A stretch of 64,000 nt of DNA from Psychroflexus aestuariivivens (GTDB lineage Bacteria > Bacteroidota > Bacteroidia > Flavobacteriales > Flavobacteriaceae). Shown one piece after another: positions 1-64,000 of this stretch (its first letter is position 1; each line of letters opens with the position of its first letter). The DNA lies in contig NZ_RQVT01000018.1 of NCBI RefSeq assembly GCF_004010055.1, positions 62,001 through 126,000 on the forward strand, written 5' to 3'. Below the pieces are notes generated by a model. It ran no database searches and had not been told where the DNA came from. It was given only the letters and a program-made list of their open reading frames with translations. A program made the translations under genes and the position numbers.

Positions 1-1343
1 AAAGACACGGTTTGAATACAGATGCCTCATTTAGATTCGAAAGAGGTGTTGATCCAAATATTACAGAATATGCATTGAAACGCGCTGTTGTTTTAATTCA
101 AGAAATAGCTGGTGGAAAAGTCAGTAGCGATATCGATGATTTTTATCCAAAAAAGATTGAAGATTTTCAGGTGTTTTTGACTTTCGATAAAATCAACAAT
201 CTTATCGGTCAGGAAATTGATACAGGAGTTATTAAAACAATTTTGACTTCTCTAGACATCAAAGTAAATAATGTTTCTGAAAGTGGTCTAGGTTTGACGA
301 TTCCTGCTTATCGGGTCGATGTTCAGCGCGAAGTCGATGTGATCGAAGAGATTTTGAGAGTTTATGGTTACAATAACATCGAAACCGATAGTAAATTCAA
401 TATTTCTATTGCAAACTCTTCTAAGTATGCCGATTATAAAATTCAAAATAAAATTGCAGATCAATTGGTAGGTCAAGGATTTTATGAAACCATGGCAAAT
501 TCACTTACTACTTCTAAATACACAGAATTATCCCAAGAAATAAATCCTGAACATAATGTTGAAATATTAAATGCGTTGAGCCAAGATTTGGGCGTGATGC
601 GTCAATCGATGTTATTTTCTGGTTTGGAATCCATAGCTTACAATATCAATCGAAACCAACAAAACTTGAGGTTTTTTGAATTCGGAAAAACTTATCATAA
701 ATATGATGAAAAGTACGTGGAGCAAAAACATTTGTCTTTATTTTTAAGTGGATTTAGACACAAAGAATCATGGACAATGCCTCATCAAACTACAGACTTT
801 TTTCAGATGAAAGGTGTTTTGGAGCGTATTTTTGAACGTTTAGGTTTATCTGAAATTAAATATAAATCCTCAGAAGCTTCTTATTTTTCAGAAGGTTTAA
901 TTGGTAGTTTCAAAAAACAACAAATTTTTGAATTCGGTCGAGTTAAAAATAATATTCTGAAACATTTTGGCATCAGTCAAGAAGTGCTTTATGCAGAAAT
1001 CAACTGGGATTCTGTTTTAGAATTAATTCAGAAGTCAAGTTTCATAATTAAACCAATTTCTAAGTTTCCTTCGACTCGACGAGATTTTGCTTTATTATTG
1101 GATAAAGGTGTTAAGTTTGATGATTTGAAACAAATCGCATTCAAAACAGATAAAAAAATACTTAAAGAGGTCGATTTATTTGATGTCTACGAAGGCGATA
1201 AACTTCCAGAGGACAAGAAAAGTTATGCCATGCGTTTTGTGTTTGTAGACGAGAAGAAAACGTTGACAGACAAGCAAGTGGATAAAGTAATGCAAAAACT
1301 CCAAAAAGAATTTGAAAAAGAATTTGGTGCGAGTTTAAGATAA
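1..1343 (+). CDS. pheT: Phenylalanine-tRNA ligase beta subunit, C-terminal part
   Basis: This is the 3' part of the gene for the tRNA-binding and editing subunit of the phenylalanyl-tRNA synthetase (alpha2 beta2), which charges tRNA-Phe in the cytoplasm. The reading frame is already open at base 1, and the peptide RHGLNTDASFRFERGVD near the window edge is typical of PheT. The middle holds the catalytic-like core of the beta chain. The last ~95 residues, from KFPSTRRDFALLLD to the end, are the ferredoxin-fold anticodon-binding domain (FDX-ACB). The family is usually ~800 residues, so about 360 residues lie outside the window. A TTG at 12 is not a real start. An inverted repeat follows 28 bases after the stop. 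Confidence 0.96.
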   Translation, partial: RHGLNTDASFRFERGVDPNITEYALKRAVVLIQEIAGGKVSSDIDDFYPKKIEDFQVFLTFDKINNLIGQEIDTGVIKTILTSLDIKVNNVSESGLGLTIPAYRVDVQREVDVIEEILRVYGYNNIETDSKFNISIANSSKYADYKIQNKIADQLVGQGFYETMANSLTTSKYTELSQEINPEHNVEILNALSQDLGVMRQSMLFSGLESIAYNINRNQQNLRFFEFGKTYHKYDEKYVEQKHLSLFLSGFRHKESWTMPHQTTDFFQMKGVLERIFERLGLSEIKYKSSEASYFSEGLIGSFKKQQIFEFGRVKNNILKHFGISQEVLYAEINWDSVLELIQKSSFIIKPISKFPSTRRDFALLLDKGVKFDDLKQIAFKTDKKILKEVDLFDVYEGDKLPEDKKSYAMRFVFVDEKKTLTDKQVDKVMQKLQKEFEKEFGASLR

Positions 1344-1370
1344 ATTCATATCAAGATAACGATTCAAAAT

Positions 1371-1401
1371 AAATCCTTTGTTATAATATGACAAAGGATT
1401 T
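1371..1401 (+). terminator. Perfect 11-bp inverted repeat after pheT
   Basis: Bases 1371-1381 and 1391-1401 are exact reverse complements around a 9-base loop. The hairpin lies 28 bases after pheT and 31 bases before the thioesterase start. It is followed only by a broken T stretch, so it may be a weak terminator. It could also be an operator, because the left arm ends in TTTG, 23 bases before a TATTTTAG resembling a -7 element. Confidence 0.5.
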
Positions 1402-1431
1402 ACTATTTTAGCTAAATTCAAATTCAGCAAT

Positions 1432-1869
1432 ATGGAATTACATGACCCATTTGTCAAAAAAATGATTGAAGAAATGGTGCCAATCCATAAATTTTTGGGA
1501 TTGCAGCTTCTTGAAATCAAAAAAGATTACGCCAAAGTTAGGGTGCCTTTTCGCCCTGAAGTCGTTGGTGATATTCGAACCAATCGTTGGCATGGAGGAA
1601 TTATTACTACAATAATGGATTCTGTTGGAGGCATAGTTGGAGGAACACATCTTAGTTCTATCAAAGATAAAATGGCAACTATTGATATTCGTGTAGATTT
1701 TCTTTCACCGGCGCATGGTGAAGCTATAATTGTAGAAGGCACAACAATCCGTTTAGGAAGTCGAATTATGGTAGCTAGTATGAAATGTTGGTTAGAAAAT
1801 GATAAAACTGAGACTGTACTTGCTGAAGGCAGAGGTGTTTATAGCTTTATCAGGTTGAATAAAGATTGA
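1432..1869 (+). CDS. PaaI-type hotdog-fold acyl-CoA thioesterase
   Basis: The product is a 145-residue single-domain hotdog protein of the PaaI/YdiI thioesterase family, which hydrolyses acyl-CoA or aryl-CoA thioesters in the cytoplasm. The family helix is seen as NRWHGGIITTIMDSVGG at about residues 51-67, where His-Gly-Gly starts the central helix. The strand TIDIRVDFLSPA follows at about 83-94. The normal length for the family is 130-150 residues, so the gene looks complete. It stands alone, with its own possible promoter next to the pheT hairpin. The natural substrate cannot be told from the sequence. Confidence 0.85.
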   Translation: MELHDPFVKKMIEEMVPIHKFLGLQLLEIKKDYAKVRVPFRPEVVGDIRTNRWHGGIITTIMDSVGGIVGGTHLSSIKDKMATIDIRVDFLSPAHGEAIIVEGTTIRLGSRIMVASMKCWLENDKTETVLAEGRGVYSFIRLNKD

Positions 1870-1959
1870 ATTAATACTTAATACGTGTTAAATTTTCAAT
1901 CTCGAATTGTACAAATATTACTTTGTTCATACATTTATATCGAATGTTGTAAATGATAT

Positions 1960-2685
1960 ATGATGCTTCCAAGAACAAACCTAAAAGAGAAATTGCTCAA
2001 AGAGAAATCTAAAAATTTTTCTGATGAACAGATTTTGAAATCAGTAGAATCTATTTTCCAAAACGTAGATCAAAATAATGAGCAAATACTTCAGAAACTG
2101 AATGCTGATCAGGATGAAATAACACACAATAATTTCAATACTGACTTTTTGGAAGCTGAACATATTTTTCATATAGATCAAATTGAAAAAATTTGTGTGA
2201 ATTATAGATTGAGGTTTTTAGATTCTAAACTTTTTAAGGGAAAATTGCCTTACGAAGCGATATCAAAAATTAAAGATTTGGAACGCAAACATGATACGAG
2301 TTTGAAAGGCTTTAAAATTATGGCACCTTCAAAATTATTCAAATTAGAAAATGCAGACGATCCTCTTCTTTTCGCACCAATTGGTAATGATTATTATTAC
2401 TTGATTCATAAATGGGGAAACGACCTCAGCCCATTTCGGAGGTTGATGATGTGGCCTTTTAAAACATTCGAAAATTTTATATTTACGATTTTAGTTACAG
2501 CTTTGTTATGCACTTCACTCGTGCCAAATGGTTTTTTCATGGATGAAGATAATATAGGTACAGAATTTTTCTTGCTCTTTATTTTTATGATCAAATGGAT
2601 TGGTGGCATAGCTTTATATTATGGTTTTGCCAAGGGAAAAAATTTTAACACTTCTATTTGGCGTAGTAAATATTATAATGCTTAA
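1960..2685 (+). CDS. Hypothetical membrane protein with C-terminal transmembrane pair
   Basis: I do not recognise this 241-residue protein. Residues 1-70 are charged and helical, rich in Lys, Glu and Gln. The middle contains a folded-looking segment with KIMAPSKLF and a Tyr-rich DYYYLIHKWG. Two hydrophobic helices at about residues 165-188 and 203-225 would anchor it in the inner membrane. ATG codons occur at both 1960 and 1963 and either could start translation. The gene is flanked by a terminator-like hairpin downstream and no obvious partner, so it is probably monocistronic. Confidence 0.75.
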   Translation: MMLPRTNLKEKLLKEKSKNFSDEQILKSVESIFQNVDQNNEQILQKLNADQDEITHNNFNTDFLEAEHIFHIDQIEKICVNYRLRFLDSKLFKGKLPYEAISKIKDLERKHDTSLKGFKIMAPSKLFKLENADDPLLFAPIGNDYYYLIHKWGNDLSPFRRLMMWPFKTFENFIFTILVTALLCTSLVPNGFFMDEDNIGTEFFLLFIFMIKWIGGIALYYGFAKGKNFNTSIWRSKYYNA

Positions 2686-2722
2686 AATTGCATTGTGATT
2701 ATTTTCAATTTTACATATCATA

Positions 2723-2759
2723 AAAAATCACCCGCTACTTTTCGTGGGTTTCTTTTTTT
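2723..2759 (+). terminator. Rho-independent terminator
   Basis: A short GC-rich stem, ACCCGC paired with GTGGGT (one G-T wobble) around an 8-base loop, is preceded by A6 and followed by TTTCTTTTTTT. It ends the transcript of the hypothetical membrane protein. The rest of the 257-base gap before lysA shows no other structure that I can support. Confidence 0.75.
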
Positions 2760-2942
2760 GGCTTCTATTTTGAAGTCAAAATCTATTCTATTTTTCAGTT
2801 CCAAACCCAAATACATAAAGGTTTCTAAACACTACAAGAAGCCTGAAGTAATAGTGTAATTACAATTTTTATCACTTTTATTTTAGCCTCGTTTAAATCA
2901 AAATTTAATCGCAAAACTTTATATATAAATAATTCTCAAACA

Positions 2943-4148
2943 ATGAAACAAGCAGATCTTTTAAAAATGACTCAAGAATTTGGAAGTCCAATTTATGTTT
3001 ACGACAGTGAAAAAATTACAAATCAATATAAACGTTTAACAGAAGCTTTCAAAAAAGTAAAACATCTGCGTTTGCATTATGCGGTTAAAGCCCTGTCTAA
3101 TGTGAATATTCTGAAACTTTTTAATCAACTCGGAAGTGGTTTGGATACGGTTTCAATTCAAGAAGTTCAGTTGGGACTCGCTGCTGGAGTAAATCCTGAA
3201 AAAATCATTTTTACGCCAAACGGTGTTTCAATGGAAGAATTGGAAAAAGCTGTAAAATTAGGCGTCCAAATCAATATTGACAACCTACTAATTTTGGAAC
3301 AATTTGGCGCCAAACATCCTGAAGTTCCTGTTTGTATTAGGATCAATCCACATGTTATGGCGGGTGGAAATACCAATATTTCAGTTGGCCACATCGATTC
3401 CAAATTTGGGATTTCTATTCACCAAATGCCACACGTTTTGCGAATTGTGGAAAATACAGGCATGCGCATCAACGGAATTCACATGCATACGGGAAGCGAT
3501 ATTTTAGATATTGGTGTGTTTTTACACGCTGCTGAAATTTTGTTTGATGTGGCAAAGCAATTTGAAAATTTAGAATTTTTAGATTTTGGCAGTGGTTTCA
3601 AAGTGCCGTATCACGACAATGATATTGAAACTAATGTAGAAGAATTAGGACAGAAACTCAGTAAACGTTTCAACGAATTTTGTAAAGATTACGGTAAAGA
3701 TTTGACTTTAGCTTTCGAACCTGGTAAATTTCTAGTGAGCGAAGCAGGTTTGTTTTTGGCAAAAGTGAATGTTGTAAAACAAACAACTTCGACGGTTTTT
3801 GCACAAATAGATTCTGGTTTTAATCATTTAATTCGACCTATGTTTTATGGTTCAAATCACGATATTATCAATATTTCACATCCAAAACGTAATAAAAGAT
3901 TTTATTCTGTGGTCGGCTATATTTGTGAAACTGACACGTTTGCCAACAATAAAATGATTTCAGAAATCAGTGAAGGCGATATCTTAGCATTCAAAAATGC
4001 TGGTGCGTATTGTTTTTCAATGGCAAGCAATTATAATTCTAGATTTCGGCCAGCAGAAGTGCTTTGGCATAAAGGAAAAGCCCAGTTAATTCGTCAACGT
4101 GAAACCTTTGAAGATTTGATGCGCAATCAGGTTGAAGTTGAATTGTAA
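2943..4148 (+). CDS. lysA: Diaminopimelate decarboxylase
   Basis: LysA is a PLP enzyme that decarboxylates meso-diaminopimelate to L-lysine, the last step of lysine biosynthesis. The alanine-racemase-like barrel contains the PLP lysine in HYAVKAL (about Lys49), the histidine motif GIHMHTGSD, the phosphate-binding GSGFKVPY and EPGKFLVSEAG. The C-terminal beta domain contains GYICETDTF, where the partner-subunit Cys-Glu-x-Asp motif is expected, and GAYCFSMASNYNSR. The length of 401 residues is normal. Other decarboxylases of the fold are possible, but the GYICETD and AYC motifs fit LysA. It has a strong terminator behind it and appears monocistronic. Confidence 0.93.
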   Translation: MKQADLLKMTQEFGSPIYVYDSEKITNQYKRLTEAFKKVKHLRLHYAVKALSNVNILKLFNQLGSGLDTVSIQEVQLGLAAGVNPEKIIFTPNGVSMEELEKAVKLGVQINIDNLLILEQFGAKHPEVPVCIRINPHVMAGGNTNISVGHIDSKFGISIHQMPHVLRIVENTGMRINGIHMHTGSDILDIGVFLHAAEILFDVAKQFENLEFLDFGSGFKVPYHDNDIETNVEELGQKLSKRFNEFCKDYGKDLTLAFEPGKFLVSEAGLFLAKVNVVKQTTSTVFAQIDSGFNHLIRPMFYGSNHDIINISHPKRNKRFYSVVGYICETDTFANNKMISEISEGDILAFKNAGAYCFSMASNYNSRFRPAEVLWHKGKAQLIRQRETFEDLMRNQVEVEL

Positions 4149-4180
4149 AATTTTGTATTATTTATTTTATTAACATCACT

Positions 4181-4211
4181 AAAAACTCCTGTCTTGTCAG
4201 GAGTTTTTTTT
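4181..4211 (+). terminator. Rho-independent terminator after lysA
   Basis: The stem ACTCCTG/CAGGAGT has a 6-base loop and is flanked by A4 upstream and T8 downstream, 33 bases after the lysA stop. It is a textbook intrinsic terminator and could act in both directions. Confidence 0.92.
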
Positions 4212-4318
4212 GAAATAAATTGAAATTTTAAAATAAACCGACACCAAATACGCTTACAAAGTGAAATCATAAATTAAAATTGTAATTTCGATTTTTGAAT
4301 AGAGTATCATCAGTTAAA

Positions 4319-5128
4319 ATGCGTCATAAACAGACTTTAGAAATATTGATTTCTACGATGAATCGTAAAGATTTATCGTTTTTGAAACCCATGTTTCCTA
4401 ATCATGATTTAGCTGATTTGAAAATTTTAATCGTCAATCAAACCAAGAGTTCTAATTGGTTAGAATCTGATTATGAAAATATTAGAGTGATCAATTCAAA
4501 TGAATTCGGATTGAGTAAAAGTCGAAACTTAGCATTACAAAACGCCAGTGCAGATATCGTTTTGTTTGCAGACGACGATGTAGTTTATCTTGAAAATTTT
4601 GAAAACATAATTCTTGCTGCTTATCAGAAATATACATCTGCTGCATTGATTTCGTTTCAATTTCTAAATGATTCTGGTCAATTGAAAAAAGAATATCCTG
4701 CGGAAGAAGGTTTTATAACCTCGACTAAGCGGCCTTTGTCTTCAGTAGAAATCAGTGTAAATTTGAATTCATTTAGAAAACAGAAAATTTATTTCAATGA
4801 AAATTTTGGTTTAGGAACAGAATTTCCCGCTACAGAAGAACAAATTTTTAGACGACAAATTTTGAAAAAAGGTATGAAAGTGGCTTTTGTTTCTAAACCA
4901 ATTTTGATTCATTCTGATGAAACTTCAGCATCAAATCAAGGCTCAGAATCTTTTATCAAAGCCATGTCTGCGCAGAAGTTTTTAGCATATGGCAATTTTG
5001 CCTATCTGTGGTTGCTAAAATTCGTATTTTTCTTATTTCGACATAAATTTATCACTGCAAAAGACATTTTGAAATCTTATCAAATTGGAAGTAAGGCCAT
5101 TCAAAACATTAAAAAAAGTGAAGCATGA
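4319..5128 (+). CDS. Family 2 glycosyltransferase
   Basis: The protein resembles GT-A fold glycosyltransferases that use a nucleotide-sugar donor. The N-terminus LEILISTMNRKDL leads into the nucleotide-binding sheet. GLSKSRNLALQNA at about residues 65-77 and the metal-binding Asp triplet in VLFADDDVVYLENF at about 84-97 are typical of family 2. A hydrophobic helix near residues 225-245 could hold it at the inner membrane. I start at the ATG at 4319 because the in-frame TTG eight codons upstream only adds a weak extension. Its stop overlaps the next ATG by four bases, so it is translationally coupled to the EptA-like gene, which suggests a shared role in surface glycan or lipid modification. 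The acceptor is unknown. Confidence 0.82.
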   Translation: MRHKQTLEILISTMNRKDLSFLKPMFPNHDLADLKILIVNQTKSSNWLESDYENIRVINSNEFGLSKSRNLALQNASADIVLFADDDVVYLENFENIILAAYQKYTSAALISFQFLNDSGQLKKEYPAEEGFITSTKRPLSSVEISVNLNSFRKQKIYFNENFGLGTEFPATEEQIFRRQILKKGMKVAFVSKPILIHSDETSASNQGSESFIKAMSAQKFLAYGNFAYLWLLKFVFFLFRHKFITAKDILKSYQIGSKAIQNIKKSEA

Positions 5129-6729
5129 GTCTTAATTTCAAACAACTTTCTTTTTGGTTTTTACCTATCGTTTTATGTTTTTGTTTTGAATTTGCTCTGG
5201 CAGAATTTAGAATCTATAATGTAAGAAATTTTCTTGAAAACATTGGATTTGCCATAAGTCTTTTAGTTTTAATCAGTGTGTTTCAAGCTTTCAGTTGGAA
5301 ATCCAAATTGGCTAAAGTTATCTACATTTTATTTCTGTTTTCGTTGTTTATAGAAAGCAGTTTTTATTATTTATTTTCCACATATTTTTCAGCGTCATCA
5401 ATTTTTATTCTTCTGGAAACCAACCCTGCTGAAGCGATTGAATTTACAAAAATGTATTTCGATATTCATTTAGTTTGGTTTTTTCTATTGCATTTAGGTT
5501 TCATAATTTTATATCTGAAATCCAAATATCAACCAATTTTAACTTTCAAATTACGCATCAAGCCAAGCTATAAGCTTTTGTTTTTCATTAGTTTACTTGC
5601 TATGATAAAGCTTTCAGGTTTAATTGTCGCTAATTTTCCTTATCATTTATTGAAAGGTGTTTCAGGTTATATTTATGAAATTGAAAAATATGAAGATTTA
5701 GAAATAGATACTAAAACTGGGAATTTTCAAAATGTTGATTTTCTTGGTGAAAATTCTGCTCACACCTTTGTGATGATTATCGGTGAATCTACAACGCGAA
5801 GACAAATGGGGATTTACGATTTTTATCGCGAAACCACACCATTATTAAGTCAGCGCAAATCAGATTTGTTAATTTATGACGATGTGTTGAGTTCCGAAGC
5901 GCATACAATTCCATCCTTACAAGCGGCTTTAAGTTTGAACAATTTTGAAAATAAAACCGAATCTACAATTATTCAATTGATGAATCAGGCTGGTTTTAAA
6001 ACCTTTTGGTTGTCTAATCAACGGCCTATAGGAATGTATGAGACTTTACTCACCAAACTTTCCAAAGCCGCTGATGTTTACAAATATACCAACACTGCGC
6101 AATGGGGTTCTGTTACACCGTACGATGAAGTATTATTACCGTATTTAGACGAAGCATTGCAAGACAAATCAAAAAATAAATTTATTGTCATCAATTTGCT
6201 AGCAACACATGGACAGTATCATTTGCGCTATTCAGATCGTTTCAAGACGTTTACCGAAATCCCAAAAACAAAATTTCATTCTGAAAAAAGTTATAAATCC
6301 ATCAATGATTATCATAACGCCATTACTTACGTTGATTTTATGGTGGATGAAATTATAGATAGGGTAGAAGCACAAAATCAGAAAAGTTATGTGTTGTATT
6401 TTTCTGATCATGGTGAAGAAGTATTTTTCGATCGCGATTTTTTTGGTCATAATGATTCGGATGTGCCAACACGCTCTATGTTTGAAATTCCATTTTTTGT
6501 TTGGTTATCACCAGAGTATAAATCGACTTATGAATTGAATTTTAAACCTAAACGGCCATATGTGATCAATGATTTGCTGCATTCCATGTCAGATTTGTCT
6601 CGAATTCATTTTGAAGAACACAAACCAAATCGTAGTATATTTTCTGATGATTTTAAACCAAAACCAAGAATCATAGGTAGTGGTATTGATTACGATGAAT
6701 ATTTTGAAGATTATCTAAAAGCCGATTAA
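5125..6729 (+). CDS. Phosphoethanolamine transferase-like sulfatase-fold membrane protein (EptA/CptA family)
   Basis: This 534-residue protein has about five N-terminal transmembrane helices (roughly residues 8-30, 38-55, 62-90, 108-128 and 150-172) followed by a large periplasmic alkaline-phosphatase/sulfatase-fold domain. The nucleophile motif is IIGESTTRRQMGIY with the downstream RETTPLL. The metal-site motif SDHGEE comes later, with FGHND after it. These match enzymes that move phosphoethanolamine from phosphatidylethanolamine to lipid A or glycan. The ATGA overlap with the upstream glycosyltransferase makes a two-gene unit. A plain sulfatase or phosphoglycerol transferase is less likely because of the GES-T and RETTP motifs. 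The exact acceptor cannot be read. Confidence 0.85.
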   Translation: MSLNFKQLSFWFLPIVLCFCFEFALAEFRIYNVRNFLENIGFAISLLVLISVFQAFSWKSKLAKVIYILFLFSLFIESSFYYLFSTYFSASSIFILLETNPAEAIEFTKMYFDIHLVWFFLLHLGFIILYLKSKYQPILTFKLRIKPSYKLLFFISLLAMIKLSGLIVANFPYHLLKGVSGYIYEIEKYEDLEIDTKTGNFQNVDFLGENSAHTFVMIIGESTTRRQMGIYDFYRETTPLLSQRKSDLLIYDDVLSSEAHTIPSLQAALSLNNFENKTESTIIQLMNQAGFKTFWLSNQRPIGMYETLLTKLSKAADVYKYTNTAQWGSVTPYDEVLLPYLDEALQDKSKNKFIVINLLATHGQYHLRYSDRFKTFTEIPKTKFHSEKSYKSINDYHNAITYVDFMVDEIIDRVEAQNQKSYVLYFSDHGEEVFFDRDFFGHNDSDVPTRSMFEIPFFVWLSPEYKSTYELNFKPKRPYVINDLLHSMSDLSRIHFEEHKPNRSIFSDDFKPKPRIIGSGIDYDEYFEDYLKAD

Positions 6730-6859
6730 TTAATGATTTTTTGTAACTAATTGATAGCAGAGTTTCAAGATATCTATTTTATAAAGCTATTATTCAATGT
6801 GAAAATTAATACATATATTAGGGCAAATTTTACTTATTTTCTAACATAAAATATCAAAT

Positions 6860-7096
6860 ATGGAAGTCCAAAATACAACACAGGAACAAAAAAGTGATAA
6901 AGATTTTGTCGCAATGTTATTACTCTGTTTCTTTCTAGGAAGTTTAGGCGTACACAGGTTTTACGTTGGTAAAATTGGTACAGGAGTTTTGATGTTACTC
7001 ACTTTCGGAGGTTTTGGTATATGGACAATTATAGACTTTATAATTATTGCTACGGGTAATTTTAAAGATAATGAAGGTCGTAAAATTAAAAGTTAA
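6860..7096 (+). CDS. TM2 domain protein
   Basis: This 78-residue membrane protein consists almost entirely of a TM2 domain. Residues 16-35 form the first helix ([20 protein letters not shown]) and about 42-65 form the second ([20 protein letters not shown]). The conserved turn GVHRFYVGK, where other members have a DRF-like motif, is present. A short hydrophilic N-terminus and a basic C-terminus flank the pair. TM2 proteins are widespread and poorly characterised, so no function is assigned. Confidence 0.88.
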
Positions 7097-7124
7097 GAAT
7101 CACTTCCCTTTTAGGAATTTATGA

Positions 7125-7601
7125 ATGAATTTTCATTATTTAAAACATAAGATTTACATCATGATTTTGTTGTCAATAGCAATTTTGTTTATTGGCTATT
7201 CATGTTTGCAGATTGAAACCACTTTTGGATTTATAGTAGGTATTTTAAACCTGGCTTTGGGTGCCATTACTTTTAGTGCTGCTGCACGATTCATTATATT
7301 GAAATCTCCCATTTTATCTATTAATGCGGAAGGCATTTATGATTCTCGTGTTATGACATCAGTAATACCTTGGGCAGACATCAAAGATTTTGAATTGCTG
7401 AAAATAAAACGAACGCATTTTTTGAAGCTAGATGTATCAAAATCTTACAGTGATTTTAAATGGCTTTACCGCAAATTGTCTCAGAAAAATTTGAATAAAA
7501 ACCCGCAAGTTGTCCTCATCAATTTAAAGAATCTTAATGTAGATTTTGAAAATTTAAAAAGCGCCTTAGAGACTCAAAAAAGTGAATTAGTAGATGGTTA
7601 A
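7125..7601 (+). CDS. Hypothetical two-helix membrane protein with PH-like C-terminal domain
   Basis: The 158-residue protein has two hydrophobic segments near residues 8-28 and 32-55, joined by a short loop. A soluble part follows with the pattern ILSINAEGIYDSRVMTSVIPWADIKDFELLKIKRTHFL, which looks like the strand-turn-strand of bacterial PH-like domains and of STM3941-type proteins. It follows the TM2 gene by 28 bases and may be co-transcribed. An overlapping ATG at 7121 in another frame closes after nine codons, so 7125 is preferred. The similarly built 136-residue protein at 51606-52016 is on the other strand and is only loosely alike. Confidence 0.7.
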   Translation: MNFHYLKHKIYIMILLSIAILFIGYSCLQIETTFGFIVGILNLALGAITFSAAARFIILKSPILSINAEGIYDSRVMTSVIPWADIKDFELLKIKRTHFLKLDVSKSYSDFKWLYRKLSQKNLNKNPQVVLINLKNLNVDFENLKSALETQKSELVDG

Positions 7602-7619
7602 ATCATACTAAGGTCGGTT

Positions 7620-8480
7620 TTAGTCATCGATTTTCCCTAAAACTTTTAGTCCGACCATGCCCATATATTTGGTTTCTCTTTGAAGTTCAAAAGCTCTTGT
7701 TTTGTCAACAGGTTTTTCAATTCTTTTACTAAAAACATGATAATTGACATTTGTTTCATTAGATTTATTCACACCATATCGCATGAATATTTCTTTTTCT
7801 GGCGTTAGCGCTTCAAAGCAAACCAACACACCACTTTTTGGCAATGGTATTTTTTGTTCTAACTCAAATGTTTTTAGTCCGTTGCCAGAATCTACCGTGA
7901 AAATCGAATTTTGTTGCAATAAAGATTGTTTAAGTTTCTTCGTGTTTGTATCAAATTCATAAAGGTGAATTCTGATTTTTGCCTTTTCACCATTATGCTT
8001 GGTCTTTATTTTTGCAATAACCGATTTTATAAAGATATTATTTTTATCACTTGCATTTTCGATATACACTGAAACAAATGTATTTTGATTGATTCTGAAG
8101 CGATAAGTTGGCAAAAATGATTTTCGTAAGTTGTGATAACCGATTTCGTTTTCTTCTAGTTTGGCATTGACAACCACTTCTTCCAACTGATTTTCGATAG
8201 GATTTAGAAATATCGTATCCGTTTTTGTACTGAGTCGAATTTCCTTTAAGTGGAATCCTGGACAACCAATCGCAATAATGGGATCAGCTTTTTGATTGAA
8301 TTTAAATTTCCCTTCCTGATCGCTTAATTTGCTCTTTTCTCCATTTTTAAAGACCACTTTGGCGTAAGGAATCGGTGTCTTGTTTTCAGCATTGGCTATA
8401 ACAATTGTCTTCTGTCCAAAAATGTTGGAAGTTTGAAAACACAGTAAAACGACGATTATATAATAAAAATAATTATTCAT
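7620..8480 (-). CDS. Secreted protein with CarboxypepD_reg-like domain
   Basis: The protein starts with a signal peptide (MNNYFYYIIVVLLCFQTSNIFG, then Gln). A CarboxypepD_reg-like beta-sandwich of about 75 residues follows (ENKTPIPYAKVVFKNGEKSKLSDQEGKF split over two strands), ending in NQLEEVVVNAK, a motif resembling the TonB-box/plug linker of SusC-type proteins. The remaining ~180 residues are a beta-rich domain of unknown role. I place the start at the ATG ending at 8480 because it sits right before the signal peptide. An in-frame ATG eight codons upstream is possible. It converges with the gene ending at 7601. The likely site is periplasm or outer membrane. Confidence 0.78.
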   Translation of the reverse strand: MNNYFYYIIVVLLCFQTSNIFGQKTIVIANAENKTPIPYAKVVFKNGEKSKLSDQEGKFKFNQKADPIIAIGCPGFHLKEIRLSTKTDTIFLNPIENQLEEVVVNAKLEENEIGYHNLRKSFLPTYRFRINQNTFVSVYIENASDKNNIFIKSVIAKIKTKHNGEKAKIRIHLYEFDTNTKKLKQSLLQQNSIFTVDSGNGLKTFELEQKIPLPKSGVLVCFEALTPEKEIFMRYGVNKSNETNVNYHVFSKRIEKPVDKTRAFELQRETKYMGMVGLKVLGKIDD

Positions 8481-8578
8481 ATACTTTGCTTTTAAATATT
8501 GCAATATAGTTAGCTTGTATTGATTTAATATCTTAATTAAACTATATAATCTAAAAGTTATACTAAAGCATAAAAAAA

Positions 8579-8998
8579 TTAAACATCCAAAAACTTACTT
8601 TTTTCTTCTGGTGTAGGGAAGGGGCAGGTTTCACTTTTTCCAAACCATTTGTAGCGGTTTTCTGCTACAAAATCATAAACTGTATTTCTAAATCCCTCGG
8701 GTAAATACAAAAATATACCCAACATCGGGTACAAACCGGACAAGCCTTTTGCTATTTCTAGAGCTGCTGTAGATTTGATGTAGTAAGCGTTGCCTGGATC
8801 TATCAAAATAATAGAATCAATTTCATCTGTATTGATACCGCGTTCTTTGGTCAATTTTTCGCCCAAATCGCTTTGTAAAGACGCAAATCTGAATTGATCT
8901 TTTTTGTCTCTTTTTAGAATAAATCTAACAGAAGCGTTGCAAAAATTACAAACGCCATCAAACAGTACAATTTTTTTTCCTTCAGGTATATCTTTCAT
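8579..8998 (-). CDS. DCC-family thiol-disulfide oxidoreductase (DUF393)
   Basis: This is a short thioredoxin-like protein of 139 residues. The N-terminal signature IVLFDGVCNFCNASVRFIL carries Asp-Gly-x-Cys-x-x-Cys, the motif for which the DCC family is named. The lines RFASLQSDLG and the later PGNAYYIKSTAALEIAK are typical of the family too. Its physiological substrate is unknown. Its ATG overlaps the mutS2 stop by four bases, so it is translated together with mutS2, an arrangement that may be common in flavobacteria but has no obvious functional logic. Confidence 0.88.
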   Translation of the reverse strand: MKDIPEGKKIVLFDGVCNFCNASVRFILKRDKKDQFRFASLQSDLGEKLTKERGINTDEIDSIILIDPGNAYYIKSTAALEIAKGLSGLYPMLGIFLYLPEGFRNTVYDFVAENRYKWFGKSETCPFPTPEEKSKFLDV

Positions 8999-11169
8999 TT
9001 GGCTCGTTTTACAAGTTCTAATTGACTTTCAGATACTGAGGTTGTAAACATACCATAATTGACGACAGCTTTGTCTTTTTCGAATTTATCTATCGTGCCT
9101 ACAGCTCGACCATCTTGGATTCGTACAGAATCGCCGACTTTCAATTTTGGTCTTTCGCTTTTCACATCAGCTTTAGCCTCACTTTTTTCTTTTTCTTTTT
9201 TCTTTTTTTCTCTTATTTTTTCAACTTTTTGTTGAGCTTCAGCTTTGACGGCTTGTTCTTTTTGTCGCTGAATTTTTTCTTCTTTACGGGTTTGTTGTAT
9301 GCGTTTTGAATTTTCCTTTTCAATGATTTTCAGAATATTGGAAAATAAAAGTTTCTTGTTTTTATTGTTGAAATACTGCTGACCAATCTTATCGATTTTC
9401 TCTCCAAGACTAATCATTCTTTGGTGACTGTCATAGAGTTCTTGATAACTTTCCAGTTTCTGCTGAACTTTCGAATTGATTTCATCCAACTTCTCTTGTT
9501 CTTTGCGTTTTTGATCAGTCGTAGAACGCAATTCAGTGTTGGTTTTAGCTAGCTTGGAACGCTCCATTTGAAGTTTAGCAATACTTTTATCGAATCTGAT
9601 TTTTCCACGTTCAACTTTTTTCTTGGAACGGTTAATCAAACTATATGGTATGCCATTTTTCTGAGCCACTTCAAAAGTAAATGAACTTCCAGCTTCACCG
9701 AGTTTCAGCTCAAAAAGTGGCTCCATAGTAAGGCTGTCAAAACTCATATTGGCATTGACAATTTCCGGGTTTTCATTCGCCATCATTTTCAGATTGGCGT
9801 AATGTGTGGTTATAATTCCAAATGATTTCTTTTCATGAAAAACTTCCAGAAAAGTTTCTGCTAAAGCGCCACCGAGTTCAGGGTCAGTTCCCGTACCGAA
9901 TTCATCGATAAGGAATAAAGTTTTATCATCGCATTTTTTGAGAAATCGGCGCATATTTTTTAGCCGATAACTATAAGTACTCAAGTGATTTTCAATACTT
10001 TGGTTGTCGCCAATATCAGTTAAAATTTTGTCGAAAAAGCACATTCTGGAATATTCATGAACTGGCACCAACATTCCGCTTTGCAACATGATTTGTACCA
10101 ATCCGAAGGTTTTAAGAGTAATACTTTTTCCTCCTGCATTAGGCCCTGAGATCACAATGATTTGTTGTTGATTATTGAGCGAAATATCTTGTGGATAGGT
10201 TTTTTTACCTATTTTATTGTGGTTTATTAATAAAAGTGGATGAAAAGCATCCTTTAGAAAAACCTCTTTTTCGTCTGTGATTTTAGGCAGTAATCCGTCA
10301 TAAAGTTCTGCATATTTGACTTTTGAAGCGATCAAATCAATTTCACTCAAGTAATTTTGATATTGTTTAAGTAATTCAACAAAAGGGCGTAAAAAATTTG
10401 TCAAAGCCTTCAAAATGCGATTTATTTCTTCGCGCTCTTCAAATTCAGCTTCATCGAGTTCGCGCTCAGAATCTTGGGTTTCTTCTGGCTGAATATAGAC
10501 GATATTTCCAGATTTAGAACTTCCCAACATACTGCCTTTAACCTTGCGCTTATGCATTGATGTTACTGCCAAAACCCGAACATTATCTACAACAGATTCA
10601 CGGATTTCATCCAAATATCCAAAACTACTGTATTTTGAAAGTGCTTTGGCAAAGCTTGAATTGATTTTGCCTTTTGCAATATTGATGGTTTTTCTTATCT
10701 TAAACAATTCTGGCGTGGCATCATTTTTTATGTCACCAAATTTGTCAATCTTACTTTTTATTTCGTCAACAATAGCTGTAGTATATTCTATTGGTTGTGT
10801 GGTACGAAATAAATTTGGATAAAGATGTTTGAATTTTTCAAAATATTTCAAATGAATATTTGTTGTTTCAGATAAATTCAGAATTTTTCTAAAACTCTGC
10901 AATTCCAATACAGCATCTTCAATATTCAAAATCTTAATGGCTTCATCGACACTTTCAAATCCATGATTCGGAATAGCTTGCTCTTCTAAAGCCGAAGATT
11001 TGTATTCTTGGGTTTGATTGAGGTGAAAATATATTGATTTATAATTCTGATATGGTTGCAGTGCTAAAGCTTTCGTTCTGCCTAATTCGGTGATGCAAAA
11101 CTCACTCATTTGTCGGCAAATTTCAGGAAATTCTAAATCTATTAATGTCTTATCGCTTATTTTTATCAT
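8995..11169 (-). CDS. mutS2: MutS2-type DNA-binding ATPase lacking the Smr domain
   Basis: MutS2 proteins bind branched DNA or collided ribosomes and hydrolyse ATP; they are not the mismatch-recognising MutS. The ABC-type ATPase has Walker A GPNAGGKSITLK at about residues 340-351, Walker B LFLIDEFGTGTDP and the switch histidine region ITTHYANLK. A long Lys/Glu-rich coiled coil follows, and the protein ends with a KOW-like stretch, KVGDSVRIQDGRAVGTIDKF. At 724 residues it is shorter than Bacillus MutS2 (~785) and shows no Smr endonuclease domain at the C-terminus. The divergent ung gene shares the 44-base upstream gap. Confidence 0.92.
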   Translation of the reverse strand: MIKISDKTLIDLEFPEICRQMSEFCITELGRTKALALQPYQNYKSIYFHLNQTQEYKSSALEEQAIPNHGFESVDEAIKILNIEDAVLELQSFRKILNLSETTNIHLKYFEKFKHLYPNLFRTTQPIEYTTAIVDEIKSKIDKFGDIKNDATPELFKIRKTINIAKGKINSSFAKALSKYSSFGYLDEIRESVVDNVRVLAVTSMHKRKVKGSMLGSSKSGNIVYIQPEETQDSERELDEAEFEEREEINRILKALTNFLRPFVELLKQYQNYLSEIDLIASKVKYAELYDGLLPKITDEKEVFLKDAFHPLLLINHNKIGKKTYPQDISLNNQQQIIVISGPNAGGKSITLKTFGLVQIMLQSGMLVPVHEYSRMCFFDKILTDIGDNQSIENHLSTYSYRLKNMRRFLKKCDDKTLFLIDEFGTGTDPELGGALAETFLEVFHEKKSFGIITTHYANLKMMANENPEIVNANMSFDSLTMEPLFELKLGEAGSSFTFEVAQKNGIPYSLINRSKKKVERGKIRFDKSIAKLQMERSKLAKTNTELRSTTDQKRKEQEKLDEINSKVQQKLESYQELYDSHQRMISLGEKIDKIGQQYFNNKNKKLLFSNILKIIEKENSKRIQQTRKEEKIQRQKEQAVKAEAQQKVEKIREKKKKEKEKSEAKADVKSERPKLKVGDSVRIQDGRAVGTIDKFEKDKAVVNYGMFTTSVSESQLELVKRAK

Positions 11170-11195
11170 ACTAAAATTCTACATTCGTAGTTTTA

Positions 11196-11203
11196 CAAAA
11201 ATA
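11196..11203 (-). promoter_or_regulatory. Bacteroidota -7 promoter element of mutS2
   Basis: On the minus strand the bases read TATTTTTG, an exact match to the TAnnTTTG -7 element of Bacteroidota promoters, 26 bases before the mutS2 ATG. No good -33 TTG lies at the right distance. On the plus strand TACATTCG at 11180-11187 is a one-mismatch -7 candidate for ung. Confidence 0.55.
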
Positions 11204-11213
11204 CGCATAAATT

Positions 11214-11879
11214 ATGGAGGTTAATATTGAAGCAAGTTGGAAAAATATCTTAAAAGATGAGTTCGAAAAACCTTATTTTAAAGCTTTAGCAGAATTTGTT
11301 AAATCTGAATATAAAAAATACCAGTGTTTTCCTCCAGCTAAATCCATTTTTAAAGCTTTCGATTTATGTCCTTTCGATCAACTCAAAGTCGTTATCATTG
11401 GTCAAGATCCGTATCATGGCCCAAATCAGGCACATGGACTATGCTTTTCTGTACCTGAAGATGTCGCCATGCCGCCATCTTTAATCAATATTTTTAAAGA
11501 ATTAAAATCAGATTTGAATAAACCACTTCCTGAACATGGTAATTTGGAATCTTGGGCTAAACAAGGCGTATTATTACTTAATGCTACATTGACGGTTAGA
11601 GCTAGAGAAGCTGGAAGTCACCAGAATCAAGGTTGGGAGATTTTTACAGATGAGGTAATTTCACAAATTTCTAAACAGAAAGAAGATGTCGTATTTTTGC
11701 TTTGGGGAGGATTTGCAAAGCGAAAATCAAAACTGATTGATAAAAGTAAACATCATATTTTAACTTCTGGTCATCCTTCGCCCTTGAGTGCAAATCGAGG
11801 ATATTGGTTTGGTAATAAGCATTTTAGTGAAACAAATCAATTGCTAGAATCTAAAGGGAAAGCAAGTATAAAATGGTGA
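11214..11879 (+). CDS. ung: Uracil-DNA glycosylase
   Basis: Ung removes uracil from DNA as the first step of base-excision repair. The catalytic water-activating motif GQDPYHGP gives Asp65, and the DNA-intercalating loop GHPSPLSANRGYWFGNKHF lies near residue 187. The remaining family-1 motifs LLLNATLTVR and FLLWGGFAKRK are present. The 221-residue length is normal for family 1. It is divergent from mutS2, so the two DNA-maintenance genes share one regulatory gap. I see no truncation. Confidence 0.97.
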   Translation: MEVNIEASWKNILKDEFEKPYFKALAEFVKSEYKKYQCFPPAKSIFKAFDLCPFDQLKVVIIGQDPYHGPNQAHGLCFSVPEDVAMPPSLINIFKELKSDLNKPLPEHGNLESWAKQGVLLLNATLTVRAREAGSHQNQGWEIFTDEVISQISKQKEDVVFLLWGGFAKRKSKLIDKSKHHILTSGHPSPLSANRGYWFGNKHFSETNQLLESKGKASIKW

Positions 11880-11930
11880 TTTTGAGATAATAAAAAATCT
11901 GTAGCTTTTAATTATGAAATTGTAAACGCT

Positions 11931-12119
11931 TTATTTATCAGCCATGACGGCTTTGGACTCAGAAGATCTTTGAGACCAAATTTTTGGAGTGTTAGGCTTA
12001 AGCTTAGATTTAGTTTTTCTACTATGTCCATTTTGATCTGGACAATCACAACTGAATATCAACAACATAATGTTGATTAGTATCAAGCTTAATAAAATTA
12101 TTCCAATGGTTAGTAACAA
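11931..12119 (-). CDS. Possible small single-pass membrane protein
   Basis: This 62-residue frame encodes a strongly hydrophobic N-terminal helix (about residues 2-23) followed by SCDCPDQNGHSRK and a basic, Ser-rich tail. The CDC segment directly after the helix is unusual and might bind metal or be lipidated. I recognise no family and see no promoter. The frame could be spurious, but the hydrophobic-then-basic pattern, the isolated position between two intergenic stretches and the absence of an opposing gene make it worth keeping. Confidence 0.35.
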   Translation of the reverse strand: MLLTIGIILLSLILINIMLLIFSCDCPDQNGHSRKTKSKLKPNTPKIWSQRSSESKAVMADK

Positions 12120-12193
12120 ACTTATTGTTTTTTAGTAGATGTGAAATAATCAAATGGGTTGCGTAATATATTTATTATTTTTTAAAAATCGTT

Positions 12194-13039
12194 TTAAGCA
12201 ATATAATCTGAATAATTCAACCCCTTATTAATCAGTTTGAGTTCCATGAGTTTATCCTGAGCATTCATCAAATCTTCTTCATTGATTTGTGTTTGACTCC
12301 ATTCTGTTTTACTTAACCATTTTGAAACATCAGTATATTTCAACTGATATTTTTCAGCAATTTTTTGTGTGATTCCATCAATAGATTTAAACTCATTTGT
12401 TTTTCGATTGATAATTTCAAGAAGTTTATTAATACGCTCAGAATTTGCCTCAATAAAATGATTTGTTGACACTAAAACAAAACACGGCCAAGGTGTAGGC
12501 TGGTTTCCAAGCCAACGAAAAATTCCTCGGTCAACCAAAGGTTTTGTTGTGAAATGTTCCCACATGAAGTAATCAGCTTCCCCGTTACTTAAAGCTTCAA
12601 CAGCACCGTATAAATTCTGTGTGGTTTCAAACTTCAATTCTTTAGTTTCCCAGTTATTTTGATCAGCATTGACGTATGTCATTAAGTGTGAACCTGAACC
12701 AAAGCGACTAATAGCCGCAGTTTTGCCTTCTAGAGATTCTAATTTTTCAAACTTAGATTTAGCATCAACATGGATTCCCCACATCAATGGACTTTGCACA
12801 TAAGTTTGAAGAATTTTGAATGGACTACCATCAGCGATTTCTTTCACAGAACCTTCAGTAAGCATAATTGCCAAATCAATTTCTCCTTCTTTCAATGCTT
12901 GGCTCATTTCTCCTGTTCCGCCATGAAAATCTGTCCATTGCAATTCGATATTTGCATTAGAAAAAGCACTTTCTTCTAAGCATAAGTGCCATGGATAGTT
13001 AAAATGTTCTGGAACTCCTCCAATTTTTATTTGCGTCAT
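12194..13039 (-). CDS. Cytoplasmic periplasmic-binding-protein-like protein (Ca3427-like)
   Basis: The 281-residue protein has the two-lobe type 2 periplasmic binding protein pattern seen in NMT1/THI5 and SsuA-like proteins: KIGGVPEHFNYPWHLCLEE at the start, then EIDLAIMLTEG, and AAISRFGSGSHLM where the second lobe begins. It has no signal peptide and no lipoprotein cysteine, and no ABC permease or ATPase is adjacent. This fits the cytoplasmic PBP2_Ca3427-like family, known from Bacteroidota and from Candida, where the ligand is not settled. It is the last gene of a tight minus-strand operon, 30 bases after the nucleoside phosphorylase gene, suggesting that it binds or acts on a related small molecule. 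Confidence 0.82.
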   Translation of the reverse strand: MTQIKIGGVPEHFNYPWHLCLEESAFSNANIELQWTDFHGGTGEMSQALKEGEIDLAIMLTEGSVKEIADGSPFKILQTYVQSPLMWGIHVDAKSKFEKLESLEGKTAAISRFGSGSHLMTYVNADQNNWETKELKFETTQNLYGAVEALSNGEADYFMWEHFTTKPLVDRGIFRWLGNQPTPWPCFVLVSTNHFIEANSERINKLLEIINRKTNEFKSIDGITQKIAEKYQLKYTDVSKWLSKTEWSQTQINEEDLMNAQDKLMELKLINKGLNYSDYIA

Positions 13040-13069
13040 TCTATATAATTCTGGAATCTATTTTTCAAA

Positions 13070-13942
13070 TTAAAGTTTAGTTAACTTCTCTAAAGTGAAT
13101 TGAATTAAATTTTTCACCGCTGCCTTTGGATCTTTGCTGAATTTTCCTGTAGCACGATTGGCAATGATTGCATTCATAGATAAAGCACCGTGACCAAGCA
13201 TTTTGGCCATGCTATAAATCGCACTAGTTTCCATTTCTAAATTAGTGATTTTTTGATTCTGAAATCTAAAATCGACCAATTGGTCTATGAAATCCGCATC
13301 TTCTAGTTTTAATCTTAAAACCCGACCTTGTGGACCGTAAAAACCAAGATTAGTTCCAGTGTAACCAACCACAACTTGAGGATCATTTTCAAATAAATCA
13401 GCAAGTGTAGAATCGCAATCGACAATATAGGGTTCTGGTTTTTTCTTAGAAATATTAAGGTGTTCATTCAATGCATCTGTGGCAGGTTGGTTGATGATGT
13501 CGTTTTTATAATAATGTAATAAACCATCAAAACCAACGCCAGCTTTTCCCATGACAAATTTATCCAATTCAGTCTCAGGTTGAATGCCACCTGAAGTTCC
13601 AATTCTAACAAAATTCAATTTGTGGTGAGTTTCTTTAACTTGACGGGTTTCTAAATCGATATTTACCAACGCGTCCAACTCGTTAATCACAATGTCGATA
13701 TTGTCTATACCAATGCCTGTAGAAATTACAGTCATTTTTTTACCTTTATAAAAACCTGTTTGAGTTTTGAATTCTCTTTTTTGAGTTTCAAAAATGATTT
13801 CATCAAAAAAAGCAGTCACTTTTTCAACTCGATCTTGATCACCAACAGTAATAATTGTATCTGCGATATTTTCGGGTTTCAGATTTAAATGGTAAATACT
13901 GCCATCTGGGTTGAGTATCAATTCAGAAGATTGAATTTGCAT
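13070..13942 (-). CDS. Nucleoside phosphorylase (PNP/UDP family)
   Basis: The protein belongs to the PNP_UDP_1 superfamily, whose members cleave nucleosides with phosphate to base and (deoxy)ribose 1-phosphate. The phosphate-site glycine loop TVGDQDRVEKV is near residue 33, GTSGGIQPE is near residue 114, and the ribose-site signature NLEMETSAIYSMAKMLGH is near residue 237. The 290-residue length is slightly longer than uridine phosphorylase (~253), in keeping with other Bacteroidota members. Purine or pyrimidine specificity cannot be assigned by eye. It starts two bases after the PhnA-domain gene in the same operon. Confidence 0.9.
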   Translation of the reverse strand: MQIQSSELILNPDGSIYHLNLKPENIADTIITVGDQDRVEKVTAFFDEIIFETQKREFKTQTGFYKGKKMTVISTGIGIDNIDIVINELDALVNIDLETRQVKETHHKLNFVRIGTSGGIQPETELDKFVMGKAGVGFDGLLHYYKNDIINQPATDALNEHLNISKKKPEPYIVDCDSTLADLFENDPQVVVGYTGTNLGFYGPQGRVLRLKLEDADFIDQLVDFRFQNQKITNLEMETSAIYSMAKMLGHGALSMNAIIANRATGKFSKDPKAAVKNLIQFTLEKLTKL

Positions 13943-13944
13943 AA

Positions 13945-14157
13945 CTATGTCTTTTTTACAAATTGAGTTTTAAGGACAAGACCTTTTATTTTTTTATTTC
14001 GGCATTCAATTTCATCTGGAGAATTGGTCAGTTGAATATTTTTGAAAGTAGTACCTCGTTTAAGATTTGTCGACGTTCCTTTAACTTTTAAATCTTTAAT
14101 CAAAGTTACGGCATCGCCGTCATTCAGCAAGTTGCCGTTTGCATCTTTTGTATCCAT
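13945..14157 (-). CDS. PhnA (YjdM-like) C-terminal domain protein
   Basis: This 70-residue protein matches only the C-terminal domain of PhnA/YjdM proteins. The sequence shows DANGNLLNDGDAVTLIKDLKVKG, then KRGTTFKNIQL, and GLVLKTQFVKK at the end. The zinc-ribbon N-terminal part of the ~110-residue family members is absent. PhnA in E. coli was once linked to phosphonates, but its activity is not established, so the name should not be over-read. It lies in the operon two bases before the phosphorylase and seven after the SUI1 gene. Confidence 0.88.
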   Translation of the reverse strand: MDTKDANGNLLNDGDAVTLIKDLKVKGTSTNLKRGTTFKNIQLTNSPDEIECRNKKIKGLVLKTQFVKKT

Positions 14158-14164
14158 AAAATTT

Positions 14165-14500
14165 TTATCCGCCTACGCGTTTTACTTTGAAACCAATATC
14201 TGTCAAAATAGTCATTATTCTATCTCGATAATCACCTTGAATTATGATAACCTCGTCTTTAAAACTTCCACCAACACCGAGTTCTTTTTTTAATAATTTT
14301 GTAAGGTTTTGGAAGTCTTTTTTAGCGCCAAAATACTCTTTAATAACAGTATTAATTTTGCCGTTTCTTTTACTGAATTCACAAATTAGTGGATCATCTT
14401 GAAGCCAAATGTCTAAATCGTCATTCGGCTGACTGGGTTCATCTTCTTCTTGTGGTTCGTGATCTGGGAAAATGTTTTGCAGTTGATCTTTTAAGTCCAT
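14165..14500 (-). CDS. Bacterial SUI1/eIF1-like protein (YciH family)
   Basis: The last ~75 residues form a SUI1 domain, the fold of eukaryotic translation initiation factor eIF1: KRNGKINTVIKEYFG, then LLKKELGVGGSFKDEVIIIQGDYR and the C-terminal GFKVKRVGG. In E. coli YciH can affect start-codon fidelity in vitro, and its cellular role is otherwise unclear. The first ~35 residues are an acidic low-complexity extension (HEPQEEDEPSQPNDD) that probably is disordered. It starts two bases after the oxygenase stop and is co-transcribed. Confidence 0.9.
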   Translation of the reverse strand: MDLKDQLQNIFPDHEPQEEDEPSQPNDDLDIWLQDDPLICEFSKRNGKINTVIKEYFGAKKDFQNLTKLLKKELGVGGSFKDEVIIIQGDYRDRIMTILTDIGFKVKRVGG

Positions 14501-14502
14501 AT

Positions 14503-15459
14503 TTATTTTTTGATTAATCCAATTTCTACTAATCTTTGGTGAAGAAATTCACCTGCGGTAATATCTTCGTAATGTTTTGGATTATCTTCAGTTATACATT
14601 CTTCTAAGCAATCTAGTCTCATTTCACTTCTTGGATGTAAGAAAAACGGGATAGAATATCTAGGTTGTCCCCATTCATCTTTTGGTGGATTGGTAACACG
14701 GTGAATTGTTGAGCGTAATTTATTGTTGGTATGTCTTTCCAACATATCTCCAACATTTATAACAAGTTCATCGTCTTTTGGAACAGCGTCAATCCATTCG
14801 CCATCTTTACGTTTCACTTGCAAACCTCCTGCGGAAGCACCCATTAGCAAAGTTATCAAATTGATATCGCCGTGAGCACCTGCTCTAACCGCTCCTTTTG
14901 GTTCAGATTTAATAGGTGGGTAGTGAATCGGTCTTAAAATTGAGTTACCATTTCTGGCCCAATGGTCAAAATAATATTCATTTAAACCAATGTATAATGC
15001 TAAAGCGCGTAACACATATATTCCGGTTTTCTCCAGCATTCGATAGGCTTCCATCCCAACTTCATTGAATTCTGGTAATTCCTTGACTTCCACATTTTCA
15101 GGATATTCTTCAGTCAATTCTGCATCTTCATCTGGTTCTTGACCAAAATGCCAAAACTCTTTTAAATCTCCTTCTTTTTTGCCTTTGGCGTGTTCTTTTC
15201 CGAATGAAACATAGCCGCGCTGACCGCCGAGTTCTTCTCGTTCGTATTTTTTCTTAACATCTTCTGGTAAGTTGAAAAATGCTTTGACTTGTTTGTAAAG
15301 TTCCTCAACTAATTTATCATCTAAAAAATGATGATTTAAAGCAACAAAGCCTATTTCTTCATAAGCGGAACCTATTTCATCTACAAATTTTTGCTTGCGT
15401 TTTGGATCGTCAGATAGAAAGTCTGACAAGTTTACGCTTGGTATATTAGTCATTGACAT
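14503..15459 (-). CDS. Isopenicillin-N-synthase-like 2-oxoglutarate/Fe(II) oxygenase
   Basis: The 318-residue protein has the double-stranded beta-helix fold of the IPNS/2OG-Fe(II) dioxygenase family. The N-terminal non-haem dioxygenase segment contains AYEEIGFVALNHHFLD. The iron ligands are His-x-Asp in AGAHGDINLITLL (about residue 196) and the distal His in STIHRVTNPP (about 252). The co-substrate Arg-x-Ser in QPRYSIPFFLHP follows. It is the first gene of the operon that continues with the SUI1, PhnA, phosphorylase and binding-protein genes. In-frame ATGs at 15459 and 15453 could both start it. The substrate is not evident; hydroxylation of a small metabolite is the usual activity in this family. 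Confidence 0.88.
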   Translation of the reverse strand: MSMTNIPSVNLSDFLSDDPKRKQKFVDEIGSAYEEIGFVALNHHFLDDKLVEELYKQVKAFFNLPEDVKKKYEREELGGQRGYVSFGKEHAKGKKEGDLKEFWHFGQEPDEDAELTEEYPENVEVKELPEFNEVGMEAYRMLEKTGIYVLRALALYIGLNEYYFDHWARNGNSILRPIHYPPIKSEPKGAVRAGAHGDINLITLLMGASAGGLQVKRKDGEWIDAVPKDDELVINVGDMLERHTNNKLRSTIHRVTNPPKDEWGQPRYSIPFFLHPRSEMRLDCLEECITEDNPKHYEDITAGEFLHQRLVEIGLIKK

Positions 15460-15487
15460 AAATTCAATTTTTTAAAATTTAATAATA

Positions 15488-15495
15488 CAAATTTA
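15488..15495 (-). promoter_or_regulatory. -7 promoter element of the oxygenase-to-binding-protein operon
   Basis: On the minus strand these bases read TAAATTTG, an exact TAnnTTTG, 28 bases before the ATG of the oxygenase gene. No convincing -33 TTG is found at 17-23 bases further upstream. The next four genes follow with gaps of 2, 7, 2 and 30 bases, so this promoter probably drives all five. Confidence 0.5.
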
Positions 15496-15687
15496 ATGAT
15501 TTTTTTTAACTCCTTTATTTTGAACAACACCAACAGCAATAGATAAAAGTTAGATTTGAAAATTAATTTGAATACAAGTTATTTACTTTCAAATATTTAT
15601 GTCTATAGAATACATATAAAATTCTAGCTTTTATTTCTGAATTCATTAATTTCAAATTTTTTAAAAAATATCATTTTATAAGGTGAA

Positions 15688-17532
15688 TCAATTCAAATTA
15701 ATTCTTTTCTCTTTTGGATATTTTACAGTGAAACTATATTTGATAGATTTTGAAATTTGTGGTGAAATATTCAATTGCCATGTTACAATGCCAGTCTCTT
15801 CATCAATTTTACCACCTTCATAATTTCTATTATCAACTTTGATTTCATCATTTTGAGAAATCGGAATCCGTTCTTGAAGTTTCAACTGAATTTCTGAGCT
15901 TTTATTATTCTTGAACTTGACTTCATAAGTTTTGTCAAGAATCCGCTTGCCACCCAAAAAGCTTTTTCCTTTATTGTCGTTTATTTCCTCACGTTCTATG
16001 CTAATATTAGGGTCTTGACCTAAAGAAATCGTAAGTTGATCTTCAATTACATAAGGATCGATATAAGTTTTTCCAGCGTAGCTGTTTTCAAAATAAAGAT
16101 TAGCATCACCAGGAAGTAAGCTCATATTGGCGCTATTCGAAATATTTGCGATTAAATAAACAGCTTGAGAAAGTTCGGAATTAGCGTAATATTCGTATTC
16201 AGTTTCAAGCGTTTCCGTCTTGATGTCGATAGTTTTTGTGCCAGAATCTGAACTTATACTGTATTTATTTGGCAAAATAAAATGTTCTGAAATGGTGTTT
16301 TCTTCAACGGTAACTTCTGGTTCAGGTGCTTCGTGTTTCTCTGAAGATCTATTTCTTGAAGAATAAGCAGTAACAACAACCGCATCTAAATTATTAGAAT
16401 CCATTTCCATATTTAAATTAATTGTGCTACTGTAAATAGGGATTTTTGCAGTTTTGTAACCAATATATTTAAATACTAAATGTCTTCCGCTGTCAATGTT
16501 TAAACTATAACGACCATCAAAATCAGTTTGGGTTCCTGTGCTTCTGCCTTCAATAATTACATTGATGCCAGGTATAGGCAAACCATCATTGTCACTTACA
16601 ATACCAGAAACCTGTTTTACACTGGGATTGTATGATTTTTGTTTCAATTTTTGATAAGAATTAGCGGTATTCACAGCTTTTCGTGTGAAGTTTAGATAAT
16701 ACGGATTTAAGTCAGGTTTTGAATTGTCTTTATTGGGATTGGCTGATGAAAGTATCAAATCTATATCAGTCCAATCTCGTCCGGTATTTTGAAATACTTT
16801 CGCCTTATAATTTAATTCAACATCAGTTTCAATATTTTTAGAATTGATATCGTAACTAGGTGACCATCCAGCGTCAGGTAAAAAATATTGTAGTTTAATG
16901 TTTTTTTGCGAAGCTGTTTTTACATCTAAATTCAAACTGATTTCGCCACGATAAACATCATTTTTACCTTCAATTTTACGAATTTCATTTTTTAGTTCGT
17001 TCAACTCTTCTTCAACCTCGTTTTTATCGACAGTGATATCATAAATTTGGTTATTGATATTTTTGAATTTTTCTCTATAAAAATTGGCATAATCACTAAC
17101 TTGTTGAACACTAATAGAAGTATTTTGAGAACCTAAATTTTGATTTTTTTCCAACAAGCTTTTCTCTTTTTCAAAAGCATTAATTTCATGATTCAATTTG
17201 GAAATTTCTAATTCTAATTTTTCTTTTTTAGATTTAAATTTATCCAAATCTTCAGAATCTTCTTTTGAATTCATAAAATCGATATCGTAATTGAAATCAT
17301 TTAAATGAATGTCATCCAAACCTTTTATAATTATGCTGTTAGGGTTGATATTTGGTGAAAGATTCGTGATTAAAAGTTTTTGCTCACCCTTATTTAAATA
17401 AATATTTACAGAAGATTTCAATTCAGCACCTTCCAGATATACAGTAGCAGATTCTATTTTGGTTTCTATTTCCGTTTGGAAAGCGAAAACTAATGTTGGT
17501 AATAAAAAAATGACTTTCATTAAATTTTTCAT
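15688..17532 (-). CDS. MuiA-like DUF4140/DUF4139 protein with embedded CarboxypepD_reg domain
   Basis: This 614-residue secreted protein has a short signal peptide (MKNLMKVIFLLPTLVFAF). Residues ~25-120 match the DUF4140 N-terminal domain (ESATVYLEGAELKSSV), then comes a coiled coil at about 85-190, and DUF4139 follows (LQYFLPDAGWSPSYDI, with TGRDWTDIDLILSSANP). Within DUF4139, at about residues 305-390, sits a CarboxypepD_reg-like domain (VSGIVSDNDGLPIPGINV then a QTDFDGRYSL strand) ending in NLDAVVVTAYSS, which resembles the plug linker of TonB-dependent receptors. The last part resumes with KTYEVKFKNNKSSEI. The name mucoidy inhibitor comes from a remote relative; the true role here is unknown. 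Confidence 0.83.
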   Translation of the reverse strand: MKNLMKVIFLLPTLVFAFQTEIETKIESATVYLEGAELKSSVNIYLNKGEQKLLITNLSPNINPNSIIIKGLDDIHLNDFNYDIDFMNSKEDSEDLDKFKSKKEKLELEISKLNHEINAFEKEKSLLEKNQNLGSQNTSISVQQVSDYANFYREKFKNINNQIYDITVDKNEVEEELNELKNEIRKIEGKNDVYRGEISLNLDVKTASQKNIKLQYFLPDAGWSPSYDINSKNIETDVELNYKAKVFQNTGRDWTDIDLILSSANPNKDNSKPDLNPYYLNFTRKAVNTANSYQKLKQKSYNPSVKQVSGIVSDNDGLPIPGINVIIEGRSTGTQTDFDGRYSLNIDSGRHLVFKYIGYKTAKIPIYSSTINLNMEMDSNNLDAVVVTAYSSRNRSSEKHEAPEPEVTVEENTISEHFILPNKYSISSDSGTKTIDIKTETLETEYEYYANSELSQAVYLIANISNSANMSLLPGDANLYFENSYAGKTYIDPYVIEDQLTISLGQDPNISIEREEINDNKGKSFLGGKRILDKTYEVKFKNNKSSEIQLKLQERIPISQNDEIKVDNRNYEGGKIDEETGIVTWQLNISPQISKSIKYSFTVKYPKEKRINLN

Positions 17533-17878
17533 CTTAAATATATTTATGCTTAAAACTAGTAATTTTTTTCATCAGCAACTCATCGTAGTTAATAAATATG
17601 ATCTTTTGATTTAGCATTTTTTGTTTTCTAATATCTGATAAAATCAAATATGGAAGTTTTAAAATAACTATTTAGCATTTTAATAAGGCTTTTAACTCTA
17701 AGCAAAGTTGTTAACCATTTCTTTTAATAATGACCTCTATTGTTTTTTATCAAGTAATGTCTTTTCTGGTAAAATATACTAGGTTTTTTGCTAAAACTTT
17801 AACTCTTTATTAAACTTGAAGTGAAACTTTACTTTTTTTCTTGTATTTTGATGTATAAATATTTAAATCACACACATC
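17533..17878. other. 346-base divergent intergenic region
   Basis: This AT-rich gap separates the divergent MuiA-like and DUF4412 genes and must hold both promoters. I see no exact TAnnTTTG element at a useful distance; TATTTTG lies about 37 bases before the DUF4412 ATG and is one base short of the consensus. An 11-base direct repeat, TTTAGCATTTT, occurs at 17610-17620 and 17671-17681 and could be a regulator site or chance. No gene or RNA is supported. Confidence 0.4.
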
Positions 17879-18673
17879 ATGAAAAAATATACATTTTTAT
17901 CAGTTTTACTTGCAATTTGTTTTAGTATTCAAAATATTGAAGCGAAAAATGAAAAATACAAAGATAATTTAATTGACTATTCAGTAAATTCAATAACCCT
18001 AAAGTCAGAAAGTTTAATATTCAAAAATGATACAACAAAAAATAATCTTGTAGTCACTTCTCAAAGAAATTACTTAAAACTTAAAAATAATTCCAAAACA
18101 AAGGCAGTGAGCGAATATAAATTTACTCATGAGACGGTTTATGAAATTACTGTATCAAATCAAGACCGCACTTATAAAATGTCCTATCTACTCAATCCAG
18201 ATGCTCAATATGTAGGTATGAAAACGAATATGAGTGGCTCCCGAAATAGTCAGAATTTAGGAGAATCTATCATTGTAATAGATGACAATGAGTCCACGGT
18301 ATTCATGAATAAGTCAGGAAATAAAATGCAGATGTCATTATCTCAGATGGGCGGTCAGCAACAGACTAATCCTACAGACCAGATGAGAGATTATAATTAC
18401 AATAATTTGAAAAAAACTGGTAAAACCAAGACTATTTTGGGAGAAACTTGCTACGAATATGCAATGACAGATCAAAAGAAATCTGTAAGACTATGGATAG
18501 CACCAAATATTGACATTCCTAATTGGTTTATTGATAATAAGGGGTTAATAAACGGTCACGTTATGGGTTACACAATAGATTCTGAAGAGGCTAAAATAAC
18601 AAGTGAAATTGTCGAAATTAAAGATAATATCAACAAGACTATTGACCCAGCAGAATATAAAAAGATGATGTAA
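17879..18673 (+). CDS. Secreted DUF4412 domain protein
   Basis: The 264-residue protein has a signal peptide (MKKYTFLSVLLAICFSIQNIEA). The central part has GMKTNMSGS and IIVIDDNESTVFMNKSGNKMQMSLSQMGG split over two strands, followed by a Gln/Asn-rich linker and GKTKTILGETCYEYAMTDQKKSVRLWIA, the pattern of DUF4412. Its relatives are often secreted or outer-membrane-associated lipoprotein-carrier-like proteins, but this link is an inference. It is a single gene closed by a strong terminator. No function is assigned. Confidence 0.8.
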   Translation: MKKYTFLSVLLAICFSIQNIEAKNEKYKDNLIDYSVNSITLKSESLIFKNDTTKNNLVVTSQRNYLKLKNNSKTKAVSEYKFTHETVYEITVSNQDRTYKMSYLLNPDAQYVGMKTNMSGSRNSQNLGESIIVIDDNESTVFMNKSGNKMQMSLSQMGGQQQTNPTDQMRDYNYNNLKKTGKTKTILGETCYEYAMTDQKKSVRLWIAPNIDIPNWFIDNKGLINGHVMGYTIDSEEAKITSEIVEIKDNINKTIDPAEYKKMM

Positions 18674-18770
18674 AATTTATAGTCTTTCTTTTAGTTTTTC
18701 TAGATAAAAATTCTAAAATAATGATTGAATCTTTCTTTGATTTGTTCTCATTATGAAATGTCCAAAGCAA

Positions 18771-18809
18771 AAAAAACTCCTCATAGTCCTAATAATGAGG
18801 AGTTTTTTT
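18771..18809 (+). terminator. Strong Rho-independent terminator
   Basis: The stem ACTCCTCAT/ATGAGGAGT is perfect over nine bases, with A6 before and T7 after. It closes the DUF4412 transcript and, being symmetrical in its flanks, may also act on the opposite strand. The remaining bases up to the SRPBCC gene show only a -7 promoter element. Confidence 0.93.
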
Positions 18810-18977
18810 ATGGTTTTTTATTCCAATCAAAAGGTTTTAAAACCAAACGATTTTGACTTATAGTTTATCATTCTGTCACTGCTTCATTCGCATCATATCA
18901 TTTAGAATATACATATAGCTTTTTCTAATTTTAAAAATGAACTCAATATTTTAAAATTAAATGTTAATATAAATAAT

Positions 18978-18985
18978 TAAATTTG
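18978..18985 (+). promoter_or_regulatory. -7 promoter element of the SRPBCC gene
   Basis: TAAATTTG matches TAnnTTTG exactly and lies 30 bases before the ATG at 19016. No TTG is present at the -33 distance, so the element is only moderately convincing. Confidence 0.45.
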
Positions 18986-19015
18986 GATCCTAAAACCTAA
19001 TTGAAAAATCAAATT

Positions 19016-19627
19016 ATGAAAGTATTAAAGTACATAGGCATAATTTTACTCATTATTGTCATTATTTTAGGAGTTCTAACATTCGTTTTGCCAACAAGCA
19101 TGGAAACTGAAGAAAGTATTGCTATCAATGCACCGAAATCAATAGTAAAAGAACAAATCCTATATTTTGAAAATTCTCAAGAATGGTCACCATGGTCGAA
19201 AATTGACCCAAATATGAATACTTGGCTAGAAGGTGAAGACGGTGAAGTCGGTACCAAATATTTCTGGAAAGGCAATGAAGATGCAGGAGAAGGCGTTCAG
19301 GAAATCGTAGCCGTAGAGGAAAATCAAGTCGATTTGAAAATAACTTTCATTAAGCCTTTTGAAAGTGAAGCTGATACTTATTTTAAAATCAATGAAAAAT
19401 CAGACAAAGTTGAGGTCACATGGGGTTTTACTTCAGAAATGCAACCACCTTTAAATTTGATGCTTCTGTTTGTAGATATGAAAGAATCCATTAGTGAAGA
19501 TTATCGAGAAGGGCTTGAAAGTTTAAAAGAAATCAGTGAAAATATTGCAGAAAATTATGTAGCTGGATACAAAATAAAAAAGTCAACTTTGAATCTCAAA
19601 ACTATTTGTACAAAAGAGAAACTATAG
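19016..19627 (+). CDS. SRPBCC domain protein, first part of a frame-interrupted gene
   Basis: The protein begins with a basic N-terminus and a transmembrane helix (about residues 3-25, IGIILLIIVIILGVLTFVLP). A START/SRPBCC-like domain follows, with SIAINAPKSIV, EWSPWSKIDPN and YFWKGNEDAGEG, the usual features of polyketide-cyclase-like proteins of Bacteroidota. Its relatives are usually single proteins of about 340 residues with a C-terminal GyrI-like domain. Here the frame runs into a TAG after 14 codons of unrelated tail, while the missing C-terminal part continues in the -1 frame from 19582. The switch point falls in the heptamer A_AAA_AAG at 19576-19582. I use the ATG at 19016; the TTG at 19001 is less likely. 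Confidence 0.8.
   Translation: MKVLKYIGIILLIIVIILGVLTFVLPTSMETEESIAINAPKSIVKEQILYFENSQEWSPWSKIDPNMNTWLEGEDGEVGTKYFWKGNEDAGEGVQEIVAVEENQVDLKITFIKPFESEADTYFKINEKSDKVEVTWGFTSEMQPPLNLMLLFVDMKESISEDYREGLESLKEISENIAENYVAGYKIKKSTLNLKTICTKEKL
19576..19582 (+). promoter_or_regulatory. Possible -1 frameshift slippery heptamer
   Basis: The zero-frame codons read ATA AAA AAG, giving the heptamer A_AAA_AAG, the same slippery site as in E. coli dnaX. A -1 slip here joins the SRPBCC part to VNFESQNYLYKRETIDF with no loss of residues. A weak bulged stem (19597-19605 with 19624-19633) lies 14 bases downstream, longer than the usual spacer and AT-rich. No upstream Shine-Dalgarno-like stimulator is seen. A simple mutation in the A run or an assembly error would look the same. 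Confidence 0.4.
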
Positions 19628-20040
19628 ATTTTGATAAAATGCAAGACTTTTATAAAAAATATTTAGGTGAAATTTATGCTTATATCAGCAGTTCAAAAGA
19701 ATTAAAACCTGAAAGACACGCCAGCGGAATGTATTTCGATTGGAACGAAGAAGACCAAACTACAGATATGGCAGCAGCGGTACCTTTTAAGCCTAAAGAT
19801 GAAAATGTGGTTTTGAGTTCGCTTAAATTTGAGACAAAAGAACTTTCAGGTGAAGCTTACAAATTGGAATTTTATGGCGATTATGAAAAACTTGAAGAAG
19901 CCCACAATGCAATTCATAAATATCTTGAAAATAACGAAATAGCTATGTCAGAAGTGGTTTTGGAAGAATATGTTATAGGACCAGATGAAGAACCAAGTCC
20001 AGCAAAATGGCTGACAAATATCTATTATTTTGCAAAATAA
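19582..20040 (+). CDS. GyrI-like effector-binding domain, second part of the interrupted SRPBCC gene
   Basis: From the GTC at 19582 the frame encodes about 152 residues: VNFESQNYLYKRETIDFDKM, then FYKKYLGEIYAYI, AAVPFKPKD and VLEEYVIGPDEEPSPAKWLT. This is a GyrI-like (AraC effector-binding, SOUL-like) domain that binds small hydrophobic molecules. There is no credible start codon of its own: the first candidate, TTG at 19606, lies inside the conserved part. It therefore is either expressed by frameshifting from the upstream part or is dead. The intact fusion would have about 341 residues, which fits the family. A terminator follows. Confidence 0.75.
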   Translation, partial: VNFESQNYLYKRETIDFDKMQDFYKKYLGEIYAYISSSKELKPERHASGMYFDWNEEDQTTDMAAAVPFKPKDENVVLSSLKFETKELSGEAYKLEFYGDYEKLEEAHNAIHKYLENNEIAMSEVVLEEYVIGPDEEPSPAKWLTNIYYFAK

Positions 20041-20059
20041 ATTTTGAGTGTAAGTTGAT

Positions 20060-20097
20060 AAGCTGAAAATCCTTAATTGAGAATTTCAGCTTTTTTA
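20060..20097 (+). terminator. Rho-independent terminator
   Basis: AAGCTGAAA at 20060-20068 pairs with TTTCAGCTT at 20084-20092, followed by a T-rich stretch. It ends the interrupted SRPBCC/GyrI transcript and insulates aroC. Confidence 0.82.
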
Positions 20098-20156
20098 TTT
20101 ATAAATTTCATTTGGATGGGTTCTAAAATTCATTTTTTTTAAATATGCACTTCATT

Positions 20157-20186
20157 TTTGAATATTCACTAAAACGATTACATTTG
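20157..20186 (+). promoter_or_regulatory. Bacteroidota promoter of aroC
   Basis: TTTG at 20157-20160 and TACATTTG at 20179-20186 are separated by 18 bases, matching the -33/-7 layout of Bacteroidota sigma-A promoters. Transcription would start near 20192, giving a leader of under ten bases before the aroC ATG. It is the best promoter in the window. Confidence 0.7.
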
Positions 20187-20199
20187 TTCAAAATGAAAT

Positions 20200-21258
20200 A
20201 TGGCGTCAAATAGCTTTGGAAATCTATTAAAATTGACTACTTACGGTGAATCTCACGGTCCCGCCATTGGTGGAATTTTAGATGGTGTGCCGTCTGGTAT
20301 TATTTTGGATTTAGATAAAATTCAACATGAACTCGACCGTAGAAAACCAGGTCAGTCTAAGATTGTAACTCAACGCAAAGAGTCTGACGTTGTACATTTC
20401 AAATCTGGAATTTTTGAAGGTAAAACCACAGGATTGCCGATCGGTTTTGAAATTCAAAATACAGATAACAAATCCAAAGATTACAGCCACATCAAAGATA
20501 TTTACCGTCCAAATCATGCCGATTTTACATACGATCAAAAATATGGACATCGTGATTATCGTGGTGGCGGACGTTCCAGTGCTAGAGAAACCGCCTCTTG
20601 GGTTGTTGCTGGCGCTATTGCCAAACAAATATGTTCTGAGATTCAATTTACGGCTTTCACCCAATCTGTTGGCGAATTGAGTTTGTCAAATCAAGATTTG
20701 ATAGATTTCAAACTTATAGAGCAAAACCCGGTGCGTTGCCCAAATTCAGAAATGGCTCAAAAAATGGAAGATTATATCAAAGCTATCAGAAAAGAAGGCG
20801 ATACAGTTGGTGGCGTCGTGAAATGTATTATTTCCAAGGTTCCCAAAAATCTTGGCGATCCTGTTTTTGAAAAATTACACGCTAATCTCGCCAAAGCGAT
20901 GTTGAGTATCAATGCTGTGAAAGGTTTCGAATACGGTTCAGGGTTTGAAGGTTCAAAGATGAAAGGAAGTCAGCACAATGACATTTTCAATACTGACCAA
21001 ACGACAAGAACAAATTTTAGTGGAGGCATACAAGGCGGAATTTCAAACGGCATGGATATTTATTTTCGCGTAGCTTTCAAACCCGTTGCTACGTTGATGC
21101 AAACACAACAAAGTATCGATAAAAATTCTAATCAAGTAGAAATGCAAGGCAAAGGACGACATGATCCTTGTGTTGTGCCACGTGCAATTCCAATTGTCGA
21201 AGCCATGGCTGCTCTCGTTTTGGCGGATGCATTTTTAAATCAAAAAACTTTAAATTAA
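20200..21258 (+). CDS. aroC: Chorismate synthase
   Basis: AroC makes chorismate from 5-enolpyruvylshikimate 3-phosphate using reduced FMN, the last step of the shikimate pathway. The sequence shows the N-terminal signature [18 protein letters not shown], the central [22 protein letters not shown], and the C-terminal [25 protein letters not shown]. The FMN- and substrate-binding motifs are intact and the 352-residue length is normal. It is followed six bases later by a DAACS symporter gene, so the two may share a transcript even though no pathway link is evident. Confidence 0.98.
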
Positions 21259-21264
21259 ATTTAA

Positions 21265-22575
21265 ATGAAAAAATTAGCATTACATTGGCAAATCCTGATA
21301 GGAATGGGACTCGGAATTGTTTTCGCACTCATTCTTTCATATTTCAGTTGGGGAAGTGAATTTATTACAGATTGGATTAAGCCATTTGGAAATATTTTTA
21401 TCAATGCACTAAAGTTGATTGCCGTTCCATTAATTCTAGCATCTTTGATTAAAGGCGTTTCCGATTTAAAAGATATTTCAAGTTTGTCAAAAATGGGATT
21501 GCGAACAATTGTTACCTATTTATGTACCACAATTATCGCGGTTTCTATCGGTTTGGCAATTGTCAACATCTTTGAACCAGGAAAAAGTATCGAAAGTGAA
21601 ACGAGAGAAGAGCTTGTTGAAAGTTATGGTGGCGACGCAGAGTTGACTCGACAAAACGCACAAAAGCAAAAAGAAGCTGGACCTTTACAGGCATTAGAAG
21701 ATTTAGTGCCAGACAATATTTTTGGCGCTGCTTCTGATAATAGTAATATGCTACAAGTTATTTTCTTTGCTATATTTTTTGGAATAGGATTAATCCTTAT
21801 ACCTGAAAAACAATCCAAACCAGTCAAAGATTTTTTTGATAGTTTTAATGAAGTCATATTGAAAATGATAGATTTAATCATGCTAGCTGCACCTTATGGC
21901 GTATTTGCGCTTTTAGCAGCTTTGGTAGTTGAAGCGCCGAGCACGGATTTATTTATTGCTTTAGCTTATTACGCATTATGTGTTGTTGGTGGCTTAATTT
22001 TAATGATTTTATTTTACGCGCTTATTGTTGGCATTTTTACCAAAAAAAGCCCAAGATTTTTCCTGAATGGAATTTCTCCTGCCCAACTTTTAGCGTTTTC
22101 AACTAGTTCTAGTGCGGCAACTTTACCAGTTACAATGGAAAGAGTAGAAGAACATCTTGGGGTTCATCGTCAAGTGTCCAGTTTTGTATTACCTATTGGT
22201 GCGACGATTAACATGGACGGGACGAGTTTATACCAAGCCGTAGCTGCCGTATTTATTGCACAGGCTTTTGGATTGGATCTGGATTTTGGAACGCAACTAG
22301 GAATAATTGCAACAGCCACATTAGCTTCTATAGGTTCCGCAGCAGTTCCTGGTGCTGGAATGGTCATGTTGGTAATTGTACTTGCTCAGGCTGGAATTCC
22401 AGAAGCTGGTTTAGCTTTGATATTTGCAGTAGATCGTCCTTTAGATATGCTTAGAACGACTGTCAATGTTACTGGTGATGCTGCGGTTTCGATGCTTGTC
22501 GCCAAATCTCAGGATAAACTAGGCGATCCTCAAGTGAAAAATTGGGATGACAATTACAAGCATAATGAAAATTAA
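21265..22575 (+). CDS. Dicarboxylate/amino acid:cation symporter (DAACS family)
   Basis: This 436-residue inner-membrane carrier belongs to the glutamate transporter (GltP/GltPh) family. Hairpin 1 carries SSSAATLPVTMERVEEHLG at about residues 279-297, and TM7 carries the cation-site motif GATINMDGTSLYQ at about 311-323. The TM8 region contains AVDRPLDMLRTTVNVTGDAAVSML. These show Na+- or H+-coupled import of glutamate, aspartate or C4-dicarboxylates. The Asp at the centre of VDRPLDMLRTTVNVTGDA is consistent with an acidic amino-acid or dicarboxylate substrate. It sits six bases after aroC. Confidence 0.95.
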   Translation: MKKLALHWQILIGMGLGIVFALILSYFSWGSEFITDWIKPFGNIFINALKLIAVPLILASLIKGVSDLKDISSLSKMGLRTIVTYLCTTIIAVSIGLAIVNIFEPGKSIESETREELVESYGGDAELTRQNAQKQKEAGPLQALEDLVPDNIFGAASDNSNMLQVIFFAIFFGIGLILIPEKQSKPVKDFFDSFNEVILKMIDLIMLAAPYGVFALLAALVVEAPSTDLFIALAYYALCVVGGLILMILFYALIVGIFTKKSPRFFLNGISPAQLLAFSTSSSAATLPVTMERVEEHLGVHRQVSSFVLPIGATINMDGTSLYQAVAAVFIAQAFGLDLDFGTQLGIIATATLASIGSAAVPGAGMVMLVIVLAQAGIPEAGLALIFAVDRPLDMLRTTVNVTGDAAVSMLVAKSQDKLGDPQVKNWDDNYKHNEN

Positions 22576-22658
22576 GTTCCGTAAAATAGGAATTTCACAG
22601 AAAATTTTTATTTTAACTTATACTGAAAATTGAAGTCAAATAAAAAAAAATAATAATT

Positions 22659-24497
22659 ATGAAATTTTTGAAATTTAATTTATTACTAATTTTCTTGACT
22701 TGCTCGGTATCAATTTCTTTCAGTCAGTTTGATGTGAAAGAGAATTATAATAAGCAAGAAGTGGATATTGAAATGCGTGATGGTATAAAACTTCACACCA
22801 CAATATATTCACCCAAAGACACTTCAAAGTCTTATCCAATCCTGATGCAACGCACGCCATATAGTTCCAGACCTTATGGTGAAAATGAATTTAGAAGTCA
22901 GATTGGCCCGAATAAATACTTAATGGAACAAGGCAATATTATCGTTTACCAAGATGTTCGTGGACGTTGGATGAGCGAAGGTGTTTACGACAATATGCGT
23001 GCTTATATTCCTAACAAAAAAAGAAAACAAACCGATGAAGCCTCGGATACTTATGATACGATAGAATGGTTAATCAATAATGTGGATAACAATAACGGTA
23101 AAGTTGGAACTTGGGGAATTTCTTATCCAGGTCATTATGCCGCAATGTCAGTATTATCTGGTCATCCTGCTTTAAAAGCAGCATCGCCACAAGCGCCGAT
23201 AGGTGATTTTTATTTTGATGATTTTCATCATAACGGTGCTTATTTACTAAGCTATTGGATTGCAACTTCTGTTTTTGGTTACATGAAAGATAAACCAACA
23301 GATCAATCCTGGTATCAGGTTCCAAATATTGGCACAAAAGATCCTTACCAATTCTTTTTAGATATCGGACCGCTTTCTAACTTGGATAAATATTACGACG
23401 AGGACAATATTTTTTGGCAACAACTGAAAGATCATCCAGACTATGATGAATTTTGGGAGCCACGCGGGTTGATTCAGCATATGAAAAACGTCGAGCCAGC
23501 TGTAATGACTGTTGGTGGCTTATTTGATGCGGAAGATTTGTATGGACCATTTGAGATTTATAAAAGTTTAGAAAAAAATAGTGATAATTATAATATACTG
23601 GTATTTGGACCATGGAGTCATGGAGATTGGGCACGGTCGAAAAAAAGACAAAGTGTTGGAAATGTTTATTTTGGAGATGACTTGTCGGAAAATTTTCAAA
23701 AGGATTATGAGACCAAATTTTTCAATCATTTCTTGAAAGGTGAAGGAGATTTTGATGTGCCAGAGGCTACAGTTTTTGATACTGGAGCTATGGAATGGAA
23801 CGAATACGAAAATTGGCCACCTGAGGATGTCAATTATACTGAATTTTTCCTTGGTGAAAATCAAACTTTAACTGAATTGGCTGATCCTAATTTTGAAAAT
23901 AAATTTGTAAGTGATATTACCAAACCTGTTCCTTTCACAGAAGATATTAAGGTGACTTTCACACCAAGAAAATTCATGACTGACGATCAGCGTTTTGCTG
24001 CTCGCAGACCAGATGTTATGGTTTATGAAACTGAAGTATTGGGGACAGATTTAAAACTTTCAGGTGAAATTTTAGCTAATTTGAAAGTTGCAACCACCGG
24101 AACTGCTGCAGATTGGATTGTAAAAGTTATAGATGTTTACCCACACGATGCAGAAGATTCAGAAGAAATGCAAGACCATTTAAAAATGAGTAATTACCAC
24201 ATGATGGTAAGAAGCGAAGTTTTTAGAGGTCGGTATAGAGACAGCTTTGCGGATCCAAAGCCTTTTATACCAAATAAAAAAACAAGTGTAGATATCAAGC
24301 TTCAAGATGTAAATCATACCTTCAAAAAAGGACACAAAATCCAAATTCAAGTTCAAAGTACATTTTTTCCTTACATAGACAGAAATCCGCAGAAATATGT
24401 AGAGAATATTTTTGAGGCCAATGAAGAGGATTTTGAAACACATACACATACTATTTACGGTGATTCTAAAATTGTCTTGCCAGTTGTAAAACTTTAA
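22659..24497 (+). CDS. Secreted CocE/NonD family (X-Pro dipeptidyl-peptidase-like) hydrolase
   Basis: This 612-residue alpha/beta hydrolase has a signal peptide (MKFLKFNLLLIFLTCSVSISFS, then Gln). The nucleophile elbow GTWGISYPGHYAAM gives Ser near residue 155. The acid is the Asp in GGLFDAED (about 291), and the histidine is in PWSHGDW (about 319). The C-terminal jelly-roll domain typical of CocE/X-Pro peptidases starts around residue 400 and ends KIVLPVVKL. It probably hydrolyses esters, amides or Xaa-Pro peptides in the periplasm. Substrate specificity cannot be told by eye. The gene is alone and closed by a near-perfect terminator. Confidence 0.93.
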   Translation: MKFLKFNLLLIFLTCSVSISFSQFDVKENYNKQEVDIEMRDGIKLHTTIYSPKDTSKSYPILMQRTPYSSRPYGENEFRSQIGPNKYLMEQGNIIVYQDVRGRWMSEGVYDNMRAYIPNKKRKQTDEASDTYDTIEWLINNVDNNNGKVGTWGISYPGHYAAMSVLSGHPALKAASPQAPIGDFYFDDFHHNGAYLLSYWIATSVFGYMKDKPTDQSWYQVPNIGTKDPYQFFLDIGPLSNLDKYYDEDNIFWQQLKDHPDYDEFWEPRGLIQHMKNVEPAVMTVGGLFDAEDLYGPFEIYKSLEKNSDNYNILVFGPWSHGDWARSKKRQSVGNVYFGDDLSENFQKDYETKFFNHFLKGEGDFDVPEATVFDTGAMEWNEYENWPPEDVNYTEFFLGENQTLTELADPNFENKFVSDITKPVPFTEDIKVTFTPRKFMTDDQRFAARRPDVMVYETEVLGTDLKLSGEILANLKVATTGTAADWIVKVIDVYPHDAEDSEEMQDHLKMSNYHMMVRSEVFRGRYRDSFADPKPFIPNKKTSVDIKLQDVNHTFKKGHKIQIQVQSTFFPYIDRNPQKYVENIFEANEEDFETHTHTIYGDSKIVLPVVKL

Positions 24498-24520
24498 GTT
24501 TATTTCATAAATAATTTTTG

Positions 24521-24557
24521 AAACCGCCTTAATTTTGTAAAATTAAGGCGGTTTTTT
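24521..24557 (+). terminator. Rho-independent terminator
   Basis: AACCGCCTTAATTTT and its exact complement AAAATTAAGGCGGTT flank a minimal loop, followed by T6. This 15-bp hairpin ends the CocE transcript and may work in both directions. Confidence 0.95.
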
Positions 24558-24659
24558 ATTGGTAAATCAATTATTTTCAGATTAAACAATTATAAAATTT
24601 AGTTTTTTTTTTGGAATATCTAATTCCTCATTCTTTAATTTTATACCAAACTTTAGACT

Positions 24660-27269
24660 ATGAAAAAAGCAGCCAAAATTGTTGGAATCGTTGTATTACT
24701 ATTAATTGTTTTACTCTTTCTAGCACCAATTCTATTTAAGGGCAGCATAGAAAAAATGGTTAAAAATGCAGCAAATGAAAATGTTAATGCGAAGGTAGAG
24801 TGGGAGGCATTGGATTTGAGTTTATACAGAAATTTTCCAAACGCTAGTTTGAGTTTAGAAGGATTGAGTGTAACAAATAATGCGCCTTTTGAAGGCGATA
24901 CGTTAGTATATGCCAAAAACTTGAATGTTGCTATGGGACTTATGCAATTATTTAAAAGTGAAGGTTTGAGTATTGATAAAGTTTATCTCAACGAAGCTTT
25001 CATAAATGTAAAAGTTGACTCCCTTGGCAATGCCAATTATGATATTGCTAAAACTTCTGAAAATGATTCTCCACAGGAAGCAACAACCTCTTCAGATAAA
25101 GCTTTCAATTTGGATTTAAACCATTATGAAATCAATAATTCCAAAATAAATTACCTAGATGAAAGCGGAAATATTTTTCTGAAACTTTCAGATTTCAATC
25201 ATTCTGGCGATGGAGATTTTGCAGCTTCCGTTTTTACTTTGAAAACACACACCGATTCAAAAGTTTCATTCGACTTAGATGGAACCAATTATCTGAAAAA
25301 TAATTCTATTGTTTTAGATGCAGATTTAGAAATGAATTTGGACAAAATGAAATTCACTTTTCTTGAAAATGAAGCATTGATTAATCAATTGCCGCTTCAG
25401 TTTGATGGATATTTCCAGATGTTCGATGATTATAATGAAATGGATGTTAATTTCTCGACGCCTTCGTCAGAATTCAAGAACTTTCTAGCAGTTATTCCAG
25501 AAGAATATGCCAAGAATTTGGATAATGTAACCACTACCGGAAATTTCGATTTGAAAGGCGTCGTCAAAGGTAAAATGGACGATAAATATATTCCGACTTT
25601 AGATATTTCCATATCTAGTAATAACGCGTCTTTCAAATATCCAGATTTACCAAAAAAGGTGGAAGACATCAATCTGAATATCGAAGTTAAAAACGAAACT
25701 GGATTAGTTGAAGATACTTACGTCAATTTCAACGATATTAAGTTCAGAATAGATCAAGACAGGTTTTCAGGAAACGGTTCAATAAAAAACTTAACCACTA
25801 ATATGTTAGTCGATTTTGAAGCTAAAGGACGTTTGAATTTAGCCAATCTTGAAAAAGCTTATCCTCTTGAACTCGACCAAAAATTAAGCGGAATTTTAGA
25901 TGCCGATATCAAGTCTAATTTCGATATGAATACTTTGGAAAAAGAACAGTATGACAAAGTGAATGCTACTGGAAATATTAAATTGTCGAAGTTTGATTAT
26001 GACTCGCCAGAATTAGCAAAACCTGTTCATATAGAATTAGCTACGCTGAATTTTTCAACTAAAAATATTCGGTTGGAGAATTTTGAAATGACGGCTGGTT
26101 CAACAGATTTGAAAATGAATGGAAACTTGTCTAATTTCATGGGTTTTGCTTTTGCGGATAAAACTTTGAAAGGTAATTTCAATGCAACTTCAAATAATTT
26201 TTCCGTATCAGATTTTATGGTTGAAACAGAAGCGGACGATTCAGAAACAAAGACCGAAAATAATTCTGACACCGAAACAGCTTCTACCGAAGCGATTAAA
26301 ATCCCTTCATTTTTGGATATCGTGTTGAATTTCAATGCGAAGAATGTGAAATACGATAATTTAAATCTTAAAAACACAAAAGGAAGTTTAGCTTTAAGAG
26401 AAGAAAAAGCATTTCTCGACAACGTGACCGCAGATATATTTGGTGGAAATTTCAAACTGAATGGTGAAGTTTCTACGGCAACAGATCAACCGAATTTCAA
26501 TGTAGATTTAAGTTTAAATACTATTCAGATCGTGGAAGCATTTCAACAAATGGAGTTGATCAAAGGCTTAGCACCGATTGCCCAAGCACTGCAAGGTGTG
26601 GCTTCAACTAGTATCAAGCTAAATGGTGATTTAACCAAAGATTTGATGCCGATTTACAATTCATTGAAAGGGAATGCATTAGCCGAAATAATTTCTGCAG
26701 ATGTTCAGGATGACAAAATGCCGCTGGTTTCAAATTTGAACAACCAATTCAAATTTATTAATCTAGATAAATTGAAAATTCAAGATGTCGTTGCTAAATT
26801 GAATTTTTCAAATGGAGCCATCAATTTAGATAACTTCGATTTCAAAATTGAGGACATAAAAGTAGACGTTTCTGGTAGTCATTCTTTCAATAATGAAATG
26901 AATTATAATTTGAAATTGAACATTCCAGCTAAATATTTTGGCGATGAGGTTGGTGGAAAGTTAGCAGAATTGAGCGATACAGATTTAAATAAAATGAAAG
27001 TTGATTTACCAGTAAGTTTGTCAGGGTCTTTTGGTAACCCAAAAATCCAAATGAATATGCAAAATGCTGTAAAAAGCTTATCTCAGCAAATTATTGAAGC
27101 TCAAAAAGATAAAGCGACCGACAAAATCAAAGATAAAGTAGGCGAAGAAATTGATAAGTTATTAGGTAATGATGATAAAGAAAACGGAGAGGATTCTAAA
27201 ACCAAAGAAGACGAAGTGAAAGATAAAGTCAAAGATGTTTTGGGTGGACTTTTGAAGAAGAAAGAATAA
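24660..27269 (+). CDS. AsmA-family envelope protein
   Basis: The 869-residue protein has one N-terminal transmembrane helix (about residues 8-28) followed by a long periplasmic beta-rich region of repeated ligand-groove elements, the pattern of AsmA/TamB-like proteins now viewed as phospholipid bridges between the membranes. The start LSLYRNFPNASLSLEGLSV is the AsmA signature region. The C-terminal ~60 residues are low-complexity Lys/Glu/Asp with repeats of KDKVK type (DEVKDKVKDVL). The stop overlaps the start of the HELGH gene by one base, so the two are coupled. Confidence 0.92.
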   Translation: MKKAAKIVGIVVLLLIVLLFLAPILFKGSIEKMVKNAANENVNAKVEWEALDLSLYRNFPNASLSLEGLSVTNNAPFEGDTLVYAKNLNVAMGLMQLFKSEGLSIDKVYLNEAFINVKVDSLGNANYDIAKTSENDSPQEATTSSDKAFNLDLNHYEINNSKINYLDESGNIFLKLSDFNHSGDGDFAASVFTLKTHTDSKVSFDLDGTNYLKNNSIVLDADLEMNLDKMKFTFLENEALINQLPLQFDGYFQMFDDYNEMDVNFSTPSSEFKNFLAVIPEEYAKNLDNVTTTGNFDLKGVVKGKMDDKYIPTLDISISSNNASFKYPDLPKKVEDINLNIEVKNETGLVEDTYVNFNDIKFRIDQDRFSGNGSIKNLTTNMLVDFEAKGRLNLANLEKAYPLELDQKLSGILDADIKSNFDMNTLEKEQYDKVNATGNIKLSKFDYDSPELAKPVHIELATLNFSTKNIRLENFEMTAGSTDLKMNGNLSNFMGFAFADKTLKGNFNATSNNFSVSDFMVETEADDSETKTENNSDTETASTEAIKIPSFLDIVLNFNAKNVKYDNLNLKNTKGSLALREEKAFLDNVTADIFGGNFKLNGEVSTATDQPNFNVDLSLNTIQIVEAFQQMELIKGLAPIAQALQGVASTSIKLNGDLTKDLMPIYNSLKGNALAEIISADVQDDKMPLVSNLNNQFKFINLDKLKIQDVVAKLNFSNGAINLDNFDFKIEDIKVDVSGSHSFNNEMNYNLKLNIPAKYFGDEVGGKLAELSDTDLNKMKVDLPVSLSGSFGNPKIQMNMQNAVKSLSQQIIEAQKDKATDKIKDKVGEEIDKLLGNDDKENGEDSKTKEDEVKDKVKDVLGGLLKKKE

Positions 27270-27883
27270 TGATTAGAAATTTTAATCTAATCATAATATT
27301 TATTACAATTCACTTTAGCATTACTATGGAAGCTCAAGAATATCATATTTATCCTGAATCTATTGAGAAAGAAGTTAAGCTGGCTTTGAGTTATTTTCCT
27401 CAATTGAAAGAGATACCAATTGTTTTTAAATTTAAATCTGACATCAAAAAGTCAACTATGCAGGCTCAGCCTGACTTTAAAAGTTTATTAAAACCGCGTT
27501 CAAAACGAAAATATTATATTTTTATAAGTGAAAGATTTAAAATTTCAGGAACAGAATTTAAAACTATCAATGTCCCATCTGATGTAATGACAGGTTGGTT
27601 AGGACATGAATTGGGACATATTTTAGATTATCAACATCGGGGGAAATTCAATTTAATATGGTTTGGTTTAAAATATTTATATTTTGATAAACATATCATA
27701 GAAGCAGAGCGTGCAGCAGACACTTATGCTGTTCAACAAGGTATGGCTGAATATATTTTGAAAACTAAAGATTTTATTCTAAATCATGCAGAAATTGAAG
27801 AAAAATATAAAAAACGCATCAAACGTTATTATTTGTCACCTGAAGAGATCATGCAAATTGTTCAAGAAAATAAGAATAAGTAA
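27269..27883 (+). CDS. Secreted HELGH-type zinc metallopeptidase-like protein
   Basis: The 204-residue protein starts with a signal-like hydrophobic stretch (about residues 4-22). A zinc-protease motif GWLGHELGHILDYQHRG is found near residue 110, with a downstream EAERAADTYAVQQGM whose Glu and Asp residues would complete an M48-like or gluzincin site. The family is not identified. The one-base overlap with the AsmA gene stop (TAATG) implies coupled expression and a role at the envelope, though no processing target is known. The gene ends three bases before the convergent GH3 gene. Confidence 0.82.
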   Translation: MIRNFNLIIIFITIHFSITMEAQEYHIYPESIEKEVKLALSYFPQLKEIPIVFKFKSDIKKSTMQAQPDFKSLLKPRSKRKYYIFISERFKISGTEFKTINVPSDVMTGWLGHELGHILDYQHRGKFNLIWFGLKYLYFDKHIIEAERAADTYAVQQGMAEYILKTKDFILNHAEIEEKYKKRIKRYYLSPEEIMQIVQENKNK

Positions 27884-27886
27884 ATC

Positions 27887-29410
27887 TTATTTATTTACGA
27901 ATTCCTCCCATTCTTCAAATTTTTCTTCATCCATGACCCGTTCCATTTTTACTTGTCCGCCTTTTTTCTTGTTTCTAGCATTCCAATCGTAAAATTTTTC
28001 TGGATCTATCAGGTTAACTTTAATGCCTTCCAAAGCTTTCGTTCTCGCAACTTTATAGTTTTTGTTGGCTTTTTTTAATATTTCATCCAGAGTTTTTGCT
28101 ACTTTTTTAGAATCAACATCTTTTAGTTTAGTTCCCAAATACCAGAAATGATAAAATTGATCATCCTCACCACGTTTGGCGCAAATTGTATATTCAGGTA
28201 TTGTGGTGTCAAATTCATCTTCTAATTCACGCATTGCAGCATCCATTTTGTTAACCGAAAGTTGTGAACCAACAGTGTTTAAGAAAAATTTGGTTCTACC
28301 AGTAATTTTTATTTCAGCGCGTTCGATATCTGTAAACTGAATAGTGTCGCCAATCATATATCGCCAAGCACCACTTACTGAACTTATGATTAAAACATAA
28401 TCTTTGTCTAATTCAACATTTTCTAAAGTTATAGAAGGCGCATCTTGTACGAGCGAACCATCTTGCTGAATATATTCAGGTTCGAAAGGGACAAATTCAA
28501 AATAAATACCATTATCTGTAAGTAATTGCATAGCATCGGTCTCTGGTCGGGTTTGCAATGCTATAAATCCTTCTGAAGCCAAATATGTATCCACAACATA
28601 AACCTTCTTCCCGGTGAGTTTTTTGAAACTCTTTTCGTATGGTCCAAATGCAACACCGCCAGTCGTATAGACTTTCAAATTCGGCCAAATGTCATGAATA
28701 TGATCTACTTTATGATAATCAATTACTTTTTCCATCATCAATTCCATCCAAGACGGAATTCCGCTCAAAGCACCAATATCCCAGCTTTTGGCATTTTCAG
28801 CAATTTTCTGAACACGTTCATCCCAATCATCTATTTTTGAAATTTCTTCGCCAGGTTTATAGTAGCCACGAAACCAAAATGGTATTCTGCTAGCACTAAT
28901 GCCACTGATTTCGCCTTCTAGATGGTCATTATTATTCTGAAGTTCTGTTGAACTGCCTAACATCATGATTTCTTTTTCAAAAAAATCTGCTGGTAAATCG
29001 AAATTTTCGATAGCCAAAATTTGTTTAATTCCAGCATTTCTAATGGCTTCAATCATTTCATCAGTAACAGGAATTCGCTTGCTGCTTTTTCCAGTTGTTC
29101 CAGAACTTAAAGCGAAATATTTAGGATTTCCAGGCCAAGTGATGTCTTTTCTACCATCCTGTAATCTATGCCACCACTCATTATTTAATCGTTCATAATC
29201 AAAAAAGGGAATTTCATTTTTAAATGATTCTGCAGGTGATTCTGAATTCAAAATCTTTTCAAATTGATAATATTTTCCAAAAGCTGTTTTCCTAGCAGTT
29301 TCTAAAAGATGTTTTAGTGTTTCTTTTTGGTTTTCTATATGATTGGTTTCCGAAGAAATCGAATTCCTTAAATTGATAACACCCTTGATGATGTTGCCTA
29401 TGATAGCCAT
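27887..29410 (-). CDS. GH3-family acyl-adenylating enzyme
   Basis: The 507-residue protein belongs to the GH3 family of ANL-like enzymes that activate a carboxylic acid with ATP and join it to an amine. The adenylate-loop motif FALSSGTTGKSSKRIPVT lies near residues 101-118, and YMIGDTIQFTD and ITGRTKFFLNTVGSQLS are further family motifs. Bacterial members are common in Bacteroidota and their substrates are mostly unknown. It lies 43 bases after the mutB gene on the same strand and may be read with that operon. No signal sequence is present. Confidence 0.92.
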   Translation of the reverse strand: MAIIGNIIKGVINLRNSISSETNHIENQKETLKHLLETARKTAFGKYYQFEKILNSESPAESFKNEIPFFDYERLNNEWWHRLQDGRKDITWPGNPKYFALSSGTTGKSSKRIPVTDEMIEAIRNAGIKQILAIENFDLPADFFEKEIMMLGSSTELQNNNDHLEGEISGISASRIPFWFRGYYKPGEEISKIDDWDERVQKIAENAKSWDIGALSGIPSWMELMMEKVIDYHKVDHIHDIWPNLKVYTTGGVAFGPYEKSFKKLTGKKVYVVDTYLASEGFIALQTRPETDAMQLLTDNGIYFEFVPFEPEYIQQDGSLVQDAPSITLENVELDKDYVLIISSVSGAWRYMIGDTIQFTDIERAEIKITGRTKFFLNTVGSQLSVNKMDAAMRELEDEFDTTIPEYTICAKRGEDDQFYHFWYLGTKLKDVDSKKVAKTLDEILKKANKNYKVARTKALEGIKVNLIDPEKFYDWNARNKKKGGQVKMERVMDEEKFEEWEEFVNK

Positions 29411-29453
29411 AAATTATTTTAATTTCTGTTGATTTGTTTTAAATGATTTTTGG

Positions 29454-31580
29454 TCAAAAACTATCATTTAGGATTTCTAAAATTTGAATAGCTGCATCGC
29501 TAATTTTTGTTCCAGGTCCAAAAACAGCGACAGCACCAGCGTCGAATAAATATTGATAATCTGCTGACGGAATCACACCACCTACGATGACCATAATGTC
29601 TTCACGGTCAAGTTTTTTGAGTTCAGCTATAACTTCAGGAACCAAGGTTTTATGACCTGCAGCTAAAGAAGAAACACCTAAAACATGAACGTCATTTTCT
29701 ACAGCTTGATTGGCTGCCTCTTTAGGGGTTTGAAAAAGTGGACCAATATCTACATCAAAACCAACATCAGCATAACCTGTTGCTACAACCTTAGCGCCAC
29801 GGTCATGACCATCTTGTCCCATTTTGGCGATCATAATTCGAGGTCGTCTTCCTTCTTTTTCAGCAAATTCATCGGCTAAATTTTGTGCTTTTGCAAACGA
29901 TTCGTCTGTTTTCATTTCTTTGCTATATACGCCACTGAAAGATTGAATTTTTGCTTGGTGTCTCCCATAAACTTTTTCTAAAGCCATACTTATTTCGCCA
30001 AGTGTTGCTCTTGCTCTAGCAGCTTCAACTGCCATTTCTAGCAAGTTTCCATTTTCTTTTTCAGCAACTTCAGTTATTTTTTGAAGTTTTTCTTGAACTA
30101 TTTTATCGTCTCTTTCAGTTTTGATTTTTTCAAGTTGTTCAAGTTGTTGTTTTCTAACGGTTTGATTATCGACTTCCAAAGTAACGATAGGATCTTCTTT
30201 TTTCAATCTGTAAGCATTGACGCCGATAATTTTATCAGTTCCGCTATCAATTCTGGCTTGTTTTTTAGCTGCCGCTTGTTCTATTCTCAACTTCGGAATT
30301 CCGGCTTCAATGGCTTTGGTCATGCCACCAAGTTTTTCGACTTCTTGAATATGTTCCCAAGCTCGATGAGCAATGTCGTGTGTTAATTTCTCTACATAAT
30401 AACTACCAGCCCATGGATCTACAGTTTTTGTAATCTGTGTTTCTTCTTGAAGAAAAATCTGAGTATTTCTAGCTATCCGTGCAGAAAAATCTGTTGGTAA
30501 AGCTATGGCTTCATCCAATGCATTAGTGTGCAAACTTTGTGTACCTCCAAAAGCAGCAGCTGCCGCTTCAATGCAAGTTCGTGCAACATTATTGAAAGGA
30601 TCTTGCTCAGTGAGAGTCCAGCCACTGGTCTGAGAATGAGTTCTTAACGCTAAAGATTTTGGGTTTTTTGGGTTGAAGCGTTTTACCAGTTTAGCCCAAA
30701 GCATTCTGGCAGCACGCATTTTGGCGATTTCCATAAAATGATTCATGCCAATTCCCCAGAAAAAAGATAATCGAGGTGCAAAAGTATCGATGTCCATTCC
30801 AGCATCCAAACCTTTTTTGATGTATTCTAAACCATCTGCCAAAGTGTAAGCCAGCTCAATATCTGCTGTGGCTCCAGCTTCTTGCATGTGGTAACCAGAA
30901 ATACTTATACTGTTGAATTTAGGCATATTTTGCGACGTAAATTCAAAAATATCTGAAATGATTTTCATTGATGGCGTCGGTGGATAGATGTAAGTATTTC
31001 TGACCATAAATTCTTTCAGAATATCATTTTGAATTGTTCCTGAAAGTTGTTCTTGTTTCACTCCAGACTCTTCGGCTGCAACAATATAAAAAGCCATGAT
31101 TGGCAAGACAGCACCATTCATAGTCATTGAAACCGACATTTTGTCGAGAGGTATTTGATCGAACAAAACCTTCATGTCTTCTACAGAATCTATAGCTACG
31201 CCAGCTTTACCAACGTCACCAACAACCCGTTCATGATCACTGTCGTAACCGCGATGAGTTGGCAAATCGAATGCCACAGACAGGCCTTTTTGCCCTGCAG
31301 CCAAATTTCTCCTGTAGAAAGCATTGCTTTCTTCTGCAGTTGAAAATCCAGCATATTGGCGAATTGTCCATGGGCGACGTACATACATGGTCGAGTAGGG
31401 GCCGCGTAAATATGGTGGAATTCCAGCAACGAAATCTTGATGTTCTATTTTTTCTAAATCCGACTTAGCATAGGTAGGTTTCAATTTAATTTGTTCCGCA
31501 GTTTGGAATTTTTTTTCGTCGGTTTCTTCAGTGGAAGAAATCGTTTTCAAATTCAAATTTTGTATGTTTTTACGTGCCAT
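29454..31580 (-). CDS. mutB: Methylmalonyl-CoA mutase large subunit
   Basis: This B12-dependent isomerase interconverts succinyl-CoA and (R)-methylmalonyl-CoA. The N-terminal TIM barrel carries the CoA tunnel motifs [19 protein letters not shown] and [12 protein letters not shown]. The C-terminal cobalamin domain has the lower axial histidine in [13 protein letters not shown] (Asp-x-His-x-x-Gly) with the following GVSSLAAGH and VIVGGVIP. At 708 residues it is a complete alpha subunit. It sits two bases after the small-subunit gene and forms the functional heterodimer with it. Confidence 0.98.
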
Positions 31581-31582
31581 GT

Positions 31583-32977
31583 TTATCGATTTTCAGTTGA
31601 AGATGCTTTCTGTTCTTCGTCTAAACGTGTTTGTTCTATTTCTTCAGCTAATCGCCTAGGAATAATTGGTTGAACCAAAGTTTTACGTTTATTTTGTTTC
31701 AAAAATGGATATAATTCCAAATCATTACGCATTTTGTCTTCGGGATTCACATATTTATTTGTGCCGACCAAAGTAGATTTTCCCGATTGAATTTTCTTCA
31801 TTTCTTTGTCCGCACTTTCCTTGATTTTCTTTTGAATTTTTCCTTCGAATAACTGTTGAATAAACCCGCCGCCAGCTTCAATATTTTTGAATACAGACAA
31901 GGCTTGTTCTGCCAATTCTTTGGTTAAACTTTCGATGTAATAAGTTCCGTCTACGGGGTTTTTGACTTTGTCGAAATAACTTTCTTGTTTTAGAATCAAC
32001 AATTGATTTCGAGAAATTCGTTCGCCAAATTCATTGCGTTTGTGGAAAATCTCATCATACGCAAGGTTGTTTACCCAATCTGCACCACCTAAAATAGCGC
32101 TCATGCAAGCTGTCGTGGTGCGTAACATGTTCATGTTGTAATCATAAATTGTATGATTTCTAGAACTCGGTTCGGCGAGAATATTGAGTTCAACTTTGAA
32201 ATTATATTCCGAAGCTAGACTTTCCACCAAAAGTTTTAGGGCTTTTATTTTGGCAATTTCCATAAAATAGTGAGCCCCAACTGAAATTACTAAGTTGACA
32301 TTTAAAACTTTATATTCTTTATTATTGAAAAGATTGAAATATTCATTCAGATGAGCCAAAGAATAGGCTAGTTGTTGGGATATATTTGCACCTGAATTTT
32401 GATAAATTCTAGCGTCAACATTAATGTTATTGATTAATTTTGAATTTTCATTGATTTTTAAAAGATCTTCAAAATCTTGAGATTGCGAGTTAAACCAATT
32501 TCCATCTGAAGCTAAATGATTAATAGGGTCAATTCCAAACCTGAGGTTCAAGTTCTGTTTTGATATTGTTTCGTGAAAATTTTTCATGAAATCGATATCG
32601 AAAAATAAAAATTCAACATAGAATTGAGTTGAATTTTGGTCAAAAGCTTCAAAAAACGATAACTTTTTTGTGTCAGCTTCTGGAATGATAATCCAAAGGC
32701 TTTCTGCACCGCGATTGATTACATCTTTGGCGTTTTCAATGGAAATATCGGTGTTTTCTAAATAAATTTTTTCTGTGACTAACCAATGTTGGGTTTGTGG
32801 AAGTTTGAAGTTTTCATCCTGTTCATCGCGATGATAAAAGGGTTTGATATCAATGCCTTCATCGGTTTTTGTTACTAAAGTATCGTTGTAATCAGCGCCT
32901 TTCAGGTCAACTTGTATTTTTTGTTTCCAGGCTTTCGCTGAAACTGATTCAAATTCTTCAAATAATTTTTTAGTCAT
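31583..32977 (-). CDS. mutA: Methylmalonyl-CoA mutase small subunit
   Basis: The small subunit of the mutase is catalytically inert and structural. The 464-residue protein shows only the barrel part, with [24 protein letters not shown] and [19 protein letters not shown]. It lacks the Asp-x-His-x-x-Gly cobalamin motif and the C-terminal B12-like domain found in longer small subunits (about 600 residues or more), as is common in Bacteroidota. It overlaps divIC by eight bases and precedes mutB by two, showing a single operon. The tail is Lys/Arg-rich. Confidence 0.95.
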
Positions 32978-33302
32978 TGTTTTTTGATTTTAAGCTATCT
33001 TCATATTCAATGATGTATATTTCTTCGTTTGGACGCTTCATAAAATAGGTTTCACGAGCAAATCGTTCTATTTCAAGACTGTCATCTAGTTCTTCCAGAG
33101 TTTGTTTATCTTTTTCAATTTCTTTGATGTAATATTCTCGATTGGCTTCAATTTCATCAATTTCTTGGTTGAGCTCTCTGTGAACAAGCCATGAGTTACT
33201 ATCTAAAAACAACATCCAAATGCAAAAAATAAATAATACCAAAACATATTTATTGCTCAATATTTTGAACCAAGTTTTGGATTTAAGTTGTTTGTAATTC
33301 AT
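32970..33302 (-). CDS. Septum formation initiator (FtsB/DivIC-like)
   Basis: The 110-residue protein is a small bitopic membrane protein: a short cytoplasmic N-terminus, one transmembrane helix (about residues 18-38, YVLVLFIFCIWMLFL), then a periplasmic coiled coil (HRELNQEIDEIEANREYYIKE). It ends with a short beta hook (ARETYFMKRPNEEIYII). This matches FtsB/DivIC, the divisome scaffold that links FtsL and FtsQ. It starts the divIC-mutA-mutB operon. A TAATTTTG lies only five bases before the ATG on the minus strand and is too close to be a normal promoter. An accessory region begins just upstream of it. Confidence 0.9.
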   Translation of the reverse strand: MNYKQLKSKTWFKILSNKYVLVLFIFCIWMLFLDSNSWLVHRELNQEIDEIEANREYYIKEIEKDKQTLEELDDSLEIERFARETYFMKRPNEEIYIIEYEDSLKSKNND

Positions 33303-33511
33303 AAATTCAAAATTACGTATTTTTTTGTGATTGGATTAATATAAATTTTGATCAGAGTTTTGAAATAAGAAGTTTTTAGGTGAAGAATTTGCTTGTTAAT
33401 TTTTGTTAAAATAGAAACGTATTTTTTTATTAAATTTATTTTTGTTCAAATTGAATTTTAAAAAATTAAACAAATTGAAGTCATTTTTGAATCAAAGAAA
33501 ATCCAGAAAAA
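33303..33511. other. AT-rich left end of the accessory block
   Basis: The gap upstream of divIC has no recognisable gene and no relic of udk, although udk would be expected next to divIC in an uninterrupted operon. No attachment site, inverted repeat or integrase is seen. Confidence 0.4.
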
Positions 33512-33556
33512 ATGAGTTGGAGTATTTTAAACCTTACTCATATTCTAGTCTAATAA

Positions 33557-34099
33557 GATGAAAAGACTATTAGGTATTATAACGAAATCAAAGAGAATTT
33601 AAATGAAGAATATTTTTTTAAAACTTCCACTCACATAAGCATCAGAGATTATATGTTTAATGAATGCAATAATAAGCATATTAAGAAATATTTTGGTAAA
33701 CCTTTATATATATTCACTAATCACTTTTCGCCAAAAATTCAGGTGTTTTTTTATAAAAAATATTTTGGAGATATTAAGACCAGAATAGAATACCATTTTT
33801 ACAATAAACAACTTTTCCTAAAACAAATCAGCTTTCCATATTTAAACGATGAAGAAAAGGAAAAAATACGAGCATTGATTTCCCAAAAATATTTTATAGA
33901 AAATACCTATTTAGACTCTAAGGCAATTATTGACCCAAATGCGAATTTATTCTTTATTAATGAAGGTTTAGTTTTTAATATTTATTATGTGAATCAAAAT
34001 AATTCTACTTTCAATAATGCCTTAGATTATATAGAAAATTCAGGGATTGAATTAAAAAACGACAATTTTGAAGAAAGTATTATATTTAAAAACATCTAA
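33557..34099 (+). pseudogene. Uncharacterised frame, possibly decayed at its 5' end
   Basis: An ATG at 33653 opens a 148-residue frame of unknown family, with an aromatic- and Lys-rich composition (HFSPKIQVFFYKKYFGDI). The same frame is open upstream back to 33557 and reads like protein (TIRYYNEIKENLNEEYFF) but has no ATG there. Directly before it stand two in-frame stop codons (TAA TAA, 33551-33556), preceded in the same frame by an ATG at 33512 with 13 sense codons. The gene may thus have lost its 5' end, or may start at 33653. I recognise no homologue and give it low weight. Confidence 0.4.
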
Positions 34100-34400
34100 A
34101 GCTAAAACTGACTAAATAAAATTCAAAATATCAAATTATTGAATTCAATATATTTTATTATTTAAATATACAAGTTTACTCTATTTTTTTAACGATTATA
34201 AGCTTCTTACTAAGAATTTTGAGCATAATTTCTGTCTACTTTCTTCCCTTAACTTTTTCTATTTGAAGCTATAATATAATCTTTTTTTATAATCTATTTA
34301 AGATCAATAGCTTGTAATTTTTATCTATAATCTTTATATTAAGCCTTAATTCTAAATTAATGCCTGATTATAGCTAATTGACATTATCAAAAACAAAATT
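34100..34400. other. 301-base AT-rich gap before pcm
   Basis: The region is strongly AT-rich and contains three copies of a TATAATCTTT-like motif near 34270-34340, of no obvious meaning. I see no gene, RNA or terminator. It marks the left boundary of the G+C-richer segment that begins with pcm. Confidence 0.3.
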
Positions 34401-35030
34401 ATGAGCACGAAAAAGAGAATGATTGAAGATCAATTAAAAGGAAGAGATATCACAGATGAAGATGTTCTGGATGCCATGCAGCAAGTCGATAGAGAATTGT
34501 TTGTTCCGGAAGATAAGAAAGACAGAGCTTATGATGACAGCCCTCTGCCTATAGGGAAATCTCAAACTATTAGTCAGCCTTACATAGTGGCCTATATGGC
34601 CCAGGAATTAAATTTGGAAGAAAGCGATACCGTCTTGGAAATAGGAACCGGTTGTGGTTATAATGCCGCCGTTTTATCGAGACTAGTCAAAAAAGTATAT
34701 TCTATAGAAATAATAGAATGGCTAAGCAAAATGGCAAAAGAAAACATCGAAAAAACAGACTACGATAATATTGAAATGAAACATGACGATGGATATGAAG
34801 GATGGTCTGAAAATGGACCTTTTGATGCGATACAACTTACAGCTGCTCCAGCCGAAATTCCGGAAACTCTCAAAAAACAATTGAAAATTGGCGGTAAAAT
34901 TTTGGCTCCCGTAGGAACGACTTCTCAAAAGCTGGTCCGCATTGAGCGCGTGAGTGAGGACGAATATAAAGAAGAAACCTTATTGATGGTAAGATTTGTA
35001 CCTATGACAGGTCAGGCAGAAAATAAATAA
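34401..35030 (+). CDS. pcm: Protein-L-isoaspartate O-methyltransferase
   Basis: PIMT methylates abnormal L-isoaspartyl residues so that damaged proteins can revert to normal aspartate, a repair reaction important in stationary phase. The SAM-binding motif VLEIGTGCGYNAAVLS is near residues 78-93, preceded by the substrate motif SPLPIGKSQTISQPYIVAYM and followed by KVYSIEIIEWL and PFDAIQLTAAPAEIP. The 209-residue length is normal. It begins the G+C-richer segment and its stop is two bases before the erythromycin-esterase fusion gene, so the two are co-expressed. Confidence 0.97.
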   Translation: MSTKKRMIEDQLKGRDITDEDVLDAMQQVDRELFVPEDKKDRAYDDSPLPIGKSQTISQPYIVAYMAQELNLEESDTVLEIGTGCGYNAAVLSRLVKKVYSIEIIEWLSKMAKENIEKTDYDNIEMKHDDGYEGWSENGPFDAIQLTAAPAEIPETLKKQLKIGGKILAPVGTTSQKLVRIERVSEDEYKEETLLMVRFVPMTGQAENK

Positions 35031-35032
35031 TC

Positions 35033-37501
35033 ATGAGTACATCAACCACATCAGACAGACTGGATGAAGCAATCACCCTTATGGAAGGTTTTGCAAAGCG
35101 AACAGGAATTTCAAAAGAACAGGGAAATTCCAGCAGAAGGTATCTCTGGACAGATGCTTTTGCAGTGCTCAATTTTTTGAATCTTTCCAGGCTAACGAAT
35201 AAAGACATATATAAAGACCATGCGTTAATCACAATCGAAAAAGTGCATCATACATTAGGTAAATATGCAGAAAACGATGATAGAGACGGCTGGATAAGTG
35301 GTTTACAGGAAGATGAAGCTGAAAAGCATCCTACGATAAACGGACTTCGAATAGGAAAAAAAGATCTGGAGCGACGTGAGGATGAAGCTTTTAATGAAAG
35401 ACTGGAATGGGAGAAAGATGGCCAGTATTTTCATTACCATACTCGATGGATTAATGCTCTTCTTAAAGCTGGAGAGCAGCTTGAAGAAGAGAAGTTTTCC
35501 AAGTGGGCTTCAGAACTGAGTCTGGCAGGATCCAAATTTATTTCAGAAGACAGAAATCTCAACATGAACTGGAAAATGAGTGTCGATCTCTCTCGCCCTC
35601 TTATACCGAGAATGGGAGCGCATGACCCATTGGAAGGTTTGCTCTGTGCACTGCAGATTAAAGAAATGACAGATTTCCATGATAATGAATTCGATCTTTA
35701 TATAGAGCAATTGAAGGAAATCTGTGAATCATCAAACTGGGAAACCACCGATGCGCTTGGCATTGGAGGTTTGTTACTGAACGTTATCCGCGCAGCAGAA
35801 CTTGAAAAAGAAATCTCCCTACCCGATTCTATCAATTCCAAAAGACTATTAAGAAATGCTGAACAGGGACTCGATTGGTTTCATCAATCCTTTCGGGCAG
35901 AAGAATCGGCAAATTACCGTCTGCCTTTTCGTGAATGCGGACTTTCTCTTGGACTCAGGTGCTTGGAAGGAAATCTAAATTTTCTGAAAGAAAATGGGTT
36001 GAAACCTGATATCCATTCAGGCATTTGGTCTTTAGCAGAAGAAATTGAAAACTTTTGGCTGAAGGATGAGAACAAGAAAGCTCGCACCTATCAGGATCAT
36101 TTAGATATTAACGAAGTGAGCATAGCATCTAGTCTGCTCGCAGCTGAAAATCCTGATACTTACACAAGATTAAATAAATTAATCGAATTTAAAAAAAGGA
36201 AAATGAAAGAATCTATAATTGAAAACTTGAGAGAACATAAAAATGAATTTAAGGAAAAGGAAGATCTGAAAGCCTTAATTAATTCAATAAAAGATAAGAA
36301 AATAGTTATGTTGGGTGAAGCTTCTCATGGCACACACGAATACTATAACTGGAGAGCCAAGATCTCTAAAATACTAATGGATGAACACGGCTTCGATTTT
36401 GTAGCCGTGGAAGGAGACTGGCCACCGTGTTATGAACTCAATAGGCATATCAAAAATTATGACGATGCCATAAAAGAAACAAAAAATGCTTTAAAGCAAT
36501 TTGAACGCTGGCCGTCCTGGATGTGGGCAAATTGGGAAGTACATGAGTGGGCTCAGTGGCTGAAAGAATATAATAAAGATTTGTCCTCAGAAAATCGTAA
36601 AGGCTTTTATGGATTGGATGTTTATAGCCTCTGGGAATCGCTGGATGCTATCATGGACTATCTGGAAGATGAAGATAATTCCGGTTATGAAGCCGCAAAA
36701 ACTGCGATGAGATGTTTTGAACCTCATCGTGGTGGTGATGGTCAAAAGTACGCGTTATCTACCAGGATGGTGCCTGAAGGTTGCAGAGAAGAAGTCATAA
36801 AAATGTTGACAGAAATCCGCGAAAATGTAACAAATTACAACTCCGATCCTGAACACGCTTTTAGTGCAGAACAAAATGCGGTTGTTGCTAAAAATGCAGA
36901 AAAATATTATAGAATTATGGCATCCGGAGGCGAATCGACCTGGAATATTCGTGATAAACATATGATGATTACCCTCAATAGGCTCATGAATTTCCATGGA
37001 GAAGATGCAAAAGGGATTATCTGGGCACATAATACTCACATAGGAGATGCCTCTTACACAGATATGGGAGATCAAGGCTTATACAATATAGGTGAGTTAG
37101 GACGCCAAGAATATGGAAAAGATCAGGTTTCTCTTGTAGGCTTTGGCTCTTATAAAGGAAGTGTACTTGCAGGAAACGCATGGGGTGCTCAGGTAGAGGA
37201 AATGGACTTACCAGAAGGTCGCGAAAATAGCTGGGAAGACTTTTGTCATCAAGCCGGAGATCAATTTCATATAGACTGTAAACATCTGGAGAATAACCCA
37301 GAACTTCAGAATAGAATACCTCATCGTGCTGTTGGAGTCGTTTACAATCCAAAACATGAGCGTTTTGGTAACTACGTGCCAACTTTAATTCATAAACGCT
37401 ACGACCATTTTATATTTTTTGATCACAGTAAAGCTCTAAATCATATAGATATTTCTGTAGAAGATTCTAAACTTCCCGAGACCTATCCTTTTGGAATATA
37501 A
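35033..37501 (+). CDS. Erythromycin-esterase-like protein with helical N-terminal domain
   Basis: The 822-residue protein has two parts. Residues ~400-822 form an erythromycin esterase family domain, with MLGEASHGTHEYYNWRAK near residue 426, VAVEGDWPPCYELNRHI after it, GIIWAHNTHIGDA later and HERFGNYVPT near the end. The first ~390 residues look all-helical, with repeated Trp-rich helices (RRYLWTDAFAVLNFLNL, GIWSLAEEIENFWL), perhaps an (alpha/alpha) toroid; I do not recognise its family. Erythromycin esterase homologues in environmental bacteria often lie next to pcm and repair genes and need not confer drug resistance. It starts two bases after pcm. Confidence 0.85.
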   Translation: MSTSTTSDRLDEAITLMEGFAKRTGISKEQGNSSRRYLWTDAFAVLNFLNLSRLTNKDIYKDHALITIEKVHHTLGKYAENDDRDGWISGLQEDEAEKHPTINGLRIGKKDLERREDEAFNERLEWEKDGQYFHYHTRWINALLKAGEQLEEEKFSKWASELSLAGSKFISEDRNLNMNWKMSVDLSRPLIPRMGAHDPLEGLLCALQIKEMTDFHDNEFDLYIEQLKEICESSNWETTDALGIGGLLLNVIRAAELEKEISLPDSINSKRLLRNAEQGLDWFHQSFRAEESANYRLPFRECGLSLGLRCLEGNLNFLKENGLKPDIHSGIWSLAEEIENFWLKDENKKARTYQDHLDINEVSIASSLLAAENPDTYTRLNKLIEFKKRKMKESIIENLREHKNEFKEKEDLKALINSIKDKKIVMLGEASHGTHEYYNWRAKISKILMDEHGFDFVAVEGDWPPCYELNRHIKNYDDAIKETKNALKQFERWPSWMWANWEVHEWAQWLKEYNKDLSSENRKGFYGLDVYSLWESLDAIMDYLEDEDNSGYEAAKTAMRCFEPHRGGDGQKYALSTRMVPEGCREEVIKMLTEIRENVTNYNSDPEHAFSAEQNAVVAKNAEKYYRIMASGGESTWNIRDKHMMITLNRLMNFHGEDAKGIIWAHNTHIGDASYTDMGDQGLYNIGELGRQEYGKDQVSLVGFGSYKGSVLAGNAWGAQVEEMDLPEGRENSWEDFCHQAGDQFHIDCKHLENNPELQNRIPHRAVGVVYNPKHERFGNYVPTLIHKRYDHFIFFDHSKALNHIDISVEDSKLPETYPFGI

Positions 37502-37568
37502 ACTAAACTGAATACAAATAGAATAGTCCAATTAGAATCTAAAAGCTTTAAGTCGAAAACTAAAATAT

Positions 37569-39068
37569 ATGAGTAAACAACTTGATGAAAACACATACGA
37601 TCTAATCTGCATTGGTGCTGGAATTATGAGTACAACTTATGTATTAATGCTCAAGTTATTGAATCCTGATTCAAAAATTTTAATTCTGGAAAAACTTTCA
37701 GAAGCAGGACAGGAAAGCACGAAGACATTGAATAATGCAGGAACCGGACATGCTGGTAATTGCGAATTAAATTATACCCCTGAAAAGCAAAATGATGAAA
37801 TTGATGTTTCCAAAGCTCTGGATGTATGCTTTGATTTTGAACTTACCAAGCAATTCTGGTCTTACCTCCTAAGAGAAGATTTTTTATCGGATCCTGAGAA
37901 ATTCATATATCAAAGTCCGCATTGTAGTTGGGTACATGATCAAAAGCAGGTTGAATTTCTCAAAAAACGGTATAAGGAGATGAAAAAACATGTGGAATTT
38001 GAAGACATGGAATATACCGAAGATTTCGAGACTTTACAGGAGTGGTTTCCTTTAATCATGCGTGAAAGAAATGAGGAAGAACCTCTTGCAGCAACTCGAA
38101 TTGTTGAGGGCACCGAAATTGATTTTGAATATGTAACTAAGCGTTTTACTGAAATTTTGAAAGATAAATTTGAAGTCGATATTTTAGTAAATCATGAAGT
38201 AAAAGATGTAAACAGAAAAAACAAGGGCTGGACTGTTAAGGGGAAATCTGATGAAGAAAGTTTTACTTATGAAACTAAAAAGATTTTCATAGGAGCAGGC
38301 GGAGGAGCTCTGCCCTTATTACAGAAAGCCGAAATCGAGGATGAAAATAATTATGGAGGCTTTCCTGTAAGCGGAAAATGGTTAATATCGAATAAGAAGG
38401 AACTTATCGAAAAACACGATGCCCAGGTTTACTCCAAAGCAAGTGAAGACAACCCACCAATGTCTGCACCTCATCTCGATAGCAGGCATGTTAACGGAGA
38501 GAAATTATTGCTCTTCGGTCCTTTCGCGGGATTTAGCGGAAAATTTCTTAAAAAAGGTTCCCCTCTCGATCTTGTTAGTTCTATAAATTTTGATAATATC
38601 CCTACTTATCTTGGTGCTTTTTGGAAAAACCTCGACCTCACTAAATATCTTGTTGAGCAAGTATCACATGGAAAAGAAGAGCGAATGGAAGAATTGAGAA
38701 ATTTTATAAAAGATGCCAGACCTGAGGATTGGGAAATGGAATCTGCGGGACAAAGAGTACAGATTCTTAAAAAAAACAAAGATGAAGGAGCGAGTCTGGA
38801 ATTTGGAACCGAGGTAGTCTCCAATAAAGACGGCACAGTAACAGCCTTGCTTGGAGCTTCGCCGGGAGCTTCTACCGCTGTAAAAATAGGCCTGGATATC
38901 TTAAAAGAAGAATATGGTGATTTATTTGCCTCCCAAGAAAATAAGGATAAACTAGACAACATGATTCCATTTTGGAATAAGTCTGTAAAAGGAAATGAAG
39001 AAGACTTCAGAAAAGTACGGGAGGAATGCAGTAAGCAATTAAAATTAAAAAAGAATTATGGGAAATAA
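37569..39068 (+). CDS. mqo: Malate:quinone oxidoreductase
   Basis: Mqo is an FAD-dependent peripheral membrane enzyme that oxidises malate to oxaloacetate and passes electrons to quinone. The N-terminal dinucleotide-binding motif LICIGAGIMSTTYVLML, the catalytic-region KTLNNAGTGHAGNCELNYTP and the later LLFGPFAGFSGKFLKKGS are seen. The C-terminal GASPGASTAVKIGLDIL is characteristic. The 499-residue length is complete. The stop overlaps the next gene by 11 bases, which ties mqo to the LigD genes on one transcript. Confidence 0.97.
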   Translation: MSKQLDENTYDLICIGAGIMSTTYVLMLKLLNPDSKILILEKLSEAGQESTKTLNNAGTGHAGNCELNYTPEKQNDEIDVSKALDVCFDFELTKQFWSYLLREDFLSDPEKFIYQSPHCSWVHDQKQVEFLKKRYKEMKKHVEFEDMEYTEDFETLQEWFPLIMRERNEEEPLAATRIVEGTEIDFEYVTKRFTEILKDKFEVDILVNHEVKDVNRKNKGWTVKGKSDEESFTYETKKIFIGAGGGALPLLQKAEIEDENNYGGFPVSGKWLISNKKELIEKHDAQVYSKASEDNPPMSAPHLDSRHVNGEKLLLFGPFAGFSGKFLKKGSPLDLVSSINFDNIPTYLGAFWKNLDLTKYLVEQVSHGKEERMEELRNFIKDARPEDWEMESAGQRVQILKKNKDEGASLEFGTEVVSNKDGTVTALLGASPGASTAVKIGLDILKEEYGDLFASQENKDKLDNMIPFWNKSVKGNEEDFRKVREECSKQLKLKKNYGK

Positions 39069-39654
39069 AGATTATGAAGAAAAGCGAGACTTCAATAAAA
39101 CCGATGAACCAAAAGGCGATAGTAAGAAGAGCTCAGGTGATCAGCCAATTTTTGTGATTCAAAAGCATGATGCAAATCAGCTTCATTACGATTTCAGAAT
39201 TGAGATTGATGACTCTTTAAAATCCTGGTCAGTTCCAAAAGGACCCAGTACAGATCCAAGTGATAAACAGATGGCTATTCCAACCGGTGATCATCCTTTG
39301 GATTATGCAGATTTTGAAGGAGTCATTCCTGAAGATGAATACGGCGGAGGAACAGTCATGATTTGGGATAAAGGAACTTTTGAAAACATCAAGAAAGATG
39401 ATAACGGTAATCTCATTAGCCTTAAAAAGTCTTATGAAAATGGTACGGTTGAGGTAAATTTAAAAGGAGAAAAAATAAAAGGCGGTTACGCGTTGGTAGA
39501 AATGGAAAGCGGAGATATGGAAGGCAACTGGCTACTCATCAAAATGGATGATGATAAAGCCGATGCCCGTCGTAATCCTACCAGTACAGAAAACAAAAGT
39601 GTAGAAAGCGGTAGGACATTAAATGAAATTGAAAAAGAAGAGAGCGAATCATGA
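39058..39654 (+). CDS. LigD 3'-phosphoesterase domain, free-standing
   Basis: This 198-residue protein is the phosphoesterase module of bacterial LigD, which trims 3' ribonucleotides and phosphates at DNA ends. The metal/catalytic motif FVIQKHDANQLHYDFRIE at about residues 31-48 holds the conserved His, Asp and His. The segment EDEYGGGTVMIWDKGTFEN follows near 98-116. The C-terminal 30 residues are a charged tail. In most bacteria this domain is fused to ligase and polymerase domains; here it is a separate gene that overlaps mqo by 11 bases upstream and the ligase gene by 4 downstream. Confidence 0.93.
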   Translation: MGNKDYEEKRDFNKTDEPKGDSKKSSGDQPIFVIQKHDANQLHYDFRIEIDDSLKSWSVPKGPSTDPSDKQMAIPTGDHPLDYADFEGVIPEDEYGGGTVMIWDKGTFENIKKDDNGNLISLKKSYENGTVEVNLKGEKIKGGYALVEMESGDMEGNWLLIKMDDDKADARRNPTSTENKSVESGRTLNEIEKEESES

Positions 39655-40658
39655 ACTCTTTAAAAGATATCCTGGAGCCGGAAGAATTTGAAAAAGCAGA
39701 AAAGAAGGATTTTTCAGGTTTTGTCAAACCTATGCTCGCTACTCTCACGGATGATTACTTTGACGATCCCGATTGGATTTACGAAAGAAAGCTTGATGGT
39801 GAGCGGTGTATTATCGTCCTAAATAAAGGAGAATGTGGTATTTATTCCAGAAATGAGAAAAAATTAAACAATACTTATCCTGAGTTAGAAAATGCTCTTA
39901 AAGATGATAGTTATTCTGATATGATTCTCGATGCAGAAATAGTAACCTTTGATGGAAATGTAAGCAGTTTCAGCAAGCTTCAGAACAGGCTGCAAATAAA
40001 AAACCGAGATATCGCCTTAGATTCTGAAGTAAAAGTGTATCTGTATATTTTTGATATTATATATTATGACAGCTTTGAACTTAACCAACTTTCCCTAAAG
40101 CACAGAAAAAAAATTCTGAAAAAAGTAATGAATTGGGAGGATCCGATTCGGTTTGTATCACATCGCAATGAGACTGGAAAGAGTTACCATGAAGAGGCTT
40201 GCAGGAAAGGCTGGGAAGGAATTATTGCAAAAGATGGCAAATCTAATTATGTACACAGCAGAAGTAAAAAATGGCTGAAATTCAAATGTTCAAAAGGCCA
40301 GGAACTGGTCATAGGAGGATTTTCAGAACCGGAAGGTGAAAGAGTTGGATTTGGCGCCATGCTTGTTGGTTATTATGAAGGTGATTCTCTTGTATATGCC
40401 GGAAAGGTAGGAACTGGATTTAACGACGAATTTCTAGCCAAATGGCGAAAGAAATTTGACAACATAGAATCTGACACGAGTCCGTTTGAAGATTTCAATG
40501 ACGATAATAACGGAGATTACCACTGGCTAAAGCCGAAATATGTGGGAGAATTCGGCTTTACAGAATGGACAGATGATAATAAATTACGCCATCCCCGATT
40601 TCTGGGAATGCGGGATGACAAAGAACCTGAAGAGGTCGTAAAAGAAGAACCCAAATGA
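39651..40658 (+). CDS. LigD ATP-dependent DNA ligase domain, free-standing
   Basis: The 335-residue protein is the ligase module of LigD. The adenylated lysine is in ERKLDGERC (Lys47), with GIIAKDGKSNYVHSRSKKWLKFKC (motifs IV-V) near residues 192-215 and the OB-fold domain from QELVIGGFSEPEGER onwards, ending in motif VI-like FGFTEWTDDNKLRHPRFLG. It seals nicks and double-strand ends during non-homologous end joining. Its start overlaps the phosphoesterase stop by four bases and its stop overlaps the polymerase start by four, showing a single tightly coupled unit. Confidence 0.94.
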   Translation: MNSLKDILEPEEFEKAEKKDFSGFVKPMLATLTDDYFDDPDWIYERKLDGERCIIVLNKGECGIYSRNEKKLNNTYPELENALKDDSYSDMILDAEIVTFDGNVSSFSKLQNRLQIKNRDIALDSEVKVYLYIFDIIYYDSFELNQLSLKHRKKILKKVMNWEDPIRFVSHRNETGKSYHEEACRKGWEGIIAKDGKSNYVHSRSKKWLKFKCSKGQELVIGGFSEPEGERVGFGAMLVGYYEGDSLVYAGKVGTGFNDEFLAKWRKKFDNIESDTSPFEDFNDDNNGDYHWLKPKYVGEFGFTEWTDDNKLRHPRFLGMRDDKEPEEVVKEEPK

Positions 40659-41467
40659 AAATACAGGACATCGAAATTTCAAATCCCGATAAGCTTATTT
40701 TTGCAAATAAAGGCATCACCAAACTGGAAATGGTGAGATATTATGAGAAAATTGCCGATAAAATGCTTCCCTATCTGGAAAACCGCCCACTCACGCTCCA
40801 GCGCTTTCCGGACGGAATTGAGGATGGTGGTTTCTTTCAAAAAAATGCAGCCGACTATTTCCCAGATTTTATAGAAACTGTCTCGATTGAAACAGAAAAT
40901 GGAAGCAATCTACAGGTTGTCTGTAATAATAAAAAAACGCTCATATACCTGGCAAATCAGGGTACTGTTACATTTCATATATGGCTCGCAACTCAAGATA
41001 ATTTAAATAAACCGGACAAGGTTGTTTTTGACTTGGATCCCCCTGAAAATTCATTTGAAAAAGTAAAAACTGCTGCTGGTAAAATTAGAGACTTATTAAT
41101 AAATGAGGGGAAAGAACCACGTCTTATGACCAGTGGTAAAAAAGGGCTGCACGTTTGGTATCCTGTAGATCGCTATAAAAATTTTGATGACCGCAGAGAA
41201 GAAGTAAAAGAACTGGCAGAAAAAATGAAGGAAAAACATCCTAACATTCTCACTACGGCAACCCGAAAAGAAAAAAGAAATCATAAGATTTTCGTTGATT
41301 ATCTTAGAAATGCTTACGGTCAAACTACAGTATGTCCATATTCACTACGACCTATAAATTCAGCTGGAGTTGCCACACCTTTAGAATGGAATGAATTATC
41401 AAAAATCAAGAAAGGAGACCATTATACACAAGAAAATATTTTTAGGCGTCTGGGGCAAAAATATTAA
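40655..41467 (+). CDS. LigD polymerase/primase domain, free-standing
   Basis: This is the archaeo-eukaryotic-primase-like polymerase module of LigD, which adds ribo- or deoxynucleotides at DNA breaks. The metal-binding Asp-x-Asp is in KVVFDLDPP (Asp126, Asp128), preceded by a 5'-phosphate-binding pocket region (LQRFPDGIEDGGFFQKN) and followed by TSGKKGLHVWYPV. The third metal Asp is in HKIFVDYLRNAYGQT. At 270 residues it is slightly shorter than most (~290) but no motif is missing. It is the last gene of the pcm-to-polymerase unit. No ku gene follows. Confidence 0.93.
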   Translation: MKIQDIEISNPDKLIFANKGITKLEMVRYYEKIADKMLPYLENRPLTLQRFPDGIEDGGFFQKNAADYFPDFIETVSIETENGSNLQVVCNNKKTLIYLANQGTVTFHIWLATQDNLNKPDKVVFDLDPPENSFEKVKTAAGKIRDLLINEGKEPRLMTSGKKGLHVWYPVDRYKNFDDRREEVKELAEKMKEKHPNILTTATRKEKRNHKIFVDYLRNAYGQTTVCPYSLRPINSAGVATPLEWNELSKIKKGDHYTQENIFRRLGQKY

Positions 41468-41490
41468 TGGTTTTACATCTAAGCATTTCC

Positions 41491-41537
41491 AAAAACATCG
41501 ACTTAGATTGACTTATGAAGTTTCGATGTTTGTTTTT
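41491..41537 (+). terminator. Rho-independent terminator at the end of the LigD unit
   Basis: AAACATCGA at 41493-41501 pairs with TCGATGTTT at 41523-41531, followed by GTTTTTT. The 21-base loop can also pair internally (CTT/AAG). It closes the pcm-mqo-LigD segment. The rest of the 300 bases before the baeRF gene is AT-rich and empty of recognisable features. Confidence 0.78.
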
Positions 41538-41767
41538 TCAAAAGATTTTATTTAATAACACTTAAAATATTCTTAAACCCAAGGTAGAAAGTGCTGCGTT
41601 TATTAATTTGAAAACAGTGCATTTATTATAATTAATGAATTCATTTTTCATTAATGATTTATGCAAAAGATAGATCAAATTCTGTTTGAAAATTGTAAAT
41701 AAATATCTATAAGAATATTTTATTTTAAAAATTTTCAAAAAAACGTTTAATCAAAAAAACAAATTTT

Positions 41768-42931
41768 ATGGCAATGATTACAAAAAATGAAGTTTTAAAA
41801 TTAGCAGATGAAAATAGTTCATTTTGTGTTTCAATTTTTATTCCAACACATCGTGGAGGAGAAGAAACATTGGAAGGACAAGACAAAATCAAACTTAAAA
41901 CTCAACTAAAAGAAGTTAAAGCCAAGTTGAAATCTCATGATTTTAGTGATAAAGAAATCGAAGAGTTTGTCCAACCTGTAGCTGAATTGATCAACGACAG
42001 TGAATTTTGGAGACATCAGTCTGATGGTTTAGCCATTTTCCTTTCTAAAAATACATTCAAAAAATACACAGTTCCGGTTCTCTTTGAAGAATTCAATTAC
42101 GTTTCAACAGAATTTTATTTAAAACCATTGATGCCTTTATTCAATGGAAACGGACTTTTTTACCTGCTCACTTTGAAATCTGATGAGGTCAAGTTTTTTG
42201 AAGGCACTCGAAATACTATAACAGAAGTAATTACACCAGAGGAAGTTCCTTCTCAATTGCAAGATGTTGTTGGCTACGATTACGAACAAAAAAATCTGCA
42301 GTTCAGATCTGAACAACAAGGAAACATGAAAGCTGGAATGTATCATGGTTCTGGCGAAGGTGACGCTGAAGAATTGAATGAAATGAAGCGTTATTTCAGG
42401 GCAGTTAACGATGGAATATTGACAATGGTTCATGATGACCAAAGACCGCCTTTAGTGGTTTGCTGTCAAGACTTTCAGTTTCCAATTTATGAAGAAGTCA
42501 ACACTTATCAGAATTTATATTCAGAACATATTTCAGGAAATCCTGATGATAAGAATATTAATCAACTTCATGACGAAGCCTGGGATTTACTACAACCGTA
42601 TTTTGACAAGACCCGCCAGGAAAAGTTAGATTTGTATTCAGAATATATTGGAACTGGAAAAGCTTCTGCAGATGTGAATATGATTATCAAAGCGGCCATT
42701 GAAGGTAGAATTGACAGTCTTTTTGTTCAGAATGGTGCAGAAATATTTGGTGATTATGATAAGGATAGTCAAGAAGCAAATGTTGAAGTTGAAGAAACAG
42801 ATACAAATATATCCTTACTGAACCTTATTGCTGTGAAAGTATTTGAAAAAGGCGGCAGTATATATATTATGGAAAAAGAAAAAATGCCAGATGAAAACCA
42901 TAAAAAGGTAAATGCTGTGTATAGATATTAA
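41768..42931 (+). CDS. baeRF family 7 protein (archaeo-eukaryotic release factor-like)
   Basis: The 387-residue protein resembles the bacterial archaeo-eukaryotic release factor (baeRF) family 7, relatives of eRF1/Pelota thought to act in ribosome rescue. Seen in the sequence are the N-terminal CVSIFIPTHRGGEETLEGQDKIKLK split over a helix, the central domain (FYLLTLKSDEVKFFEG), and a C-terminal L7Ae-like Rossmann domain (VNMIIKAAIEGRIDSLFVQNGAEIFGDYD). Its function is inferred from the family and not proved. It is a single gene between two terminators in the host-like half of the accessory block. Confidence 0.82.
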   Translation: MAMITKNEVLKLADENSSFCVSIFIPTHRGGEETLEGQDKIKLKTQLKEVKAKLKSHDFSDKEIEEFVQPVAELINDSEFWRHQSDGLAIFLSKNTFKKYTVPVLFEEFNYVSTEFYLKPLMPLFNGNGLFYLLTLKSDEVKFFEGTRNTITEVITPEEVPSQLQDVVGYDYEQKNLQFRSEQQGNMKAGMYHGSGEGDAEELNEMKRYFRAVNDGILTMVHDDQRPPLVVCCQDFQFPIYEEVNTYQNLYSEHISGNPDDKNINQLHDEAWDLLQPYFDKTRQEKLDLYSEYIGTGKASADVNMIIKAAIEGRIDSLFVQNGAEIFGDYDKDSQEANVEVEETDTNISLLNLIAVKVFEKGGSIYIMEKEKMPDENHKKVNAVYRY

Positions 42932-42950
42932 TAGTCTTTTTCATGAAGCA

Positions 42951-42999
42951 AAAATGACAGGTGATTTTCCTCCTTAATTTCCTGTCATTTATTGTTTTT
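42951..42999 (+). terminator. Rho-independent terminator
   Basis: AAATGACAGG at 42952-42961 pairs perfectly with CCTGTCATTT at 42981-42990, followed by ATTGTTTTTG. It closes the baeRF transcript 20 bases after the stop. Confidence 0.85.
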
Positions 43000-43031
43000 G
43001 AAAGCAAAACTTTTTCAAAATCAAGAAAAAA

Positions 43032-44138
43032 ATGGTCAGGAATAAACTACAAAGAATAAATACTTTTTTATTGTTTTGCTTTCTACTTATTTTAGGATTG
43101 TATTATGGTGCGCCATTCTTAATTCCATTGACTTTTGGTATTTTTTTTACGACTCTAGTTCTACCAATCAGTAAGTTTTGTGAAACAAAAATGAACTTAG
43201 GCAGAATTCTCTCATCGTTTATAAGTACATTATTTTTATTTATTGTTGTCGGTGGGATTTTCTTTCTTTTATTCAGACAATTGAGCGTTTTTATAGATGA
43301 CCTCTTGGAAAGGAAAGAAGAAATTCTCGGTTTTGTTGAGAGCTTGAGACAACAAATTGTCGATTCTACAGGCATTACACTAGAACAACAAGAGGAAGTA
43401 TTCAAAGAGCGCCTCTATGGAATGATTCAAGAAATTAGGAAGCAACTTTCAAGTTTTTTGAACGATTTCATCGACATTCTGCTTAGTTTTTTACTCATGT
43501 TGATTTATGTATTCTTAATCCTTATCAACCGTGATAAATTTACAGATTTCTTGATGAAATACGTGCCTGAAAAGAAAAAGCAAAATATAGCAACAATTTT
43601 AAATAAAGCTAAAAATGTTGCTAATCGCTACTTATGGGGAAGAGTAAAGGTAATGCTAGTTTTGGCTGTAATGTATACAATTACTTTTCTGGCTTACGAT
43701 TTAGAATACTCTGCGCTTCTTATCATTTTTGGTGTTTTAATTACCATAATACCATATATAGGTCCTTTTGTAAGTGGGTTATTCCCAATACTTTTTATGT
43801 TGGTTCTTAGTGATAATTCTACTGAAATTTTATCATTTTCGATTATTGTATTGATTATTCAACTTATAGAAAGTTATGTTTTAGAACCTATTATTATTGG
43901 ATCTGAAGTTAAACAAAGTCCGTTATTTGTAATTATAGCAATAGTTCTGGGCGGCCTTATTTGGGGATTCGCTGGACTTATTTTGTTTGTGCCACTATTC
44001 GGTGTAATGAAAATAATATTTGACAATACATCTGGACTCAAACCTTTAGGATTCTTAATAGGATATGAGCGTTCTGGAAACAATGAAAGTTTGTTCAAAC
44101 AATTGAAAAATAAAATTCAAGGGATTACTAAAGATTGA
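43032..44138 (+). CDS. AI-2E family transporter/permease
   Basis: The 368-residue protein has about eight transmembrane helices in the pattern of the AI-2E exporter superfamily: a pair near residues 10-45 (FLLFCFLLILGLYYGAPFLIPL), one near 60-85, a long charged loop, one near 150-172, and several from 210 to 340. The conserved GVLITIIPYIGPFVSGLFPI and GLIWGFAGLILFVPLFGV segments are present. Many members do not move AI-2 and are of unknown substrate; some have been linked to Na+/H+ exchange. It stands alone after the baeRF terminator. Confidence 0.88.
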   Translation: MVRNKLQRINTFLLFCFLLILGLYYGAPFLIPLTFGIFFTTLVLPISKFCETKMNLGRILSSFISTLFLFIVVGGIFFLLFRQLSVFIDDLLERKEEILGFVESLRQQIVDSTGITLEQQEEVFKERLYGMIQEIRKQLSSFLNDFIDILLSFLLMLIYVFLILINRDKFTDFLMKYVPEKKKQNIATILNKAKNVANRYLWGRVKVMLVLAVMYTITFLAYDLEYSALLIIFGVLITIIPYIGPFVSGLFPILFMLVLSDNSTEILSFSIIVLIIQLIESYVLEPIIIGSEVKQSPLFVIIAIVLGGLIWGFAGLILFVPLFGVMKIIFDNTSGLKPLGFLIGYERSGNNESLFKQLKNKIQGITKD

Positions 44139-44229
44139 ATTGCATTTTGTCAGAAATTTTATATTTATTAGAAACGAAAGGCCAAGATTTTCTGAAAAAC
44201 AGTTTAACTTTTTTAATTAAAAATAAATC

Positions 44230-44760
44230 ATGGAAAAAACAATATCAGGAATTACACTAGAATGTATAAAAGGCGATATAGCAAGACAAAAAGATATCAA
44301 AGCTGTAGTAAATGCTGCAAATGCTGAACTTACAACAGGCGGTGGAGTAGCAGGTGCATTACATCAAGCTGCTGGAACTGGTTTGGAAGAAGAATGTAAG
44401 TCTTTGGCTCCAATCAAACCAGGTGAAGCTGTGATTACAGATGGTCATAAACTTCCTAATAAATATGTCATTCATTGCTTAGGACCTGTTTTTGGTCAAG
44501 ATCAACCTGAAAATGAAATTCTAGCGAAATGTTATCAAAATGTATTACAACTTTGTGAAAAACACAAAATAGAATCGGTTGCCTTCCCAGCTATATCTAC
44601 AGGTGCTTTTGGATATCCCATTCAGGATGCTACAGATGTCGCTTTTAAAACTATTTTGGAAATGATTCCCAAATTAGAATTTTTAGAAAAAATTCGGTTT
44701 GTACTCTATGCGGATAAAGATTTAGAGATTTATAAAGAAAATTTATTCCGTCATAGATGA
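44230..44760 (+). CDS. Macro domain protein (YmdB-like O-acetyl-ADP-ribose deacetylase)
   Basis: The 176-residue single macro domain binds ADP-ribose and in this clade removes the acetyl group from O-acetyl-ADP-ribose or ADP-ribose from proteins. The motifs are ITLECIKGDIARQ at the start, AVVNAANAELTTGGGVAGALHQAAG at about residues 25-49 and the catalytic/phosphate loop VAFPAISTGAFGYPIQDAT near 118-136. E. coli YmdB also modulates RNase III, but no such role is inferred here. It is a single gene in the accessory block. Confidence 0.93.
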   Translation: MEKTISGITLECIKGDIARQKDIKAVVNAANAELTTGGGVAGALHQAAGTGLEEECKSLAPIKPGEAVITDGHKLPNKYVIHCLGPVFGQDQPENEILAKCYQNVLQLCEKHKIESVAFPAISTGAFGYPIQDATDVAFKTILEMIPKLEFLEKIRFVLYADKDLEIYKENLFRHR

Positions 44761-44902
44761 GCAAGTTTTTTTTAAATTTAAGTTTTAGCCAATCTAATAT
44801 TCAAACTATTTATTTGAATTAAAATGTGATTCAAGTTTATATTAATTTTCGCAGATTGTTACCAACATCTTTTCATTTGAAAAATAACTGTATATTCAAA
44901 AC

Positions 44903-45925
44903 ATGAGTTTACTCTTAGCCATTTCAATTTTCATAATTTCTACAATTATTATCATATTTGCTGGTACAACGTTGACAAAATATGCCGATCAACTTGCAAA
45001 TAAAACTGGAATAGGTCAAGCATTTGTAGGTGCTGTTTTTTTGGGTGGAGTGACTTCAATTGCAGGTATAATCACTTCAGTATCTTCGGCTTATAATAAT
45101 CATCCTGAACTAGCAATTAGCAATGCAATCGGTGGCATTGCGGCGCAGACAATTTTTCTGTCTATAGCAGATATTTCGTATAGAAAGATAAATTTAGAAC
45201 ATGCTTCAGCATCTTTAGCAAACCTGATGCAAGGTGTCTTATTGATCGGCTTATTAACACTTGTTATTTTAGGTATAGTAAGTCCTAACTTCACAGTTTT
45301 CAATATTCATCCTATATCTTACATTATTATTATTGTGTATTTAGTTGGATCAAGAATGATTGCAGTAGCCAAAGAAAAACCAATGTGGAATCCCAAAATA
45401 ACAGTTTCTACAGTAGAAGATAAACCAGATAAAGAAGCTATCGAAGATATAAATTTGAAGAACCTTATAATTAAATTCGTATTATTATCTGTTCTTGTGG
45501 GCGGATCGGGTTATGCAATTGCAATGTCTGGAATCACAATTTCGAATGAAACTGATTTAGGTGAAGGTTTTGTAGGATCCTTAATGACTGCTGTAGCAAC
45601 ATCTTTACCCGAACTTATAGTAACATTGGCAGCTGTAAGACAAAAGGCATTAGCACTGGCAGTAGGCAATGTTATTGGCGGTAATTCTTTCGATGTACTT
45701 TTTGTTGCATTTTCAGATATAGCCTATCAGGATGGAAGCATTTTACACAACATTCAAACCGATCAATCATTTATTATTGCACTAACGATGCTAATGGTTA
45801 GTGTGTTGGTAATGGGATTGTTGCATAGACAAAGAAAAGGAATTGCTAATATCGGTTGGGAAAGTACTTTGATTTTGGCACTTTACATAATTGGAAATAT
45901 ATTCTTGTATTTCTTTTTTTCTTAA
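44903..45925 (+). CDS. Calcium/cation antiporter family (CaCA) membrane protein
   Basis: The 340-residue protein has about ten transmembrane helices in two inverted halves, as in Na+/Ca2+ exchangers. The alpha-2 repeat GFVGSLMTAVATSLPELIV, near residues 223-241, has the full Thr-Ser-Leu-Pro-Glu motif. The alpha-1 repeat near residues 40-60 reads AVFLGGVTSIAGIITSV, where the usual Pro-Glu is replaced by Ala-Gly, so one ion-binding Glu is missing. The GNVIGGNSFDVLFVA motif follows alpha-2. Ion preference is therefore uncertain. It is a lone gene. Confidence 0.88.
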   Translation: MSLLLAISIFIISTIIIIFAGTTLTKYADQLANKTGIGQAFVGAVFLGGVTSIAGIITSVSSAYNNHPELAISNAIGGIAAQTIFLSIADISYRKINLEHASASLANLMQGVLLIGLLTLVILGIVSPNFTVFNIHPISYIIIIVYLVGSRMIAVAKEKPMWNPKITVSTVEDKPDKEAIEDINLKNLIIKFVLLSVLVGGSGYAIAMSGITISNETDLGEGFVGSLMTAVATSLPELIVTLAAVRQKALALAVGNVIGGNSFDVLFVAFSDIAYQDGSILHNIQTDQSFIIALTMLMVSVLVMGLLHRQRKGIANIGWESTLILALYIIGNIFLYFFFS

Positions 45926-46074
45926 ATAAATCCCAAAGTGATTTTTAAGCCTTAACTTCCTAAGTTTTATTTTTAAATTTAGAATTGTTCATTCAAATCG
46001 TAAATCTGTTATGCGTTTATAAACAGTAGATTAATTTAAATAATATTTATCTAAAAATAAACAATAAAAATAAA

Positions 46075-47919
46075 ATGCGTAAAATATCTGAGTTAACAGA
46101 GGAATCTATTAAACAGATTTTAACAATTCTTGAAGATGAAGGTGAAATTAGCGCTTCACTTCCAGGAAATGGATTAATTCATATTGAAGATAATTTGCCC
46201 TATTTGGTAGTTTATAGAGCAAGAAAAAATGATCCTGGCACAAAAAGATTAATTATAAGTGAAGCTTCATATCTTTTAATTGGGAATGAGAGTTTTGAAA
46301 ATTATCGGAAACTAGTCCATGCTCTTGCAAATACGCTAAGCGGTAATTTCAAATCTTATATGATTTTTGAAATTTATACAGGTCTTTCTAGAAATACATT
46401 TACAATAAAAGCACCAGTTCAAAAAATAAGTAGCACGGTTGATGTCTTAGAAAAGGGTTTGAATAATATAAATAAAGAATATTCAGGCCTCGATGTAAAG
46501 ACCGAAATAAAAGATACGCCCCATCGACAAAAAGAAGGAGATAGAGAGCTTTTAAGTATCGAGGAAGCTAAACGTTCTGGATCAGTGGTTGTTGGCCTCG
46601 AAATCCCAGCAGTTTACCGTGATGAAAGTAATAAAGTTTACCCTGTTTTTTTAAGAGAGTTTAAGGATTATCTTATAAGTTGTATACATAAAGCAATTTT
46701 TGATTATGTGCGTATCCAGACTACCAGTGGAGTTGAAAGCCATTTAGCATTAGGTCGAAGACACCTGAAAGAAAAGGTCTTTGAGATTGACAAAGCTTTG
46801 GCAAGCATAGAAAAATCATATCAATTTTTATGGCTAGTTTCCCCAGCGAATATTAGAGATATAAAAAACACTTTCTTTGAAAATAATTTTGAAAAAGTTA
46901 TAGATTACCATTATCGCTTGCTTCCAATAGATCCTGATGTTTTAAAAAGAAAACTCTACAACCTCAAAATCGAAGATATTGATGATCCTGCCATGTCTCA
47001 TATTTTTAGAGAAAAGAGAGAAGAGTTGGACCAGCAAATTACAATGTTGAATGAACGCGGAACACCCAATTTCTTTTACAACAGTATCAGACTTTATAAA
47101 GGGATAACTCAAAAACTCAATCGCGAAGCCAAAGCAATTCTTGATGAAGTAAGTGAAACTGATGAAGAGAACGAAGGTGTCAAAATAAATGCTGAAGATT
47201 TTGGAGCATTAGCACGCAAAGAATTTGATAATTTCACAAAACAGGATAGTAGCTTCAAAAGTAAAGTTCACATAAGAAAAGATGTGAATATTATAATGGT
47301 GAATAAGGGTGAGCTTTATATACCTTCAGATTACAAAATGCTCAAAATTGAGGCTAATGCCTTGATTCAGCATGAAGTTGGGACTCATATTTTAACTTAT
47401 CACAATGGAACTTCTCAACCCTTGGAATTATTGAGTGGTGGTTTAGCAGATTACGATCCGCTTCAGGAAGGACTTGCAGTGATGTCTGAATTTATGGTAA
47501 ATGGACTTACTGCAAATAGATTGAGAACATTAGCAGGTAGGGTAATTGCTGGTTCAGCGAGATTAGAAGGTGCAAATTTTATTGAAATTTTCAGATTGTT
47601 AAAAATGAACTATGGATTCTCTGCCCAGAGAGCTTTCAATATTACATCCAGAATTATGCAAGGTGGAGGCTTCTTGAAAGACATAATTTATTTAAAAGGA
47701 CTAGTTCAACTTAGGGAGCATCTTCAAAATAAAGGAGATTATGAATCTTTACTCTCAGGAAAGTTTGCATTACAGCACACAGAAATTATTAAAGAATTAA
47801 CTGAAAGAGAAGTGTTGATGTCAGGGGTCTTAAAACCAAGTTATTTATCCACTCAAAATTTTAAAGAAAAAATTAAATTAATCAGAGATGGGCTACCCAT
47901 CTCAAAAATGATAACATAA
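46075..47919 (+). CDS. QEGLA-motif metallopeptidase-like protein (DUF1704)
   Basis: This 614-residue protein belongs to DUF1704, named flavohaemoglobin expression-modulating QEGLA motif proteins; eukaryotic relatives include the tubulin tyrosine carboxypeptidase MATCAP. The zinc motif ALIQHEVGTHILTYHNG gives His-Glu-x-x-x-His near residue 433, and the name motif DPLQEGLAVMSEFM lies near residue 463. The N-terminal ~200 residues are a separate domain of unknown fold. It overlaps the ATP-grasp gene by one base and begins a three-gene cassette, suggesting peptide-bond chemistry on a peptide-like substrate. Confidence 0.88.
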   Translation: MRKISELTEESIKQILTILEDEGEISASLPGNGLIHIEDNLPYLVVYRARKNDPGTKRLIISEASYLLIGNESFENYRKLVHALANTLSGNFKSYMIFEIYTGLSRNTFTIKAPVQKISSTVDVLEKGLNNINKEYSGLDVKTEIKDTPHRQKEGDRELLSIEEAKRSGSVVVGLEIPAVYRDESNKVYPVFLREFKDYLISCIHKAIFDYVRIQTTSGVESHLALGRRHLKEKVFEIDKALASIEKSYQFLWLVSPANIRDIKNTFFENNFEKVIDYHYRLLPIDPDVLKRKLYNLKIEDIDDPAMSHIFREKREELDQQITMLNERGTPNFFYNSIRLYKGITQKLNREAKAILDEVSETDEENEGVKINAEDFGALARKEFDNFTKQDSSFKSKVHIRKDVNIIMVNKGELYIPSDYKMLKIEANALIQHEVGTHILTYHNGTSQPLELLSGGLADYDPLQEGLAVMSEFMVNGLTANRLRTLAGRVIAGSARLEGANFIEIFRLLKMNYGFSAQRAFNITSRIMQGGGFLKDIIYLKGLVQLREHLQNKGDYESLLSGKFALQHTEIIKELTEREVLMSGVLKPSYLSTQNFKEKIKLIRDGLPISKMIT

Positions 47920-48968
47920 TGAAAATTTGCTTTGTATTAAATGATATTGAAAACGAGAGGTTTGGAACTTCAATTATGTTAATGACAACAGCCCACAATC
48001 GCGGGCATGAGGTTTATGCCATGGGAGTTGGAGATTTTAACTTTCAACACGGTGAGCCAATTACCATTAATAGTACTCAAGTGCCAAAAAATACCAATAC
48101 TAAATCTCCTCAAAAATTTCTGGAGGCTCTAAAAAGTTCAAAAGCACGTAAAAAAAATATTACTGCAAATACTCTGGATGTTCTTTTCATAAGGAACAAT
48201 CCGACAGAAGAAGAATCTGGACGTGGATGGGCAGAACATGCTGGAGTAGCTTTTGGAAAAATGATGCAACAGCAAGGTGTTTTGGTTCTAAACGATGCCT
48301 TTGCGCTTTCTCATGCTTTTATAGATAAACTTTATTTTGAAGAACTACCGAAGGAAATAAAACCCAACTCTCTAATTACCAGAAACAAACAGGATATTTT
48401 GAAGTTTTGGAAGGAAAATAACAAGAAGATTGTTTTAAAACCCTTAGAAGGTTCTGGTGGTCAAAATGTGTTTCTTATTGATGAAAATGAAAAAAACATC
48501 AATCAAATTATTGAAACCATAAGCCAAAACGGGTATATAATTGCACAAGAGTTTTTGCCTGAAGTTAAAAATGGTGATGTTAGAATACTTTTGGTAAATG
48601 GTCGAGTTATGGAAAAAGACGGTACACAAGCTATCATAAGACGCGTTAGTGGTGAAGGAGAATTTAGAAGTAATTTCGCACTTGGAGCCACAGCAGATAG
48701 TAGTGACCTTACCCCAGAAATGCAGCGCATTGTTGATTTGACAGCTCCAAAATTGATTAGTGATGGATTCTTTTTTGTTGGTTTGGATGTAGTCAAAGAC
48801 AAATTAATAGAAATCAATGTCCTGAGTCCAGGAGGCATGGAACATTTTGATGATATAGGTCTACCAGATTTCACTCCTTTTATAATTGAAGCTATAGAAC
48901 GAAAGGTTGAATATAAAAAACTATACGGTCATCAATTATCCAACAAAGAGATCGCAGGAATGCACTAA
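47919..48968 (+). CDS. ATP-grasp ligase of glutathione synthetase/RimK type
   Basis: The 349-residue protein has the GshB-like arrangement: an N-terminal Rossmann domain starting MKICFVLNDIE, then the ATP-grasp domain with VLKPLEGSGGQNVFLI near residue 170, GYIIAQEFLPEVKNGDVRILLVNG, and the metal-binding LIEINVLSPGG near residue 305. It would form an amide bond between a carboxylate and an amine, as in glutathione or gamma-glutamyl peptides. Its one-base overlap (TAATG) with the QEGLA gene and 25-base gap to the AstE-like gene place it in the middle of the cassette. It is not a classic glutathione pathway, since no GshA is near. Confidence 0.88.
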   Translation: MKICFVLNDIENERFGTSIMLMTTAHNRGHEVYAMGVGDFNFQHGEPITINSTQVPKNTNTKSPQKFLEALKSSKARKKNITANTLDVLFIRNNPTEEESGRGWAEHAGVAFGKMMQQQGVLVLNDAFALSHAFIDKLYFEELPKEIKPNSLITRNKQDILKFWKENNKKIVLKPLEGSGGQNVFLIDENEKNINQIIETISQNGYIIAQEFLPEVKNGDVRILLVNGRVMEKDGTQAIIRRVSGEGEFRSNFALGATADSSDLTPEMQRIVDLTAPKLISDGFFFVGLDVVKDKLIEINVLSPGGMEHFDDIGLPDFTPFIIEAIERKVEYKKLYGHQLSNKEIAGMH

Positions 48969-48993
48969 TCTTAAAATAGTAAATTAACAAATT

Positions 48994-49914
48994 ATGAGTA
49001 AACATTCAGATCAACACATATCTAGAGTAATTGGAAAATATACGAGTAACAAAGAAGGACCATTACTTTTTGTCACTGCAGGAATTCACGGTAACGAACC
49101 TAGTGGTGTAGAAGCTTTAGAAGAAGTTTTCAAACAATTAGAGAAAACCAAACCTGAAATTAAAGGGACTTTGGTTGGGGTTTCTGGAAACCAGAAAGCG
49201 CTCAATAAAAATAAGCGTTATATAGACGAGGATCTCAATCGAGTATGGACTAAACAAAACATAGAACAGGAAATCTCTGAAACCCATGAACAAAAAGAAA
49301 TGTGGGAAATTATTAAGACTTTAGAAGAATTCCCAGAAGAAAACTTTACCAAACGCTATTTTCTAGATTGTCATACCACATCCTCACCAAGCCTCCCATA
49401 TATCTCAGTTCAGGTTGTGAATGACAATGATGAATGGGCACACAAATTCCCTACTTATATTATTCGAGGGTTTAGTGATATAATTACAGGTGATATTGAC
49501 CATTATTTGAGTCGGATAGGTATTACAGGATTTGTTTTTGAAGCTGGACAACATGAAGACGAAACTTCAGTAGAAAATCATGAAGGTGTGATTTGGTTAG
49601 CTTTAAAAGAAGCATGCGAGCTCGATCTTTCTAAGATTGAAACATACCCAGAATGTGTCAATAGATTTGCGAAAAAGAATGCACCAGAGCAGAAAACTTT
49701 TGAATTAATCCATCGTCACGGTCTTGAAGATTCCGATATTTTTGAGATGGAACCTGGCTACGAAAATTTCCAAAAAATAAGTAAAGGAGAACTTTTAGCA
49801 AAGCAAAACGGTAATGAGGTGAGAAGTAAATGGGATGCTAGAATCTTTATGCCACTCTATCAATCTCAGGGTAATGATGCTTTTTTTGTGATTGAAGAAG
49901 TAGAAGGGAAGTGA
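48994..49914 (+). CDS. Succinylglutamate desuccinylase/aspartoacylase family protein
   Basis: The 306-residue protein is an M14-type zinc hydrolase of the AstE/AspA family that deacylates N-acyl amino acids. The zinc motif TAGIHGNEPSGVEAL is at about residues 28-42 and the second ligand is in FLDCHTTSS near residue 124. GITGFVFEAGQHEDE near 177 carries the catalytic Glu. The C-terminal ~100 residues form the lid and beta domain (YENFQKISKGELLAKQNG). It lies at the end of the QEGLA/ATP-grasp cassette and may remove an acyl group from the product or its precursor. Confidence 0.88.
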   Translation: MSKHSDQHISRVIGKYTSNKEGPLLFVTAGIHGNEPSGVEALEEVFKQLEKTKPEIKGTLVGVSGNQKALNKNKRYIDEDLNRVWTKQNIEQEISETHEQKEMWEIIKTLEEFPEENFTKRYFLDCHTTSSPSLPYISVQVVNDNDEWAHKFPTYIIRGFSDIITGDIDHYLSRIGITGFVFEAGQHEDETSVENHEGVIWLALKEACELDLSKIETYPECVNRFAKKNAPEQKTFELIHRHGLEDSDIFEMEPGYENFQKISKGELLAKQNGNEVRSKWDARIFMPLYQSQGNDAFFVIEEVEGK

Positions 49915-50053
49915 TTATATTTTTGAAAACTAAAGGTAAAGTTTAGTAAAGCATAAATATTAAATTTTGCATTAACCTAAACTAAATGAATACATTTATC
50001 TAAGAAAAAAAAAGCTAATTTTTTCTTTTATGATGATATCGAAAATCAAATAG

Positions 50054-50827
50054 ATGGAATATTTATCGTCGGTTTTTTCAGATGTGGAGTTAAATGTTAG
50101 CATTTTATTATTTGTTTTAGGAATTGCAGCATTTTTGATCTCAACGATTTCAGGCGGTGGAGGCGCTTTGGTTTTAGTTCCATTTCTAAACTGGATGATA
50201 GGTGTAAGTAATACTGCGCCAGTTCTTAATTTAGGAACTTTTATCGGTCGTCCTGCCCGTTTAGTTATCTTTTGGAAACATATAAGTTGGAAAGTTTGTC
50301 TTTATTATGCTCCAGCAGCTATTTCTGGTGCATGGCTTGGTGCTTGGTTCTTCAACAATTTGAAAATTGAATGGCTTCAAATATTTATAGGTGTTTTTCT
50401 TGTAAGCACCATCTGGCAATATAAATTTGGAAATAAAAAGAGTTCATTCAAAGTAAAACTGTGGCATTTTATTCCTTTAGGCTTGTTGATTTCAACTTTA
50501 GGAACAATTATCGGCGCTTTAGGTCCAGTTCTCAATCCTTTTTATTTAAATCTTGGACTCGATAAAGAAAAACTCATTGCAACAAAGACGGCCAACTCAT
50601 TTCTAATGGGTATTTCACAAATTGGAAGTTATACTTTTTTTGGACTGTTAAGCGATCAATTTTGGATTTATGGAATAGTTTTAGGTATAGGAGCAACTAT
50701 TGGGAATATAATTGGAAAGAAATTTCTTTCACAAATGAAAAGCAAAACCTTCCTCAGGTTTGTGATTGCGATAATGGTTATTAGCGGTGTGTTATTGGTT
50801 TTCGACCAAATTCAAAAGTTTTTTTAA
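50054..50827 (+). CDS. TSUP-family sulfite exporter TauE/SafE-like permease
   Basis: The 257-residue protein has about eight transmembrane helices in two similar halves. The start of the first repeat, ISTISGGGGALVLVPFLNWMIG near residues 33-54, and the second repeat TLGTIIGALGPVLNPFYLNLG near residues 155-175 fit the 4-toluene sulfonate uptake permease (TSUP) family. Substrates in this family are sulfur- or sulfonate-containing anions, but the assignment is broad. It is the last plus-strand gene of the accessory block. Confidence 0.85.
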   Translation: MEYLSSVFSDVELNVSILLFVLGIAAFLISTISGGGGALVLVPFLNWMIGVSNTAPVLNLGTFIGRPARLVIFWKHISWKVCLYYAPAAISGAWLGAWFFNNLKIEWLQIFIGVFLVSTIWQYKFGNKKSSFKVKLWHFIPLGLLISTLGTIIGALGPVLNPFYLNLGLDKEKLIATKTANSFLMGISQIGSYTFFGLLSDQFWIYGIVLGIGATIGNIIGKKFLSQMKSKTFLRFVIAIMVISGVLLVFDQIQKFF

Positions 50828-50848
50828 TAGAATAAAATGAAAAATTAG

Positions 50849-51053
50849 TCAAATAAGCCATCTTCTATAATTTTCTGAACGATATCTATTAGAACTGTAT
50901 TAAAAGTGATTATTACGTTTAAAAATATTTGATATTCTTTTGTCGAATCAAAAACTGAAGTTCAATCGGCTTCGAAGTAAAATTTTAGTGATTTGTATTA
51001 CTAATCTAAATTTTTGCCAACTATCAAGCTTTAAACTTCTCCTCAATATTCAT
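50849..51053 (-). pseudogene. udk: Decayed 3' fragment of a uridine kinase gene (udk)
   Basis: This stretch reads as a degenerate copy of the last ~200 bases of udk, oriented like the intact gene at 52139-52747. A run of 17 identical bases occurs at 50874-50890 and 52165-52181, and further blocks (CTTTTGTCG, ATCTAAAT, TTCAT) keep the same order. In translation, the residues NTVLIDIVQKIIEDGLF match NTVAIDIVQTIIKERLI of the intact Udk C-terminus. A one-base insertion breaks the frame just before it and the stop codon is lost. No start or P-loop part remains, so it cannot be functional. It lies at the right end of the accessory block. Confidence 0.82.
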
Positions 51054-51127
51054 TAGTATTTATCTGCAATTGAAGAAATTGGAAGGAAGCAAAGCAAATC
51101 ATTGAACTAATCTGAATCATAATACAT

Positions 51128-51166
51128 TAAAAAAGCGGAAAGATTAAAAAATATCTTTCCGCTTTT
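51128..51166 (-). terminator. Rho-independent terminator (bidirectional)
   Basis: AAAAGCGGAAAGAT and ATCTTTCCGCTTTT are perfect complements around an 8-base loop, flanked by A-rich bases on the left that give a U tail on the minus strand. It lies 20 bases after the dodecin stop. Confidence 0.9.
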
Positions 51167-51185
51167 TATGGCTAGTCATTTTAGT

Positions 51186-51389
51186 TTAACTATCTATTTC
51201 AAAAGAAACTTTTGCATTTACTGCATAATTAACTATTTGATTATTTGTTACATTAGCGTTCATTTCCTTAACATAAACTGATTTTATGTTTTTAACGGTT
51301 TTAGACGCTTCTGTTACTGCATTTTGGGTTGCGTCATCAAAACTTTTGTTTGAAGTAGCAATGACTTCTATAACTTTTACAATACTCAT
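51186..51389 (-). CDS. Dodecin flavin-binding protein
   Basis: The 67-residue protein is a dodecin, a small beta-alpha-beta protein forming a hollow 12-mer that stores or buffers flavins. Seen are VKVIEVIATSNKSFDDATQNAV, then TVKNIKSVYVKEMNAN and the last strand YAVNAKVSFEID. In most dodecins the position before VKE is Trp (xxVWVKE), which stacks on the flavin; here it is Tyr in SVYVKE. The protein is otherwise of normal length. It lies between the decayed udk copy and a two-helix membrane protein gene, with its own terminator. Confidence 0.9.
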   Translation of the reverse strand: MSIVKVIEVIATSNKSFDDATQNAVTEASKTVKNIKSVYVKEMNANVTNNQIVNYAVNAKVSFEIDS

Positions 51390-51605
51390 AATTAATATTT
51401 TTTTTGATTCACATCTAATTTAATGAAAGTAGAGGTAAATCAAACATACTTAATGAAATATAACACAATCTTAAAAATTTATCTTAAAAAATAAATAAAA
51501 ATTGGTTTTTAGCTTTATAAAATGCTAATTATTCAGTAGGATTTTAATTATTTGATTTTGAATAAGCTGTACACTAAAATACGTAAGTTCTTTTTGTAAA
51601 TTGTT

Positions 51606-52016
51606 TTATTTCAGATTATAATTTTCCAACTCACCTTTTAGTTTCAATAGTGAATTTGTTTCTATAATTTGAGTATCAATAACAAATTCATTCTTTGCAG
51701 AAATCAGTTTTAAATCACCAGCAAATTCTTTAATCGATACTATTTCTTTGAGCTTTATTTTCTTTGGAAACAGGGTGTTTTTGATTAATTCGCCTTTATT
51801 CAGACTCAGGTATTGTTTGTTTTTTTCAAAGTAATAAACCAATAACATAAAAAGTCCCCCGCCAATTTGTCCAAAACCAATAGCATCTAGTGAAATGTTT
51901 TTCCAATTACCAATAATTAATGAAAGTGAAACTAATATGATTCCTAGTGAAATAAGTACAATTGCTACTCTTAAATTAATTTTCAATCTGGCTTTACTAT
52001 AATGGATTTTTGTCAT
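51606..52016 (-). CDS. Hypothetical two-helix membrane protein with PH-like tail
   Basis: The 136-residue protein has two hydrophobic segments near residues 14-36 and 46-63 followed by a soluble part with LSLNKGELIKNTLFPKKIKLKEIVSIKEFAGDLKLI split over strands, which looks like a bacterial PH-like domain. No family is recognised. It is built like the protein at 7125-7601 but the sequences are not closely alike. It sits between dodecin and intact udk and separates them from each other, so it belongs to the disturbed right flank of the accessory block. Confidence 0.6.
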   Translation of the reverse strand: MTKIHYSKARLKINLRVAIVLISLGIILVSLSLIIGNWKNISLDAIGFGQIGGGLFMLLVYYFEKNKQYLSLNKGELIKNTLFPKKIKLKEIVSIKEFAGDLKLISAKNEFVIDTQIIETNSLLKLKGELENYNLK

Positions 52017-52138
52017 AATTAAAACGATTTAAACTGAAATTAGGTAAAATAATATTTATTTGTATTTGCTTTCAAAATTTATAATTAAATATATGATAAA
52101 TAAATAATTAGAGTGCTATTTTCTTCCCTCTTAATGCA

Positions 52139-52747
52139 CTAAATGAGCCGTTCTTTAATAATTGTCTGAACGATATCTATTGCAACCGTATTGAAACGAT
52201 TATTAGGAATAATAATATCGGCATACTCTTTTGTCGGATCGATAAATTGCTGATGCATTGGTTTCAAAGTGGATTTATAACGATTTAGCACTTCATCTAA
52301 ATCTCTACCACGCTCAGAAATGTCACGTTTCAAGCGTCTCATCAAACGTTCATCGCTATCAGCATGAACAAAAATTTTAATATCGAACATATCGCGAATA
52401 TCAGGATGTGTGAAAATTAATATACCTTCCACAATCATAACTTTTCGAGGCTTAGTAGTTATGGTTTCATGAGTCCGGTTGTGCGCTTTAAAAGAATAGA
52501 CTGGTTGCTCAATGTTTTGGCCAGTTTTTAAGATTTTTAAATGTTCGACCAGTAATTCGAAATCGATAGATTTAGGGTGGTCGAAATTTATTTTCACACG
52601 TTCATCCATTGGTAAATGCGACAAATCTTTGTAATAAGAATCTTGATAAATCACATCGACTTCATCATGTTGAAGTTCGTTGATAATCTGATTGACTACT
52701 GTTGTTTTTCCACTTCCAGTGCCACCGGCAATACCAATTATAAGCAT
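52139..52747 (-). CDS. udk: Uridine kinase
   Basis: Udk phosphorylates uridine and cytidine with ATP or GTP in pyrimidine salvage. The P-loop GIAGGTGSGKTTVV is at residues 5-18, followed by the nucleoside site with YQDSYYKDLSHLP and NFDHPKSIDF. The lid has RRLKRDISERGRDLDEVL. The 202-residue length is normal. It is the last gene of the minus-strand operon starting with the BatA-like gene and lies 27 bases after the esterase gene. A decayed copy of its 3' part is found 1.3 kb away. In an uninterrupted genome the next gene would probably be divIC. Confidence 0.97.
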   Translation of the reverse strand: MLIIGIAGGTGSGKTTVVNQIINELQHDEVDVIYQDSYYKDLSHLPMDERVKINFDHPKSIDFELLVEHLKILKTGQNIEQPVYSFKAHNRTHETITTKPRKVMIVEGILIFTHPDIRDMFDIKIFVHADSDERLMRRLKRDISERGRDLDEVLNRYKSTLKPMHQQFIDPTKEYADIIIPNNRFNTVAIDIVQTIIKERLI

Positions 52748-52774
52748 AATTATTCTTAGTTTTTGTTTGAGTGA

Positions 52775-53431
52775 TTAGCGATGTTCAGCTAGCCATTTTT
52801 TTAAACTCATAAAATTTTGTGGGTTGATACCGTGACCAACAGGATATTCTTCGTAATTGATATCGATATTCAATTTTTCTAAAAACGGCTTGTTTTTTCT
52901 AGCCCATTCTACAGGAATAACCTGATCTGAGGCGCCGTGTGAATTGTAGACAGAAAGATGACTAAAATCGTTTTTTTCGTAACCGGCTTCAATCATATTT
53001 TGATCAATATAACCACTTAAAGCTATGATATTTTTAAACAATTTTGGATGCGAAAGTCCCAATGCAAAACTTAAAATCGTTCCCTGACTAAACCCTAATA
53101 AAGTGATGTTTTTCTCGTCGATTGGATAAGCTTCCTTTGCTTCAGAAATGAATTTTTTAACCAAATCTCTAGATTCAATGGCTTGTTCAACATCGCTGAA
53201 TTTTCCTTGTTGTGCATCAAAATTGATCGCATACCAAGCATTTCCGAAGGGTTGAATTTGATGTGGTGCTTTCAGTGAAATTACAATATATTCTTTAGGC
53301 AATTCGCTGGCGAAAGAAAACAAGTCGTTTTCATCACTGCCATAACCGTGTAACATCAATACTAGCGGTGCTTTTGTATCAAGATTAGAAGGTCTGACCA
53401 AATGTGTTAATGATAAATTTTGTGTTGTCAT
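52775..53431 (-). CDS. Phospholipase/carboxylesterase family alpha/beta hydrolase
   Basis: The 218-residue protein has the small carboxylesterase fold: oxyanion loop LMLHGYGSDENDLF near residues 25-38, nucleophile elbow LLGFSQGTILSFAL giving Ser near residue 114, catalytic Asp in SHGASDQVIPVEWA and His in YPVGHGINPQN. It hydrolyses short-chain esters or lysophospholipids in the cytoplasm; no signal peptide is seen. It directly follows the DUF4870 gene and precedes udk by 27 bases in the same operon. Confidence 0.92.
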   Translation of the reverse strand: MTTQNLSLTHLVRPSNLDTKAPLVLMLHGYGSDENDLFSFASELPKEYIVISLKAPHQIQPFGNAWYAINFDAQQGKFSDVEQAIESRDLVKKFISEAKEAYPIDEKNITLLGFSQGTILSFALGLSHPKLFKNIIALSGYIDQNMIEAGYEKNDFSHLSVYNSHGASDQVIPVEWARKNKPFLEKLNIDINYEEYPVGHGINPQNFMSLKKWLAEHR

Positions 53432-53785
53432 TTAGGTTAAATTTTTAAATATTTTTTGACTTAAATTTCCGATGATAGGAATTTCACGCTTTTTTCCACT
53501 TACAGCGGCTATAAATCCGTAGATCCATAATATGAAATAAAATAAATAAAAAGCAAAACCAACCATAATATTTTGTGTTTCACTTAAAAAATCGAAGATG
53601 CCGTTAACAACCACACCTAGAAAAATAAATACTAAATTGATGCCTAAACCCTGTCTAACATGGAAGCTTCCAAAGTCGGTTTTGTTCTCGTCGCTATTCA
53701 ACAAAAGTGCTAGAATACTACCGAAAATAGTAAAGTAAGCCACAATTGCAGCAGATTTTCCTTTTCTTTCTTTTTTAATTTTCAT
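53432..53785 (-). CDS. DUF4870-like small membrane protein
   Basis: The 117-residue protein has three hydrophobic helices near residues 12-30, 45-65 and 73-95, with the family hallmark FGSFHVRQGLGINLVFI, where the His-x-x-Gln-Gly turn starts the second helix. The C-terminus is basic. DUF4870/Tic20-like proteins are of unknown role. It overlaps the dihydroorotase-like gene by 11 bases and runs directly into the esterase gene. Confidence 0.82.
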   Translation of the reverse strand: MKIKKERKGKSAAIVAYFTIFGSILALLLNSDENKTDFGSFHVRQGLGINLVFIFLGVVVNGIFDFLSETQNIMVGFAFYLFYFILWIYGFIAAVSGKKREIPIIGNLSQKIFKNLT

Positions 53786-55022
53786 AAAATGAATCCTTAT
53801 AAATGCTTCCGTAAACTTTTCCTTTCAACTCTTCACCCAAAAACATGCTATTTTTAGATTTTGAAAAAATATGTGAGTCTTTGAAATTATAGGTTAATTC
53901 TGGATTGAATAAACTTAAATCTGCTTCCGCTCCAATTTCTATTTTTGAATTTTTTAAACCAAATTTAGATTTGGTTTTGGATAACAATTCAGCGGTCAAT
54001 TCTTTATCGAAAATAGTGTTCAATACGCCAAAAGCCGATTCTAAGCCAATACTACCAAAACTAGCATTTTCAAATTCCAAGGTTTTAAATTCTTCATTCA
54101 TCGGTTCGTGGTCTGCGGTAACCATATCTATAATTCCGTTTTGCACAGCTTCAACCAGCGCCAATTGGTCGGCTTCGGTGCGTAAAGGCGGTAAAACTTT
54201 ATAGCGACTGTCGAACTCGCCTAAAACATTACTATTGAAAAATAAATGGTGAATTGCTACGCTGCAAGTGACATTCAACCCGTCATTTTTTGCTTTCTTT
54301 ATCAATTCTACCGATTTTTGAGTTGAAATATTTGGTATATGAAGTTTTCCTCCGGTATAAGTTAGGATATTCAAATCTCTTGCTATTTGAATTTCTTCTG
54401 CTAAAGCTGGCATACCTTTTAGACCGATGTAAGTGGTAAATTCATCTTCGTTTACTTGCGCTTGTCCAGCAATATTTTGATCTAACGGGAATGAAAAAAT
54501 TAAACCACCAAAACTTTGAACATATTGCAAAGCTATTTTCAAAAGATTTCCGTTCTGAATCGGTTTTTTGAAATCGTAAAATGCTATCGCGCCGCCATTG
54601 GCCATGTCAAATAATTCTGCTAAATTTTTTCCGTCAAAACCTTTAGTCATAGCACCAATCGGGTGTAAGTCTATTTCCTTAGAATTGGTTTGCTGTTTTA
54701 AAAATTTCACCCCTGAATTTCGATCTGTAATCGGGTTCAAATTCGGATTTAGAAAAATACTTGTAAAACCAGATTTTCTTGCGGTTGCAACGCCGTTTTC
54801 TAATGTTTCTCGTTCCTCAAAACCAGGTTCTCCAAAACTCACTGAACTGTCAAAAAATCCGCATGAGATGTAGAGGTTTTTTTTATCTATAATTTGGTCA
54901 CCACCGTTGATTTCGTCAGCAATATTTTCTATAAAACCATCTTTGATTAAAATATCTTTGGTTTGCTTGTGATATTGACTATCACTGTCCAGAATTGTAG
55001 CTGATTTTAGAAGAATTGACAT
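53775..55022 (-). CDS. Dihydroorotase-like amidohydrolase lacking the His-x-His metal motif
   Basis: The amidohydrolase barrel is clear (LLKSATILDSDSQYHK, VTCSVAIHHLFF, MVTADHEPMNEEF, GSIGLESAFGVL). In working class I dihydroorotases the first motif reads Asp-x-His-x-His-Leu-Arg-Glu-Pro-Gly; here it is FFDSSVSFGEPGFEERETL, with Ser at both His positions. Such proteins are typical of Flavobacteriaceae as I remember them and resemble inactive PyrC' subunits of other phyla. Whether it works with another metal site, or partners a true PyrC encoded elsewhere, is not known. I start at the ATG at 55022 (MSILLKSATI), not at the longer frame beginning 26 codons upstream inside the BatA gene. Confidence 0.85.
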   Translation of the reverse strand: MSILLKSATILDSDSQYHKQTKDILIKDGFIENIADEINGGDQIIDKKNLYISCGFFDSSVSFGEPGFEERETLENGVATARKSGFTSIFLNPNLNPITDRNSGVKFLKQQTNSKEIDLHPIGAMTKGFDGKNLAELFDMANGGAIAFYDFKKPIQNGNLLKIALQYVQSFGGLIFSFPLDQNIAGQAQVNEDEFTTYIGLKGMPALAEEIQIARDLNILTYTGGKLHIPNISTQKSVELIKKAKNDGLNVTCSVAIHHLFFNSNVLGEFDSRYKVLPPLRTEADQLALVEAVQNGIIDMVTADHEPMNEEFKTLEFENASFGSIGLESAFGVLNTIFDKELTAELLSKTKSKFGLKNSKIEIGAEADLSLFNPELTYNFKDSHIFSKSKNSMFLGEELKGKVYGSIYKDSFYEN

Positions 55023-55027
55023 TGTCT

Positions 55028-56950
55028 TTATTTTAAAAATCTGAGTAATAATAATTCTATTATAAAGAATCCAAGTGCAAAAATAAGCATCCAAAACCAA
55101 AGCTCAATGATTTTATTCATTTCAGAATAAGCATCAAAAACTTCTTCAACCGAATTGTATTGGTCAAATTTAAAATTTGCGGTGTTGATAAAGTTGAATT
55201 CACTTTCGCTTCTGTCAAAATTGAAACTCAAATGCAGCAAGGTTGAATCTTTAGAAGTCAACTTGTAATTTCCTGGTTTTTTGGGATTGTATTGGGTATT
55301 GATTTCAATAGAGTTTCCGATTCTGCTTTGTTGAGGAATTATTTTTGAATTTTCTCCGGACAATTTCAAAACTTCATCGCTGCCCAAATTAGCATTTACC
55401 GTTATCGTATTTTCTTCGCCAATTGTAGCATAAAGTTGCGGAATATTTACACTTTGCTGTGCGATATTATAAAACACAGGCACGACAATAGGTGAGTTGA
55501 TAAAATTGGATGCTTCAGGATTTAAGGCGCTAGCAAAAACATAGGTGTTGTTTTTCTCCGCCAAAAATGCATCATTATTACTATAGCTCAACACATTATT
55601 AAAACGATTATTTATTTTGAAATTTTGTTCAGTAGACGGATAATCAAAATTTTCTATACGTTCAGAAAATACATTTTCTAAAATTGGATGCTCAAAATTG
55701 ATTGTTGTAATGTTTTGTTTGTTGAGGTTCATATCCAAATATACTGAAGATAAAGCACCAATATTTCTGAAATTTTCCAAATCATTATTTTGATTTGGAA
55801 TGACCACCAAACTACCATTATTGTCGGCAAAACGTTTTAAATTACTTTTCAAAGCTGTATTAATGTTTTCAATTTCGTTTAGAATTAGAACATTTGCATT
55901 TTCTATTTCTGTAAAATTAAATTGGTCAAGTGCAACGGATTTGAAGTTGAATTGATCCTGACGAAATATTTTTTTCAGAAAATTATTCTTAGCTTCATCT
56001 TCATCGTAAATGGAAATAATATTGATGATTTGATCATCATTGATACTGAAAAACAAATCATTATCATAAGCAATGTTATCGTTTTCAATACTTATTTTTC
56101 CATTTTTAAAGCTTTGATTACCAATATCAAAATTGACTTCAGCTCTATTTTTGTCACCAAAATCTGTTCTATTTTTGGCTATAAGATTACCTTCATTGAA
56201 AATGGAAACTGTAATATCATTATTATTGTTTTGATTTTTTTTGACTAACGCAGAAATTGTTTTTGAATTCCCATCATTGGCTAAAGTCGCTGATTCTAAA
56301 AAGTAGTTGTCGTAATTTTCAGGCGTTTTTTGAATTAATTTCACTTCAAAATCAGCTTTAAAATCTTTGATGTTTTCAGCATCAAAATTCAAAAAATCTG
56401 AAATCAAAAAAAGATGTTTTTGACTTTTACTTTTACTGAAAACGCTGTTGGCTTTCAGAATAATATCTTGAAAACTGAATTTTGAAGTCGTAAAATCGAT
56501 ATCGAAAATCTCAGCGCGAATATCTTTTTTAGTGACATTTTGCCAGAGATTATTGTTAGTTGCCAAAGAAAATTTTTGATTATCGTCTAAATTTTCCAAC
56601 AGCGATTGTTTGGATTCTTCCAACAAATTATTTCGCTTTCCAGGCAAAGCCATAGAGTAGGAGTTGTCTAAAAAAATGAAAACTTCTTGTGGTTTGGTAG
56701 CTTCAGAAGTATTTGGTAGGAAAGGCTTAGCGAAAGCTAAAATCAAAAATGCGAGTGCTAATAATCTTGCGATAAGTGTCAGCCATTTTTTAATAACCGA
56801 GCTTTTTCGCGACTGAATAATAATTTTTTCAAGTAAGGCTACATTGCTAAATTTTGTGGTTTTGAATTTGCGCAGCTGAAACAAATGCACCAAAATGGGA
56901 ATAATAAGTAGAAATAAGAAATATAAGACATCTGGTTTTTCTAAAATCAT
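55028..56950 (-). CDS. BatA-type aerotolerance/vWA membrane protein
   Basis: The 640-residue protein starts with the BatA N-terminal region (about residues 1-80: two transmembrane helices with HLFQLRKFKTTKFSNVALLEKI between them). A von Willebrand A domain follows with the MIDAS motif FIFLDNSYSM (Asp95), and a long Asn-rich beta domain comes after it. The C-terminal helix (about 610-635) anchors the protein again. Related Bat proteins sense or stabilise the envelope under stress, but the role of this type is unknown. It leads the batA-dihydroorotase-DUF4870-esterase-udk operon. Confidence 0.88.
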   Translation of the reverse strand: MILEKPDVLYFLFLLIIPILVHLFQLRKFKTTKFSNVALLEKIIIQSRKSSVIKKWLTLIARLLALAFLILAFAKPFLPNTSEATKPQEVFIFLDNSYSMALPGKRNNLLEESKQSLLENLDDNQKFSLATNNNLWQNVTKKDIRAEIFDIDFTTSKFSFQDIILKANSVFSKSKSQKHLFLISDFLNFDAENIKDFKADFEVKLIQKTPENYDNYFLESATLANDGNSKTISALVKKNQNNNNDITVSIFNEGNLIAKNRTDFGDKNRAEVNFDIGNQSFKNGKISIENDNIAYDNDLFFSINDDQIINIISIYDEDEAKNNFLKKIFRQDQFNFKSVALDQFNFTEIENANVLILNEIENINTALKSNLKRFADNNGSLVVIPNQNNDLENFRNIGALSSVYLDMNLNKQNITTINFEHPILENVFSERIENFDYPSTEQNFKINNRFNNVLSYSNNDAFLAEKNNTYVFASALNPEASNFINSPIVVPVFYNIAQQSVNIPQLYATIGEENTITVNANLGSDEVLKLSGENSKIIPQQSRIGNSIEINTQYNPKKPGNYKLTSKDSTLLHLSFNFDRSESEFNFINTANFKFDQYNSVEEVFDAYSEMNKIIELWFWMLIFALGFFIIELLLLRFLK

Positions 56951-56979
56951 TTAAATTTTACTTGATAATATTATACGAT

Positions 56980-58200
56980 TTACTTTTGAAGACGCTCCAG
57001 AGAAAATTCGAATTTAGTGCCTTGATTTACTTCAGATTCTACTGAAATTTTGCCACCCATATTATGAATCATTTTTTTTACGGTAGATAGCCCAATTCCA
57101 TTACCTCTATTGCCACGTCGGTCTTCTGATGCAACGGTAGAAAATAAATTGAAAATTTCTTTTTGTTTTTCTTTAGCAATACCGATACCATTATCTTTAA
57201 TTGAAAAGTAGTAGAAATCTTCGTCAAGTCGACAATCAATATCGATTATAATTTTGTCTTTATCATTGTATTTCAAACTATTACCAATCAAATTCAGTAA
57301 AATCTGCTCTAGAGCAATACGATTGCAGAAAATTTCTAAGTTTTCATCAGGGAAATTAATTTCACAATCTTCGTTGATGTCCAACATATCGACAATATCT
57401 TCTAAAAGTTGATGCACATCAAAAGTTTCTAAAGAATTTTTGTTGTCCGTTATATTATCACTTTCGTAGTGCGTTAAAATATTGGAAATATAATCGCTTA
57501 ATTGAAAGGCAGATTTCTTTAAATTATTAAGATATTCAAAACCAGATTGATCTAAGTTTTCTTTATATTTTGATTTCAAAATATCGATGGTAATAATCAT
57601 ATTTGCCAACGGCATTTTCATGTCATGAGAGACCACGCCTGCAAAGCTTTTCAATTGATGATTTCTCTCTTTAAGTTCTTTTTGGGTTTCTCTGAGCCAC
57701 TCATTGGAAGCATGAAGTTCAAATAATTTTACAACTTGATTTCCCAAATATCGCAAGCTGTTTTTTTGCTTTTTTGATAAAGTTCTTGGCTGATGGTCTA
57801 TGACACACAGGGTTCCTAAAGCAAATTTATTGTGATCTAAAAGTGGAACGCCAGCATAAAAAACAATAGGTTTGTCTCCAAAAGTAAATGGATTTTCTTT
57901 GAAACGTTCATCAGACCTTGTATCGAACACTTCTAAAATTTCATTTGGATTTTGGATAGCGTGGTTACAAAACGAATGTTCTTTATCTGTCTCACAAAAA
58001 TCGATACCAACTTTAGATTTAAACCATTGGCGGTTCTCGTCTAATAAAGAAATCATAGCTACTGGCGTATCGCAAATAGAAGCTACTAATTCTGTAATTT
58101 CGTCATATTCTTTTTCTGGTAGCGTGTCTAAAATATTTACAGATCTTAGCGCTGCGAGCCTATTTTTTTCTTCAGTTGGTAGGGGTTCTGATCTCATCAA
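56980..58200 (-). CDS. GAF-domain sensor histidine kinase
   Basis: The 406-residue protein has no transmembrane helix. A GAF domain spans about residues 22-165 (VAMISLLDENRQWFKSKVG, FALGTLCVIDHQPR), which may sense a small molecule or redox state. A short helix leads to the HisKA box GVVSHDMKMPLAN with His near residue 190, then the ATPase domain with NLIGNSLKYND, DNGIGIAKEKQ and GNGIGLSTVKK. No response-regulator gene is adjacent, so the partner lies elsewhere. The ATG doublet MM allows either start. A promoter is not evident in the 64-base gap behind it. Confidence 0.92.
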   Translation of the reverse strand: MMRSEPLPTEEKNRLAALRSVNILDTLPEKEYDEITELVASICDTPVAMISLLDENRQWFKSKVGIDFCETDKEHSFCNHAIQNPNEILEVFDTRSDERFKENPFTFGDKPIVFYAGVPLLDHNKFALGTLCVIDHQPRTLSKKQKNSLRYLGNQVVKLFELHASNEWLRETQKELKERNHQLKSFAGVVSHDMKMPLANMIITIDILKSKYKENLDQSGFEYLNNLKKSAFQLSDYISNILTHYESDNITDNKNSLETFDVHQLLEDIVDMLDINEDCEINFPDENLEIFCNRIALEQILLNLIGNSLKYNDKDKIIIDIDCRLDEDFYYFSIKDNGIGIAKEKQKEIFNLFSTVASEDRRGNRGNGIGLSTVKKMIHNMGGKISVESEVNQGTKFEFSLERLQK

Positions 58201-58264
58201 ATCTTATATCTAAATCTTGTATAATGTTGCAATATACAAAAAATTAGCAGAATTTTATGAAGAT

Positions 58265-59047
58265 CTAAAAAGTCTCGAAAGCGCCGAGTCCAAACAAAGC
58301 AAAATCATATTTAACAGGGTCTTTAGGGTCTAAAATTCTTAAATTTTCATCCAATTCTTTAACTGCTTTGGCATCGTTTTGAGTTCTTTTTAGTAAACCT
58401 AAAGATCGTGCTATTTTTCCAGAATGCACATCTAACGGGCAAGATAATATGGCTGGTGATATTTGTTTCCAGATTCCAAAGTCTACACCATTTTTATCAT
58501 TTCTGATCATCCATTTTAAATACATGTTTAAGCGTTTGGCAGCTGAATTTTTTAGTGGATCGCTAACGTGTTTTTCAGTACGTTTTAGGTGTTGTAATTC
58601 AAAGAATATTTTTTTAAACTCATGTATAGCAGGTTGCAGAGATGTTTCGGTTTTGTTTTTTTCAAAAGTAGAGGCTAATCCTTCATGGTTAGTATAAATG
58701 TTTTTTAAAGATTTGATGAAATATTTCAAATCCTCTGCATTAAAGGTTCTGTGAACAAATCCATTACAGGATTTCAGGTCTTTTTCTTGGTGATTTAAAA
58801 TAAAATCATGTGGGGAACGATCTAAAATCTCTATGAGCTTTTGTCCGTTTTTAAGAATACTTTTTCGATTTCCCCAGGCAATTGTTGCAATCAAAAAACC
58901 GATAATTTCGATGTCTTTTTTATCGGAAAATTGATGTGGAATTGAAATAGGGTCGGTTTCAATAAATTTAAACTGATTGTAAAGCGCAACTTTTTCGTCT
59001 AAAAATGCTTTTAATTCATCAAGTTTTAATTTAGATAAATTTGCCAT
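58265..59047 (-). CDS. TIGR02757 family protein (DUF2400)
   Basis: The 260-residue protein matches TIGR02757, a family of unknown function common in Bacteroidota and Spirochaetes. Characteristic parts are [17 protein letters not shown] near residue 50, the helix pair around [10 protein letters not shown], and [25 protein letters not shown] near residue 170-195. The end has [11 protein letters not shown]-like residues ([15 protein letters not shown]). It overlaps the LolD-like gene by 17 bases. The helical part with Asn-Arg-Lys recalls helix-hairpin-helix DNA glycosylases, but this is a guess. Confidence 0.87.
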
Positions 59048-59690
59048 CTTTCATCTCTAGTTTTCTATCGGCCATGTCTGCTAAATCCTCGTTATGAGTT
59101 ACAATGACAAAGGTTTGGTCGAATTCATCTCTTAATTTAAAAAACAAATTGTGTAGTTTTTCTGCGGAGACAGAATCTAAATTTCCAGAAGGTTCGTCGG
59201 CAAAAATGACTCCCGGATTGTTGACAAGTGCACGAGCTACAGCAACACGTTGTTGTTCGCCGCCACTCAGCTGATTGGGTTTATGGTCTGCTCGGTGAGA
59301 AAGTTCTAGAAAACCCAAAAGTTCTTTGGCGCGAGCTTCTGCGGTTTTTGTTGGTGTTTTGTTGATAAAAGCAGGAATACAAATATTCTCTAAAGCTGTA
59401 AATTCTGGTAACAATTGGTGAAATTGAAAAATGAATCCAATGTTTTCATTTCGAAATTTAGCCAAACTCTTTTTTTTAAGTTCATTGACTTTAGTCCCGT
59501 TAATTTCAATTAAAGCGTCTTTATTTTTGTCGGCTTTTTCAAGAGTTCCTAATATTTGTAATAGCGTTGTTTTTCCCACACCAGATGGACCAACAATCGA
59601 AATGATTTCCTTTTTTTGAATATGCAAATCAATTTGATCCAAAACTTTTAGGTCATCGTAATGTTTACTAATATTTTTAGCCTTTATCAT
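59031..59690 (-). CDS. LolD-like ABC transporter ATP-binding protein
   Basis: The 219-residue protein is an ABC ATPase of the LolD/MacB-like group. Walker A is GPSGVGKTT (about residues 34-42), the signature is [15 protein letters not shown] (near 140), Walker B is [13 protein letters not shown] (near 159) and the H-loop is [15 protein letters not shown]. The LSGGEQQR and DEPSGNLD combination suits lipoprotein release or efflux. No permease gene (LolC/E) is adjacent, so its partners lie elsewhere. It overlaps the TIGR02757 gene by 17 bases, which ties the two in one transcript. Confidence 0.93.
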
Positions 59691-60058
59691 TGTTTAGAAT
59701 TAGATTTCAAAAGTCTGAATAAAAATTGAAATATAAAAAATACTTAACGCAATCAATACTTGAAATGATATGAATAATAAATATTTGATCTAGAAAAATA
59801 AAATTGATTTGAATATGAAATATTTATTTTTCTGAACACAATGATTTAGTTGAACGAATTGATAATGAATAATTTAAAAAACGATATAATGCAGAAATTT
59901 GTAGATGCCTAAATTCAGTATGTTGATTAAGTCATTAGTTCATGATTTAACACAGATGTTTTAAATTCCCTTCAAATTAAAATTACCTACCTAATTATAA
60001 GTTAAATCAATTTTATTTGTTTAATAAAAATGTAATTTTGTTGAACAAATTTTAATTT
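59691..60058. other. 368-base divergent gap between lolD-like and msrA
   Basis: The gap is AT-rich and must contain the promoters of both divergent units. Only the msrA -7 element near 60033 is convincing. I see no RNA gene, no terminator and no repeat of interest. Confidence 0.35.
60033..60040 (+). promoter_or_regulatory. -7 promoter element of msrA-folE
   Basis: TAATTTTG matches TAnnTTTG and lies 19 bases before the msrA ATG. A TTTG stands 13 bases upstream, too close for the normal -33 spacing. Confidence 0.5.
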
Positions 60059-60604
60059 ATGTCAGATAAGAATTTATCATTAGCCACTTTTGCAAATGGA
60101 TGTTTTTGGTGTACAGAAGCCGTTTTTCAGAGACTAGAAGGTGTTCACGAGGTGAAATCTGGATTTACAGGAGGAAAAATTAAAAATCCGCCTTACCGTG
60201 AAGTGGTAATGGGAAGAACTGGCCATGCAGAAGCTATACAGGTTAGTTATGATGAAAGTGTGATTAACTACAAAGATTTATTGTACGTGTTTTTTGCCAC
60301 TCATGATCCCACAACTCTAAATCGTCAAGGATATGATGTGGGTGAACAATACAGAAGCGAGATTTTTTACCATGATGAAAATCAAAAAAATACGGCAGAG
60401 CTAGTGATGCAAGAATTAAATTCTGCTGAATATTTTGATGGAAAAATTGTGACTAAATTGTCTGAGGCTTCAAGATTTTATGAAGCAGAGGAAGAACATC
60501 AAAATTTTTACAACAATTTTACCGAAAACCGCTACTGTCAGGTCATAATCGAACCAAAACTTGCCACATTAAGAGAAAAATTTAGCCATAAACTCAAATC
60601 ATAA
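60059..60604 (+). CDS. msrA: Peptide-methionine (S)-S-oxide reductase
   Basis: MsrA repairs methionine (S)-sulfoxide in proteins. The active site [15 protein letters not shown] gives Cys15 with the Phe-Trp pair. The substrate motif [25 protein letters not shown] and the later [10 protein letters not shown] follow, and C-terminal NRYCQVII holds the probable resolving Cys. The 181-residue length is normal and no MsrB domain is fused. It is seven bases from folE, suggesting one transcript. Confidence 0.96.
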
Positions 60605-60611
60605 TAAAACA

Positions 60612-61196
60612 ATGTCATATAAAATACTTGAAGAATATACTCAACCTTTAGTTGATAATATAAAAGACAATTACCTATCAATTTTGAAAAATGTAGGTGA
60701 AGATCCGAAAAGAGATGGAATCGTAAAAACACCTGAACGCGCTGCAAAAGCAATGCAATTCCTTACCCAAGGTTATGAAATGGATGCAGAGCAAATCTTG
60801 CTTGGTGCTATGTTCGAGGAAGATTATGAAGATATGGTGTTGATTAAAGATATCGAATTGTATTCTTTATGTGAACATCACATATTGCCTTTTTTCGGTA
60901 AAGTTCATGTCGCTTATATTCCTGATGGAAAAATTGTTGGTTTAAGTAAAATACCACGCGTTGTAGATGTATTCGCAAGACGATTGCAAGTGCAAGAACG
61001 TTTGACGCGAGATATTTTGGATGCCATAAATAAGACTTTACAACCCAAAGGTGTTGCTGTGGTTATTGAAGCGCAACACATGTGCATGATGATGCGGGGT
61101 GTTCAGAAGCAAAATTCTGCGACCACAACTTCTGGTTTTAGAGGACAATTTAAGGAAAGCGAAACAAGAAATGAATTTTTAAAATTAATTAGTTAA
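60612..61196 (+). CDS. folE: GTP cyclohydrolase I
   Basis: FolE converts GTP to dihydroneopterin triphosphate at the start of folate (and tetrahydrobiopterin or queuosine precursor) synthesis. The zinc ligands are Cys87 and His90 in [12 protein letters not shown] and the Cys in [10 protein letters not shown] (about 158). The remaining motifs [18 protein letters not shown] and VVIEAQH are intact. The 194-residue length is normal for a zinc-type (FolE1) enzyme. A perfect terminator follows. No other folate gene is near. Confidence 0.97.
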
Positions 61197-61227
61197 TCTT
61201 AGAAAATTTTTCAAATCAACAAATAAT

Positions 61228-61267
61228 AAAAAGACCGCAAATTCATTATGAATTTGCGGTCTTTTTA
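61228..61267 (+). terminator. Perfect Rho-independent terminator after folE
   Basis: AAAAAGACCGCAAATTCAT and its exact complement ATGAATTTGCGGTCTTTTT form a 19-bp stem with a 2-base loop and a T5 tail. It ends the msrA-folE transcript and its A5 arm allows action on the other strand. Confidence 0.95.
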
Positions 61268-61418
61268 TTATTAAAATGCTCTCTCTTTTATTTTGGACTT
61301 ATTTGAAAAACTGATAATTATCATGTTTCCCTAAATTCTATTTTACTCTGTAACAAATATTGCAATTGTAGAATTGGATGATTCATAATTTAGCTTAAAA
61401 TTTAAAATAAGTTTTAAG

Positions 61419-62837
61419 ATGAAAGTAGAACAAATTTATACAGGATGTATTGCTCACGCGGCATATTATATTGAAAATAACGGTGAAGCAGCGATTTTTG
61501 ACCCATTAAGAGAAGTCCAACCATACATCGATAAGGCAAAGTCAGATTCAGCGGAGATAAAGTATGTTTTTGAAACTCATTTCCATGCAGATTTTGTAAG
61601 CGGTCATTTGGATTTAGCCAAGAAAACCTCAGCGAAAATTGTGTACGGCCCAACTGCAAAACCAGAATTTGATGCAATAGTAGCTGAAGATAATCAGGAG
61701 TTCAAAATTGGAAATTACACGGTGAAAGTTTTGCATACACCGGGACACACAATGGAGTCTACGACCTATCTCTTGATTGATGAAAAAGGAATTCAACATG
61801 GTATTATTACAGGAGATACTTTGTTTATTGGAGATGTTGGCAGACCAGACTTAGCTCAACATGTTGTAAAAGATTTGACACAAGAAAAATTGGCGGGTTA
61901 TCTATATGAGTCGTTAAGAGATAAAATTATTCCTCTACCGGATGAATTAATTGTGTATCCAAACCACGGTGCTGGAAGTGCATGCGGTAAGATGATGAGT
62001 AAAGAAACTACAGATACTTTAGGAAATCAAAAAGCTACAAATTACGCGCTTCAACCTGATTTATCCAAAGAAGAATTTATCACAGTCTTGTTAGACGGTC
62101 TTACACCACCTCCAGGATATTTTCCAAAAAATGTATTGATGAATATACAAGGCTATGACAGTATTGATAAAGTAATTGAACGCGGAGAAAAACCTCTAAA
62201 GCCAAATGAATTTGAAGCTATAGCGAATGAAACTAGAGCGTTAATTTTAGATACTCGAGAATCTGAAAGTTTTAAGGATGCATTTATTCCAAATAGTATA
62301 AATATTGGACTAGATAATAATTTTGCACAGTGGGTTGGAGAATTGATTCCAGATATTAAACAAAAAATACTTTTGGTTACAGATCCTGGAAAAGAAGAAG
62401 AAAGTATAATTCGCTTATCAAGAGTTGGTTATGATTATGCTGTTGGGTTTTTAGAGGGTGGAATTGAAGCTTGGAAAGCTGCTGATAAAGAAATTGATTC
62501 TATAAAACGAATAGATGTTGAAGAACTAAAAAGTATGAGAGAAAACAAGGACATCAAAATTTTTGATGTAAGAAAACCGAGTGAGTTTAACTCTCAGCAT
62601 TTAGTTGGTGCAGAGAATACACCACTGAATCAAATCAACTCTCATCTATCTGAATTTCCCAAATCTAGTGAATTTATTATTCACTGTCAAGGTGGTTACA
62701 GAAGTATGATTGCGGCTTCAATTTTGAAACAACGTGGATTTGAAAATTTTAAAGACCTTAGAGGTGGTTTTGAAGAAATACTAAAAGATGAAAGCATCAA
62801 AGTCACTGACTATATTTGCCCAACGACTTTGTTATAA
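61419..62837 (+). CDS. Persulfide dioxygenase-like MBL hydrolase with two rhodanese domains
   Basis: The N-terminal ~250 residues form a metallo-beta-lactamase fold of the ETHE1/persulfide dioxygenase type: THFHADFVSGHLDLA near residue 50, LHTPGHTMESTTYLL near 108, GDTLFIGDVGRPDLA near 130. A rhodanese-like domain without an active Cys follows (about 265-370, ending VGFLEGGIEAWK), then a second rhodanese with the active Cys in IIHCQGGYRSMIA near 430. It would oxidise glutathione or bacillithiol persulfide and move sulfane sulfur. It converges with the CysH-like gene and shares the sulfur theme of this end of the window. Confidence 0.92.
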   Translation: MKVEQIYTGCIAHAAYYIENNGEAAIFDPLREVQPYIDKAKSDSAEIKYVFETHFHADFVSGHLDLAKKTSAKIVYGPTAKPEFDAIVAEDNQEFKIGNYTVKVLHTPGHTMESTTYLLIDEKGIQHGIITGDTLFIGDVGRPDLAQHVVKDLTQEKLAGYLYESLRDKIIPLPDELIVYPNHGAGSACGKMMSKETTDTLGNQKATNYALQPDLSKEEFITVLLDGLTPPPGYFPKNVLMNIQGYDSIDKVIERGEKPLKPNEFEAIANETRALILDTRESESFKDAFIPNSINIGLDNNFAQWVGELIPDIKQKILLVTDPGKEEESIIRLSRVGYDYAVGFLEGGIEAWKAADKEIDSIKRIDVEELKSMRENKDIKIFDVRKPSEFNSQHLVGAENTPLNQINSHLSEFPKSSEFIIHCQGGYRSMIAASILKQRGFENFKDLRGGFEEILKDESIKVTDYICPTTLL

Positions 62838-62842
62838 TTTTG

Positions 62843-62889
62843 AAACATCTGGTTTTTGAGTCATTCTTGACTGTAAAAACCAGATGTTT
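62843..62889 (+). terminator. Inverted repeat between convergent genes
   Basis: AAACATCTGGTTTTT and AAAAACCAGATGTTT are perfect complements around a 17-base loop. The repeat lies between the convergent sulfur genes and overlaps the CysH gene end by two bases. It probably is a bidirectional terminator, although the T tail is short. Confidence 0.65.
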
Positions 62890-63577
62890 ATAGGTGTAAA
62901 CCGCATTCAGTTTTCGGATTGTTATTCCATCTGCCGTTTCTTTCTTTGCCAGGAATGGTGCAATGTTTACAACCAATTGAATTATATCCTTTTTTCACTA
63001 AAGGATGGAAAGGAAGTTGATGTTTTTTGATAAAATTATCTCTTTCTTTTTTAGAGACATCCAGTAAAGGATAAAATTTAAGTATTTCGCCACGTTGTTC
63101 AAAAATATTTAAAGTTGACCTGTGGTCGCTTTGCCATTCCATTAAACCAGACACCCAAACGGTGTACTTATTTTTGATGATTTCAAGCGGTTTTACTTTA
63201 TTTATAGAACAACAAAAGTCTGGATTTTTGAGCCAAGTCTGGTCTTTAGTCGTAAAATCATGTTCATGTTTAAGCGCACTTACCGATTTTACATTTAAGT
63301 TATATTTTTCAGAAAGTTCTTTTTTATAAGCTAAAGTTTCATCGAAATGATAGCCAGTATCTATAAAATATACCGATTGTTTGTTATTGATGTCTGAAAA
63401 AAGCTTTAGTAGAAATGCAGAAGTTGAAGCAAACGAACTTGTAAGCATAACTTCTGAAGTTTCAAAATCATCATAAAGGGATTTTATGCGATCATTAATA
63501 TTAAGAGTTTTATATTTTTGATTTAGTGTTTTTATTTCGTCTTCAGAAATAATTCTTTTTTCAATAATTTCACTCAT
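62888..63577 (-). CDS. cysH: Adenylylsulfate (APS) reductase-type CysH
   Basis: The 229-residue protein is a phosphoadenosine/adenosine 5'-phosphosulfate reductase that makes sulfite. The P-loop-like substrate region is VMLTSSFASTSAFLLK, and the C-terminal ECGLH contains the catalytic Cys. Cys-Cys in DFCCSINK and Cys-x-x-Cys in GCKHCT are the four ligands of the [4Fe-4S] cluster, which points to the APS-using (bacterial assimilatory) form rather than the PAPS form. Sulfite would be reduced further elsewhere; no other cys genes are in view. On the minus strand TATATTCG at 63603-63610 is a one-mismatch -7 promoter element. Confidence 0.92.
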   Translation of the reverse strand: MSEIIEKRIISEDEIKTLNQKYKTLNINDRIKSLYDDFETSEVMLTSSFASTSAFLLKLFSDINNKQSVYFIDTGYHFDETLAYKKELSEKYNLNVKSVSALKHEHDFTTKDQTWLKNPDFCCSINKVKPLEIIKNKYTVWVSGLMEWQSDHRSTLNIFEQRGEILKFYPLLDVSKKERDNFIKKHQLPFHPLVKKGYNSIGCKHCTIPGKERNGRWNNNPKTECGLHL

Positions 63578-63714
63578 TAGACCATTTCATAATTTAACTT
63601 TGCGAATATAAGCAAGTGAATTATTTTATCTAAATCAACTTTAATAAGATTTAATGATAATTGGTGACTTGTAATTAATGTCAGGTCATTACGACAATTT
63701 TAAAAAATATAATT

Positions 63715-64000
63715 ATGAGCTTTTTTCAAAATATTTTCAACAGGAAAACATCTAATAATGAACAAAATACAGATAAGGATGCTTTTGTCTGGCGTACCTT
63801 GGAAACTGTCGGTCAGATAGATTCAGTAAAAAAACTTTCTCAAGAAAAAGTTGTTGTAATTTTTAAACATTCTACAACTTGTGGGATAAGTAATATGGTT
63901 TGGCATCAATTTCAGACAGAAATCGACTTCGATAATTCTAAAATAGAGATGTTGTATTTGGATTTGTTGTCTAATCGTGATGTCTCTAATGAAGTTAGTC
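63715..64000 (+). CDS. Bacillithiol-system YtxJ-like protein, 5' part
   Basis: An ATG at 63715 opens a frame that runs off the window: MSFFQNIFNR at the start, then FVWRTLETVGQID and VVVIFKHSTTCGISNMVW. This matches the YtxJ/bacilliredoxin-like family of thioredoxin-fold proteins linked to bacillithiol, in which the Cys at residue 56 (TTCGIS) is redox active. 95 codons are visible, and the rest lies beyond the window. It fits the sulfur and thiol theme beside cysH and the persulfide dioxygenase gene. Confidence 0.82.
   Translation, partial: MSFFQNIFNRKTSNNEQNTDKDAFVWRTLETVGQIDSVKKLSQEKVVVIFKHSTTCGISNMVWHQFQTEIDFDNSKIEMLYLDLLSNRDVSNEVS

What the first reader, a model, noticed from the sequence alone, without database searches (positions are those of the whole stretch)
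46075..49914. QEGLA peptidase-like, ATP-grasp and AstE cassette
Three genes with a one-base overlap and a 25-base gap encode a DUF1704 zinc peptidase relative, a glutathione-synthetase-like ATP-grasp ligase and an aspartoacylase/AstE-type deacylase. Together they could make, trim and deacylate a peptide-like or N-acyl amino acid compound. The DUF1704 family has a eukaryotic member that removes the C-terminal residue of tubulin. No product is known for this combination.
Basis: inference. Interest (0 to 1): 0.55.

Follow-up and report, generated by a model that had tools for sequence, protein, structure and literature searches.

The report
Peptide ligase with two paired hydrolases
Three adjacent bacterial genes, one of them a relative of the human enzyme that trims tubulin tails, form a conserved unit that probably joins an amino acid onto a small acidic peptide and takes that peptide apart again, though the compound itself is unknown.

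Summary
In detail: a MATCAP/DUF1704 zinc peptidase, a glutathione-synthetase-like ATP-grasp ligase and an AstE/AspA deacylase lie in one tight run. It is not local. In 397 genomes of the family, 53 of 53 long MATCAP genes have this ATP-grasp beside them, 55 of 55 such ATP-grasp genes and 34 of 34 such AstE genes lie beside a long MATCAP. In 120 distinct loci with enough flank, 120 have the ATP-grasp; 70 have AstE, 35 an FGase (N-formylglutamate-amidohydrolase family), 15 neither, 0 both. The FGase form occurs in seven phyla, so AstE probably replaced FGase. Residues 1-230 of the MATCAP protein are a dead FGase-like domain. The same genome holds RimB-RimK-AstE and ATP-grasp-GCS2-FGase operons. 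Best reading: a ligase, a C-terminal eraser and an N-acyl or last-bond amidohydrolase on one small acidic peptide; substrate unknown, no activity shown. Eukaryotic MATCAP also undoes ATP-grasp work (TTL/TTLL), so these operons may be a bacterial counterpart of that pair. New variant of a known kind (compare RimK/RimB).

The parts
46075..47919 (+). Gene 1: long-type MATCAP/DUF1704 (QEGLA) protein, 614 aa
   Evidence: ORF; PF08014 265 bits, residues 266-598; AlphaFold2 model, mean pLDDT 88.7, pTM 0.83
46075..46770 (+). Front domain of gene 1, about residues 1-232: FGase-like fold that has lost the FGase metal ligands
   Evidence: hhalign of the domain profile with 48 FGase domains: probability 95.4, E 1.7e-8, 206 columns; FGase structure 2q7s Z 11.3, rmsd 3.0, 163 residues, tied with carboxypeptidase-A-like chains; ligand positions lost. 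Pfam FGase itself did not hit the window protein
46828..47910 (+). MATCAP metallocarboxypeptidase domain, residues 252-612
   Evidence: Human MATCAP 7z6s Z 22.6 and 7z5g Z 22.5, rmsd 3.1, 290 residues, 19% identity; profile search 7z5g E 4.8e-10
47371..47388 (+). HExxxH zinc motif, residues 433-438 (HEVGTH)
   Evidence: H433, E434 and H438 each kept in 125 of 125 long-type proteins
47467..47469 (+). E465 of the QEG motif, probable third zinc ligand
   Evidence: Kept in 125 of 125; third ligand in an EEG motif described for TMCP1/KIAA0895L (PMC10499314, passage)
47919..48968 (+). Gene 2: glutathione-synthetase-like ATP-grasp ligase, 349 aa, starts on the last base of gene 1
   Evidence: E. coli GshB 1gsa E 3e-35; K137, K174, D290, E298 and N300 kept in 126-128 of 128 relatives
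48994..49914 (+). Gene 3: AstE/AspA-family zinc amidohydrolase, 306 aa
   Evidence: AlphaFold2 pLDDT 91.9; closest solved folds are AstE 2g9d Z 23.9, DoeB 6twm 22.5, aspartoacylase 4mri 20.3, CphZ 8eip 18.9; H32, E35, H127, N82, R83, E183 kept in 70 of 70

Best explanation
The trio is one functional unit: a Flavobacteriaceae-centred variant of a bacterial operon FGase - MATCAP - ATP-grasp, in which an AstE-type amidohydrolase stands in for FGase. Proposed working: (1) the ATP-grasp enzyme uses ATP to activate the C-terminal carboxylate of a small acidic (Glu/Asp-containing) acyl-amino acid or peptide and joins an amino acid to it; (2) the MATCAP enzyme, a zinc carboxypeptidase, removes the C-terminal residue again; its dead FGase-like front domain probably serves as a binding or docking domain; (3) AstE cleaves the N-acyl bond, or the last peptide or isopeptide bond, of the remaining acidic residue. 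So it is a ligase with two erasers on one peptide, and the balance between them sets the amount or length of that peptide. Shown: gene identities, intact active-site residues, linkage, the AstE/FGase alternation, loss of the FGase ligands in the front domain. Inferred: shared substrate, acidic substrate, direction of each step. Not shown at all: the identity of the substrate, any activity, and the cellular place (no signal peptide tool was run).
For: Linkage both ways in 397 genomes of the family: 53 of 53 long MATCAP genes have this ATP-grasp beside them and 55 of 55 such ATP-grasp genes have a long MATCAP; 34 of 34 AstE hits of this subfamily lie beside a long MATCAP. 120 distinct loci with enough flank: ATP-grasp 120, AstE 70, FGase 35, neither 15, both 0. 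FGase form in seven phyla and on rhizobial replicons. Precedents in this very genome: RimB-RimK-AstE (L200) and ATP-grasp-GCS2-FGase (L174). The nearest AstE paralog (about 400 aa) sits beside a CBS-domain protein with weak GCS-ligase similarity in 17 of 17 loci. Acidic substrates are the theme of the families: AstE, AspA, FGase (and family names), poly-Glu for RimK/RimB (PMC11957791 abstract), Glu removal by the eukaryotic MATCAP relatives (PMC10499314 passages). AstE-fold CphZ cleaves beta-Asp-Arg (title of 8eip).
Against: No activity, ligand or mutant is known. 15 of 120 loci have neither AstE nor FGase nearby, so the third enzyme is not always in place; 10 of these 15 lie in genomes with a second MATCAP match. 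The alternation of AstE and FGase rests on few events: AstE is one side of one branch, but that branch has a support of only 16, and two long-branch rows (L038 and one more, joined to the rest) are flagged. Not all MATCAP relatives have a ligase: L019 and the divergent L023 have neither partner, a Vibrio fusion protein has none annotated beside it, nor has a Pseudoalteromonas relative. The two extra Gw copies and the second ligase (Gs) in FGase loci are not explained.
Confidence: 0.55

Rival explanations
1. A protein-tagging system: the ATP-grasp enzyme adds residues to the C-terminus of a protein, MATCAP removes them and AstE finishes or edits the tag, as RimK and RimB do on ribosomal protein RpsF.
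For: RimK ligates and RimB removes glutamates on RpsF (PMC11957791 abstract; PMC12239564 passages); eukaryotic MATCAP/TMCP enzymes act on tubulin tails and remove polyglutamylation (PMC10499314 passages); the MATCAP domain superposes on human MATCAP; RimB-RimK-AstE exists in this genome.
Against: The ATP-grasp is of the glutathione-synthetase kind, whose known substrates are small peptides; AstE/AspA and FGase relatives act on small N-acyl amino acids; no target protein is encoded in or near the unit, and the unit sits in different surroundings in different genera.
Confidence: 0.2
2. A one-way biosynthetic pathway: the ATP-grasp joins an amino acid to an N-acyl-protected acid, MATCAP trims, AstE removes the protecting acyl group and a free peptide metabolite is released.
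For: N-acyl protection with removal by an AstE-like or M20-type hydrolase is established chemistry for LysX-type ATP-grasp pathways (recalled); all three active sites are intact.
Against: No acyltransferase was recognised next to the genes in the window, and the genes flanking the trio differ between genera; a carboxypeptidase in the unit argues for turnover as much as for synthesis.
Confidence: 0.15
3. Glutathione or a close thiol peptide: gene 2 is simply glutathione synthetase and the hydrolases recycle it.
For: NF009110 'glutathione synthetase' subfamily passes its cut-off; best solved relative is E. coli GshB.
Against: Both glutathione synthase equivalog models fail (TIGR01380 190.6 of 299.05; NF003573 205.8 of 272). 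The only GCS2-family ligase found in the genome lies in another operon and is under every NCBIfam cut-off. PF04262 (GshA) was not searched.
Confidence: 0.07
4. Three independent genes that happen to be neighbours.
For: The flanking genes AI-2E, macro and Na/Ca exchanger also recur in the window's genus.
Against: The flanks change between genera while the trio stays; counts.
Confidence: 0.03

Closest known systems
FGase - QEGLA/MATCAP - 'glutathione synthase' operon (annotated but unnamed; e.g. Pararhizobium, Sinorhizobium plasmids)
   Same: Same long MATCAP protein with the same front domain and same ATP-grasp gene just downstream
   Different: An FGase gene lies upstream; in the window an AstE gene lies downstream instead
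RimK/RimB (RimABK) polyglutamylation system (PMC11957791 abstract, PMC12239564 passages)
   Same: ATP-grasp ligase together with a peptidase that undoes it; in this genome it is even followed by an AstE gene
   Different: RimB is a retropepsin-like aspartic peptidase, not a zinc carboxypeptidase; RimK is a different ATP-grasp family; its target includes a ribosomal protein
Eukaryotic tubulin tyrosination cycle: TTL/TTLL (ATP-grasp) and MATCAP/TMCP (PMC10499314, PMC13269789 passages)
   Same: MATCAP fold, HExxxH plus Glu site; ligase/carboxypeptidase logic
   Different: Eukaryotic proteins lack the FGase-like front domain in the solved chains matched here; substrate is tubulin; the ligase belongs to the TTL family (recalled), not the glutathione-synthetase family
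NAAG cycle of mammals: RIMKLA/B, glutamate carboxypeptidase II, aspartoacylase (recalled, no call)
   Same: ATP-grasp ligase, zinc carboxypeptidase and AstE/AspA-family deacylase on one N-acyl acidic dipeptide
   Different: Carboxypeptidase of another fold, no operon, no known bacterial version of it here
Cyanophycin turnover: ATP-grasp synthetase and CphZ dipeptide hydrolase (8eip title; the rest recalled)
   Same: AstE/AspA-fold enzyme cleaves a dipeptide left from an ATP-grasp product
   Different: Other ligase family, polymer substrate, no MATCAP

Membership tests
MATCAP / PF08014 | Family model over cut-off | tested here: met
   265 bits, cut-off 27
MATCAP / PF08014 | HExxxH and a third Glu ligand | tested here: met
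   125 of 125 long-type proteins
MATCAP / PF08014 | Fold of human MATCAP | tested here: met
   Z 22.6, rmsd 3.1, 290 residues; Foldseek E 4.7e-8
MATCAP / PF08014 | Carboxypeptidase activity | not testable with these tools
   No assay
TIGR02421 QEGLA hypothetical equivalog | Score over 338.65 | tested here: not met
   300 bits
Glutathione synthetase (GshB equivalog) | Equivalog score over cut-off | tested here: not met
   TIGR01380 190.6 of 299.05; NF003573 205.8 of 272
PRK12458 / NF009110 subfamily | Score over 408 | tested here: met
   427.3 bits
AstE (succinylglutamate desuccinylase) equivalog | Score over 305.65 | tested here: not met
   66.2 bits
AstE/AspA superfamily PF24827 | Model over cut-off, H-x2-E ... 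H zinc ligands | tested here: met
   71.5 of 25 bits; H32, E35, H127 in 70 of 70
Active FGase (front domain of gene 1) | HxGH, DxNR and DxH motifs | tested here: not met
   47-48 of 48 FGases keep them; in the front domain position 47 is Y or F in 121 of 125 and position 101 is Y, W or F in 115 of 125, DxNR stretch missing
FGase-like fold (front domain of gene 1) | Homology to FGase | tested here: met
   hhalign probability 95.4, E 1.7e-8; structure match tied with carboxypeptidase-A-like folds
RimK/RimB system | RimK-family ATP-grasp and retropepsin-like peptidase | tested here: not met
   Gene 2: TIGR00768 78.1 of 143.4; gene 1 is a zinc peptidase

The most novel reading that the evidence does not exclude
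Bacterial MATCAP enzymes are the dedicated erasers of ATP-grasp peptide ligases, and this operon family is a bacterial counterpart, perhaps a source, of the ligase/carboxypeptidase pair that writes and erases the tubulin C-terminal code; the window's variant edits a C-terminal tag on a protein or peptide and has exchanged its third enzyme (FGase for AstE) without changing the job.
Probability: 0.15. Interest if true: 0.85.

Novelty: new variant of a known kind. Interest (0 to 1): 0.5.

Why it matters
MATCAP/TMCP enzymes were recognised as tubulin detyrosinases and deglutamylases only recently, and no function was found in print for the bacterial members in the searches made here (open-licence papers only). 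A tight pairing of those members with one ATP-grasp ligase gives a direct handle: express the pair and find what is joined and cut. It also offers a testable evolutionary idea, that the ligase/carboxypeptidase logic of the tubulin code has a bacterial counterpart. The exchange of FGase for AstE narrows the chemistry to an acyl or peptide bond on an acidic amino acid.

Tried and rejected
Glutathione synthetase: rejected as the default because both glutathione synthase equivalog models fail; PF04262 (GshA) was not searched, so the absence of the glutathione route is not shown. Chance neighbours: rejected on linkage. 'AstE proper' (arginine succinyltransferase pathway): equivalog fails. Regulatory RNA or clear promoter/terminator: Rfam gave 0 matches over 44700-51000; 18 promoter-like sites against 16.1 expected and 4 terminator-like sites against 2.4, none on + for terminators; these scans do not cover Bacteroidota promoters, so nothing is concluded.

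Led nowhere: the search for related loci with the single window protein found 105 pattern stretches and no relative; repeated with an alignment it gave 592 stretches, 590 relatives, of which only the best 80 were kept, so that sample leans to near relatives. Paper searches: DUF1704 with ATP-grasp 0 papers; QEGLA 1 paper; DUF1704 1 paper, on Plasmodium, listing only; FGase with glutathione synthetase or synthase 0 and 0; COG3930/COG3931 1 paper, listing only; RimK with desuccinylase 2 papers, both unrelated by title. Iyer et al. 2009, which from recall treats ATP-grasp ligases with linked peptidases, is not held; whether it already describes this operon could not be checked, and that is the main risk to the novelty claim.

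Structure lists: the front domain's best solved match (FGase 2q7s, Z 11.3) is within 1 Z of a carboxypeptidase (2c1c, 10.6), so structure alone does not name it; FGase is absent from the 50 rows shown for the AstE model, which proves nothing.

Rows dropped before counts: 16 duplicate loci, places under 250 bits (among them L023) and 7 of 127 long-type places with short flanks (one of them, L136, ends 24 bases after MATCAP and shows no ATP-grasp; 4 show the ATP-grasp with no third gene, 2 the ATP-grasp with FGase). Of 18 regions fetched for the 400-aa paralog, 17 hold it; L199 was taken at a guessed place and holds none. L201 was fetched and not used. Script one search stopped with an error at L039; went over the same loci again.
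Full report
Observation. The window is G000:C57:62001-126000 of a 3.1 Mb genome.

Spread. In the genus, 3 of 26 other genomes hold the gene 1 relative at 72-73% identity, and in these three the trio lies at the same place, after the AI-2E gene. Outside the genus the surroundings differ: in Salegentibacter, whose gene 1 is the most similar found (77%), none of the window's other genes lies beside the trio. In 397 genomes drawn from the family, 53 long-type MATCAP genes stand out (744 bits or more, the next at 282). All 53 have the ATP-grasp beside them and all 55 ATP-grasp hits at E 1e-80 or better have a long MATCAP beside them; the two surplus ATP-grasp genes are tandem copies in G666 and G814. 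The AstE profile gives 34 hits of 406 bits or more, all 34 beside a long MATCAP, in 24 of the sample's genus codes by my count; then a gap down to 307 bits, where a paralog of about 400 aa begins.

Two forms of one operon. I fetched and typed the neighbourhoods of all 53, of the 17 further PF08014 genes of a phylum-wide draw (19 of 395 genomes hold one), of relatives, and of 80 named loci. After removal of 16 duplicates, 127 long-type places remain, 120 with enough flank. ATP-grasp downstream on the same strand: 120 of 120. AstE within 4 kb: 70. FGase upstream on the same strand: 35. Neither: 15. Both: 0. Two of the 70 have AstE facing the other way (L038, L139). The FGase form is in seven phyla by record title (Bacteroidota, Balneolota, Planctomycetota, Acidobacteriota, Calditrichota, Verrucomicrobiota, Pseudomonadota; several are metagenome bins, and the Verrucomicrobiota and one other FGase locus have short flanks), and on rhizobial replicons. 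The AstE form is in Bacteroidota only, nearly all Flavobacteriaceae. So FGase first, AstE later is the likely order; the tree was not rooted. On the tree AstE is one side of a single branch, but with a support of 16 and with a long-branch warning for L038 and one more row, so two gains are possible. Of the 15 with neither, 10 lie in genomes with two or three MATCAP matches.

Short and fused MATCAP. In 15 of 16 short or fused-type places an FGase (separate gene or fused domain) and a second kind of ATP-grasp lie upstream, often near aroC; L019 has neither. The divergent L023, a Vibrio fusion and a Pseudoalteromonas relative have no ligase beside them. The strict pairing is therefore a property of the long type.

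The front domain. Residues 1-230 were unassigned by Pfam. Profile comparison with 48 FGase domains gives probability 95.4 and E 1.7e-8 over 206 columns. The AlphaFold2 model (pLDDT 88.7) matches FGase 2q7s there at Z 11.3, tied with carboxypeptidase-A-like folds. FGases keep H44, H47, D93, N95, R96, D153, H155 and E234 in 47 or 48 of 48; the front domain lacks the first histidine pair, the DxNR stretch and the DxH histidine, while R48 is kept in 125 of 125 and E99 in 124 of 125. It is a dead enzyme domain that is still under constraint, which suggests binding or docking. The back half is the MATCAP fold (7z6s Z 22.6; Foldseek E 4.7e-8) with its zinc site intact in 125 of 125.

The other two active sites. 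The AstE protein keeps H32, E35, H127, N82, R83 and E183 in 70 of 70, and its model matches AstE, DoeB, aspartoacylase and CphZ. That these are zinc and substrate ligands follows from the aspartoacylase family (residue roles recalled; alignment). The ATP-grasp keeps D290, E298 and N300, which align with the E. coli GshB metal site, in 126 of 128 (roles recalled).

Company in the same genome. Two more ligase/amidohydrolase runs exist: RimB (PF05618), RimK (NF007764 over cut-off) and AstE (PF24827) at L200 5352-7623; and RLAN ATP-grasp, GCS2 and FGase at L174 17-3374. The 400-aa AstE paralog of other Flavobacteriaceae lies beside a CBS-domain protein of about 616 aa in 17 of 17 loci; its ligase identity is weak (glutamate-cysteine ligase NF010041 E 1.4e-6, TIGR02050 E 4e-4, both far under cut-off; Pfam shows only CBS). 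So AstE and FGase recur as partners of carboxylate-amine ligases of different folds.

Outside evidence. In Photobacterium damselae a 'GshB' (A0J47_RS17020) and the next-numbered QEGLA protein (RS17025) rise 38.4-fold and 27.5-fold at 1% against 3% NaCl; a RimK rises 52-fold (PMC10308900, passages). In a related Photobacterium the ATP-grasp and the FGase-MATCAP fusion overlap by 23 bases. This is the short/fused type, not the window's type, and only hints at osmotic conditions. RimK/RimB gives the bacterial precedent for an ATP-grasp ligase with a co-transcribed eraser (PMC11957791 abstract; PMC12239564 passages). TMCP/MATCAP enzymes remove tyrosine and glutamates from tubulin tails (PMC10499314 passages); neither that paper's passages nor those of PMC13269789 discuss bacterial members.

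Mechanism and verdict. The most likely working is a ligase with two erasers on one small acidic peptide (confidence 0.55 for the whole; lower for the exact bond cut by AstE). Linkage, intact active sites, the dead front domain and the AstE/FGase alternation are shown by calls; common substrate, acidity and direction are inferred. It is a new variant of a known kind. Interest 0.5: the unit is real, widespread and makes an open question (what do bacterial MATCAP enzymes do?) directly testable, but the substrate is unknown and an older prediction (Iyer et al. 2009, recalled, not held) may cover part of it.

Noticed in passing
L200 5352-7623 (G000:C56, window's own genome): RimB-like protease, RimK and an AstE/AspA-family gene in one tight run; the third gene has no described role in the rim system in the passages seen.
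   Followed up: partly
L174 17-3374 (G000:C25, window's own genome): RLAN-type ATP-grasp, GCS2 ligase and FGase with overlapping ends: a third ligase/amidohydrolase operon in this genome.
   Followed up: partly
L182-L198: A 400-aa AstE paralog lies beside a 616-aa CBS-domain protein with weak glutamate-cysteine ligase similarity in 17 of 17 loci.
   Followed up: partly
L043, L044, L109, L112: Salinimicrobium-type loci carry two tandem copies of the ATP-grasp gene between MATCAP and AstE.
   Followed up: no
L020, L029, L032, L033, L047, L048 and others: FGase-type loci near aroC often include a rhodanese-domain gene and sometimes a small protein of about 110 aa without Pfam match; role unknown.
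   Followed up: no
L049, L051, L052, L054-L058, L062, L066: MATCAP and ATP-grasp without AstE or FGase, in genomes that hold further MATCAP copies; possibly a specialised paralogous pair.
   Followed up: no
L039 (G286, G+C-rich): Short peptide motifs such as 'LWRQR' and 'SGARG' recur in many reading frames of this stretch, as if a short dispersed DNA repeat were scattered through genes and gaps.
   Followed up: no
window 44230-44760: Macro-domain (ADP-ribose hydrolase type) gene upstream of the trio; also present in two of the three congeners, so probably incidental to the trio.
   Followed up: partly
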